NCBI RefSeq assembly: GCF_040954835.1
Contig: NC_090706.1
Span: 38,945,148 to 39,009,147, forward strand
Length of the DNA stretch: 64,000 nucleotides
Direction of reading: 5' to 3'
Origin: Lepisosteus oculatus
Taxonomy: Eukaryota; Chordata; Actinopteri; Semionotiformes; Lepisosteidae
Shown here: piece after piece, positions 1 to 64,000 of the stretch
Numbering within the stretch: the first letter of the stretch is position 1
Layout of the letters: every line of letters begins with the position of its first letter
Translations under genes and position numbers: made by a program
Notes under the pieces: model-generated
What the model was told of the DNA's origin: nothing
The model's database searches: none
What the model saw: the letters and a program-made list of their open reading frames with translations, nothing else

Positions 1-2114
1 TTTTTCACAAGCAGGTCTAAGCATTTCAGAAGAAAGAATTTTTCCATTTATGCGTTGTAGCAAAATGTGATTCAACAGCACTTTACATGCAGACATTCAA
101 TAGGATTAAGAAGTAAATTATTAATATACTCACACAACAATTACCGAGAGTTTAGGAGATTCCAGATTATATTCCTTTCCAAAATAAACATATTTTCATT
201 TATTACAGGTTCAGGTTGCAATTTTTAAATCTTTTATTTATAGTTTTAAGTAACAATCAATCTTTTATGGTGGTACCAAGTGATTGCTTGTCTAAATTAT
301 AGCTGTCTAGTCTAAAGTGCGACACTTATTTGAAGTGAATGTCTCTATCATTACATTATCTCGGAGTGTCCCGAGAAGACTTTTTATTTGTTTCACAGTG
401 ATTCCATTTGGGAGAGCAGTGTTTATAATTAAGTACCCAGCAATTTAGAAAGTCAAGAACTATGTAATTTAAAATTTTAATATATATATATTGCAAATAC
501 CAAAAGCAAACAACAGATATGTTCCAGTTGAAATTCCCTTTTTACAGTTTTTTAAGGTAACATAGTTTCCTCTAAACCAAATAAAACAAAAAGATTAAAA
601 TGACTAAATCTTCACCCGAGGCTTGAATGTTTTCTGCAAAGTATAATCACTGTAATATATGTTTCTCTTAACTTTTAAAATAGAATGATCTTATTACCAT
701 AGAATGTTTCCATCCTGTATAATAATGATGTAAAGCCCCAACAAAAGTAACTACCGGTACATTAATATTCTTTTCAAATTGACTGCCAAGCACTGCTTTG
801 CCTAAGGCTTCATATTATACAGTCTGCTGAAGTATTACATTTGTCAGCTTTGGGGAAATATCTTCTGCAGACTTCAGTATTCATACAAGTGTGTAAGGTC
901 TATACAGTACGTATTCTCCCATTTCTTTTTTCTTTCTTCTGTAGTTTATTGTATGTTGTGCTTTTTTTTATAACACATTGAGTTTGTGGAAAAGCACCTG
1001 TAAAAATCATTGTATTATGTCGTTTTATAATAATCTTCCATTAGATATCTTTCTGCCACTCTTGTGCCATCTTAGTGCAGTGTCTTGTCAGTTCCTAAAA
1101 CTCCATGCAAATTGTGCAATTTTGAAATGAGCACAAAATTCAGTCTTTATGTCAACATGGCATTACTGTATCTGGTGGCCTGGGTCTGAGCAGGGCATAG
1201 GGGCTCTTGGAGACCGGTGATATTTAAACCCCAAGCGAGAATACTGGACAGGAGTTGCTTATTTTTGCAGGGAGGGTGACTGTCACATATCAGCATACTA
1301 CTCTCTAGTAGGTCTGTTGCCGTCTTTATTACTACACCAGGTGCTGTTTTCTTCTAGGATGCCTTAATTACCCATACGTGCGTTTTCAGTAACCATATTC
1401 AGCCTCAGAAGATCACAGTGAGCCTCAGAGGAACTCTAACTCAGCAGACACAGGACACAGGTTTAACTGCACTGCAGAGTAGATGCCAGAACAGTGCAGG
1501 GCACAGACAAACACGCATACACGGGGCAATTCAGTGATCCCAATTAACCTGGACAGGAAGTCACTGGACTCTGATTGGAAACCGAAGCACCCAGAGAAAT
1601 CCCATGCAGACACAAGGAGGGACATGCGAACTCCACACAGAACGTATCCTAGTTCAGAATCAAACCCTGGACCCAACAGCTCTGATGCAGCAGCCACTAC
1701 GTCGCCCGGACTTTAAATGAGTGCAGATAAAGGAAAAGAATTTAAAATAATTGAATCGGAGGCCTGATTACAAGACGGGAACAAAAAAAGCACTGCTGAA
1801 GAAATGCTTTCCTTTGAGGACCTAATGATTGTTTCACAATTGTTTAGCAACGAAATTAGCCCAGTGAAAAATAAACAAAATGCAAGTTAACATTTATAAG
1901 GTACTCGCGCCTTCTCATTTTCTTTCAGTGACTCATTTCCTAAACGTTTGCGAAGCCTGCCCTAATGTGCTCTCTGGGCGCGCTGCGTTAGCGTGCGATG
2001 CGCACAGCTGGAGCGACTGCGCGCCCGCCTGCCCTCGGTCCGGGTGCTGTTTGAACGGACTGGAAGGCTCCCGGTCCCGGGAGTCCTGCCTCCGAGGCGC
2101 CCCGGCCCCCTTAC
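1..2114 (-). other. Part of emx intron 2 (no coding exon seen)
   Basis: This stretch follows the splice donor of emx exon 2, so it is intron. It is AT-rich with short A/T runs. I looked on the minus strand for the expected last emx exon, which would encode homeodomain helix 3 (VKVWFQNRR), and did not find it, so that exon should lie left of base 1. The only other structure I recognise is a dispersed repeat at about 1490-1712. Confidence 0.7.
1490..1712 (+). repeat. Dispersed fish repeat fragment
   Basis: The stretch carries the familiar string of a very common fish interspersed repeat: a 'gggcaatt...caattaacct' part, then 'accgaagcacccagagaaa', then 'catgcagacac' and 'actccacacagaa', ending near 'gcagccactacgtcgcccg'. 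It is diverged from the form I remember. I do not assign a superfamily. It sits inside emx intron 2 and gives open frames in both directions that are not genes. Confidence 0.7.
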
Positions 2115-2299
2115 CTGCGTTTCCGTCAGGCACAGCCCGTTGGCCAGCTGCTTCCTCTCCGCTCCCACCACGTAGTGGTTCTTCTCGAAGGCGCGCTCCA
2201 GCCGGAGGAGCTGGGAAGGCGAGAAGGCGGTGCGGATGCGTTTCGGCTTGCGTGAGAAGGGCCCGTGGAGGAGCAGGTTCTCGGGGCTGCTGTCCTCAC
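2115..2299 (-). CDS. emx3: emx exon 2 (homeodomain positions 1-44)
   Basis: The exon lies between an acceptor (ccaccag) at 2301-2300 and a donor (gtaagg) at 2114-2113. It has 185 bases: two to finish the split glycine, then 61 codons. It encodes [20 protein letters not shown] followed by the homeodomain N-terminal arm, helix 1 ([14 protein letters not shown]) and helix 2 ([11 protein letters not shown]), ending at Q44. It is much more GC-rich than the flanking introns. The long open frame on the opposite strand (1880-2602) is an antisense shadow. Confidence 0.95.
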
Positions 2300-5200
2300 C
2301 TGGTGGGAGGTGGAGAGAGCGAGAGAGAAAGGAAGGGGGTGATTATACAAGACAGACAAGGAGTGAAGCAAGCTCCTGCCTCACAGGTACCGGAGCCGGG
2401 GAGGGAGAGGGCGGCATGTACTGTAGCTGGAAGCTGGAAAAATCCCACGTTTGCTGTGGTAAGCAGGGAAGAACCTTGGTTGTCACTTCAGACAAAAGCT
2501 GTAAAACTCCCTTCGGTTGAACAAACGAAAGAGCAGCTGTCATCTAGACACGGGGGAATTTCGTTTGAAGGGCCCAGGAGTCTTCCTTTCACTGCCGGGT
2601 AGTTACGGCGCGGTTGTTTTCCTGCTAACATTGCGCCCCAGTCCGGGGTCACTCCTGCTAACACTAGCCCTGACGCGGGGTTCCCTCCCACGTCTTTTGG
2701 TCCCTCCGTGGCACACTCGCCAGCCCACAGCCTGCTCCCCTTTGTCGTGGGCTTGTTTCTCTAGTAAAAGGATTCGGTCAAGAAAAAAGAACAACAACAA
2801 CAAAAAAAAGAAACTGCTTACTCTTTGTAACCACCCCCCCAAAAAAAAACAAAACAAAAAAAAAACAGATAATGGATTTGAAAATAAACACCTTCGTCGC
2901 TAAGAAGAGATGATATGTGCAATTAAAGGTGACAAGACATCCTACCCAAACAGTGATTATTACCAAGTAACATCCCTAAAGATGACTGTAGTATTGTGCA
3001 AAGTGTACAGTACAGTACTTGAGTACGTTATTTACAAACGTATGATTAGATTAGGGTTTGGATCGCGGTTGGTATTAAGAATGGCATGCTGCAATGTAGT
3101 CAGATGTACTTGAGGACATAATTGTACAGTATATAATACAGAATCTCACAAACCAACATTTCAAAAGACATTATAGAAAATTACACGTGTAGTCTCTCTA
3201 ACCCAGCGATTTTGGGATTTTGTTCCAAAGTTTTTTCTCAGTGCGACTGCAGCATGTTGAAAGAGAAGCAGTTCCAACATAAGGCCATGACATGAATTTG
3301 TTTTTTCTCAGAAGAAGAGATGGATCCTGGCAGAAGGCTGATGGTGGGACCCAGTTTTTTACCAACCTGCCGTAAAACTGCCAGCCCCCTTTCGCAGCCA
3401 CTCTGAGTTTCAGATCCAGCCCATTACCCAGTCGGAGATTTGAAAGAGTATTTAAACTCTTAGAATACAAAAAGTGCACTTGATTTAAATGGAATTCGAT
3501 TTTTGTAGATGTAGATTTTTCAAATGAATGATGTGCAGCTGGTTGGTGTGATGGCTTTTGGTCTGTATATATAATGGAAATAGAGGATTTTTGTTTTGCC
3601 ATTTCTACATGTACATTAAGATTCTTATTGATGCCCTATATAATATAATTCAAAGTGGAACTGGATGTGAAAGATCGGGGGGTGAAGGCACCCTACTGTT
3701 GACCTTTGAACCCTAAGACACAGTGACAAACGATGCTCCAATGTGCTGATCACTGTTAGGTTAAAAATGGGGTGCCACATTTAAAAAAATAATTTGGCTT
3801 TTGACTTGGATCAGTCCTGATAAATCTTTACCACTCTACATCCATCATGCATCAAGCCTGGGAAATCTCAGAGCTGCTTTTTAGGACTTCTGTGAAACAA
3901 AGAGTCAATAAGATGAAATATTCAGCACTGGCTCCTGGCAGACAGCATCGTTTATACATCTCCAGTGGCACGAACGGAAACGATTTGGCCTGATCTTCAT
4001 CAGCGGGCACATGTCCTTTTCTTTTCTGTATAACGTATTTATTCTTTAAAATACTGTATCGCTTTTATTATAATGTCTTTTACTACAGGTGAGATTACAG
4101 CAACTCACCCTTGAAAGGACTGATAAACAGAGCCCTCCTGAAATAAAATGAGCAGTCTCGGGGATTACATGTTACAATACAAAAAGTGGAGCTGAATCAC
4201 AAAGTGAGGTCTTGGGTATAACGCAGAGATCACATCGAGGGCCGATTTTTGGTTTCAATCACGGGAAGGGACGTGTTGTGGGAAACTCTTAACGATTGTT
4301 TGAAAGTGCTCACTGCAGGTGGACAGCACGTTGTATCAGCTCCGTAATATAGCCCATAACTGATGGCGATTGCCGGCGGTGTGTATGGGTGCCACCTAAT
4401 CGCATCCACACACTCGGGACAAAGGCAGACCAGCTGCCAGGATCCACAGGTGAAGCAGCAAGGAGTAAGTGGAAGGGTGAGGGCAGACATGTTGAGTATT
4501 GCAAGAGGGGAGTCCAACCCTCATTACTGGAAAGAAAACATGCCTTGCTTGTCTCGGTTCATCTCTGTACTAACTTGCTCCTACAGCATTTACTAATTGT
4601 AAAGCACTTTTTCTTACAGGAAACATCTCCGGATGATTTACGTGGCTTCACCGATAAATATAATTTAGTACTGTCATGCGAAGTGATTCTGAGTTGCTGC
4701 CAAGAAAAAGGATTTTTTTCTTCATCAGGATAAATCTCCATCAGCGATAATTATTTTAAAAAATGATTAAATAATTAATAATGAAAACCCTTTTCTTCGT
4801 TTTACTTTAAGATTCCCAACTTTCAATTTCTTGCAAGGATTTACCAAAAAAAAGTCTTTTAAGTCATTATTACCAATGCTGTATTAAACTGCGGGAAATA
4901 AGTTTACAACACAGAACCTGTACAGTAAGGAATGTCCACGAGATATACTCATTCAAAATAAATTGTTAAAATTACAGCTGGATGGTGAAGAATATTATAT
5001 TTACAAGATATCTGGCACAATACAAAAAAACTGTAGAAATAATCAACGAACTTCGTGCAGATATCATAAAAAAATTTCCCAACCACTTTTCCCCTGCTGC
5101 TTTTACTACCCCTTCGTTTCTCTGAGGGCTTCTCTAGCTTGAGAAAACGTTCTTGAATTCACATCAGAGCTCTTACAGTCAAATGTTAAAAGAAATAAGG

Positions 5201-8200
5201 GACCTCGTGTTCTTCATTTTACAATGTGCAACTTTAGCTCCAAGGGTCGGTTTTTGATATTGTCAAATAGACAAATGTGTCGTAAAACAGGAAGCAACAC
5301 CGCAGTTGTACAGGGGAAATTAAATCAAGACCTACTGTACAACCGACTGTGGTCTAAATGGGCTGCACATACGCTGAGAACTGGAGTTGGGTACAGATCT
5401 GAAAGACTATATGAAGACACACTCATGAACCTTGTCACGCTATGATGGTTGGGTGAACTTTGCATATGGAGGTCACGTATTAATTTTGCCTCTTTACTGC
5501 CAGGCATCCAAACCATAACGTCCATTTTAGTTTGGAGGATCACCATAAGAAAATGATTCAGGCCGGAAAAAATGCAAAATCGATTGTAGTTTAAGATATT
5601 GAGGCGCAATTAAGCAAATCCAAGCTGGAGAAGCTGCATCTGGATTCGGCCAATACTAGGCCTTAGGAAAATGGCCTCGTTCTGCGGTCTCATTGTTTAT
5701 CCGACTTTGTGCGCCCAAAAGGAACATCTGGAGCCCCTTCTGCAGGGTCCGTTTATTAAAATCACTGCGTAAAAAAACAGAAATATTTTACATAAGCAAA
5801 TGTATCTATAATATAATATTTGCGGCCGCCGTTTGCGTGAGACGTGCCTGCATGAAAGGAACACAGAGTGCAGACGTCGTTTCCCAGCACGAGTAAACAA
5901 AACCAGTAGAGTAGAGTATGGCAGACGAAGAGGGGGAGGGCGAAAAAAACGGAAGCAACCGTCGTTTCAGAAAGCTCACAGCCCAAACCCGAAGGTCACG
6001 CCCTCGCCTGGCTGGCAGCCGGCGATGCCGAAAGCTCGTTGGGAGATGCAGGCGCGAGGACCAGAGCCACGCGCTGCTGCTCGCTCTTCGAGATGGACGG
6101 GTCAGCTCTCGTGCCTCCGTGACACGTGGGCCAGGGAGGTGGAACAACGGCGATGAGCAGCGTATCTGTAAACTCGTTAAATCTGCTCAGCAGGTATTGG
6201 CCGGCTGCTGAATTCTGGGTGCTCTGACGGAACTCCGTTGGTCTCTGGGCGGGGGTGGATCAAAACCCTATCAATCAGATTCATGGCAGCAAACAGCAAG
6301 GAAACCAAGTACGCCTGGCCTGGGGTTATACACTGCTGCTAAATGTAACACCTATTTTGTTTATTATTGTGTTAAAGATCCCTTTCCCTGATGGATGGTT
6401 GCAATTCATCACAGGCTTCTACAGCCTGTTTTGCCGTGCTTCTCTCCAGCTACAAACTGACGTGTGTGTCGACGGTGTCCTGGGTCACCGCAAGACCCAC
6501 AAAAACTCCATCCCCCTTTCCTGACCCGGATCACAACACAAGAGACTTAATGCCGCGGGTAGAACAGTGACTCTCCATCCCTTTTTCAAGCAGTAACTAT
6601 GGGGGGCAACGGTAACGTGGGGGAAGAGTCCCTCTTGATTCAGATTTCCCTTGAGTGAATTGGTCCAGCTGGTGGGGAGAGAAGCTTCAAAGGATGTTGT
6701 CCTGTGATCTGCAGTTTTCAAAGACTATCACAAATACTGCGGAGATGCATGAGCTGCTCATCATCGATTTGATGGAAACACAATAGAAATGAGAGTAGGG
6801 GACAGGCCCAGGAAGGATATAGGTACATGGGTAATGGGAGAGGTATGGATATGAAACCCTCCAGCTGATACCAGCTACTACAGGCTTAAAACCATGCATC
6901 TGGGCTACAGAGGCACCACAAGAAGAGAAAGTGTTCCTCTCCTCTGATCCTCATGGGTTACAGCCTGTAAGGCCTTATTGCTCTCTTTAAAGTGGAACTG
7001 CAGTCCCAGTTTCTAGGACCGGTTATTACATTTCAGTATACATACAATCAGTGATGTTACAGAAAATCTTTACAAATTTCGAATTAAGCACAAAATTGTA
7101 AACTTTGTAAAAGTACTGTAAGTCGCCATGTTGTTGTAAAGCCTTGGTCTCTCCACAAGCGAGAGCGATAGTTCCTACCAATTGTGACGTGATGGGGCCC
7201 TTCCCGCTCACTAGTCACTGTAATGACTAATGTAATGTGATGTACAAGCGAATAGGTACAGGTTATGCAGCAGATATTTCACTGCAGAAATGGTCCAACG
7301 TGAAATGCATGCAGAGTTAACAAATAAGTGGTGTTGGTTAGCAAAACTCAAGAAGTTGAGAGCAATATTTCTGATACATGGAAAGAGATGTATTCACAAG
7401 CCTGCTTGTTTACAATGTAATAAGGCAGCTTATAATAGGGCACGTCACCAGATGTTTTGATGCCTCATTCTGAATCGCAGAAAATGGCAATGCGCATACC
7501 TGGAAATTTTTTCTATTTTTTGTGATGTAAGTTGGAGGTTTTACACGTTACTGCGAACATTTTACTTTAATGCGGTTTGATTCTTTCTGACCACGAAATA
7601 TAAAAAGAGTGTAGCTGTTCTGCTTTTAACTGCAACTCATTTTAGATCTAGTTAAGTGACTTGATTTGCTCATTAGAAGCATTGGCTCAGTGGAGATCAG
7701 AAGGCTCCATGACTTTTGAGAATTGGAGCTGACAATCTTTACTACAGGAAAGTGGCTGCTCTCTGTTATGTTCACCCAGCCTTAACCAATATTGTGGCCT
7801 TTAGAGCTCCAGAATTCCAGTATCATTAGATACGTCCACAAGTTATCCACATCTAGGTCTCTACTCTGGAGTGCACATGATGATTCGCCGATTTAGTGTA
7901 AGGCCCAATGACTCAGTCCGTCAGGCTGCTTTGCAGTAATTCGACTGTTCAAGCCTCGGATCGGACAGCTGTTTTTTGCCTGCTGGGAATGTCTGTGAAA
8001 CTGTGGTTCTTCCACAGGCAAGAGGATTAAAGGCAGAAGATGACTCCTAACCTCTAGACCACTTGAACGCAGACCTTTCTCACATGATTCAGAAGATGTA
8101 TTTGGGGGTTACAATGATAATTTTGTTAGCAGTTCAATTGGAAGGCCTAATCTGCCATTATTTGTATTTAAGTGATCACTGTCTAAACTATATGTACAAT

Positions 8201-11200
8201 TGCAGGACATCTCCTGCAGCCCATACAAACAGACATTTCCCCGAGGAGGAATGTGCTTTGTGCTGTAAAATATCATTGACAAGCATCTTCAGCTGGGGTG
8301 CTGAAAATCCTTTGAACTAGAAAAGACAAAGGAATACAAATATTTGCCCAAAAGCGTGGAGGGATTATGGGTTCGGTAAAGAGAGAGAAAATGTCAATAC
8401 CACACTTCATAAGGTCCTACAGCGATGACAAATGAGCTGACAAAAGCATTTGTAACATTCAGAAATCACAACCAGTAAAAGAAGCTTTGAAAAGATCATT
8501 CCAAACCTGGATTTTGCTAAACTTGACTACACCTCCTGCTTGCTGTAATGTCTCTCCAGTGTGTCATTTCAAAAATATGTCTAGAATTTACTAAGGAACA
8601 AATTAGATAGTGAATAGGTTATGCACTTTTCCAACATTTTCCAATGGTTGTTGCTGGGATTCAACATGGCACCAGATAATCTCCACTGATACTCTAACAG
8701 TGGTATATAAATTTTTAATGTGCTTTAAGTGGTAAGGGTAAATATTTTAATATTTTCAATGCCCTCGTTTTAAAACAGTACGTAGCAGAATTTAAGTTTT
8801 GTCTTTCTAATATGTTTGTTACACACGTATGTTGGGATAAACGGCTGCAGGAATGAGGTTTTTAGGCATGTCAAGAGATCTTGGACCTTTATCTTTGTTT
8901 TAACAAATATTTATACCAAACCGCCCTGCCTTTATGAGCTGTTTCTTTACAAATAGCACCTTTCTGGAACGTTACCCAGATAGATGAAGGGGACCAGTTG
9001 AAAAAGTGGATATACCTGTAAAAGCTGAGACCCAAAACATATTGTGGTCTGTTAAAGAGTTTTGATATACTTTAATAACTAAAAAATTAAAATTAAAAAA
9101 TAATAACATTACAAATCTCAGCTCCACATTAGGTATTAAAATATGCCTGGATATGCTAAAACAAGCCACACACAATCTACCAAAATATTATGTGCGGTTA
9201 TGCTGTGGCTTCATGCAGATCTGCAGTACTTCCGCAGGTGATGTAATTGTTATTGATCTGAAGAGAAATCATACATTCTTCTGCACATCAGTATGTCATT
9301 GATAATCCACACATACATTTAAACCAGTCTTTTTATCAATAGAAATTTGGAGGTGTCTTTTTGTATATTAAATCCCATCATGATCAAAATATTTGAAAAC
9401 ATTAGTCCTGCTGAACAATGTGCTTCTTGTTTTCACTGCAGCCCTCCATAATTTAATTGGATCTGAACTAGAACTATACTATACTGTACATTGCCTTAAA
9501 AAAGAACCTCACAGTTCGCACATTTAGTTATGACACTTAAAAAAGCACTTAATGTTATATCACATGCTGAACATACTACTGTATATTCCATGTATTTCAT
9601 AGTGAAAAAAGAAGAAAGTAAACAGATAATACGGAATAGTCATAATTGCATAAGTGTTCAAACTCTTTCCTGCGGCAAACCAAAATGAGCTTAGTTGCCC
9701 AAAGTTAGTGATAACAAGAAGTTGTTAGTTCGGTGACCTTCTGATCTGCGAGGTTCCTTGGTCAGGCAGTGAATGTCGAGCAAGGACTTGGCCTCGAGTC
9801 ATGAAAGAAGCTTTTCAAGCAAGTCAGGAATAACATCATGGAAAGGTCAGAATAGGGCTGTAAAAGACTGAAGTCTCTGAATCTCTCTGTGAGCACAGGC
9901 TGCTGCCTCAACAGGAAGAGGAAGACGCATCTCAGCACCCAGATTCTGCCAGGATCAGGCTGTTCCCCCAGACTGGGAGGGTGGGCAAGGAGGAAACTGG
10001 AGAAGGGTTCCACTGTGAGGTGGGCACTTAGCAGAGAAAGAAAGACTTGTAGCTAGGGGCCTTCCACTGAATATTGAATTCACAGGTTTGAATATGGACG
10101 CAATCAACCTATTTCAGGTTCTTCCCTTTAGTTTACTGTAACATATCTGACCCACAGGAGTCTTCGGTTTGAGCATTCAGGTTTTAAATTCCTTGCTAAA
10201 TTTAAAAAAAAATGGATTTTGTAATTTTATAAATGTGACACCATAGGAAGGGTTTGAATCTTTTTGCAAAGCCGTGCAATGAGCAAATTCTATTTTTTAG
10301 CTCCTTAATGGGGAGGAGTAGCTCAGGCAGGTGTTGCAGTGACTGGGTTGGAATGAGAGCTGAACAGACGAGAACCCTTCAGGATGAAGGCTGGGAACCC
10401 CTGTTCCTGCAGGATCACCCTGAGGCTGCAGTGAGGTTGCTGGTGTCTGGGATTGTCGTGCATATTCCTTCAGACCAGCCCGTTTCCAACAAGACTTGGA
10501 AGTGTGCATTGGAAGACCAGCCAAGCATAGCGTGCCGCAGAGAATCTATTCATCTGATTGGTGTTGAGGGTCCCTAATATTTTCACAGCTTAGTACAGTC
10601 GGATGGGCAGTTAAACCCTCAGCATTCCTCCGCCGGAAACTGTCCTCACACCGATGCACAATACCACCTATGTATTAGTTGCCAGATTATTCTACTTGTG
10701 CCATAATTTTATCCTTATTTTTATTAATTAAGAAAATGTTGCATATGATTAAAAAAAACTGAAGGGTGGCTATAATTAGGTCATTTCAGGGGCTGTGCAA
10801 TTATACTATAAAAATGAATAATAAACCATCTGTGAAGTATTGGAGACAGAATGGGTTAGGGGTACAGGTTACAGATGGGATTAGGGCTTTGGAATAAACT
10901 TGCAATTAATGCAAACACTGTTTTATTAACTTTACAAATTTATAATGTTGGTGTAAATCACATTTGTAACGGCTAACGGTGGAAGAAGTACTTTCTCACC
11001 AGGTGAATCAATTTCCCTAACTCCTTCCCAACGAGTACAGATAGTGCTGCAGTTGTTTGCCCAGTTTCGGTCTTCATCTCGCCATGATTTTGACCTCCTC
11101 CCAGAAAACGCCCTGTGAGTGACCGAGCGCTGATCTCCCGCAAGCAGGAGCTGTCACTCGCTGGTGTGTTTTTTCCCGCTCGCACTGCGGCGCGTAGCTT

Positions 11201-14200
11201 GTTTCCCAGCTGGCACAGGGCCACTGACCCCGGACGTGCCCATGGGACCCAGCCTCTGCCCGGAGACTCAATCTTCTCGAAGGGGCGGGGGAGGGGGGGG
11301 GCGGGCATCACCGGGCACCGAGAAAAGAGACACCAAGCTCTCTGCGGGCTGCGGTGCCCCTCTCACACAGCTTTCGCAGATGGGGCCCATTCCACGCGTT
11401 GGAACAAATGTCTGGTCTCTCTGGCACTAGATGGGAGAGCTGTCTGCTTAAAACTGGGACAGGGGGCTGAGGAGGGGGGGGTTAGGGAACTGTGACGTCT
11501 CCGAGAGTCGAGAGGCACTGCCCTGCACTCTTTAGATATGTGAGGAGACTGGTACAGAAAACGTACTTACAACCTATAAAGAATATCGTTGGCCTTAAGC
11601 AGTGGATATACCTCAAAAGGGAAATGAAAAAGTCTTGTGTCCTAAAAACGAGCCATTCTGGATACCATGGAATAGTAGAGTTTTCCCCACAATGCTTCCA
11701 CACTCGGGTGTCTTCCTTAAAGTGATGGTTCCAGCTGTGAGGTACAGATTTTTTGGTATCAACCTCCTTTTGCACTTGGGGAGTTCTCATTTTATGAGAC
11801 ACGTAAGTCCACATGGGTCAACTAAAAAAAATGTTTTTTTTCCCTCTAGAAACTGGAGATGCACCGATCAGTGGTGTCTGTTAATGTGAATTATGGGCAC
11901 GCAATTACTAGGGCTGTGACTTGTTGAAATGAACTGTCAAAAAACTGATTGTGCAATTATACCATTTATGGGCTCTTCAGGAAACTTCGTGCACTGTACA
12001 ATAGCACACCAGATGCCCATAAAAGAAGTGAAAAAGGCACAGCTAATTGACAGCCAAAAAAAAAAAGAATAATTTATACATTAAAGGCTATAACAGGTTA
12101 GTTGCATAGTCTTTCCTCGATTTGGGTCAGCCTTTAAAATGCATGGTTTGGAGCCTGCTCTTCAACAAACCAGTAGGGCCCGAATCTCCACATTTCATAT
12201 TAAGAGTTCAGATGCAGATGTACACATGCGAGACGACTTACGGTCCTGTATATAGAATTATATGGAGCTGGACAATTCAGTGCCTTACTGAAGAGCAGGA
12301 GAACAGGGAGCCAATGCAGTTTACAGAGCAAGGGATTCCTCTGGCAGTTTGCTCTTCCAAATCCACCCCCAGTAAAGAGACCTCGTCCAAAACCTGTTCA
12401 CTTCAGCCCTGCTCCCCAGTCGGAGCCCCCCTGTACACCTGCACTGGGCCAGCAGCTGCCCGGCTTAAACTGGACTGCGAACTATCTAGAAGGCTCAAAG
12501 GATTAGAGACTTTCAGGAAATAATAGAGGTTTCTGTAAAGGAAATGTGTGTATTTGTCCAAAAAATAAATGACACACACACCAGGTAAACTCATCTTGCA
12601 CTGAATCCCCATGGCTGTATTTAGGCTTGTCTAAACAGTAGTTTTCACGGTTATTGGACACCATTAGTGAGTAGATCTCCTTTGTCTGTAAATAAAAGGG
12701 CTTTATCTAAGCCCCGGATCTGAGTAAGAGTAACAACAACCTCTGACTTCCACCAATTAGCTGGAATATGCCCCAGAGGGATCGCTCTTGGCCCATTTTG
12801 CTCCGCGAACACCTGACAGGACACAGGAGCGCTGCTCCATGGCTGGCCGTGAGCGGCTGAGCTCGTCAGACGAACAGCTAGAGAGTTATTGACCTCCCAG
12901 GTTTAACTAATAGCTTTATTGGACCACCCATCTCTGGCTTTTCAGCTGTATGACATCACCACAATTCTCTTACCACAAAAAAACTTAAATCGTTTGAATC
13001 AATTATTCTGACTTTAATCAGAGGAAGGACCCGGGAAAGGATTTCAAAGGATTACAAAAAAAAACACAAAAAACCGCACGTTCACTATACCAACGGGCAG
13101 GTTTTCCACAAGAAAAGCTTTCATTAACCAGTCCGTGGTAACAAAAATACTATTTTGATTATTTGATCACGAAACGAATCTGCGCAGTACCGTCTTGACA
13201 ACTTTTTGAGAGTATAATCGTTTATTTGACCTTTTTTTGTTTATACACGCAGTTCATTCATCTATTAACAGGATAATGGACGATCGTTTATACATATCAT
13301 ACAGTGCGTTTTGTGTTCCTGTCATTGTAGTCGTGAGCCTTTTCTCTCCTGTATTTTAGGGGAGAACTGTTATTGTAGATGGGGAAGGAAAAGCTAGGGG
13401 AATGGTAATAATAGTAATAAAACTAGCTGAAAAGACAGCTGCTCCGTTAAGGGCTGCTTCGCCTAGGAACGCGTCTATCGGGAAACGGCACGAACCGCTT
13501 GTCCCCAGCGGTGTATATCCCAACCTTCAACTTTTTCACAAGAACGGAATTGTATCGCCTGCTTTGCGTCTATTCATAAAATAATTGAAATTAATCCTTT
13601 ATTGAAAAGAGTGTTTAACGACAACGCCTATGACTCTGGTGAGAACACACACATACTGGGCGGAAAATACCAGGTTTGCTCCTAATGTACAGGAAACCAA
13701 CACGAGTCAAAACATTCCAGCCAGGTTATATGACAATATGTCAAATGCTTACTACTACAATGTAATTATATCATTTGGCATTCGCCATTGGCTATTTACA
13801 GTCAAGATGGTGGTGCCAAAGACTCAAAACTATAATTCCCGTTCCTTCGCCTCAGAGCATTCACTTGTGGGAAATTGTATCCGTTTGTGTTCTGATGTCT
13901 AGGTGTTGAAAAGCTTCAGAAATTACAGTTCAGACTGGTGACAGTGGAGATAGATGGTGCCAGCCCCCCAAAAGCCTGAATTTCGACTTTCAAGTCCAAT
14001 ACAATCCATTTTTGTCAAACCAACCGAAGTTATCTCATTCGCGTGTTACGAGTAGAAAACATTTTCTCACTTAGTACTAATTGCGTGAATTCAGATGACT
14101 AGGTTCTGAAAGGGAAGTGTAAAAATGATAATTTCTCGAATAAAGCAAGACTGTAACGAAATTACCTACCTGGTTATCTGACTTGAAACGTCGTTGCAGC

Positions 14201-17200
14201 GTGCTACTGAACTACAGAAGTAATTGCTATTAATTAGTTTAAAAGTTAGTCACCAATACCGAATTTCACATTTTCTTGGCCACTGCTAATATTGCTAAGA
14301 AACCAAGTGCTGCGGGTGCTTCTTAATTTGAAAATACAATTATCTAACCTCGGACCTAGAAGTTAATTAAAATATTACAATCTTTCAGTTTAGACACGAA
14401 GACATAACTCGAGGGAAATATTTGTGGTAACCCTCAGAGCCGCAGTACTCACACGCTGTGTTATTGCGTAAAACGTTGGTGAATATAGAGGGAAATTGGC
14501 TTGGACATGTAATAGCCTTGTAGTAAAATCATTAACTGGTTTATCCGCCACTTACTCGGAAGTGTTTCGCTCACAACTTGTCCAGAAGATTTAACTTTCA
14601 CTTGAAATTAAAAGCGCGCAAAACAGCAGATTACGCACCACTTTAAAATACTAACAGTGTACACGGTTATCATTCGTCACCGAAATCCCTGCCCCTTACA
14701 ACAGTACACAAACCTTCAAGGCTCTTTTTCAATTCGGGGTTATTGTTATAATACGTCTGATAGTTGCTGTCGAAATGGAAATTAAACCCTTGTGCAATGT
14801 CTGGAGGATGAGCGTAAAGGGACGCTGATCTTTTCCACGCTTTCAACCTTAAGAGTCCACTTAAAAGTGCCATTGAGAAAGCTCTGAATATACTACGTAA
14901 TTAGCTTTCAATAATAAGCACCTACAGATCCCCGATCCCCCCCCTGCACACACTAAAAACAAAACCTCTATATAATGTGTAAATGTGTCTGTATCCCATT
15001 TAAGAACAGAAGTAAAAGATTGAAGAACCCTCCAGTTACACAGACCGCTGGGACTCAAAGCATGTACAACACTCTCCCTGAAGTCCCTAACACGCTTTTT
15101 AAAATGTATCTCGTATTTCAGTCACGACCCTGCTCATTGTTGGGATATATTCCACATAATTATACAGCGTATTGAGAAGTGCTGTTGAAAATATCACGGT
15201 ATATGTTTGTAGAAATGTCGGCACCAAGAAATCCGGGTGTTGAAACTTGTGCTGTGGTCTGAATAGAGGGATGATGAGCTGAGCCCGAGCTGACAAAGTT
15301 AAACCGCTTATTATTCTTTCTCCTCGCCCTTTGATTTGAAGAAGTATTGCGATCCGCCGCACCTACTCTTAACCCAAATTCTAAGCGCACATTTAAAATC
15401 AAGGCTTCTGGGTTGAAAAACTTCAGTACAGATCGACCTGCGCGTATTGGCTACGCTTGGAATGATACTGTACCTTCCACTACCAAGTAAAGGTAATTCT
15501 AGTGTCCAATGCCGCGTCTTTTTAGGATGTTTAATCGGCAATTATTTGATTAATATTATATGGGGGAAAAAATGATTATTTTTGTCATCAACCAATCCAT
15601 GTCATTATTTTATCTGGTTGAAGTTTATTATAACAAAATTGTGTTACGAAAGTGACAAAAAAAAGTTTAACATCCTAGATCTCCGAGCAATATTTTCACC
15701 TGGTTTGCATTTTTAATTCGCGCCTTAATCCTGTGATATCGTGTGTCCTATATGACCAGAGAGTGTTGTTCTGTAAAATACATAAACGATTGCATATTAA
15801 AAAAAAACACGGTACAACCTTAACACTCGAAATGTTATAGGTGGGAAATTAGCAAGAAATGAAGACCAGCAAATAAATAATCTAATCTTACACATGATTT
15901 TTTTAATTAAACGGTATTTGTTTTTACCAGTTTGTACGCAAGACTGGCAGTTTGTGAAAACCCACAAGTAGAAGTGTTTAGAAATGTACTATTGTCCCTG
16001 ATAAACGCAACATTGTAATATTTTAAGTGTCTCTTAGAAAAAAATTAAAATCCAAACAAACACTCGCATTCGTTTACATTTCTATTTTGCGCTAAATTGT
16101 TATAATTTATAACCAAAACAAAAGGCGTTGAATAGGATCAGGGCTTCGGACAATTAAAAGACGTTTTGTTAACACAAAGCTCCGCTTCAACAAGAACAAA
16201 TGACTTGGTTTGACCGCATAGTAGGATATCCCTGGTTGACTGTCAAATTTTCTTATCAGGCGTTTTCTAACAGTGCTTCTAAAAATATTTAGGAACTATA
16301 CGATAACTTCCACGTGGTTTATATGTTACTAATGGGATTCAGACTACATCTGGTATTTGAATGCAACAATACACATCGATTTCATGAAGAAATATAAAAT
16401 TATAATATAACCTCTGTTAATTTTCAAAAGGGTATCCACTTTAGATGTTGTTAACCAAGAACCGTTGAAAACACTGGGTTACAATAAGAACTTTAAAAAA
16501 ATAATTAAAAAAAAACAAATTCTCCTCTCAACGCTTGTGCGTTGAACAGGCCCGCGTTTAATATTTTCAGATCGCTTTTCTATTTGAAAGTCCTCTCCTG
16601 TAGGTCCTAAATATATTTTAGAAACCCGGGTCGTTATGTTTGTGTCTTGCAAACTACAGTAAATTACAGTATTGTAAACTGGAAACTACAATCTATGTTA
16701 TGCCCTTGCAAAAATCCGTAGGGTTTGCATACATTTCTGTATTTAGCACCGACTATAAAACCGAGCCCGAAAGCCAGTGTAAATCAACATTCCCCAAATG
16801 AGAACGGACACATTTGAACAAAAGACTGCTCGTTTTATTTTTAAAATATTTGTGTGTTTGTGGACTATCATTTTCACAACCGACTGGCTTTTGTTAACGC
16901 TGCTAGTTAACACAAATTCCGCTTACTGTATAATAGGCCCGTTGGCCATTGCGTAGCCGAACTAAGCAGAGCTGGAAAAAAAAAACACAACTTGTTAGCC
17001 AAAACCTCGCAACGTAAATTGAATGTTTAGCCATTCAGATTTCCTTAATTTTGTGGAGACAGGGAGATTCGTTTGACGAAAATCCAGGCGATAAATTGCC
17101 AGTTTAAATGAATAGATCGCACGGGTTGGATTCAATTGTTCTGGGATGGTGATGTCGCTAAAGGACCAGTCCACAGAGTTGGTATTTTAGATATTTAACA

Positions 17201-18477
17201 ACATAAAGACAACTAAGGCAGGAATTTCGATTGATTCTCTCCAACTAAAAAAAAACAGGATTTTATTCAAACTGCGACAACCAAATATACTGTTTCACTA
17301 ATTACTGGAAAACATTGAGTATTTTGTTAGAAAACGCTGCACCGAATAAAAGTAAAACTGGTGTCCCTGTCAGAACAATAAGCAGACAGCACTGAACATG
17401 CCTTTTTTACACTTTTTAAAAAGGAGTTCTTCATCTAGACACTGGTACAATGAAGTACAGCACATGATGACATCCTTCCTTGATTGCTAAGTAATTAGAT
17501 TTTTTTAAAAAATTATAGTAATTAAAATAATGAGTTGACTTCTTTTACGGCAAATTGTGCGGTTAGGAAACTGATTTCGCCTATTTACGGGTGGGTTTAC
17601 CGATGATAGATGCGCGTCAGAGTCTGTTCTAATTTTCTGAAAACTGCTCGGGTCGCTACAGTCCGGTTCAACACTTGCAGAATAATAATTTACCCCCCTC
17701 CCTCCCTATATTATTATAATTATTATTATTATTACCATGATACAAGTACGAACAAAACGTATTAACCAAAACAGAGCATCAGAACAGTCTGTCCTGTCAC
17801 CCGATTAATTACAGCTGCGACTCGGTCTTCAAATTAATGGTCATTATTGCGGATCTGCGGGCTCCGTGAAGTTCTCGGAGGTGTTTTTTTCCCCCTGTTT
17901 TGTTAAAAAAAAACGAGCTAGCAAAAGCCCACACAGCCCACGATCGAAAAAGAAAATACAATTCTGCAATCTTATTTCATTTTCCCGATAAGAGCGTCTG
18001 TCGCGTCAGCATTCCCGATTTCTGGTGTTTCTTTACGTCCTCGTCAATACCGTCCTCACACATGAAGCTGACTTTGAAATTCTAACAGAACTATACAGCC
18101 GAGAGACATCAAAGATGGAGAAGTACAGCCTGCTCACCTTGGAACCTGTGACCTAAGTATCTGTTCCTCAGAACCCAGGGGTAAAAGTTCAGCGTCTCTC
18201 TCTGATGCGGGCCGAAGAAAGGCTGAGCCGGCAGCTGTAGAGGGTGAAGCGAGAGAGCGGAGCTGGCGGCGTGAGTGCCCGGCTCCGAGAACATCAGATC
18301 CGGGGTGCTGTACAAGGTCCGGCCGGTGTTCTGGAAGCAGCTCCCGAAGGGCGTAGGGTGGACCGATTCGGTGAACCGCAGAGCCGTCGGCCGAACCGGT
18401 TCGTCTCCGGCCGAAGAATTCGCGTCCTTGCCCACCAGAGACTCGATGGTGAAACATTTCTTGCTAGGCTGGTACAT
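2115..18477 (-). CDS. emx3: EMX-family homeobox transcription factor, 3'-incomplete (probably emx3)
   Basis: Empty-spiracles-type homeodomain protein, a nuclear DNA-binding regulator of dorsal telencephalon and other tissues. Two exons lie in the window: 18477-18138 (residues 1-113 plus one base) and 2299-2115 (residues 114-175). They join in frame through a split glycine codon. Visible motifs are the N-terminal eh1-like FTIESLV (Groucho interaction in this family), the FYPWVLRNR hexapeptide-like element near residue 99, and homeodomain positions 1-44 starting at residue 132 ([20 protein letters not shown]). The homeodomain is split after position 44, the usual place for this class, so W48, F49 and N51 lie outside the window. 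RLERAF rather than RLEHAF argues against emx2. Linkage to b4galt7, tmed9 and lman2 (5q35-type genes) and the [10 protein letters not shown] end favour emx3 over emx1. The family call is secure, the paralogue call less so. Confidence 0.9.
2780..2870. repeat. Low-complexity A-rich tract
   Basis: Runs of A with interspersed AAC triplets, a run of eight C, and further A runs. No gene or transposon end is visible here. Confidence 0.8.
12640..12970. promoter_or_regulatory. Candidate conserved intronic enhancer of emx
   Basis: A moderately GC-balanced block in the AT-rich emx intron with several homeodomain-type cores (accaattagctgg, aactaatagc) and strings such as 'gacctcccaggtttaacta' that look constrained and not like random AT-rich DNA. 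No open frame or repeat signature explains it. This is pattern-based only; an alignment to other vertebrates would decide it. Confidence 0.3.
18138..18477 (-). CDS. emx3: emx exon 1 (N-terminal region)
   Basis: Encodes residues 1-113 and one base of codon 114, ending at the donor gtgagc (18137-18132). I chose the ATG at 18477 because the following [14 protein letters not shown] aligns with the standard EMX start (MFQP...). An in-frame upstream ATG at 18501 would add only MSILGVGT and has no family support that I know. The middle of the exon is rich in proline, histidine and serine, and the end carries the conserved FYPWVLRNR and GHRFQ strings. The exon is GC-rich against AT-rich flanks. Confidence 0.93.
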
Positions 18478-21400
18478 CGTCCCAACACCGAGAATCGACA
18501 CTCTCCGCGCGAATGTCCAAAAGAAGAAGAATAATAGTAATTATTATTATTATCTCGAAACAGCCAGGGGATTGCTTCAGGGAAAGTCGCTCGATTTATG
18601 AAGAAAAACAAAACAAACAGAACAGTCCTCAAAATCCACGCGGATTCTTAATCCACCGAGAACTCCATTTCTTAAAACCCTTCCCTTTAATGTAGGAGGT
18701 AAATATTAAAAAAAAAACTTCCCGAAATGTTAGAGAAGACCCGGGCAAGGTGTTTGACAGCGTCCGGGCACGTCTTGTGGTCTGTTTTAATACCACACAA
18801 ACAGTTAAGATCGCCGGAAAAAGCTATCGATTTCGGGTTGCGATGATTGTATTCGACGAAAAGTAATTCATTACTGAGTGTCGGAGCTCGGTGCAAAGGA
18901 ATTCCGGCTTTAGCCTATGACAGGGCAGATGTAACCTCGCATCTCCCGAGGAGCTCAGAAGCAGACAGAAATTCAGCATGCCTTTCACAAGAAAGACCTG
19001 TCACTCACTGCGCCCAATACCTGCCCTCGGGTTCCTCGCTCGCAGAGGTGTGGTGAGCATGCGCACGTCAAGCCATGCAGGAGAAAAGATCAACACGACG
19101 AAACGCAACGCGATAAAATACCACAGCCAGCCTTCGCTGACAGGGACAAGTGCTCAGGCGTCGTGCGAAGTCGTTTTGAATGACTTGTAGGGCCTATATC
19201 GGCGCTTTGGAGGGGGGTGTCTGCACAACCGCAAAGCCAGCGCAGCAAATTTGTTGTCGTTTTTTAAAAATGATGCGATAACGAGAAAAGAGGGTTGAAC
19301 AGCTAATAGCGTATCTCCTAGGATGTAGTTTAGCTGTAGACAAAAGGTGAGATCACATTTTCCCTTAAAAGACAAAAAATAGCAATGCGAACCTTAATGA
19401 TGAGATACGCTATTTCTCTCACTAAGTTATTATTAGTGTGCAATAAGCGGATCTTTGATTTGATCACGCTTCTCCGTGTTATGTTGTCTGTTGGATTTTA
19501 TTATTAGTAAAAAAAGCACACCTCCTAGTGAGGATCTTATTGTAAACTTACTCTTCTCCGAATCTGCACAGTAGGTCTCTATGGGTCACCTCCTCCCAAT
19601 CGGTCATTTTTAGACACGTGGAACAATTGAGTTTTGACCACTGATGAAGGTCACTTGATCAATTAAACTAGATATCGTTTAGGAACGAATATCTCAGCAC
19701 CGTCAAGCTATTGAAAGACCACAGTAGGACGTTTCTTAGGGAGTCTAATCGTCGTCTCCTTCAACGAATCGAAACCCTACGCTTGTTCCCAGTCGTTCCA
19801 GATCAGTGATTCACAGGTGACCTATAAAGACTTCTTGGACTGTAGATCACCAAGATACACTTGACAGACAACACAACGCGTGGGAAACAAGAGCCTTTTC
19901 TCTACATCTCCTGCCACAAAACAAAGTGTAGCTTCTGGGGAGCAAGGCTCTGAACATGGACTCGATGGGTCTGAGGTGCGACCCACGGCGCACACTGCTG
20001 TATTACTGATACACCGGCGTAACACATCTAATATGGAGACAACACAACACAGAATGTCAAAAGGCCGAACAAAAACCAAGACAAAAATACGTGACTTATT
20101 GCCTATATTATTAAATAACCTAGCTTACAGCGCCCCCTGCAAGACTTTCCTTGCACTATATGTGCCTGGGGAAAGTAATTACGTAATAGGACGCTATTGC
20201 ACACGCGGACTTCAGAAACACAGCGCCAGGTTTAATTCAGGCTTTCACAGTAGCGTACAGGACGCACAAAGCATACGGAAAAAACTAACATCTATTATAA
20301 GAACATTCGTGTCTTAAAAGATTTCTGTGAGTTTTGTCCTTGGGTGTGATTACCCTTTACAACAGGCCATTACATCACATCCACTAAGGCAGTGCATTTC
20401 AAAATAGAGGCAAATCCTACAGGCCTGTATACTGCGAGTTTCATATTACGTAAGCCCAACGCTTTTGTGAGGTTTGCGTGTAACCTAATTAAACTCATCA
20501 ATACGAATACGAGCTAAAACATATCAGGGACAAAACGGTGAATACGTCAGTAACACAAAACAACTCAATAAAATTGAAAAATAACCACACACGCTCTCGC
20601 CAACCAATTTTGGCTTTTTCTTACTGGTTAGATGCTGTTTCATTACAGTATTATTAGCACAGGCTTGATTAACTCAAAGGATACAATTCGGTGCTTGAGT
20701 TCATTCACGAGAACGGAGCTTTCCCATTTTTCATTGGTTGCAAACGATCACAAAATAATCACAAAAAAAACATAGTAAATAATAGAATCGAAGTATGCTC
20801 ATTTAAGGATTTTTTCCCCGTATGATTGATCTTTTTATGATCTACCCCATCGATAGGCTACACCTGAAGAAAGTTTCTTCATGTAGTATAACGCACTCCG
20901 AGAGTGGATCTCCGTTTATAGTCCTGCTTCTCTCAAAGATACTCCGACACTCGTCTGCACTCTCTAAATCAATCAACTGGGATTTGAATTTAAAGTAACA
21001 CAACGCTCAATAAAGAAATTCTAGAATTTTCCAAGTGTGGAAAACTCGGAAACGAGCTTTGACTTGCAAATAACAGAAAAACTAAAAATTTTAAAACTAT
21101 GTACTGTTTCACAATACTCTTTTTTTCAATCCATTGAAAACATCCCACAAAGTAAGTATATATTTTTTTAGTATATGCAATTTGGTTTGGAAATGTTAGA
21201 TTAATCGAAATTAAGAGGGCTTTGGATCCCGAAAAGGATTTTTAATTCACATTAAAAAAAAAAAAACGTTTTAGGGATGAGGGATTTTCTTAAAACACAG
21301 TCAAACCGCGCTTTTCGTCATAAAGAAAACGGCGCAGTTCTTACTCGCAGAGTGCGCTCAAAATATTGGAAAATCATTCCTGATGGGAGTTCAGTTCTCC

Positions 21401-23089
21401 TGATTACACGGAGAAATTGTGCGCCCTGTGCAGCTGGAACAGGCTGCGAGTAACCGGAATAAGCATCAGGAATAAGCGTTTCTGATAATGGATGGAGGCT
21501 GAGGATCAGAATTTGGAAATGTTGGTGACCCCAAAGGCAAAACGTCTGACACTATTAGCCTGCATTAGAACATTGTAAGGTGAGATGCTTTTATCAATTA
21601 CATTAAATTGCTAACACGAAAATTGGATGTAGAAACGGTCATATTTGAGTAAGACATTTTTTAAAAATACTGAAAATGTATCCCAGTGTTTCTAATGCGT
21701 TGAAATGCAATGTATTTCATTAACATTTTGTTGTTGTTGTTGTTTTAAAAAACAACTAACTAGCTGTGCTTTGTCATAAGCAGTGTACGGTACCTACGGA
21801 TCATTTTGTGACCGTCAAATTGTCTCGGACAACTTCAGCTCAGTTATTACTTCACAGAGCAATTTATAAGTAGTATGATGCAATGAAAACAAATGCGAAA
21901 ACAAGTAAAAACATGCGCAGAGAGTTTCTTTCTTTCAAAGAGGCTCCAGGAACTGCTGACGTGACCAAAAGTGTATTAAAGTGGAAGCGATCGTGTCACT
22001 TGAAGACCTCTGAGCATCAACCGCTTTTGTGAAGGTGTATCTCACCACATTGATTCATCTTTGAACTTGTAAAATAGTTTAGATGCAATAAATAAGAAAA
22101 ATAAGTAACTCATCATGACACAACATTTTGCGATTATCAGATCGTTTAGGAATCAATTTACAACGTAAATAAATAATTCCTAAAGACGTTACGAATACAG
22201 GATTTGTATTTTATTTTTATTCTGTTCTTCAGTATTTTCGGTCTGGGTGCGGCGCCAGTGCGCAAGTAATTTTTCGGTTACAAACACTGCTTAACTGGCC
22301 CACGTTACACACACACAGAACACCACAGCTAGAACTTCATCCTGGAGTTAACAATCTCGCCAGCTCTGTTTGCCTGACAAGCTGTCCACACCTGGAAGAA
22401 CCCCATCTGAGACGCCAGCTGCCGTGGTCGACCACTTAATAAACACCTTGCACTAAAGGTGTATGAACACATGGATCAGCTATTTTAAATTGAACAGCCC
22501 CCCCGATAAACAGTGGAAATTCCGCAGAAACATCGCCTCCGCGATACCTATGGACAACCTGAGAAACAAGTTTGTGTCGATTTGCTTTTCTGCTTGGTGT
22601 TTTGCTACCACGGCGCATTCTCGTAGCAGAACCATATGGACTAATAGCGTTAGCTTTGCTTTTTGAACGAGTGACCCCGGTTGCTCAGGACACAGCAGGA
22701 AAGGACAAATTCAGTCCGTTTGACACAGACGAAATCCTGTTACTGCATTCCTCGCTCACTTACTGACCTTCCCGCTCTTTCAGATTATACAGCTGCTATC
22801 GACAGGCCCTAGAGCACCTAATAAGTACTCAATAATTAAGTCGGGAATAAATCTGCCTTTTTTCGCACCGTCCTGGGAACATAGACGCATTGCAAGGCGG
22901 TTGAATCGCCAAGGAGAATAAAACAGCTTTTTTGTTGTTGTTGTTGTTGTTTATCAGTTTGTTGTTGTTTATCAGGCGGAAGATCCGTTCTCAGACGAAT
23001 CAACCCGACCGGAGAGCAGCACGTACATAAGCCGACCGCGCCGCGACGGTTTTTACCTCCTTTGTCAGTTAACACATCTCAGATCTCAG

Positions 23090-23540
23090 AAAGAGGGAAA
23101 CAGATCAGAGTCCCCAAACCCCAGGACAGATGTCACCCCTTTCATGTTTGACAATTGTGGCTCAGTGCAGGGGATAAAGGCCCCCCCACTGACGCTATTC
23201 ATGGCCGGCTCAGAGGAAACCCATGTGAACCACGCAGAGGAAGGGCTCTCCGGGTTCCGATAACAGCCCCGTCTCCTCCCTGCTTGGCCCGGCCTGCCTA
23301 ATTCCTCGCCATAATTAATAGCTTTCAGTTGCAGCTTTTGGCCCTACTGCCTTTGATTCCAACGGCCATTAACATCTATTAAATTCGCCTCTGGCAATTA
23401 ATTATATATTGCGGGCTTCCCTGAAAAGAAGCATTAACCGGCTGGAGGTTTTGTGGGCACTGAAAGTGTGAAAGCTGAGTTAAAAAGTGACTATTGTCCC
23501 CCTGCCTGGAACACGCTAACTGATGTTAAGCCCTAACACA
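23090..23540. promoter_or_regulatory. Candidate conserved enhancer upstream of emx
   Basis: About 4.6-5.1 kb upstream of the emx start codon. It lacks repeat signatures and open frames but is dense in transcription-factor-like words: a SOX-like gacaattgtgg, TAATTA cores (gccataattaatagc, ggcaattaattatat), and further ATTA words (ggccattaac, tctattaaatt). The text between them ('ttgcagcttttggccctact', 'ctttgattccaacggccatt') looks constrained. Deep conservation is inferred from appearance only. Confidence 0.4.
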
Positions 23541-24229
23541 AAGAGGGCACCTTACTAAACCGGCGTTAGCTATTTTACTGGTCATAAAAAAAAAACAGAA
23601 CAGGGGATTAGGAAAGCTTACGGCCATAGTCTTTCTTTAAAGAGTCCTGGAAATGTGCCGCTCGAAACCTCGCAGAATGTGGAGCACCAGCGTGGAGATT
23701 CCTTCTTACAATTATATATGGATAGTTTCTTTGGGAGGGGGGGTTCGAGTTGTAAAAAGGAATCGAGCGGGCAAAATGAGCAAAATTGTATTTTAATCGA
23801 ATGGCACGCACAAAAAGAATTAGGAGTCTCGCGAAGTGCGAGGCTGCACAAAGGCTGTTAACGTTTTTAAAAAAAAGCCAAATTAGCGCGGCTGAGGTAG
23901 AGGATCACTATGATTCTTAGCCTGAATAGCAACTGATTTTGAATGTTATGAGGTATTCACTGAGCTGTGCGTACAAAAAAAAGGGGGCTTTTACAATTCC
24001 ATTTTTTTGTACGATTATACACAGTCATTACCTGCCCATTCAGGTTTTATTCGAGGTCGTGTCGTACTTTTTGTTTTTAGTGTTATTTTTCTTTAAGTGG
24101 CCGCGGCTTCGTGGGGTACACCAAACCGCGCGGGTGTCCAGGAGCCGGCATGACGTCACAGCGCCGTGGACGCCACGAGGTGTGCAAGCCTTAGGAGTCA
24201 GGATACTTCCGGGCTAGCTTGGAGTAAGC

Positions 24230-24288
24230 ACATCATCATCATCAAATTAATGATAATAATAATAATAATAATAATAATCGTTTTATTA
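24230..24288. repeat. Compound microsatellite (CAT)n-(AAT)n
   Basis: Several CAT units are followed after 'aaattaatg' by about twelve AAT/ATA units. It is a simple sequence repeat with no further structure. Confidence 0.95.
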
Positions 24289-24335
24289 TTCGTAATTTCT
24301 AGATTTTCCCGCTTTGCATAGATATATACAATATT

Positions 24336-24412
24336 TAAAGGTTTATTCCCTGCTGAAAAGAGAAGAAAAGAAACACAACGTTTCGGCTGTGGAGCTTTCT
24401 TTGGGAGTCAGA
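24336..24412 (-). repeat. Copy of the 'gaagaaggctc-cagccgaaac' repeat family
   Basis: Read on the minus strand this is 'aaagctccacagccgaaacg', then a C/T-rich spacer, then 'cttttcagcaggga'. It matches the order of words seen in the element at 36410-36535 and the fragments at 28604 and 59316. No coding capacity. Confidence 0.65.
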
Positions 24413-24576
24413 TATATATATAAAATATATCTAGGATACTACAATCAATAAAAAAAAATGCGATCAAATTCAATCGCTATTTTTTTCCCTCTAGGAATGC
24501 CATAAATATGAGCAATGATTATTTTGTTCATACGGATAACGGTGTACGGAGGGACAGCATACTTTCTATTAACACA

Positions 24577-24590
24577 GCGCCCCCTAGTGC
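24577..24590 (-). promoter_or_regulatory. CTCF-like motif, leftward
   Basis: The minus strand reads GCACTAGGGGGCGC, 13 of 14 positions of the CTCF core CCASYAGRGGGCGC. By convention the motif points left. Occupancy cannot be judged from sequence. Confidence 0.4.
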
Positions 24591-26529
24591 AAATATGCCG
24601 GGAAGTTATTACTGCCGGTCATTTCAAGTGATCCATCAAACCAGAGCACTCGGCCTTGGTCCTTAAGATACTGGTGCTTCATTTTGAGTTGAGTTGTCGC
24701 TCACTTAATTAAACAATCCTTTTCAATTATTTGCAGTTTCCTATACCGTTTCTTCTCATTTATAACAAGTTTAAATTCATAGTTCAGTTCAAGTCTCCAT
24801 GATCGATCCAGTAATTAATGGCTTAGGAGGACAAGAGATCCTGCAATGATCTGGGCCGAAGGAACGAATGTAACAGTACCTACTGCAGGTGTGAACAACT
24901 TTTAACAGGCTGCCCATCGACGATGCTGCAGCTGGTTTACCTGTAGAAATTTCCTTGTTTTCTGTGGTCTCCAATTTCTAAGATGTTTCGAGCATCACGT
25001 CCAGTCAATGAGAGTTCCGAAGATCAGCCCTTAGATTAGGGTTAAGGCTAATTTCCCACACTGTCGAACTTCGAAAAAGACAAAAAAAAACTTCTAAAAA
25101 GGCCTAATTTAAGAAAATGGATTAATGTATTAATAATTGAATTGAATTTGTAATACAGAGCCCTGCTGGAATGAAACCTGGAAGTTAAGAAATGGGCCTG
25201 AATTCTCTCTCAGGAAACAGTAGGATACAACGACATTGGCCCTTTGTTGGGCCCTATCGGTTCAGGCAGAAATTCTGAAGACAGAAGACACCGTCTTCCC
25301 ACTGATTTCACAGACACCAATTAGCAGTAGTCCTGGGCTACCCAACACAAACTTAGGTTCACTATTTAAAACAAATAATTTCCGAAAGGCAATATGCAAT
25401 ATCTAAAGGTAATATTTATACTCCTGTGTTCGAGTCCTCAGATCTGGGGGCAATACCTTCACCCTCTGAGAAACAAGTTAATGGCTCTGGAGTTTTGCCT
25501 ACACATTTCAGTGACTTTCCGCTTAAGAGTCAAGCTGGCCTGTTTCAAAGGCGGTATCAGCTATACAGTACAGATCCTCCCTGATCTTTAGTAAACACTG
25601 CAGGCACACTTGAAGGAGTCCAAGGTATTGGAGCAGATGTGCTTTAATTGTCTCCTTCCCACACAGTAACACAATACAGCATTGCTCATTTTCTTCACAC
25701 CACCTACTTACAAAAAACATTCCCTCCTGTGTCCAGCTAACCACACACTTCCAGTGTCTTCTGGAGGTTTGCAATTGGTGAGTTCCTGGTGTAGTGATCT
25801 GAGTAATGAGATGGTCTGAAGGGTTTGTCTTCTGCTGTGTTTTAGCTACCAGTGAGATGACAGTCATAATGACAGTATCCTCTCATGAGCCACGAGGCTC
25901 TTTTTGAACCACAAAACAGAAAGAAACTGGGAAATATACAGCAAAGAGGAGAGACTCACTGGGGCAGTGCTGACCCACAGAGCAAATGCTATTTTATTTT
26001 CCATGTTAATGGAGTCCAAAGAGCATTTGCACAAACAAATTCGATTATATTTTATTTTTCAAAATAATTGGCCCCTAATCACCCTTCCTTTACAATATTA
26101 GCATCATGGTGTGTAAAGTCACCCAGGTGCTCACAAACACTAAGACAGGATTTAAATCCATTATGGCATAAAGCATTCAATTGTTGGACAAGCCAAATTC
26201 CCTTAGGGGCAATAAAGGCAATTTCAATTCAATCATCAATGTTGCCCAGAGATTTGTTTTCCAGTGAGTGCTATACTCAGAGGGACCACTTCAAACTGGG
26301 AGCTGAGGAGGAGAGGACACAAAAACACTGCTGCCCTGAATCATGACTGTAGGAATGAAAAATAGTCTCTTCTTTACTAAATGAACAGTTTGTGTTTAGA
26401 ACTGTCAGTAAGTGTTGCTGAGGCTGGTAAGCTATGAACTCTCAACCTGCATCTAGACAAGACCGGATTGGTAAACCACATTATGCACTTCAAAGCTTTT
26501 CCCCTGACTCTTTTCTGGAATGAGTGGAT

Positions 26530-26539
26530 CTGTCAATCA
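26530..26539 (-). promoter_or_regulatory. PBX/PREP (TALE) composite site
   Basis: The plus strand reads ctgtcaatca, the exact reverse complement of the PBX-PREP decamer TGATTGACAG. Further TGTCA words follow at once (ttgtcaattg, and catgacag, which contains the inverse), and another 'ctgtcagtcaaacag' lies at about 26846. The cluster is upstream of emx, and TALE factors are common partners in developmental enhancers. Functional role is inference. Confidence 0.35.
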
Positions 26540-27539
26540 CACAGCAGTTAGTTGTCAATTGTGCCATGACAGTTTATCTTTTTAAGAAAAAACAGGCATT
26601 TTTTAATGGGGATGACTCCAAAGTACATTATCGTGATTTTTATTATTTTGTGCCATGTATTCTCTGTATGTGACTCACAATGATTAAAATAACAGTTGTT
26701 CAAATGTTTTCACCAAAAAATGCAATATACAATCTCATTATGCAGCTGAAGGAACATATTAGCACTGAGACTGTGAATTTGATGACGTGTGAAATTTGGG
26801 TTTAATAGTGCTAATAACAAAAATGGGCGACAGACCAGAAAAGCTGTCAGTCAAACAGATCAAACTCACTGCATTCTTACTGCTGAATTTCACTTAGCCT
26901 AGATGTAAAACTAACTAACGATATTCCAATGACACATTGTCGCTGTAATGAAGTCATTCTGTTTTTCTATGAATGTCCTGTACATATTTTATTTCCACCT
27001 TATCCAAATGAGATGGTGCCCATGTGGTTCTTGACAAGCAAAATCAGCAGACAGTCAAGTGTGTGCTACATAAATTAAAACCATAGCAATGTGCACTGAG
27101 ACTAGGGTAGTGGGAAACCTAGAATAACTATCTTTCTTCATTTCTGTTACTATTGATAATAATGTTTCAGTTACACAGTTGTTTCTCTTGCTTTAATTAC
27201 TGTATATGTAGAAAATATTGTACAGAGAAAACGAGCTCAGTTGGGAGTCGTGCTCTGGTTCATGCATAATTACAAGGCAACTGTGGACACTGATTATAAG
27301 GTGTTAGACCCATTTGTAATCCACTGATCTCTCTTAATGAAAGAATTAAAAATACAAATAGCAATCAATTATGATTGTCTACCAGGTATCAAAGATTTAA
27401 AAATGATTGAACACCTCCTCACGTCTCTCCACATTTCACACGGCAACACCCAAAGACTAGATCATTTATTTTATATGGAGGAGTGAGGGGGGAGGGTGCT
27501 TGTTTGTGAGTTTAGCTATGGACTAGAGTCAAAGCAATA

Positions 27540-27715
27540 CGTTTGGGTAATTGCATTTTAAACTGAAATATGTCTCCTGCACTGACAGACCCTCCCCAGC
27601 TGCCATTAACCTGGCAGTTAATGACACATAAATGCCAGCTAGTGAAAAGGATGTCAGAGGAAACTACTGCTGGGTGTCAGCCGTTACCTGGCCACTCCTG
27701 GCTTGGAGGAAATCA
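27540..27715. promoter_or_regulatory. Candidate conserved enhancer
   Basis: A block with paired, partly palindromic words around 'ctgccattaacctggcagtt', then 'aatgacacataaatgccagc' and 'gtgaaaaggatgtcagagg'. No repeat or coding signature explains it, and its composition differs from the surrounding AT-rich DNA. Suggested as conserved non-coding sequence on appearance only. Confidence 0.35.
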
Positions 27716-28284
27716 ATACTGTCTTAAGTGATGTGGCTTAAGGGATAGAAACTGTACCCAAACCTCTCTGCTGCTGCTGGGGTCAGCCCCTGTCTCCATA
27801 CAAGCTCATATGGATTTGACGCTTGTGTACCCTGAACAAAATAGCAGAAAAGTGCCCTTTCAACACCCCTGTGACTTTTGACATACAAGAATGGACTAAC
27901 GCTCACCTGTTGCAACAGTGCTTTTAGCTCTTGCGATAAATCCCACCTATTAGGAACTAGGAGCAGTAGGTATGCGTGTTATTAATCGAGTGGAAAAATG
28001 GATCAGAATGTAGAATATCCATAACATTTAAAATATCAGCCCGTGACATTTGTTAGGGGCTAAGCAACTACAGACCCTCTTCAAGAAAAGGAACAAGTAA
28101 TAGGTTTATTCATGTCAAGGCTGAAGGCAGATACAGATCTAAGAAAAAAAACCTATACATTTTTAATAAAGAATCTAATCAAAAAGCTACCCAAAAACGT
28201 TAATGGTATGACAATAAACGAAAAAGACCCTGAGACATCCGCTGTGAATTGTGTCATTCTCCTCCCGTTCAACAGCCATTAAAG

Positions 28285-28515
28285 CATTAGGGCGTTAAGA
28301 ACATGAGAAAGATCACGAACAAGAGGCCATGTGGCCCATTGAGCCTGCTGTAGGTTCCCTCGGACCTCAGGCATGTCTCCCTGTTCATGCTGAAGACGTC
28401 CCCATGCTTGACTTTGTCAGTCCCTTTTAGGATTCTGAATACTCGAATCAAGACTCCACGGCGGATTCTCAATTGAAAACTAAAATGGTCTTTTTGGCCT
28501 GTTTGAGCAGGACAT
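28285..28515 (+). repeat. Dispersed repeat, 5' part ('aagaacatgagaaag...ggcccat')
   Basis: It begins 'gttaagaacatgagaaagat', followed by 'aagaggccatgtggcccatt' and, later, 'ttttaggattctgaatactcgaatcaagac' as two consecutive pieces. This matches a repeat I remember as abundant in gar- and sturgeon-like genomes, with an internal deletion. The segment at 40615-40800 appears to be the middle part of the same family. Confidence 0.65.
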
Positions 28516-28603
28516 TCCATTGCAATATATCTGTTACCTGACAGCAATATATATATTTTTTTAATATGGACACAGCTTTGTAATATCGTGCAAAGGTGTG
28601 AAA

Positions 28604-28637
28604 CACCTGAAGAAGGCTCCACGGCCGAAACGTTGTG
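28604..28637 (+). repeat. Fragment of the 'gaagaaggctc-cagccgaaac' repeat family
   Basis: The string cacctgaagaaggctccacg followed by gccgaaacgttgtg matches the centre of the foldback element at 36410-36535. It abuts the repeat ending near 28515 and may be part of the same composite insertion. Confidence 0.6.
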
Positions 28638-31140
28638 ACCTAAGAAAGGTTCTTACCTTTGAGGCGCAGTGACTGTGCAGTTTCTGCATTCTGCGTGCAA
28701 ACGGCTGCAAATATTCTTGTCTGTAGGTCACGCAGAGAAAACCGTGGCTGGGTAGCTGGCACTATGCCACTGGGTGGGTCTTCCTCTAGGCATGCCGTCG
28801 AATCTGAGTTTTTTTCCTGCGTTTCCCCAGTTTGTTCAACTTTGGTGGGAGCCAGCGGTGTTGGGAACGGACGAGCATTCATCCATCCTCCGAGATCCGC
28901 GCTCTTCAGAGGGGCCAGTTGTTGAGTCCGCCGCCTGGAGTGAAGGAGTTTCAGTGCTGTGACCCGGGCTTTATTCCCTGTTTGACTGGAGTCTTGAAGT
29001 GTGCTCCTGGGCCGCTGGTACAATAGAGGCGACAAATCTCTTTGAAGGGATTACCGTATAACGCTTGATTAGGGTGGCGTTTCAGGTAGGCTAACGCTAA
29101 CGCTAATCGGTCATTAACGACTTTGTAACCTTTCGATTAAGACTTTGGGGGGATCTGGAGTCACTGCACCGATGAAGCGAAAACGTGTCGAGGAAAATGA
29201 AGTGCCAGAACGGTAATATCGTTTAATGATGTACTTGATTTATTTCCCTGGCCACCTGAGACGTTTTATTAAAGTTACCTCCACTTTTTTTTTTGTGATC
29301 GTCCACAATTAGGGTAGAGTAATTATGGAGTTCTATCCAGTCTACAGCTTTCTAAACCTTTGGACAGCGAGTTCCTGCAAGTAAGACATGTAAACTGCAA
29401 GTGTTTTACACTTCAAACAAGCATACAGATCTGAATTACACGAGAGTATATACAACAAAAACATCAGTAGTAGAAGTTTGGTCGAAAAGCGATCGAACGA
29501 TTAAGATTTAGCTCACAGCACATTTAAAATGTCTAAAAAAAATATATATATATTGGGCTTGTTGACGTTCAGGACAATGAATTAAGCCCGAACCTCTCAC
29601 AGCAAAGTCAAATGTTCAGGCATTCAAGACCTTAACCAATTTTTGAAACACGTAATGACTTTTACAAATCCGGCAGCCTTCAGAAAAAAAACCCCATTGT
29701 GTTTAAAAACAGTTGTATATCTTTGTCAAGGCACACTTGTTAATTAAAAATAATCTATTCAGTATTTCTAGTGTATATTTTATTATGTTTGTCTCATTAT
29801 TGAGATAATTGATTCTCCTTTCTTAAGTGTTTTCGCCTCAAACAAATTACTAATTTGATTTTCAATATATACAATATATTAAGAACTAGAAACACATGCT
29901 GCACCTTTATGAAGGAAATATGTAGGAAATAAATTGCCCAGTGTTTCTGTAGTGGAGCATCAAAATTGACTTTACCTTACATCAGCATACTGTGCACCTA
30001 CACAAATAGCCACAAATAATTAAACGGAATGTCCTTCGGTTCTGAACTTTCAACAAGCCAGGCTAAACCTCGCCGTTTCAAACAGAGAAAGACAACGACT
30101 GCAGGTGAAGGAAGCATCGCCGAGATTTTTATGACGATTTATTTTTGTCCTCACAAGCCCATTCTCTTCCAATAAAACCGGTGGGGCGTTAATCGATTCC
30201 TTCCAACTGCGTCTAAAAGACGCGCATAACATCAAGGGCAAAATCCAGCAGTAAAATGCGTTGGGATAATAGTGCCACCTAGCGCTGCTTTAAGTGTACT
30301 TCAGGAAGGCCTTCATTACGACATGCTGTAGCAGCGGCACCTCAGAGGGAGCAAAAACACGCCCACAGAAGTACCGATACATAGCCAAATTTTTAAAGCA
30401 GTTCTTCTGCTGTCAGGTACGATATGTAGATCAAAAGCTTCTCATACAAGATAATTCCTTATTTTTAATTTATTTTTAACTTGGAATCTGTTCATTAACT
30501 TGAGGACAGACTGAACAAGGTTCTATTTGCTAAATATCCTGGCAAAACTAGACCCCGAACAGGGAATTATTGAAACTAGAGACTGAGGTAAGAAAACAGC
30601 CCAACAGTCCCGAAAAATAGTTCTGGACGATTAAGGGGCCAACTGGACTCAGACAGGCAGTTGTTAAAGGAATGAGCTGAGGAGCCGTGTGATAAGTATT
30701 CCACACCCTGAAAGAAAAGTTGCAGACCCTGAGGACAGCAGGTGGCCCAACAGTGAACAGGGGTGTGCAGACAGTGGATCTTCATACAGGACGGGGAACA
30801 GGAGGCACGGGTTTGCACAGAATGTAGTCGGGACCACCACCACCACCCCCCACAACATAGCTTGGCTGATGAAGCCGACTCAGTGTTCCTTGGTCCAAAG
30901 AACAGCTTCACCAGCAGCTTGGGAAAAACGCGCTACAAGCAGCCGAACACAGGCTGAACGAAGGGCTGTTCCCCTTTCTCAGCGCCCAGTCGAAGGAATC
31001 AACGTGCGTTCGTTGGCTCCACTCGGCGTCTCCCCTCGACCCAGAGGGCGAAGCACTTTCCCCACTCCTGCTGCAGAACAGCTGCAGGGCAGGGTGGGTG
31101 AATACATGTGAAGGGTTTCTGGATGAAAAGCACTACAGGA

Positions 31141-31442
31141 AAGTAATAATTATCATTATTATTATTTGCATTATTTATAAGATCACTTTATTGGCCAATT
31201 TCTTGTATTAGGAATTTGTCTTTTCGCAGACCCCAGCCTGCTCTCCATGAGACACACAGACAGGGAGAGAAGCTGGGGGTCAGAGCGCAGGGTCCGCCAT
31301 TTATACAGCACCCCTGGAGCAGCTGGGGTTAAGGGCCTTGCTCAGGGGCCCAACGGAGTAGGATTCCTCTGCTGGCCGCGGGATTTGAACCGGCAACCTT
31401 CCAGCCACAGACGCAGATCCTGAGCCACAGAGCCACCACTCC
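31141..31442 (-). mobile_element. tRNA-derived SINE
   Basis: On the minus strand the element starts near 31442 with a tRNA-like head: an A-box-like TGTGGCTCAGGATC (31429-31416) and a B box GGTTCAAATCC (31391-31381). The body follows (gagcaaggcccttaacccc), and the tail 'aagtgatcttataaat' passes into ATT/ATA triplets at about 31141-31180. Head, body and simple-repeat tail in this order are diagnostic of a SINE. Flanking duplications were not identified with certainty. Confidence 0.85.
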
Positions 31443-31918
31443 ACCTTCCTTAACTAGAGTTTAACTAGAGACTAGAGATATTTAACAGCTTTAGAACGGT
31501 TTTTCAGGTCCCACTATGGAAGCCGTGACTAGCTCAGCTACTCGGGTCTCCCCCCTGGTGATTCTCCGTGGCAGGCTGCAGTAGCAGATGTTTGCTCTGG
31601 ATGCCCCATCCCATTTGCATCTCCATTCCAATACACTCCCTGCAGCTCAGAAACCTACCAGAGTCAGCCCCTCCTTAGAATGGACTTCCTCTTATACAAG
31701 AAAAGGGATTCATGGCTTGTTCATAAGCAAAGACATATTTTAATATAAAACCAATTGTAAAAAAGATCATACACATCCCAGATCTTTGTAATTCAGCTTT
31801 ATATAAATATTGTGCAAATACATGTCTTGTTACCATGTAATAATCTACTGTCTGAAGGAAGCAAACAGTTTTTACCTGGTGTCTGCGAAAGAAAAAGGCC
31901 ATCTCTCAGGGTTTAACC

Positions 31919-32252
31919 CACCGGCTCTCCACCTGGTCCTGCTGGTGCCCCCCACACCTGCTGGTTTCTGTTCCAGACGAGACGCAGTGACGCAGTCGAA
32001 CGCTTCGTGGACTTAAAAGTACAAGATTCACGTCAACTGTTTGCTTCCAGCTCTTAAAACACGCTTGAGCTCCAATCGACGTGTTTTGTAAGTGAAATAA
32101 AATCCCAAACTTGTGCCTAGCAAAAAATGCAAATATTCCAATGAAGCAAGTTCTTAGATCAACCAAGGCCTCAGTTATCTCATGAAGGTGGGCTGGAATG
32201 GAAACACCAGCCGCTGTGTGTGGGACACCAGCACCAGGATTGGGAACCACTG
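31919..32252. mobile_element. hAT-like non-autonomous DNA transposon (MITE)
   Basis: The ends form long imperfect terminal inverted repeats. The left end reads CACCGGCTCTCCACCTGGTC, and the right end on the minus strand reads CAGTGGTTCCCAATCCTGGT. Pairing continues inward to 'ctggtttctgttccag' against 'ctggtgtttccattccag'. CAGTGGTTC-type ends are typical of hAT elements. The flanking octamers gtttaacc (31911-31918) and ggttaaac (32253-32260) agree at 6 of 8 bases, consistent with an aged 8-bp target-site duplication. The element is 334 bp with no transposase, lying 0.65 kb beyond the b4galt7 stop codon. Confidence 0.8.
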
Positions 32253-32901
32253 GGTTAAACCTTCCCAACAACGGACTGGAAGAAGATACAGTGGTCCAGT
32301 GTCTGGACTTGAAGGGAAAAGAAATTAAAGACACTTGACACTAATTGAGAAATAGTACAAGTGCATTTAGGGGCTTTGCAGGGAAGGCAAAAAAGGCATT
32401 TGTAGTGGAACACATTCAGAGATCATATCATTTCCAGAGATCTGAAGCAAATCCAAAAAGATGTGCTATTTCCCTAATGGGGAAGAGGGGATGGTCACTC
32501 CAAGTAATGCATCTTGAATAGATATCTGAACTTAAAAAAAGCTAAAATGTCTTACTAAGCCCTGTCAGAACCAACGTGACACTTTGTACCAATTCACAAA
32601 AATAAAACTCTGCAGGTTTCGGAGGAGGAACTGAGGTTTTTCGCCGTTTCAAACCGACTACCGAATTCTACCGTTCGCGATTCAAGTTTTCGAACCAGGC
32701 AGCTACGTCGCAATTGACCCTCGATTGAAAAAAAAAAAAGGCAAAAAAAAAAAGAATACAAGTCCTTTATAAATTATAACACTGCTCTGTCCACGCTGGC
32801 CGTTGCCCGGCCTGGTGCCGTCTGTGAACGTCTGCATGCAGTCCGCAGCTGCTCTCCAGGAGCCGACACCAGCTGGCAGAGCACCCTGGGACGGCACCCT
32901 G

Positions 32902-35900
32902 TTAGCTGAGCAGGCACCAGGGCGTCTCGGTCTGGTCACACTCCAGGTGGATGTTGACCACGGTGCAGGGCGCCCCGCTGATCGTCAGCTCCTTCCGGGC
33001 GTCCACTCTGTAGCGCAGGCTCGTCAGCCCACCTTCTTTGTCCACCTTGAACTGCTCCTGGGCGGGAAAGACGTGCGCTTGGAATCACATGTTCAGCCCC
33101 ATACTGTACATCCACTGATTGTTCACACAGAAATTGTTGGAGCACACAGATCGTTGCAGACTTTCTTCTTACTAAAGAGGGGGAGGATATTGCTCCCACC
33201 ACTATACTGGGGCATTAGGACCCACACAGACTGCAGAACTAGAGCGCCCCCTACTGGCCCCTCTAACACCTCTTGCCAGCAGCAGCCTTGGCTTTCCCAG
33301 GAGTCTCCCCTCCAGTCAAAGGTTTCGGTACAGTAAGTTAAGTAGCTGGCCTTTGCAAAAATTTCTTTCCTGATATTTACAAAAAATTAGCAAAAAATGC
33401 AATATCTGTTTGATCATTTCCAAGTTGCTTGAGCGGCTTTGCTGAAGGCACCACTATCTAGCGTACGATCATCCAAAATGTTTTTCAGTCTGAGTGGAGC
33501 GTTGCTTATCTGATTATAAGAAGTACAGACGTGTTTTAAACACAGATTGCCTCCCTTGTGTTTTTATTTCATTATAAGATTTTTCCTTACGGTAGGTTAC
33601 GCTTACCATATAAATTTGAATATTTTGTCTGTAACCCTCTTTTGAAAGAGCACAATTGGAGATTGTCACACCAAATTAACGAGCAATTCTATGTTTTAGT
33701 CCCGAATGTACTACAATATTTATTTCAATGGTGATGAATAAAGTTAGGTGCTCAAACTGATGATTAATTTTGAAACTAGACAAAGTGGCATTGTAGTAAG
33801 AAAGAGAAGCAGCAGCAAAGTTAGATCCAGGAGCCGCCTGACAATGACAACGACCATGTAAAACTGTATTCGTCTTCAAGTAAACTGTACCTGGAGGAAA
33901 TACTGGGGAGACACAGACTGTTATCGTAAGGGGCACCTGAAGGTGTCTTGCAAGGTATCTAGGTATTTGCTTACTGGCAATGAAACATTTTCCTCTGAAA
34001 GCTTTATAAAATTAGACTTTGTTGTGATGCTGCTTGATATTGGTGGACTAAAAACAGGAGTGCGTGGGTTTCTTTCACCTTTTAATTTAATCCCTCTCTG
34101 AACTGATGCATGCCTTCCAAGTTTTCCCTGTGACTCCCTGTCTGGACAGATAACGTTCCCCTCGCTCAGTGTGCTGCGCCTCTCGCCCTGTTCAATTCAC
34201 CTCAAGCGCAGCTCGCAGGCTGCTCTTGCGCCTGCCCGACACCTAGTGGCCGCTCGGGGCGCTGCACCGCACGGCACGGCCGCGCCTACCTGCTTCTGCG
34301 CCGCCACTCTCTTCTGGTCCCGCTTCCTCCAGGCGGGGTCGTGGATGTGCCGGAATGTCTCGTACCCCGTGGTTATTCCGCTCGGGCGGAAAAGCTGGAT
34401 TTGGACAAGAACGCGAGTGAAAAGGGGGCGATGAAACTACGGCAATGAAACTGGTACGTCAGGAAAGATCAGCATCAAGGCATAAGAGTCAGAAGAGGAA
34501 AGTGTTGCTTGAGGGATTTTCTGCTTTCTATGAACTAAAAGCTGACAGAAGAAAAAAAGCATGGGTGATGGAAAAAATTATACATATTTTGCTCTTTTAC
34601 ATCTTAAGTACCTTAGCTGATATGTCTAAAGGTCTCTGAACCATGCACCCATCCAACTGCTATAGAATTAGTCTTCTTTTTCTTGCTAATGGAGTAAGTT
34701 GTCAAAGAATCTGTACAAATTTCAAGGCGCGCAGCTAGCGAGACAGAATAGATGAACGGGTAATCGTCCTCTTTCACACTCCAGGAGTCTGGCCTTGGAA
34801 AAGCATGGCGAGAAGCAGAACATTTGGGTGTCATTCCGTGTGTTTTCACAGATCCCTGAAGACATCTACAGCATATTACATGCTGCAAATAACCGACGTT
34901 TTCAAAGGAAGCCATTAAAAGTAGCATTTGAAAAAAAACACGAGGTGTGAAGACTTGTAAACATTTCAGAGGTGTGGAATACTGTATTTGACCTTGAGGA
35001 ATCCATCATTATTCCAAATCTGTCCGATACTGTGGTTTATCAGACGATGTTCACAAGGCAGGCTGCACAACCGAACAGATGGAAGTTAGACAGGTTACCT
35101 GTAGCCCTGCCATTTTCAGACGTCTGTAGAACTCGTCATCCTCCCTGCCCCATCCCCAGAACCTGTTCGACATCCCGTTGCACTGAAAGGGAAAAACCAG
35201 GAGGGGTAAAAGCCAGCGCTCGAACCCGCCGCTCGTCGGGCGAGATCGGGCCGTGACTGCACCAGCCGGACCGGGACCCCAGCCCACCGCGGGGGATGGC
35301 GGTCCGAGCGGGGCCGTCTCCCCGAGGCTCCGAGCCGGAGCTCCTCCGGGATCCACCCCACACACTTCCTGCTCCGCGCGGCCCCGCGGTACAGAGGCGA
35401 AACCCTCGGACACGAGTTCAGGCCCGGTGCCCGCCGCAATCCTGACGGGCCCCGGCCCCGGACCAGTGCCCAGAACGATTCACTGGGCCTCAACAGGTAC
35501 AGATGGTTTTGGTTTCGGGAACGTTCGTAGGCTCATAGCATTCAATCCCGGACGTCATGCACTTACAAACGTTCCCAAACCAAAACGTTTTTTCTCTTTA
35601 ACCTCTCCCTCATACAGATAAAAGGAAACACACAAACGCCCACAACGATTTTCTATTTTTTTTTTGGGGGGGGCGAACCAAACAGTTCTATTCACGTATA
35701 ATAGCGGTGTGGCTCCATTCCTGATCTTTCCATTTACTTTCAGGTTTCGAATTAAAAGAGGTTCCCTGTCTGGGAGGGGGGGGGGGGTCTCACCATCTGG
35801 TAGTGCTGCTTGGTGAGGAGCAGGATCCCTCCCACGTAGGTCTTGTAGTGGTAGAGGGGGTGCAGCTCGGGCGAGGCCACGTGGAAGGGGCCGCGGTCGG

Positions 35901-38900
35901 GGAAGCCGTAGTCCAGGGCCTCGTTCTGGGGCAGCAGGTCCACGTCGTGCATGGCGACGTAGTCGGTGTCGTTCCCACTCTCCGCGAAGCCCACGTTGAT
36001 CAGGGACGCCCTGTTGAACCTGTCGGCAGAGGGGGCGGGGCCCCGGGTGAGCCGGCCTGCCGGACGAAGCCGGGCCGCGCCCACGCCCGTGGGGGAAAAG
36101 CCTTTTGGAAGAAGACATCCACGCGGGAACGTGATCCGCGAACGACTTCATCGGGAGGGGGGCCGCACCACCTGCGGTGTCCACCAGGGGGCGCAAGCCC
36201 CCCACGGGCACGCGTGGAGAGCCCCTCCCCTCGCACATGCGGGGCGACAGGAGAGACTTTACAATGGCTTACAAAGTCCTTCATCACCTCAGGCCCTTTT
36301 ATCCGCAGGAGTTAAGCAGGAGCATTTCATCTGTTGCCAAACATTCTGCAAGACCACAAAATACAGAAATCTAATTCTCCACAGAAGTTCAAGTAGGTAC
36401 CTACAAAGCAACAAGTTAAGGTTGATTCCATGCTGAAAAGAGAAGAGACAAGTGTGACAACTGAAGAAGGCTCTACAGCCGAAACACTGTGTCTGTTTTC
36501 TTTCCTTTTCAGCATGGAATCAACCTTTACTTGTTCGGTTATTCTCCATGCTTCAGCATCTCTGTCCAAGTTGAAACAGGAATGCAGACACTGTAGGCTC
36601 TTAAGTCTTACTTGAAAAGAGTTTTCAAGGTGCTTTTGTGTAACTTACTGCTACGGGATCGGACTTTCGTCACGACCTCTGTAGCATTTTCAAGAGCAGT
36701 GGCGTGGCTCAGGAGGGGTGCAGTACATTGCAAAATTCTTGCAATAATTTTGCAATGTGCAGCTTAGAAGAATGCAGCTATTTCCTGAAAAAGCATTAAG
36801 CGCAGATAACAGATAACACATAATACTGACACTGACACGACAGCCTTGCCATTTTAAAAAAGGCACTCCCAAAATGAATGCAATTTTTCCACAACACTAT
36901 TAAATCAGTCAAACATGCAACACACTTCCACATGACCGTACACATCAGGCCCTGCGTGACGCACACAGCCAGACTCCCTGAGCTGGATGCGTTTATATGG
37001 GCTCCATTATGGATTGTCTGCAGCTTATCGCTGTTTCCTTATCGACAGACAACAAGGCAGAGCTGTGCAGCTCAGCCACGACAACCTGAACCAAACCCTC
37101 TGCCCCACCGGTACTACCGGTCTTACCGGTAGTGGTCCACCTGGTTGATGACCAGGATCTTGTGGCGGATCCTCTTCTTGTTGAGGAAGGCGTGCATGTA
37201 GGGCACGAAGACCAGCAGCTCCTCGAAGCGCTCCCTGAACGGGACGAGGACGGCCAGCTTGTGCGGACCCCAGGAGGGGTCGTCGGCGGGGGGCGCCGGC
37301 CGGTCCGGCGGGCAGGGCTGGCGGGGCAGGGCGCCCTCCTCCAGCCCCGGCCTGCCCATGTCTCCGGAGCAGCTGAGCTGCAGCCACAGCAGCGAGCCCA
37401 GGACCACCACCAGACACAGGCAGAACAGCTTGAAGACGTTGCACTTCCTGGCCAGGAACCTGCACCAGACACACAGAGCGCTGCAGCATTCACCTCTGTC
37501 CGACAGCCCAGGCCTGCCACTTCTTTCTTCCTCTCAGCAGCACACACACACCACACCACGTTTAGAACAACCAAGCCCATGCAAAAAGGTGTGCCCACAG
37601 CTGGGCACACTGGAGGTCATTTCATTGCTTAAAAAGAAAAACTAGCCAGGTACAGTATTTTTGTTTTTTGCATTGCATGCACAATACTCTTCACATTTTT
37701 GTGCCCAGCTAATGAATCGAATTAATGAATGAATCCCTCAAGATCATTTCAAATCCGACGTGCAATCACTGGATTCAGCACCATCAACGTTTTCTCTTTC
37801 TAGGGCAGGGGCAGGCACAGGCACAGGCACCCCGGGGTCCTTGAGAGCTGCCTTTGCGTCTGGTTTTCAGGCCATCTCACACCGTGATGACGTCCCTGCA
37901 CCGCTCAGCTGTGTTTTCCAGGGCTTAATCAGGCGTAACTTGAAAGACGCCTCTGGAGCAGGGGTGTCAAACACAGCTCTCGGAGCGCAAGGTGTGTCCT
38001 GGTTTCCATTCCAGGCAGAGCTCCCAGATGCACGGCAAATCCGATTATTTTACCTACTGCCTGAGGGTCGGATTTCTGACCTGGCCCCACGGTGCTTTAT
38101 GGTTGGGTGTACTTCTGAAGACGTGAATGTGATGAAGTGACTGTTTTCGGTTAGACATTGTAAAAGACCTTAAGAAACAACCCTACAGGTGTCAAAGTAA
38201 AATAACCAGGCTCATATTTAATTGATAAATGGGGTTGGATGAAAATGGGGAAGACAATATTCCCTCCAGGAGCTGAGTTTGAGACCCCTGCACCCACCCC
38301 TGACACAGAGCTGGTCTGGCCATAAAACACGTCGTTCAGACGTCTTGAATGGCGCCACTGTGCAATTTAACAGCCATAGGCTACATTCAGCACGCTGTCA
38401 CCAACTCCGATTGAGGAGAAAACCAACAACAGTTCATGCCGAAGTGCTCAAGCGCTGTCTCCAGGAAAAAGCTTAGAGTGGGAATACCGCAGAAGCAGAT
38501 AAATTCAATATAACTTTCCGCGTTAATGGCAAAACGTATACTGTTATCGCCTGTTCCTTTGACAAAAGGTGTGGGTACTTTCCGAATACGTGCGGTTTTC
38601 AGCTTTGGACCAGAACGGGTCACAACTTGTTTGACTCGTTTCACTTTCTTAAAGATTTTTTTTTTCAGTGCGCCCAAACAGCAGAGCTTGTTCAATATTC
38701 ATGAGACACAGATTCAGAAAGTTCATTTTCCAGTGCTATCACCACCCACTCCGCTAACTTCGGGTTTTATGAAATTGCGTGGTAAGAACATAAAACGATT
38801 TGCATGAATGTGGAGTCGACACAAAAAAAGTGATATAAATAACTTCGCACGCCTCTGCGGAATTCCGAATTTAAGAACAGATCACGAAACTAAAAGTGTA

Positions 38901-39474
38901 CGACCCTGCTTTCAGGTATGCTGTGCAATGCCAGTAGACACAAAAGTCAGGCATATCGTTTTACTTACAAAGGACGCCCCTGAGGCGCTACAATCCTTTG
39001 GCTTTGGCATCGGCTACGAAACAAGTTAACAAAAATACACAGAGAACAAAAGAACTATACTCCGGCGATATGGCAAGAGAAACAAAAGGAATAACAAACA
39101 TAAGCAATAAAACGTGATCTCCGCACCACTGTCTTCAACTTGAAAAGTGTCCGAAATTTCAAGATATTAGAAATCGGGCTTCTTAGTATGAAGCCATACT
39201 TAAAAAGCCAGCCTGGCCAGAGGTGAGAGAAACTGCAGTGCCAAATCATATTAGGAACCGGTCACATCAACCACCGTGTACCCCCATCCTTGCCTTCCAA
39301 CAGTTTATTTAATAGTAGTTTCTTACAAAAAACAGCAATTAATTCAGTTGTTTCGATGCAATGCACTCAATGTTCGGACTGTGGCAGAACCCAACACGCC
39401 CCCAGGCTAGAGGACTGTCCTTACCGTCTGTCTTCTTTGAAATAAAGCACAGGCTTTCTCCGGGATGAGTACAT
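32902..39474 (-). CDS. b4galt7: Xylosylprotein beta-1,4-galactosyltransferase 7
   Basis: Golgi type II membrane enzyme that adds the first galactose to xylose in the glycosaminoglycan-protein linkage region, needed for heparan and chondroitin sulphate. Six exons: 39474-39425, 37459-37127, 36019-35794, 35182-35099, 34394-34290 and 33057-32902. All have AG/GT borders and together encode 317 residues (human about 327). There is a short basic N-terminus, a membrane anchor at about residues 25-45, a [20 protein letters not shown] start to the catalytic domain, the DVD metal/UDP-galactose motif at 153-155 (MHDVDLLP), and the [10 protein letters not shown] signature at 212-221. The end is [13 protein letters not shown] chose the second of two adjacent in-frame ATGs (39477, 39474) because MYSSRRK aligns with human MFPSRRK. 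It is on the same strand as tmed9, 4.5 kb away. No clear AATAAA lies just past the stop. Confidence 0.95.
33244..33257 (-). promoter_or_regulatory. CTCF-like motif, leftward (14/14)
   Basis: The minus strand reads CCAGTAGGGGGCGC, a full match to the core CCASYAGRGGGCGC. It lies in the last intron of b4galt7, just upstream of exon 6. Orientation is leftward. Occupancy is not shown by sequence. Confidence 0.5.
36181..36194 (+). promoter_or_regulatory. CTCF-like motif, rightward (14/14)
   Basis: The plus strand reads CCACCAGGGGGCGC, a full match to the CTCF core. It lies in b4galt7 intron 2, about 3 kb right of the opposite-facing perfect match at 33244, so the two motifs point away from each other. 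Confidence 0.5.
36410..36535. repeat. Foldback repeat element in b4galt7 intron 2
   Basis: A left arm (about 36410-36450, aacaagttaaggttgattcc then atgctgaaaag) and a right arm (about 36491-36535, cttttcagcatggaatcaac then ctttacttgtt) are near-perfect inverted repeats of about 40 bp. The 40-base centre reads tgaagaaggctctacagccg-aaac. Copies of the same centre and one arm occur at 24336, 28604 and 59316, so this is a dispersed family. The other copies I see have one arm at most. The transcript could fold here into a long hairpin. Confidence 0.75.
37959..38290. mobile_element. MITE-like element with inverted termini
   Basis: The left end CAGGGGTGTCAAACACAGCT and the minus-strand reading of the right end CAGGGGTCTCAAACTCAGCT are inverted repeats, continuing on the right side into 'cctggaggga'. 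CAGGGGT(G/C)TCAAA-type ends recall hAT-derived MITEs of fish. The element is 332 bp with no open frame. The flanking octamers (ctctggag and cacccacc) do not match, so I see no target duplication. It lies in b4galt7 intron 1. Confidence 0.65.
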
Positions 39475-40614
39475 CATCTCCGCTGACTTCGAACTTGACC
39501 GCCCTGTAACTCGCTTTCCGAAACGGGAGCAGGGTCACTCCTTGTAATAAGCACCACTGCTAGTACTGCTGCCTAAAAGTATCGGGACACTTATCGGCGA
39601 CCTCTTTTTTTTCTAAAGCTGAACTTGTCCATTTCTGTGGATTTCCTTTTCTTTTATCATTTGAAAGATTTGTATCTCCTTCCGTTTGCCTTCATATTTT
39701 TGTAGTCACCAAACGTGTTCCTCTTTGTGACAACGCCACGGTAGCATTATGAAAGAAACGTACATTTACTCGGTGAATGAGACATTTTCTTCTCCATCTA
39801 AGAAAGAAATAGGTGTCTTGACAGCCATAACTTTATACCATTTCCACATATTACATTTAAATTCACTTACACATATGCACCTAATCTGTTATACTGATAC
39901 TGATCGAGAAATTTCGACGCGTCCAGCGAAACACTACGATCTGACTCAAATCATATGGAATTACATTATTTTCCTTTTTTTTAACAAACGCAATTTTATT
40001 CCACAACACCTAATAATTGACGGCAATTCTACACGCTGGCTGATTTCAACTGCATTCCATCTGAACTCTGTCCCTCCCGGAAACCCGGAGTAGTACACAA
40101 AGGTTCCTAGTACGACAGGACTCGATCGACTAAAACACGCGTTAAATCTTTACCCAACGAAATGCTACACAATTAAACATATCTCCTGCGACTCTCCTCA
40201 TTTTGTGCGTTTGAAGAAATAAGGAAGAATTGTTCCGGACACGCAATACGTATAAGCTTTTGTCAAACAACATTAGGACTGCTCCGTTTAAGTTCGATTT
40301 CTTCAAAGAAATGAAGACATGAAGATGAGAAAGATCCAAAGAGAGCAGCATACACTCGAGTATGTGCACGCACGTATAATTACACGCATATTATTTTCAG
40401 ACATGAAAAAATGCAACAAACTTCAGGACAACGTGGACAACATACAGTACAAAAGAGTCATTGAGTACCAATAGATAAGTACGTTTCAATAAAGCAAAAC
40501 AACCACAGAAACTGAGTATAATGAAGCTATACACTATACTAGCAAAATCTAGTTATGATTAATAATTTATGAGGGTGCCTTTTGCTTTAGGCAAAGCAAC
40601 AAGAAAACACTTAG

Positions 40615-40800
40615 GTCGTGCATGTGAGAAACTGACCCACAGATCCAACCCAGCAGCTTCCTAGAAGAAGCCTGGGTATCAGCTTCTACAGCATGGCTGG
40701 GTAGCTTGTCCCACACTCCCACAACTCTATGTGTAAAGAAGAGGCTCCATTACTTGGTTTTAAGTGCACTTTCACACTGTGATTTGGTTTTGGATGTGAT
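40615..40800 (+). repeat. Dispersed repeat, middle part
   Basis: Strings such as 'cagcagcttcctagaagaag', 'atcagcttctacagcatggc' and 'cacaactctatgtgtaaaga' match the middle of the repeat family whose 5' part is at 28285-28515. The copy is truncated at both ends. Confidence 0.6.
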
Positions 40801-42059
40801 TTAATTCACTGGGATGCTAGAACGTATGTGAAGGAACTACAATAGTGAGATTTAAATCTCAGAACATACCTAATAAATGTACCTGAGCTTTAGAACTCCT
40901 AAAATTAGGACAGATACAGGACTGTTTGGCATGTCTAACGTTAACCAAACATAGTGGTGAATACCATGTGCTTTGAAAATATAAAAAACCGCAAGGACAA
41001 TGGACGAGAGATTTTTATTTCTCAGTGCATCAAAAAAAAATTCATGAATAGAAGTTTCAGGTTTACAAAGGAAAATGTGGACAAAACTTTGACTAAAACC
41101 CATTGTCTGCATTAATTAATAGTTTTGGGGAAAAACCCAAACAGAACAGTAATGAAAAACAACCAAGCTGAAGTTTACCAACATACAGCATTTAAGAGCC
41201 CAGTGGTTTTAAACATTTCATGAAGCTAAAATAAAAATAAAAAATTGAAACAACTGCCATTTCACAGAAAATCAATCCACTTCAAGTTCTGTGACACGTT
41301 CTTATAAAAACAATACTGATGATACAGAAAAACAAGTGTTCAACAGTATTGCAATTTCAGGTCTGTTCATATCTAAATTAGGGAAAAACCCGATGGTTCC
41401 TTAAATACAAGCTTGCAGTTCCAAAACTCAGTTCTTATCTTATTTTGATTTGAGTCTTAATTTTATGCCCGAAAATGTATGTTATTTCTTAATCTGTCCG
41501 AGCAATCTTGTTACTTGAGTGGAAAAAAAAAGGAGAAAAACAATTTGGGAGCAGTAAATAAAAACAGCACTTGAAACATCTGTATACAGACAAACACGAA
41601 AATCTTCAAGGAATCTGGATGTTTATTAAACCACGTCAAGAAGATGAATAAAAAAAGATTTAGAAAGTATGTCTCACACTATAGGACCACGGCTTGTGAC
41701 GAACACAAGACTGGGAGTAAACATGAACTGGAGAGGTCTCTCATCACTAGTGTCCTCCCACCCAGTCTAAAGGCTTGGAGTTACAACTGCACATCTTTCC
41801 AGACCCTGCTTTATTCTAGAAAACTGTTCATGGAGGAGCAAAGCAGTGAATGCCGGACAGATTTGGAGACAGCATACAAATCCCATAATCTTCCAAGCCA
41901 GATCACAAAGTTAAACCTGCTATTCTTTACAGAAACAAATCAAACACATAAACAGAGCACTATAACACAATCACTTTGATTCAAATCTAATCTAGGGCTG
42001 CCAGCGTCATCTGAGAGATTGAAATGACACCTTATCCAGACTTAAACCCTTGTAAAAAC

Positions 42060-42320
42060 AAAACAGCACCTAAGAACTAAACTGTAAATCAAAAGAAAGG
42101 AAATGAAGGAAAGAAATGTGAAATTCAAAGATGCATACTACTTAATAAAAAGAAACAAGGTGAAGGTGGGTAACAGTAGCAATCAGAAAACCCATTACTG
42201 CATTAGGTATCATACTGCTGAGTAATGTACCTGAAAAGCACTTGGAGTAACTGCCTACTAAAACAGACTCCCAGATCCTTATACTCTAATCTCTGTACTA
42301 CCTTCCACACCCCATAGAGA
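42060..42320 (+). repeat. Repeat copy A (paired with 44370-44635)
   Basis: Shared, in the same order and orientation, with the segment in tmed9 intron 4: 'ctacttaata(t/a)aaa', 'gtgaaggt', 'attaggtatcatac', 'taatgta-ctgaaaagcactt', 'ctaatctctgtact'. This copy has an extra stretch around 'aacagactcccagatcctta'. The copies are diverged, which suggests an old dispersed element more than a recent local duplication. Confidence 0.7.
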
Positions 42321-43889
42321 GATGAGAATAATATTTTATTCCAGGACATTTATGGGAAATGCACAGTAATTGTGTCGTCATGCCTTGACCTTCAGCGGTT
42401 CTGTTTCCCTTTGATTTTACAAAGATTGCAAGAGCAACTGAGCATTTCAGATAATTTTACTTAAAAAAACAACAGCCGATCCCACAGATTAAATGATTAT
42501 CCAAACGAAGAGAAATCCGTTCCGTATTTTGGATGCAATTCAGCCACTTGAACAAACGGTACTGAAGGAGCAGAAAGCAAGGGTTTTAATACAGTATTAC
42601 ACGCCACAAGACCATCAGTGCAGTGCTCTTGCCTCGGAGCCTGCATCTCATAAAAGCTGAAATGGAGCAAACTGATGTGCAGTGGGAGTCTAGATCCGCT
42701 GCCCTGTATCTGTGATGTATAATACAGCTAATGCAATTTAATGTTGGTTTAAATACCATAGTTCTGACCAGGTCTTGTAAAGAGGTCTTGGACAGCATCC
42801 CGCATCATTTAACAGCCATACCTGGACACTACCAGATGAGTAAAAAAATAATGAATTCCTCAGATTTATACTGAAGACTTTACGAGACCAATAATACACG
42901 GAATACCGCATCACTAAATCACTGGGCTTGAGTACAGGATTCTCAGTATATGGCCGTCTTGGCTAGTAAAGTCTTATGATGCACCTCTTCCATGGGTTAA
43001 CAGAAAAGCTCACCAGGTATCTTCAGGATGTCTTTGTACCTTGTATATTTAAGTGGACACGCTTCACTGTAAAAACGTAGAAGCTCCAATTTTTACTTTT
43101 CTGCATTGTAATATGTCTATGTTATCTTGATGGCTGTTTAACCCTTTCTTACAAAAATAATCTCCATGTCTAGCTAAACAGTACAGGGAGACGGTACTGG
43201 ATATCATTTTGCCAACAGGCATTTCTGAGTCAGGTGCTCCTCTCATGCCACACTGTGGTGTACAAAGTGGCCTTAAAACAAATCCTGTAACAGTTAAAAG
43301 GCACCAAAATGGTTGCCCAACAAAACAAAATTGAAGTCATTCGTTTTCAGATCACTATATGCCTGAGACATTAAGGATTATTCATCTTGGTCCAGGATCT
43401 CTGTCCTGCTGTGCTCCAGTACTGCAGTGCACAATACCTCTTTTCAACTTAACACCAAACCAACCTTACAAAGACAAACTGCATGGTTAAGTGGTGCAGT
43501 CATCTGAAAAGGTTGATTCTGAACTGCTTTAAAGGACATTACAATGGAGCATGGCCAAATTACATTAAACAAAAAACATTTTATATATCCAGCTGAAGAA
43601 AGTACTGTAAACACTAAAACAATGAACAGATAGTTCACAGACTTTGGCATTTTGTGAGAATATCAAAATATCAAAGTAGGTTTTAGAAATTTGATGTAGC
43701 AATTGTATACCATTAGGATATGATTTGGTAGAATTACTGAAGAAAAAATATTTTGAACAGAGGATCTATCACAGGCATCTATATCATGAGATATAATCTC
43801 ATGTTAAAAATAATCCTTAGTTTTAAGGTTGCCTAATTATCCTACACTTCAACTTATTTGGGGGAAAAATATATAACAATATCACCTTT

Positions 43890-43895
43890 TTTATT
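43890..43895 (-). other. tmed9: Candidate tmed9 polyadenylation signal
   Basis: The minus strand reads AATAAA 51 bases beyond the tmed9 stop codon. This would give an unusually short 3' UTR, and further downstream signals may be the ones used. Confidence 0.35.
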
Positions 43896-43930
43896 GTTTG
43901 TACTGCATAACCTGACAATTCATAAATACA

Positions 43931-43944
43931 CTACTAGAGGGCGC
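43931..43944 (+). promoter_or_regulatory. CTCF-like motif next to tmed9 stop codon, rightward
   Basis: The plus strand reads CTACTAGAGGGCGC, 13 of 14 core positions. It ends one base short of the tmed9 stop codon (43948-43946) and lies in a near-palindrome, ctagag-ggcg-ctctag. Confidence 0.4.
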
Positions 43945-43945
43945 T

Positions 43946-46900
43946 CTAGACTAGTTTCTTGGCCTCGAAGAAGCTCTTGAGGTGTCTCATCTGCCAGAAG
44001 CCAATGGCCACCAGGATCAAAGTCTGGATGATGGACCACCACAGGACCCGCTGGTTCGTGCTTTCGCTGGTCTGCCTGAAGCGCTCCTCGCGGTACTGTG
44101 GAGAGAAGCAGGGAAAAGTGTCACTCTCACTGCCCCCGCCGCGGGGCCTGTGACGTCTCCTACCCCCACCCACCCCAAGAAGTCATCTCCAGTCTCGGCA
44201 GTGAAAAGCTTTCGTTCTAGCTGTCGATGTTCGCCGACGGTTACATCCAAGCTGCATGCTTGTGCAGTCTAGCGACTCCAGCGACTGAAAAAGACCCCCC
44301 AAAAACCCCTGCGAGACACACGCTTCAGAAACAGGAGTCAAGGGGAAGAGATACAGATGCACGCTAAGGGTTAAACTACAGATCAACACAAATGAAAGGA
44401 GGGGAAAAATGTGAAGTCAAAGGACATGTTCTACTTAATATAAAGAAAAGGGGTGAAGGTAGAAGAGTTGTTTACTCTCCAGGTAGCAGAAGCAAGCAGA
44501 AAATGCTTTATTGGATTAGGTATCATACAGCTAAGTAATGTAGCTGAAAAGCACTTGATGAAACCCTTATACCCTAATCTCTGTACTGGTCTACACCCAA
44601 CTCCACATATAGAGACCAGATTCATATTCAGTTCTTGAAGCTTATGATAGATGCACAAAGGCAAGGCAAGACCACAGGTATGGACCCCCCCAGCCTCACC
44701 CTCTGGTAGTTCTGCTCCTTCTGGATCTGGTCCACCTGCTCGATGAGCTGCCGAACGCGGAGCTGCAGCTCGGTGAGCTTGTCCTTGGCGGCGATCTCTG
44801 CGTAGTTCGTGGCGTGCTCACCCACCTGGATGTCCAGGTGGACCCGCTGGGACAGAGGAAGGGGAGACGATGACCATCGCGGGACTCTGACCTCCCAGCG
44901 GGACTAATAAGCTCCAGCGAGAGATGATCATTCCTTACACTCCTACTGCACTTTTCTGGAAAGCTCAAAGCGCTTTACAGGTAATGAGGGAGGAGAGCAG
45001 AGTGATGGAGCCAGTTCAGAGAGGGGGGTTATTAGGAGGTCATGATTGGCAAAGGCCAGGGGGAAATGTAAGGGCTAAAAAGATACCAGAATACTGACAC
45101 AAGATACTTTTTCCACTCATAGGGAAAGCTTTCAGTCAAAACTGAGCTCATACAAGCTTACGGGAAGCTTCTCCGAGACAACTAATAAAGAATTTGAATT
45201 TCATGGAACCCTGCGGGGAACGGGAACAACAGATCTTGAAACGCTGCGTTACTCTCCAACACTCACTGGAAAAGCAAGCTGTGAGTTCTAACTCTGAACT
45301 GAACCGAAATACCACGGACCTCTGAATGAGACAAGCGGCTCTGCTGCGCCAGCCCACGATCACCTCGTGGACCCTCTCGAGAAACAGCTGTACGAGGCTC
45401 TTGGCTCGATTGGCAACTGTTGGACAGACTAGAGGGGCCAGGTGGCCTCCTCTCGTTCAGAACCACTCTCATGTTCTCACCCAGTGGTGGGATCAGTGGG
45501 ATCAGCGATAATGCGGCAGGAAGCCGCGGCTGTATGAACGCGTACACCCCCGCGCAGTCCTTACCAGCATCCCCCCGGCGAACAGCGCGAACTTGGAGGA
45601 GTTGGAGTGCAGGCAGATCTGGTGCTCTCCGGGAGTGTGAGAGGTAAACGTGAATCTGCCCTCAGACCCATACTGGCGGGAGAGGATCACCTTCGACAGC
45701 ACAGAGAGAGAGAGACACAGAGACACAGAAGGTCAGTGGACACAGGCGTGACTGTCCACCCCAAAACGGCAGAGTTTAAACTCGTACCGATGAACCTATT
45801 CCTTAGCCAGGACTACGGTCGATCCCCGGCTTCCATCTCCCGGCTTCCAAACCAGTTCCCACTCTTCCTTCACCGCCTCGGAATCGGAAACCGGGTCTGG
45901 ACTGCAGAGGGAATCGGAAGCAAAAATCTGGAATGGCCCCTCCCCACCCCACCCCACCTCAATATTTCGACTCTTATGCTCGGATGCGACAGCAAATGTC
46001 TAAAAAAAAAAACAAAAAAAACAAGGCGGATTTGTCTTGAGCACAAAACAGAAGCTCACTGACAAGGGACATACCTTCTCATCTGGGTCTTTGACTTCCA
46101 CAAACATCCCCAGGCCTTGTGTAGCAGGCATGTACGCCTCTCTCTGCTTGTCGTACAGCTGCGTCCGGTAATTGCCTGCAAGTACAAGGGAATATCTTAC
46201 AATGCACCAGCTAACCTGCAGCGGCGGTGCTAACGGGGCTCGGGGTCACCGACTAAGGTGTGCTCTGCTAATTCTTTCAGGGCTTGTTGATGGGGAGGGT
46301 CTCTAAATGAGAAAACCACGCCAAGCAATTTAAAATGAGCAGAGTTCTCCGGTTAACTTTATGGTCGGTCTCTAGACAAGACCATAAGAAGCAATAACGA
46401 TTAGTCGCAGTGTGTAGAGGAGTCCCGAAAATTAAAGATGAGCCCCAAAACTGATATTTTGTATTAAAGAGCGCGAACAACATCCGATCGAGACAAACAA
46501 GTGATATGAACTACTAACGCGTTCAGAAAACATGACATGGGCTACTGCCCAGCTCTCTGTATATTACAGTGCGATGCAAGGAAAGTTTAGCCAAAAGGCT
46601 CAGCAACAACCCCACCGAATCGGGGGTACATATGACAGTCGCCACAGGTCCACATTTCAAAAACACGGCAACTACCGGTTTAGTCGGACGAGTTCAGGAA
46701 ATTGGCCAGAGCTACTGGCACGTCACACAATCACTAAGTGCCTTCTCAGGAAAGAAAAATAAAACAGCTATGCATATGATGCAACGTGCTATAAAATTAA
46801 GTTCCTTCTGAATTAAAAAAAAAAACATTTTTGCGCCATGCTTAGGGGATCCTGAACTGTTTAAAGTTTTGAGACCAACACAGCAGTGCTTGTTGGGAGG

Positions 46901-47096
46901 GCTGATCACCTAATCTGAATGCTGAATTACTGGACGCCTCAAAATTACCTATAACCATAGTTTCGTCTGGGATTTCCTCAATGAAGCATTTCTTCTCCGT
47001 CTCCCCGATATGGAAGTACAAGGCGGAGGAAGAGCCGAAAAGAAAAGTTAAGAGAGCCAGAGAGAACATGCTAAAACTCATTTTCACGGCCACCAT
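43946..47096 (-). CDS. tmed9: Transmembrane p24 trafficking protein 9
   Basis: p24-alpha family type I membrane protein that cycles between ER and Golgi as cargo receptor and COPI/COPII coat adaptor. Five exons: 47096-46949, 46175-46075, 45690-45565, 44846-44700 and 44095-43946. They join without frame breaks into 223 residues (human 235). Domains in order: signal peptide to about A25, GOLD domain beginning [20 protein letters not shown] with the conserved cysteines C37 and C109, heptad-like coiled coil at about 135-174 ([20 protein letters not shown]), membrane span at about 193-210, and the cytosolic tail [15 protein letters not shown]. The tail carries the FF pair and the KKxx COPI signal. 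The ATG at 47096 gives a good signal peptide; an in-frame ATG at 47159 would add 21 residues unlike family members. It stands between lman2 and b4galt7 on one strand. Confidence 0.96.
44370..44635 (+). repeat. Repeat copy B in tmed9 intron 4
   Basis: Partner of the copy at 42060-42320. Shared words run from 'ctacttaatataaag' through 'gtgaaggt', 'attaggtatcatac' and 'gctgaaaagcactt' to 'ctaatctctgtact'. It is antisense to tmed9 and has no coding capacity that I can recognise. Confidence 0.7.
44925..45075 (+). repeat. Dispersed fish repeat, internally deleted, in tmed9 intron 3
   Basis: The words 'aagctcaaagcgctttacag', 'gtaatgagggaggagagcag', 'gttattaggaggtcatgatt' and 'ggcaaaggccagggggaaat' follow the order of a common repeat I remember from fish genomes, with a middle part missing. 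I assign no family name. Confidence 0.6.
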
Positions 47097-50000
47097 CTTC
47101 ACAACCGGGTGACAAAATAGGTAAAGCTCAGTGCGCCTGCGCGAGAACAGCAATGCCACGTAACCCCGCAGCAGCAGCCAATCAACGGTCGACCAAACAG
47201 GGAGCAGGGGATTGTGGTATTTGTAGTTTTAGCCACGCCACAAAATTAAAGACGTATTAAGGAAACGTTTGAAGCACGGACTATTGACCATACCCCTTTG
47301 CTTCTGAGGTGTGCTTGTAATACTCCACGTTGAGGCTTTCGACAGGTCATAGCTTTCTGTTACATTTTAGATGACATTTTATTAAAAAAACACATTAGCT
47401 ATGATCAACACAACCCCTTTACCTTTGTCTCAACCCCATCCTAACTTATACGGAGTCTAGAATTTACATTTATTATTGAACATAGGATCTATTGAACTGC
47501 TCACAAATTAAAACGTGCCATGATATGATAGTAAAGCACTTTGGAAGGGCACAGTAGTCTTGCCGAGGGCGCTGTTCAACACCGGGTCCCCAGCCTGATT
47601 CCCAGGGAACCCCTTTAAGAAGGTGTACCAGTCGCCACTAAATGAATCAAATCAGTCTCTGAAGACCTAGAACAAGTCAACCTTTTTGATTCTCTAAACG
47701 GATAACATTTAAATGAAGTGATTCAGAGGTCACCTGAAACTTAACAGGACCTACATTAATCGGACAAAATGCTTGGTCAATGAATTGGTCAATAAGGAAT
47801 TCATGCTCTTACAGTATTAAACATGGCGATTCAGGGTGACCCGAGACCAGGGCTGCAGATGCCAGCTCTGCATGAATTTATTCAAAATGAAATAGTTAAT
47901 GTTAACGAAGCGGTGTTGTGCGGTGGTCTCCCAAAGGCAGACCTTGTGTAAAATAAAGACGACATCAAAAATAGAAATTTAAATTACTTTAATTGAGTCA
48001 AAACCAGCGTTCAATTTCCAGCAGATTTGCAGAAGGTAACAGGTTTTCTTTTTACTTCTTCTGGGGGACACCACAAACCGCTTACAGCAAGACCCACTTA
48101 TAGGGAAAAAAACATGACATGAAGAACTTATTTCAGTAGACGATGTTCCAATCATTCCTCTTTGGACAGCCGAGATTTGGTCAAACTCCTTGAAAGCGTT
48201 ATCTTAAGACTCATGCCCTTTACACCTTAGTGGTCCAGCTCCTTCAATAAATGTGATCATTAAAAACTCTTCAACAGAACCACCACGGATCACCTTAAAA
48301 TAAGCACATGGAAATCGTACACTTTCTGTTACAAATATATACTGTCATTCACCATCTGCCTCCAGTAGTCTAGGCTTTGTTCTTTAGTTTTATGCAGACA
48401 TTTTTTATGCTAACCCACAACCCACCAAAGACAAAACTTATTTTTGTCAATAGAATCTCTTCGACACGTTACTTTCATGTTATTTAAAAGGGTGCCAGTA
48501 TTTCACACTTCTTGAGGCAAGGACAGTGCATTCTATGAAGGAAAAACGCTTTTCATTTTGTTTAAAATATGTAGTTAGGGAGCGCCAAGTTCCTGATAAC
48601 TATCAAGATTTAAACAGAAAAACATGGCATCATAAAAAGGCTAATACTGGTATTTAACCCACATACAAAGCAATTTCTAATCAGAATTAGGAAACAAAAC
48701 AGGAATGCTGTTTAAGAAGCTTTCCAAATTTAAGAACTGCCGCCTTCCAAAAATGTATGAGTTCTACTTGTGCAAAAATACTGATACCTTTAAAAAACGG
48801 GCATAGTCATCTGCTGTGTGTTGCCCCCCATCATGAATTTAAATATTGAACTTGGTCTTGTTTGCTATGGTGAAAAACACTGTACTCAGACTCAAACTTT
48901 CATCAGCTGCCTGCCTACCACCCTTCTGCCCAAAACAAGGCTCACGGTGCAAACAGGCTTTACCAACGCCTCCCCTTCAAGGACCTTAATCACTCATCAA
49001 CGCCAATTTGATCCAAGCTTTGGTTTCACAGCCTCACCCCTGCTCGTGCAATTCTGCTAGTACGCGTAGCGAAAGGGGAGATACCTGCCACCTATTTTCA
49101 GCAAAAAAAAAAAAAAAAAAAAACAACCAAAAGGTTCATCTACAATATATAAACAATTCTGAATGGAAGCAAGGCGAGATTTTAAGTGTTCAGGACTGTG
49201 CTTCAGACAGCTCAATCAACACATCCTTTGTAAGTTATTAAACGACCGCAGATCTGCCAACGCCACTGATGCATCTGAAGTGCCCATTGTGCGATATGTG
49301 CCTTTGAACACATACCATGTAACAACAAAGCTTCTGCTTAAAATTAATAGACCATGGATGCAATGACTTGAAAATTTATAAGGCTGTCAATCTTGGTTCT
49401 ATGAGCTGTGAGAGGCATTCTCTTCTGCTGCTTTCATAACGGACTGGATTGATCTCTTATTGAAGACGTATCGGCAGACATTGACGTTCCCCCCAGCATG
49501 CAGCAAGGTAACCGATCGCACCATGCTATTCATAAGGAGGCACGTCTATGCGAACCGCAGGGCGCGTTCCTCATCATCCTCATAAACTGTATGGGTCAGT
49601 GCTTTAAAAGGCTTGAAAGTTCAGTTTAAATATGGAACCACCTCATCTTTAAAAGGAGAGACTCCTTTAAAAAAAAAAAAACAGCATCAAATTCAATACA
49701 ACTGTAAACAAGAGAGATCACAGCCAGTGCAAGAATAACAAGATAAAGACTCACTTAAACATAAGGAAAATACAAAATAAAATAAAGGTAACAAATTTTA
49801 GACAGGAAAAAAAAGGATAAAATGGACAACCTTTTTGCTTGTAGTGAAAAATAACCAAGAACTTAATTTAAAAGATTTTGATAATTAAAAGATTTTAAAC
49901 ATTTGGTTTCCTTGGAAAATAAAGACAGAGGAAGAACCAATCTTGCTCTTATGCAGTTTCTCACTTAAGCCACCTGTTGATTACAAGTTTTCTACTGCAC

Positions 50001-50122
50001 GTACTGAAAACACCTGAAGTCATTTGCTCTCATACCAGCAATTTACAGATATAGACACGGTGATTTAATACAATCTTCAAAAATTCACATTGATTTCTCG
50101 GAGCGCCGTTCCATCTGCCCCT
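47097..50122. other. Intergenic region between lman2 and tmed9
   Basis: 3.0 kb expected to hold the tmed9 promoter (just right of 47096) and the lman2 3' UTR. An ATTAAA-type poly(A) signal on the minus strand lies at 50069-50064, 54 bases past the lman2 stop. A run of 21 A lies at 49103-49123. No gene seen. Confidence 0.7.
49103..49123. repeat. Poly(A) tract, 21 bases
   Basis: An uninterrupted A run on the plus strand. It could be the tail of a decayed retroelement, but I do not recognise a body beside it. Confidence 0.9.
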
Positions 50123-53100
50123 TCAGTAGAAGCGCTTGTTCCTCTCCTGGCGTTTCTGGAAGACGACCGCCCCCACGACGGCGCAGACCACGATCCCGAG
50201 CAGGGCGCAGAGCAGCAGCAGGAAGACCTTCCAGCCGGTCAGCGGGGTGCTCCGGAAATTGCCCGTGGGGTCATCAATGTTGTCTGCGGCCGGAGAAACA
50301 GATCAGATACTTCTCCTTCTCTAACGACATCGAGGAAAGCATGGTGTAGGGAAACTACATTTTCAACACACTGGAAAATACTAAGTTCTTATTTTGCATT
50401 TGTTTTTTTTAACAACGCAAGATCAGCTAAAGAGCTGCATAAATAAACAATATTTAGCTATATAAGTGACCCCGTGCTAAGCCAGCCGGTTAATGGCTTC
50501 ACTGCGATCTCACAATGCCCCTAATGCAATGATACAGTAGACAAAAATAAATTCAAACATGTAGGAAAACAAAAAAAGCCCACTGGCAGTTCACAGATTC
50601 AAAGAATAATGCATCCATTTATCTCTTATTTTGGTTGAAAGGCAAAAAGAAAACTGCCACAAAAGCAGCGCTTGGCATCAAAATGGAACCCTGTTATCAG
50701 AATGTCCAAGTTTAAACTAGGCTGAGAAAATGCCTTATTGGCTAAAACAAATTAAACACTCTAAAAACTACAGAAACAACATCCAACCTGCAGTGCAGGC
50801 TGTGCTGGCCTTTGCTGAACATTACCTTTAGGCGATTTGAGCAGGCTGACACTGGGCTCAATTTTGGTCCAGTCCAAACTGTCCTCCTCTGGAGTGTGCT
50901 CCACCATCAGCTGGTACAGCTTCATGGAGATGATGTCGTGGTTATCTAGGGAGCAAGAATGCCATTGAAGCGGTGTGCATGACTGCTCAGTTCAGTCCTT
51001 TATTAATTCGGCTGTTGGTTGCATAGTGCACACAAGTCACAGACAAACCCACCAGCAAGGTCGCCGGTAGCTGCTGAGGCCCCAAAGTAATAACCAATGG
51101 GCAGCCGGACTCCAGAAATATCGATGCACTCTTTCCATTCGTTCTTGTCCTCCACATCAATCATAACCTGTGCAAAAGGCAACATATGTGTTACTGATAC
51201 ACTCTGATCAGGCACTGCAAGCACCTCCTGAGACTCAGCTCAGCGCTGACGGGGTTCATTCGGAATACCTCAAATGCATTTGCAACGACTAAAAACAAAC
51301 CAGCGTTCAAACACAGGTCAAGACACAAGGTTATTTTAATGAACACCGACGAGAGGTTCAAGGCATGCAGTGAACTTTGTGGAAATGTAAATATTCCCCA
51401 TCTATTAAAAATGGTCTCGTTCCGGCAGGATGGCATTTTGATCTGATCTGATCTGGAGTGGGGACTCCAAGAAGTAATAAAGTCTCTAACTGCACGATCT
51501 CTCCACCACCTCTGCCCTGTAGCACAAACCTGGAATGTCTCCAGTTTTGGAAAACCTTGCTCCAAACCTGAGGTCCACACAAGATCATGGTAAACCCATT
51601 CTTTTACTTGCCTCCTAAAACAGAGCTGCCTTTTTTAGTTTTCTTTGACAATCTCTCCTCTCGGCTCACAGCTTGCTCCCCTTCGTTGGGAGGTACGTCA
51701 ACAGGGAAACACCCTATCCCATAGGTCGGAACAATACTTAAATGCACATGGAGACATGCAAACGCAGGAGTCTTCATGTGAAAGTCTCTATCGCCCTAGC
51801 ACCATAGTGCTGTGCCCTCACTGGAAACAAGAGGCTCATCTGTCACCCTTACTGTGAGTCTGCCTTTGGAGTAGCGAACGGCCAGGTAGGTGTCATGATC
51901 CCGGTTCCTGATCTCAGCGGAACATCCTCCCAGCTCAGACGAGCGCCCATCCTTCCCGTGGTCGTAGGCCAAAGATCCGTTGTTTACCATGGCGGAGATG
52001 TAGGGGAATGAGCGCTAAAGGCGACAGAACACCAACAACATCGATCCATTAATTAATCTGGATTCGGCGACACCCACACTCTCTGGAGGATCAGGACTGC
52101 CACTTCTCACTCCTGGCAGCCTGACTTTTAAGTCATTTTACACAGCACTTAAAAAATAAGCATCACCAAGAGAAACTTTCTTGTGCAGGACCTCTCTTTG
52201 CATTTCTCTTCTTCACCCCGATCCTGTGAAAAAGATCATCACCCTACTGTGTGTTTCTCCACAAATGTAGCTGCAAGATTTAAATTGTCTCCAAAACGAA
52301 GGTGTCATTAGAAAATTGCTCCGTCTGCATTTTGAAACACATTTAGAGAAAAGAAATAATTACAGTCCAGGCACATGTGTGAAATCGAGCAAACCAGCGC
52401 TTCACTGTCATTTGTTAGATCACACAGCAGCTGTAACAACTCCAAGTTGAGCCTCCTGAGCCTGGCAGCGCCCTCTGGCTTATTTCTTTACCAGAACAGA
52501 TAAAAATAAAAATATAACAGACCCGCTGGACTCATTGACTGCTTTGTACACTTTAATAAAAATAAGTCGCTCTTTTGGGAGAGGAAATCTACACACAGAG
52601 ATATAAAAAGCAAACAACATTCATCTTTCCAGAGTTACAGAAAACTCAAGCCGAGAAGCTGTCAAACAAAAGTTTGGGAAAGTAAAAGCAATTCTTCGGT
52701 CATCGGCGTTTCACCCAGCATTTATACTGGTTAGTTTAGAAGAGACAAAGCTTGGAAGAGACAGGCAGGCTGTTGCTGGCGTTATATAGGAAGGCAACAA
52801 GGAGAATGCTCAGATCTGACACAATGGATTCAGAAAAAAAAAACATTCCAGTCACCCCTGCATTTTCCCCAACAGTGACCAAGGAAGTTACATGGGGGAA
52901 CATCCAACAGCCTCAGGTATTTGAGAGATCAAACATCCAGATTTCTCATTTCTCCAAAGTATTCAAACCAAGCTTTTCATAAGGATTGGGAAGACACGAC
53001 AGAAGCATTTGATCCTTATTTCCTTTACCCAATGAGTTTAATGAGTTCAGGTCACTTCCTGCTTTTGCGTTTTCTGATTGTACTGCGGTACGTGAAATTC

Positions 53101-56100
53101 AGACCATTTCATTTCAGAAGCAAGGGGAAGTTATGGGATAAACTGTAAGCTGTCCCATCTAGCATACTTAGAGCAGGAGCTACTATAAGGCTGAACTACC
53201 AACCAGAATGCATGTTCTGAATCCATTGCTCTACAAATTTGTTATACAAACACCATCGTATCCCCTTTACGCAACAAACACGTCGCAAAGAAGAAAAGGC
53301 TGCCCATCACTCACGTCAGAAGCCTCATCGTTAGGGTACGTGTCTATAAAAATGGCCAACCCGTGGAAGTTATCTTTGCTTCCAAGCACAGGTCCTGCAG
53401 AGAGAAAACCGCATCCGTGAGTACAGGAACACGGGCACACTTACGTCCATGCCGTGCAAGTCGTTGCGGAAGGTGTCCACAAAAATGCCGAGGCCAACAA
53501 AATGGTCCTGGTTTCCGAAGACCGGCCCTGAGCGGAGGCAGGGACGGAGTGGCAGACACCGAAGATTAAAACCAGACAAAAAAAAAAATCAGAACAAGGG
53601 TTTCCAGCAGAAATAAAACAAAATCGAGCCGAGTGAAGAGGAAACCCTGAAGGCTGAAGTCAGGAGGGAGCAAACCACAAGGGGGAAACCCTTTCCACTC
53701 AGAGACGTTTGTGCAACAACAGTGATGCCCCGTAAAATAACATTTTCCAAACCGTACTGTTCTATTTGCTTAGCAATTTAAATCACAGATGAACCCATGC
53801 AAAATTAGCAATCTAATTCTCGTTTCGGTGCAGTAGACTCCTTCATTTTCATCTCCTACTAATTAAAAATTGTTCTCATCTGCCACGCAGTGCAGACCTG
53901 TAATTAGTCCCTTAGCAGAAGCTTCTGCACAAAGTGAGCTACAGACACAAGGGGGTGAATTAACACTGACAGTGGGCAGCTGCACATTCATTTATCTCGG
54001 CTCCACAGTGTCCCATCTGAAGGAAAGTGCACAGAGCCCAAGTGACTGGGATAACACCAGCTGAGTCGGCAGAGAGCCAACCATCCTGGCAAACAAGCCC
54101 CTTTCCTCAAGTTTTCTGAGATCTACCCAGGAATGCAGGAATGAAACTCTACAGGGTTTTTTTAAAAGGGGGATAGTTTAGACGTTAAGCCCTAAAAGGA
54201 GTTGTGACAAATTACCAGGCTGCAGTCTCTCTTTTGTGTACCAAATGGCAATGCCATCGCCATGCAGATTCTTCTTTCCAGATCCATGTACTTTGAACTG
54301 CACATGCATTTCCCAGTCCTTTAGGAAGCAAGGCTGCAAACAGAAAGAAGGACGCATCAAAAGCACTGACTGGATAAATACTGAATGCAAATGTGTTTTT
54401 GCGATTTAGGTGTAATCCAAATTTTAGAAACCATACACAACTATATTTGGATATTTTATACATATTATGCGATGTTACTATATTATAATATATTGTAAAG
54501 TGGGTGGCGGAGGTCGGCACTGTAATGCACGTAGAAAGAACTTTTTTAATGTATGGAAAAGGCTATTCCCAAACTGAGCTGGTAGCTCAAATATAAAAGG
54601 AAGGAGCGTAGGACAGTCTCTCCAGCTGTCCGCTCAGTTCTGGTGCGAATACACACACTTCACTGCCTTTCTTCAGTATCCCTTTGTTTCCTAGGCAACC
54701 ACACAGTCTCCCACGCCCCCCAGAAGACATACTAGCCCTAACCCCAGGGTGTCTCCCTGCCAACTTTCAGGCGGGGAAAGCGCAACCTCTACAACGCTGC
54801 AATACACATTATATACACTGTATTTTGTATTTCAATGGAGCTGGTGGACCAGTAGGGGGCACTCTTTCCTCTAGACCACAGTCTCCACACACTATTGCTC
54901 CAGCACCCTGAATGGAGAGACTGCTGTGGAAGGTGCCCCCCCTTGACAAGATGTTAACCTGACTACTGGGCTGTTAAAGATGCCATGGCTCTGCTCTGAC
55001 GAGCAGGGGGTGTTATCCCTGGCCTCCAGGCTAAATGCAAGTCTGGGCTTGCACGTTCTGGCCTCCCTGAATTCCTCCCTCCGCCAGCTGATCTGGTGCG
55101 GCGCAGAAAGACCCACAGTGAGCTGCACCGCGTCAGTGGCAGATGGAGTCGGTCTCTTTCTAAAATGTTAGGAGCTGTGGGATCCCAATGGGTTACAATA
55201 CAATTGTATTATTTTAGCTTGCGGATGTTTCAACTGCAGTGGCCTTTTTTATTAGTTCCGTTGTTCAAGCGGACACATGGGAAAACCCACATGGGAATCT
55301 GGTTTCTTTCTACCGAGTCCATTTACTCACCACCGTGTTCCAGATGGAGCCTTGTTTGCTACGTTCGTCTGGCGTCAGACGAACATACTGGCTGGTCACT
55401 AAAGTACTACCCCAGAAATCCCACTGCGCCGAAGAGCCTGTTCCCACTCCTGCAAGATCAATTTAAAACAAAAGGTTCTGAGCAAAGAAGGTCAAAATCC
55501 CATCTTCCTTGAGATGAACATACTGTAGGCCACTCAAACAGACTACTTAAGTCACAGTGAATTCAAAATACTGACATGCTGAAAATGCTTGAGGTATGTT
55601 TTACAAGACTACATTTAGGCCAGTTTACAGGGCAGGTTATTAAAATAGGTCTCTGGTACAAGGGGCTTTGCATACCAAATGGTGCAGGAGAACAAACAAA
55701 CTAAGTGTATAGTGAAGGAAAAAATAAGAATTATCTAAATAATATTTGATTATTTGTTCCTGTGACTCTCTCATTCCGTTTTGGTGAAGCTTTTCTGAGG
55801 TTGGGAATAAACACTGGCACCTCACAATCGCTCTGAAGAGAAGTTCAAAATATGCCAGAGTTTGCTAAGGACGGTCTCCGATGCAGGCAGCGTCAGTGTG
55901 CTGCGCGCTGTATACTGTATGTGACCTCTGAGCTCATCACTATTTCCAAACGGGGGGAGGGTGGCAAAATAATTGTGTTTACGTCTTCCTGGCCTTGCAA
56001 AACCGGCTTTCCCATCCCCATTACCTACTACATCTTGAGTCATTTTGGGAGATGGGTGTCGCCTGCTAGTAAAGAAAACTCAGGGCTGTGATTTTTAATG

Positions 56101-56811
56101 AACAAATTGTATTCCGGTTGGAATTTGAACGAAATCCGTTCTTCCTACATCTTCCTTGAGCTACTGAGCAAATGCGACTTACAGCAGAACTCGGTTACAA
56201 GGCAGGATAAACCTTGATCTGATAAAACGAGAAACAAAAACAACGCACGCCAAGAATGGTTTTTCGTGTTTCTTGGTAAAGCTTTTCAAATAGGAACCGG
56301 GGGCGTGAGAGGCTTGCACAGGTGGGCTCCGGAAAGAAAGGCAAACGTACCATCTTGCCCAGTCAACGTGCGAAATGAAGCTTCTCGCTGGGGAACTGCA
56401 AAAAAGAATTTACTACGGACAGCACTTACAACAGCGGGTTTCATCAACTTGCAGTCGCGCTGCCTGCAGCTTGTAATCACCGGAAGCGTCATTTTCTGCT
56501 GCGTGCAGATCTGAATTTGACTTTATGCTTGGGGTGCCCTGGAAAGGCGGGTGATACGCGAGTCCTGCGCGGTACACACCACTTGGCAACATCCGACTGA
56601 AAAGTTACTCACCTTGGTACGGCTTCATAAGTGAGTGCTCCCGCTTCAAGTGCTCGCTGTTACCGTCTGTGATATCGGCATGGACCACGGCCACCGGGCA
56701 CAGCCCCACCAGCAGGAAGACGCTGAAAAAACCCGCCAGAGTCACGATCTTTCCAGCCAAAACGGACCGAAACCACCGAGAAGCAACTCTCTCGCTCCCT
56801 CCCGTCGCCAT
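50123..56811 (-). CDS. lman2: Lectin, mannose-binding 2 (VIP36)
   Basis: Type I membrane L-type lectin that binds high-mannose N-glycans on cargo between ER, ERGIC and Golgi. Eight coding positions: 56811-56613, 55449-55331, 54333-54216, then exon 4a (53527-53445) or 4b (53394-53315), 52014-51853, 51167-51053, 50945-50826 and 50283-50123. With 4b the product is 357 residues, with 4a 358 (human 356). Signal peptide to about A45 (VAVVHA|DITDGNSEHL), lectin domain about 50-275, membrane span about 324-346, tail QKRQERNKRFY. Sugar/calcium residues seen: D132 in HGDG, D163-T-Y165-P-N167 in exon 4b, H191 and D194, and G261-D262-L263. There is an N-glycosylation sequon at N184-G-S. The odd feature is the duplicated exon 4. 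Its neighbour 3 kb downstream on the same strand is tmed9. Confidence 0.97.
53315..53394 (-). CDS. lman2: lman2 alternative exon 4b (VIP36-like version)
   Basis: 80 bases between acceptor ctctgcag (AG at 53396-53395) and donor gtgagt. It starts in phase 1 and ends in phase 0, coding GPVLGSKDNFHGLAIFIDTY then PNDEASD. The Ca2+-site residues D, Y and N (DTYPN) are present. It closely resembles the equivalent human LMAN2 segment and has the same 27-residue length, so this is probably the constitutive or ancestral VIP36 form. Confidence 0.9.
53395..53444 (-). other. lman2: 50-nt spacer between exons 4a and 4b
   Basis: It begins with the exon 4a donor gtaagtgtg and ends with the exon 4b acceptor ttttctctctgcag. 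At 50 nt it is shorter than vertebrate introns normally spliced, because donor and branch point would be too close. The only branch-like word seen, tactcac, lies mid-spacer. It should therefore not be removed as an intron, which forces a choice between 4a and 4b. Confidence 0.8.
53445..53527 (-). CDS. lman2: lman2 alternative exon 4a (VIPL/LMAN2L-like version)
   Basis: 83 bases between acceptor cgctcag (AG at 53529-53528) and donor gtaagt. It has the same start and end phases as 4b and codes GPVFGNQDHFVGLGIFVDTF then RNDLHGMD (28 residues). The metal-site D and N are kept, tyrosine is replaced by phenylalanine as in ERGIC-53, and the proline after it is replaced by arginine. VFGNxDxFVGLGxFVDT is the pattern I remember from the paralogue LMAN2L. 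Both splice sites are strong and the frame is open, so this is a live exon, not a relic. Confidence 0.88.
54849..54862 (+). promoter_or_regulatory. CTCF-like motif, rightward
   Basis: The plus strand reads CCAGTAGGGGGCAC, 13 of 14 core positions. It lies in lman2 intron 2. Confidence 0.4.
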
Positions 56812-58317
56812 CTTTCTCCTCAGTATGAAGCTACTTCCTGTTGCGCTGAAACGACCAGAAACAAGCGGCTTTGTTTCGATACTTTCCCCCCAACGTGTTA
56901 GTATCTAGTTTAAAACTTCATCTGAAATTATACGGTCAAACTACTAAACCAACAGACACAACGAAAGTGGTCAATCGTTTAGACATCTCTATAATCCGCG
57001 TTTATTTGCACAACTCACAAAACGTTTCCTAGTTATACGAGCTTAACGCAAATATTTTTTTTCAAACAGGTTTTCTAAGAACGTATGTCATGACTGAGGT
57101 CTAGTATAATTATTTGTGATATATCTGAACAATAAACGATGGGTTTAACCGATAAATGTCATAATCAACTGTAAAGAAAACTTTGCAGATTGCTCGCAGG
57201 GAGTTTGTTGCAGTACGGAATAATTTGGCTGCCGGAAAGGGTTGCTGAAGCCAATTAGAAAAGAGCACATAAGTGCAAATATCAGTTTTCACAATCCAGG
57301 AGTTAAGAGTGCAGTTGAAAGCTTATAGCGGACGATAGCCAATAACTGAACGACACCTGGGAATTAACTCCCTGATCCTCCGGTGTAAATTGTTGGTCGT
57401 CCAGTCTTAATGTTTTATATGGTTTTATGTGTTTTGCTCATGGAGGGGGTGAATTACGAACTGTATTAATATTGTTGATGATGATGTTGAAGCACCGTTC
57501 ACGACACAAAACGCGAATTAATGCAAAAGAGACACGTCTACAAAACAAACTAAAAACAAAAAAAAAACAAAAAAGGTAAACAACTGTTATGATTCACTTT
57601 ATGAAGAATCGATGCAGTGACGAAGTACGACTAAGAGGGCACAGCCAGTTTTTCCATTTTAAAAATAATCTGACAGCAGGCTCGGTTGAAAAAAAAAACA
57701 GTTTCGGGTCAGTCTGATGTCATGCATTTTCTGAAGACGTGCAACGATTTCCCATTGCAGCGAGTCGACTGTTTAATGAAGTGAGGTGAAGATCCTTCAC
57801 ACGCAGAAACGAGCGATGTAATATATTGAATTATAAATTATTGATTAGTAACTCAAGCTGATGGATGGGAGACTTAGAAACCAGCTAGATCACGACTGTA
57901 TTCCGTAAACCCCTGCATCACTCTCTCTTTTCAAATCAGCCTGGCATTTTCCATCACGCAGAAATGTCACCACCTGTGATTTTTGCTCTGACACCATTTT
58001 TGGCAATTCTGTTGATCACAGAACATCACAAGCGCCGCGAAGAACGTCACGAGTGTAAAATACACAAATGTCACTTCAGAAGTGCAGTTTTAACGTTCTG
58101 TGGTCAAGCCAAACAAGGATTTCAGTGGGGATGGCTGACAGTAAGGGGGTAGCCGTGATCTCGGAATGCATCTGCAAACATGGAAAAGGAACCCAGAATA
58201 TCGTGTTTTAACGTGCCCACACATTAATGGTACTGTAACGCATACGGCCGACATTACAGGTTGTGACGTCACCGCCCTTCCCTGTGAATCGCAGGGACCT
58301 CAGCCGCCGGGCTGATG

Positions 58318-58390
58318 GGAGATCTCCCTTTAGCTCAACTGGCTGGGTCCCTGTTGAGTGACCCAGTTCGAGTCCCACCGGTGGGGGGCG
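58318..58390 (+). mobile_element. tRNA-derived SINE head or tRNA relic
   Basis: An A-box-like tagctcaactgg (58331-58342) and a B-box-like gttcgagtccc (58366-58376) have the correct order and spacing. Between them lies a perfect 7-bp stem, ctgggtc/gacccag (58343-58349 with 58360-58366). The acceptor ends do not pair into a proper cloverleaf, so a working tRNA gene is unlikely. Confidence 0.6.
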
Positions 58391-59315
58391 CATACCCACG
58401 TGAGCCTGAGATGACAGTACTGTAACCAATAAAGACAAACATGGGGCCCTGGATGGTTTTACATCATCACTTGCAGGTTCAGGAGGGGGAACTCCCCACA
58501 AGTGTTTCAGGAAATTTCAAGAACTGAACCCTGTCCATGATAGGGACAGGGGAAACCCCTTTCCTTTCAACCAAAATCCTCACTTTCTTAATTGGTCTAA
58601 TTACTTTTAATTAACATCTATAATCATTATATGGAAGCGTTTTAGAATTGGCTATCCAAGGTGGGTTTTATAGTTAATGCAACATGAATCAAAAGCTCCC
58701 TTTAAATGAACAACTTTGAAATTTTGAAATATTAGATGAAATATCTAAGGTATCTAACGCAACAAGGTAGACAAGAGTGTCTTTTAAAAGCTCCTATTAC
58801 GGACAATTTAATTAAGCAATGAAAACACGTTAAGCCGCGTATCACACAAGAACAGTTTGGCGCCCCTGGTGAAGAGTCATGCTGGAGGATTGATAAGATC
58901 TGTTCCACAAATATTCAGTAGATGGAGCTGCAGGTCTACAGTACTGCACTGGCTTCAGGCATTGTTTTCATATTTAATGACAGAAACAACCCCTTGACTG
59001 TTAAAATACAAACATGTCCATAAACAACACTTTATTTTATCGACAACAATTGAGAGGGTATTGTTTAAAGAGTCCAAACTACCACCACTGTAGAAAGACA
59101 CAGGTGTAGCTACATAAAGTCTATACACATTATCTAACACAGAAGTCCCATTTTTAGAATGATGGCACAATATTTCACAGCGTCAGATATAAAGAGCATA
59201 TTAGGCTCTTAGCTTAAATCCACATCTGATCAGTGTGTGAGCTTCAAAGTAACAAGTAGAGGCTATGTCCATACAGAAAAGTGGGAGAAAAACACATTTT
59301 GGCTGAGCTTACACC

Positions 59316-59378
59316 CAAAAAGGCTCCATAGCTAAAAATTCTTTTTTGCAGTGTGGAATTAACCTATACTTGTTATTC
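59316..59378 (+). repeat. Diverged copy of the 36410 foldback-family repeat
   Basis: It reads 'aaaaaggctccatagctaaa' then 'ttttttgcagtgtggaatta' then 'acctatacttgttattctct', the same word order as the centre and right arm of the element at 36410-36535. Confidence 0.55.
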
Positions 59379-61544
59379 TCTGTTTAAAAATGTCAAACAG
59401 AAGATAACAGACATTGGACAACATTGACTAGACCCAATTTCCTGTAGAACTGCCGCCTTTCAGATCTGCAACTTAGAGAGAAGAAACGTTTACTGTTTCA
59501 GAAATCCTGAAGCCTTTTTGTAGATGTGTCTCTGTGGTAAATAACACGTCGCTCACCAAGTCAGAACTAATTGCAAAAGCGTCTCATCGGCATGTCAGTG
59601 GACGTCTCACGTTGGCTTGAAGTGTTTCTGTTGAACCTGGAAGTGGACAGGGGCTGCTCGTTGATCAGTCAGCCTCCACTGGCCCTTGCTGTGTCGCCAG
59701 GGAGCAGGACAAAGCCCTGGACCTGGACTGAAATTGAAGTGATTACTCTGTGGCATGAGGAGGAGGAATAGATATGTTCACAACAGTCCCATCCTCTGAA
59801 ACCCAAGTGCTATAGGAGAGGAAAAAGAAAATTGTACTCAGCCCACATCTTTATTGATGAAGTGTAGCTGTGCTTGTGCATGGTCTTCCAGGTCATTTTC
59901 CTTGGAGGAGATGGAAAACGGCAGTTGTCCACTCTAATCACTAAAATGATGGGTAGAATCCAGTAGTAAATGCTGACTCTGTACACTACTGCCCGTTTTC
60001 TACAGCCACAGCCTTTTCACCTAAATCAACAAAAGGCAGTAAAATATAAATCAAGCATTTATTGAAAGAAAAGCTAGATGCAAAAGACGAATTCACAAAA
60101 TAAACACCAGAGCCCAGAATACATTAATAAAACAGAAACATCGCCTTACTGGTTAATTTAGGAGTCTCTGTTTTATGTGTAATTATTTAAAATAATAAAC
60201 CAGAATAATGTTCTGCAGGCAATTCATTAAGAACAGAATGGTTTTGAAGAGCTGTAAATTATGATGGTGATTTTGCCCATCCTTTTCGGCTTTTCTAATG
60301 TGCTCCATTCAGATTTTATATTCTAAATTGCGAAACTTGAAAAATAAATGTAAAAATGTCTGGAAATAATTTTCTCTGCAGTATAACAACCTAAATATCA
60401 TTGTAATGGCACTTACTTATTCAAAGCAAGACTGAGCCACTAAAATAGATAATTATGTTTATTTAGGCGCATACTAATTTTGCAAGTCTTTTTCGTTAAT
60501 GATTTCTTGTTGCATTTCATTTCCTCCCCAACCAGAAGGGATCTCATACAATACAATTCTGTCACCACGTGTCCATCTCCTCACTCCCAGGATTTTCCAA
60601 CCAAGGCCTCACAGGTCAAATCAGAAATTCCAGCAGGAGCGACTGCCTCTGCGGCTGCATTCTGAGATGCCCCGCCCGCAGTGCGTCCACAGATCCGAGG
60701 AAAGGAGAATTCCGTATGGAAGTTCTCGTGTGAAGTTCAGGAGGGGAGGAGGACCACCAAGCAGGTTTCCCTCCGGCTGTTCCAGATCGTCTTGCTTCGC
60801 CCTGCCGTTTCTCAGAGCTGTATATCCTGTATCAGACCTAACTCTCACACCACCCCTCCTCCTCCCCATGCCCACTTGTGTGGCTGTCCAGTGGGCCGGC
60901 CCTCAGCCAGGCAGGGTTAGACAAACCCCACTCTAACCAGACACTCAATAAACATGCTCAATGGCATCTCATGCGTAGAGCAAGACAGGACAGCTCCAGT
61001 GATACCAGGAGAGAGAATGTGGAGACTCAATGCCAACGATTTAGCTATGGTCATACCAGACATTTCATCTTGGGGTTCCAAATAAGAGGTCAAGATTAGA
61101 AATTCCCCCAAACACTTCCTCCTGGTTTTTCTGAGCTACAAGTGTCTCACATTCGGGAATCGCAGTGGGACATGGTAAAAACAAAACACGTGGCTGAATT
61201 GATGTTAAACGATCTGTGATTTTAAAGGTACTTGTTGGGCTGTGTGATTCTTTCTCTCTTATGAAGAACATTAAAGCAAAGGCAATTAATTAACTATTAA
61301 TTAATAGTTTTGGCTGTCCGGTAAATCATTGTGTTGGTAAACTGACTCGGTATATCAATATGATAGACTTCTTTTCAGCTACACATGGCTTTTTTCATGT
61401 ATCAATTCAATGCATACAATTTATCATTGAGACTGCAACCAATTACATCAATTCCGTGTAATTAAAGTCATATTTCTATATATTTAGGGGACATAAAGTC
61501 ATCTTGTTATTAAGTAATATGTACTTGTGCATATTGCAAAGCTG

Positions 61545-61850
61545 TATGTCTTCTCTAAGGTTAAAATCACTAATGAAAATAAAGGTCCAAGAGGAAGAGC
61601 TGATTTATAATAAGATTCTAGTGTGGTTATTATTATAGCAATGTTGCCTTGCTAATTGAATAGAGCCCCAGTTTGTCAGCAAAATAGCTATTCTAAAGGC
61701 AATTAATCAGAAAGGAGGTGAGGAATGAGAGCTGGCTGTGTTTGTTCAGATCTTTCAATCCATTTTAATGTTGATAGGAGGATGAAGATGTGACCTTTAT
61801 TAGAAGCAACCGTGTATTCAAGCAATTAAACAGAACGTAGAACAGAAGAG
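61545..61850. promoter_or_regulatory. Candidate conserved non-coding element
   Basis: A 300-bp block with ATTA-type cores (gctaattgaata, ggcaattaatcaga, aagcaattaaac) set in text without repeats or open frames ('agagccccagtttgtcagc', 'aaaggaggtgaggaatgaga'). It ends just before a TATATAA box. It may be an enhancer or promoter-proximal element of a developmental gene to the right. Conservation is inferred from appearance only. Confidence 0.4.
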
Positions 61851-61856
61851 TGTGAC

Positions 61857-61863
61857 TATATAA
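61857..61863 (+). promoter_or_regulatory. TATA-like box
   Basis: TATATAA in the context gtgactatataagtc, directly after the candidate conserved block. A transcription start about 30 bases on would fall near 61888. No long open frame follows; the first ATG downstream opens only nine codons. Confidence 0.3.
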
Positions 61864-61897
61864 GTCTGTTCCATAACGTCTGGTCCATTAAAGCTGG

Positions 61898-61917
61898 AAC
61901 AAGCTGCGAAGCTTGTT
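61898..61917 (+). other. Short hairpin with GCGA loop
   Basis: aacaagct-gcga-agcttgtt forms a perfect 8-bp stem closed by a GNRA-type tetraloop. It sits about 35-55 bases after the TATA-like box, so it would be near the 5' end of any transcript starting there. It is too short for a microRNA precursor. Confidence 0.4.
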
Positions 61918-64000
61918 TGCTCACTGCCACAATCCTCACTTCAGTACTGGTCTCAGAAATACAGGAAAGAATCATGACAGTCCAGGAGCAGCTATATAGC
62001 TGAGCAATGCCTGCAGAGGACAGCGGGGTGGACCATCCATGTCCATCAATGTGAAATGTCGTTTAATTAAAACGTGAAGCCCTCACTCAGGTATAACACA
62101 GAGCACAAAACAGATCAGACACCAGCACACTAGCATCCAGCATCTTGGTGTTGTGTGTTGTGCAGATTCTGATGCAGATAGGTTGGATTTCTTATACCAC
62201 AAGACCAGAAGTACAGTGAAACAATCGGACAATTCTTCTCTTTTGTTGAAGGGAGAGTTTTACCATATGACAAGGCTCCATATTTTTTCATCAAGAGGGT
62301 TATTAAGGCATTATTTTATCAATTGTCCTAGCTTAATCACAACATTTTAAGGACTGAAAAGCAATTTCCCCTGGAGAATCCAGAGCTGGGGTTTTCAGGC
62401 ATCTGACTTTTCTTTTTTTTTTTCATTTCACAGCCAATACATCTGGACTTAAGCCACAAATATCTGAGGTATCTGAATCAACAGAAAGGCAGTGTCTTGA
62501 GCAATGCTGCGTTTTTACTTAACTTTCCACTTGAACTCCCTGCAGTGCTTGCAGGATCGTAGCTGGTGTTATTAAAACTCCAGACAGCCAGCTTACTAGC
62601 CCATATTTGTGTTTTACTCCAAGAGTGGCATCTGTTGGCTCCCAGACAGCTTTTAGCTGTTATCTATTCACATTTTTATCAGGATTTAATTCTTGCTACT
62701 CAGCAGTTTATGCTTGCCTGTTTTTTGTGTCAGCAATCCTTAATTTCAGATCTATCATTAGTTTAACTTTTTTAAGGGGGGGAGCATGGCAATGTAACTG
62801 CATACCGAGGCACAATGAACCACCTTGTAAGACAGGCAAGAGGCTGGTGAAATGGTACTGCCCCTGAGAAAACAGCATCTCTCCTGAGAGTTGGTAATCA
62901 GTGCTTTCTGCTGTGGGTGAGGGGACAGCGAACTGTAACTCCCACACTGAACACATCTGATGGACAGCTTGTTCAGCCTCTTGTGGGTTTGGTAAACACT
63001 GTGTGCAACTTAGGGCTGATGAGTTATATATCTAGACATTTTGATAGTGTCCACACTGAACATGAGGGAAAAACCGGTCATGATATTTTTCATTATATAG
63101 CATTATTTCCATTATTATAGCATTATAACCAGAAATAGCAAGCAAAGGTATCGTTTGCTGATTGTACTGTAGGATCAAGAAGCCCTTTTCTTTTTAATAT
63201 GACTCAATTAAACAAAGGCTTATTTCTGATTTTTGTGCGCTTATAACCAACTACTTGGCATTTGTATGAATAAAAATGAATGCGTCTAATATGTTTTCCT
63301 GTGCTAGGATTTCCAAAACACCTCTCCACAGTTCTCCAAGTTCTTTCATATCTTCTTTTTTACATTTTACATACATCCCTTCAAATCATAATGTCTTTTT
63401 TCACAGTGAGAAATACAATCTCATTTCATGGGTAGTTAATAATAGCAAGAATAATCCATATGGGAGGTCCTGTGAAAATCAATAAACCTTTAGTTTTAGA
63501 GATTTAATTTGATGGGACACATTGATAAAGGTATTATTCCTACTAGGTCTGATTGTAGATGAACATCTGCTACTCAGTTGAATTTCAGGGGTTTAATAGC
63601 CTAGAACTAACATTATTTTCGGCTTGTCTCTTGCTTGTACCATACTCACTGCCAATCAGCGACAACTGAATGTAAAGCCCCATCTATAATATCTTTGCAT
63701 TTTCCGATTATCTGAGCAATTTGAAACAAGACACCCTGCTTCGGTTGTGAGCAACACATAAAAACAGAACGTGACTAAAATCTGAGCAGCAAGACGGATC
63801 TATTCATTCACATCTGCACACTCCTGGACTATCTTAAGCCTCTTGGACTCCCCTTTCCATTAGTTAGAGATTTCGTTCAGGCAGCAGTAGATGGAGAGCT
63901 CTGACAGCCAGCTGCCTGTGAGAGATAAGCAAGCTGGACTTTCTTCAGGAACTGACGTTCAACAGCACGGCTCTTCCAGCACCGGACAGCCAAGCGCCGG

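Follow-up and report, generated by a model that had tools for sequence, protein, structure and literature searches.

A probable mutually exclusive exon pair in the lectin domain of lman2 (VIP36) in Lepisosteus oculatus

VIP36, VIPL and ERGIC-53 are thought to split the sorting of N-glycoproteins among separate genes. According to the accessible text of the structural work on VIP36 and ERGIC-53, Tyr164 of VIP36 makes a hydrogen bond to Man(4) and favours one mode of binding, VIP36 owes its higher affinity to Tyr164 together with Asp261 (Phe154 and Gly252 in ERGIC-53), and the main specificity switch is Gly252/Asp261 (PMC3912170). The same text reports that loops 155-161 and 176-185 of ERGIC-53 are ordered only with Ca2+, which is linked to cargo release, and that Glu98 of VIP36 clashes with terminal glucose (PMC3912170).

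Tandem exons that steric exclusion makes mutually exclusive form a known class. In the accessible part of one report, a steric criterion of less than 50 nt holds for 57 (9%) of 629 human clusters (PMC5740500), and the accessible part of another describes human OGDH exons 4a and 4b, whose joint use is prevented by branch points that lie 25-41 nt from the upstream donor (PMC7969005). As in the lman2 gene described here, the OGDH exons form a tandem pair, one of which touches a Ca2+ site; OGDH is, however, an unrelated enzyme whose branch points were mapped experimentally and whose two isoforms are both known (PMC7969005), whereas the lman2 pair is known from sequence. No duplicated lman2 exon, and no such pair in an L-type lectin, was found among the literature matches listed, which covered titles and abstract openings, mostly non-subscription; genome annotation databases may list both isoforms.

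The window, that is, the whole 64,000-nt stretch of DNA that was analysed, carries on its minus strand an lman2 (VIP36) gene that is complete. The coding part runs from 56811 to 50123 in eight exons, and exon 4 is present in a second version as well. The parts of the gene are as follows.

56613..56811, minus strand: exon 1, coding part from the ATG, with the signal peptide and the start of the carbohydrate recognition domain (CRD) (tblastn)
55331..55449, minus strand: exon 2 (gene model, tblastn)
54216..54333, minus strand: exon 3, which holds Asp131 (VIP36 numbering)
53445..53527, minus strand: exon 4a, 83 nt, GPVFGNQDHFVGLGIFVDTFRNDLHGMD, with Phe at VIP36 position 164 and loop 1 longer by one residue (the exon by itself matches Pfam PF03388, E=1.4e-6)
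53395..53444, minus strand: spacer intron of 50 nt that separates 4a from 4b, with a sole yTnAy (CTCAC) whose A is base 27 of the intron and lies 24 nt upstream of exon 4b
53315..53394, minus strand: exon 4b, 80 nt, GPVLGSKDNFHGLAIFIDTYPNDEASD, with Tyr at position 164, of the dog VIP36 type
51853..52014, minus strand: exon 5 (His190, Asp193)
51053..51167, minus strand: exon 6 (Gly260-Asp261-Leu262)
50826..50945, minus strand: exon 7 (gene model, tblastn)
50123..50283, minus strand: exon 8, coding part, with the transmembrane segment, the KRFY tail and the stop

The products matched the PF03388 Lectin_leg-like domain with 305 bits (4a isoform) and 310 bits (4b isoform). Dog VIP36 was the best solved relative, at 469 bits for the 4a isoform and 494 bits for the 4b isoform, against about 153 bits for ERGIC-53 (153 for the 4a isoform), in a ranking among PDB L-type lectins whose matches included no VIPL structure. 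The C-terminus consists of a hydrophobic segment, judged by eye to be transmembrane, followed by KRFY (...KVFLLLLCALLGIVVCAVVGAVVFQKRQERNKRFY), an ending that we take to be a mark of the LMAN2/VIP36 family. The seven other introns measure 107 to 1300 nt, and in a tblastn search of the window with E up to 1, no lman2 exon except exon 4 (4a and 4b) had a further copy. On the same strand as lman2, at about 35-37.5 kb of the window (35054-37533), lie two open frames of b4galt7, both with beta-1,4-galactosyltransferase 7 as the best match (PDB 4IRP, E=2.8e-13 and 1.6e-22). A Pfam scan of 20 long open frames, out of 128 listed for the window, gave matches to galactosyltransferase families in two. 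Human LMAN2 and B4GALT7 both lie on 5q35. The window gave no matches in Rfam and tRNA scans, and stretches resembling tRNA-derived short repeats were seen by eye at about 58300-58420 of the window, where the tRNA scan was negative, and at about 5000-5140 of the lman2l locus introduced below.

The preliminary description of this DNA had proposed a tandem duplication of exon 4 in lman2, and its coordinates, gene identity and phases were borne out, with AG/GT borders and a PF03388 match. Each of the two exons is entered in phase 1 from exon 3 and left in phase 0 to exon 5. When exon 4a is used, the coding sequence is 1077 nt and encodes 358 residues; with exon 4b it is 1074 nt and encodes 357 residues, and both are open from ATG to stop, so that either exon links exon 3 to exon 5 in frame, as had been proposed. 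Also as predicted there, inclusion of both exons loses the frame: the resulting form of 1157 nt has a premature stop 429 nt before the last junction, and the form with neither exon (994 nt) likewise stops 320 nt before it. Both forms are expected to be subject to nonsense-mediated decay. The splice sites had been called good, and all four score above the 98th percentile: among 3977 GTs of the minus strand, the donor of 4a stands at the 98.4th percentile and that of 4b at the 98.7th; among 3998 AGs, the acceptor of 4a stands at the 99.3rd and that of 4b at the 99.5th. These scores come from approximate weight matrices of consensus frequencies and lie inside the range of the other lman2 exons. 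The exons are thus adjacent, similar in length (83 and 80 nt), equal in phase and identical at 15 of 27 residues, the features of a mutually exclusive pair.

These features suggest, with good confidence, that exons 4a and 4b are both used and mutually exclusive. The mechanism is likely to be physical exclusion, proposed because the sole yTnAy of the spacer stands at 27 nt from the donor of 4a, a distance below the steric limit of about 50 nt. The 4b branch point was assigned by motif only (yTnAy, CTCAC), and its position 24 nt upstream of exon 4b is suitable. With a spacer of 50 nt, the distance from the donor of 4a to this putative branch point would be about 27 nt, which would block the joining of 4a to 4b, so that the products would be limited to exon 3-4a-5 or exon 3-4b-5, while splicing failures that took both exons or neither would lose the frame and enter nonsense-mediated decay. 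The earlier claim that only one exon serves each productive transcript thus gains the frame, the spacer length and the branch motif on its side, and exclusive use itself is strongly suggested. The spacer has a computed fold of -12.0 kcal/mol, a value for the native sequence only, from which no conclusion is drawn here. Processed copies were considered as a stand-in for RNA across the genome (1.2 Gb, 813 contigs), and the sole one found ends before exon 4. It is a 136-nt intronless piece with exons 5 and 6 joined, 85% identical to lman2, and probably a processed pseudogene fragment.

L019:3392-3527 (G000:C2:35237391-35237526): processed lman2 piece, exons 5-6 only

Residues of the lectin site are numbered here as in the chain of 2DUO plus 48, anchored on Tyr164. 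The Ca2+ and sugar ligands of VIP36 we take to be Asp131, Asp162, Asn166, His190 and Asp193, together with Tyr164 and Asp261 from the structural work (PMC3912170). Placed on the exons, Asp131 falls in exon 3, Asp162, Tyr164 and Asn166 in exon 4, His190 and Asp193 in exon 5, and Gly260-Asp261-Leu262 in exon 6. The dog VIP36 CRD (PDB 2DUO and relatives), whose chain carries a 4b-type segment, is identical to the 4b isoform at 203 of 253 residues. Asp131, Asp162, Tyr164, Asn166, His190, Asp193 and Asp261 are all present in the 4b isoform, and 11 of 12 checked positions are the same as in the dog protein, the exception being Glu98, where the 4b isoform has Gln. Position 98 lies in exon 2 (window 55449-55331) and is Gln in both isoforms, as against Glu98 in dog VIP36. 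A 4a-type segment was absent from the 5 PDB sequences aligned, out of 9 matched.

In the 4a isoform Tyr164 is replaced by Phe and Pro165 by Arg, and loop 1 gains one residue (DTFRNDLHGMD in exon 4a, DTYPNDEASD in exon 4b); Asp131, Asp162, Asn166, His190, Asp193 and Asp261 are retained. Like exon 4a, ERGIC-53/LMAN1 has Phe in place of Tyr164 and Gly as residue 14 of the segment; unlike the 4a isoform, it has Gly252 where that isoform has Asp261. The Gly that would mark an ERGIC-53-like broad specificity is absent from this position, which is Asp in the constant exon 6, and for this reason the 4a isoform, despite its Phe, is not an ERGIC-53. Exon choice would swap part of the carbohydrate recognition domain, Ca2+ loop 1 included. 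The 4b form would be an ordinary VIP36 with Tyr164, and the 4a form would carry ERGIC-53's Phe on an otherwise VIP36 site with Asp261 retained. Weaker binding of high-mannose glycans at the Man(4) subsite would be predicted for the 4a form, possibly with a second binding mode of the ERGIC-53 type and with Ca2+ held differently.

That exon choice changes glycan binding we consider about an even bet from the residues concerned, and the change may be small, Asp261 being constant. The preliminary description had predicted two lectins of different specificity. The exchange of Tyr164 for Phe and the rebuilt loop 1 make a difference plausible, and because Asp261 is unchanged, a shift in affinity or in the mode of binding is more probable than a completely new ligand. 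Another reading opposes only this functional half and shares the splicing half: the pair would be used one at a time, and the swap would mainly tune the Ca2+- or pH-dependent release of cargo, or a contact of loop 1 with a protein, rather than glycan binding. In its favour, loop 1 is replaced and longer by one residue, the checked ligand residues except Tyr164 are unchanged, and the ERGIC-53 loops, in the accessible text, order only with Ca2+ and are tied to cargo release (PMC3912170). The one residue that does change is, however, Tyr164, given in that text as the Man(4) contact in VIP36 (PMC3912170), and we regard a role mainly in release or loop contacts as possible though rather doubtful.

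The two copies have diverged in a way that argues for long use of both. At the nucleotide level they are 59% identical (48/81), and their proteins share 15 of 27 residues, a count reached in 0 of 100,000 shuffles. Substitutions between them give pS of 0.92 and pN of 0.27, with synonymous sites near saturation. The protein identity together with these near-saturated sites indicates that both copies have long been kept as coding sequence. The divergence of 4a was then simulated at six divergences with 4000 runs each, and runs were counted in which the exon stayed open, kept at least 15 identical residues and had at most 10 identical third positions. Under neutrality the shortest divergence gave 6 runs out of 4000 in which all three held, and each of the other five gave none in 4000; under constraint (omega 0.1 or 0.2) they held in 13 to 1554 of 4000. 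With third positions ignored, 202 of 4000 neutral runs at the shortest divergence were open with at least 15 identical residues. It follows from the simulation outcome that 4a was kept as coding sequence over most of its history, and a dead, drifting copy is ruled out, save for one that died recently.

Such a recent death would escape the conservation test, which averages over history, and 4a could be the relic of a long-functional alternative that is now unspliced in this species. We think this improbable, since 4a has an open frame, a strong acceptor and a strong donor, and it preserves Asp162 and Asn166. It is more improbable still that 4a serves as a poison exon, joined to 4b in a frameshifted transcript that lowers lman2 output through nonsense-mediated decay. 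The early stop of the 4a+4b form would suit that role, but an intron of 50 nt whose branch motif sits at base 27 is not likely to be spliced out, a full protein results when 4a is used by itself, and purifying selection on 4a codons would be unneeded.

The two strands of the window together hold 1261 stretches of 70-95 nt that have AG/GT borders, the phases of 4a and 4b and an open frame, and borders with an open frame are by themselves weak evidence for that reason. In contrast, among 127,864 translated 23-residue windows scored for similarity to 4b, 4b itself scored 127, 4a 82 and the next 26, and the exons alone matched PF03388 with E=1.4e-6 (4a, 28 aa) and E=3.4e-8 (4b). The ranking (82, where the best chance stretch scores 26) and the Pfam match rule out a chance exon, in spite of the many open stretches of such size and phase, and the nucleotide identity is far too low for an assembly duplication, so that neither origin has more than a negligible probability.

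The used, mutually exclusive pair that we favour may be old. Over 24 aligned residues, 4b is identical to dog VIP36 at 22 and 4a at 15; against lman2l, 4a is identical at 16 and 4b at 15. The residue of 4b is that of dog, and differs from 4a, at 8 of these sites; 4a and 4b side against dog at 0 sites, and 4a and dog against 4b at 1. Since 4a is no further from the outgroups than 4b, fast evolution of 4a is a poor explanation of its distance. A clade of 4a and 4b was rejected by the AU test (p=0.048) and not by the SH (0.136) or KH (0.107) tests, and 4b grouped with dog VIP36 at a bootstrap of 65, all on 24 columns only, which gave 4a no firm place among lman2, lman2l and lman1. These comparisons are suggestive only, and give weak support to a duplication of exon 4 that predates the split of the Lepisosteus lineage and mammals.

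The other L-type lectin genes were examined for a similar pair. Most fish are described as having two lman2-like genes in the accessible part of a review (PMC3509574), and in the present genome one copy of lman2l was found.

L009 (G000:C2:69722800-69732700): lman2l, one copy found in the genome, single exon 4 found

In the VIPL/LMAN2L gene at this locus, exon 4 (GPVFGNMDRFTGLGVFVDTYPNEEKHQE) has Asn6, Gly14 and Val17 in common with 4a against 4b; unlike 4a, it has Tyr-Pro, as in 4b. The locus is named lman2l on sequence matches and partly on features typical of VIPL. Unlike lman2, it yielded only one exon 4 in 9.9 kb, and a search for the exon 4 pair in the two other L-type lectin genes gave one match each (E<1) in the 9.9 kb of lman2l and in 9.9 kb of lman1. 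A pattern search of viral and prokaryote collections returned 4 and 20 matches, with no relative among them.

A wider reading, which we put forward tentatively and rate somewhat below an even chance, is that the duplication occurred before the split from mammals, perhaps before that of LMAN2 and LMAN2L. The ancestral VIP36 gene would then have made both a tight cargo lectin with Tyr164 and an ERGIC-53-like one with Phe by steric exon choice, and the VIP36 studied in mammals would be one half of it. In the family as a whole, lman2 would supply through exon choice two binding sites from one gene. The residue swapped (Tyr164/Phe154) is one that structural work has invoked to explain the difference between VIP36 and ERGIC-53, and the two isoforms would provide a natural, testable pair of carbohydrate recognition domains distinguished by a single exon. 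Should 4a have the age to which the alignment points, half of what the ancestral gene did may escape studies of mammalian VIP36.
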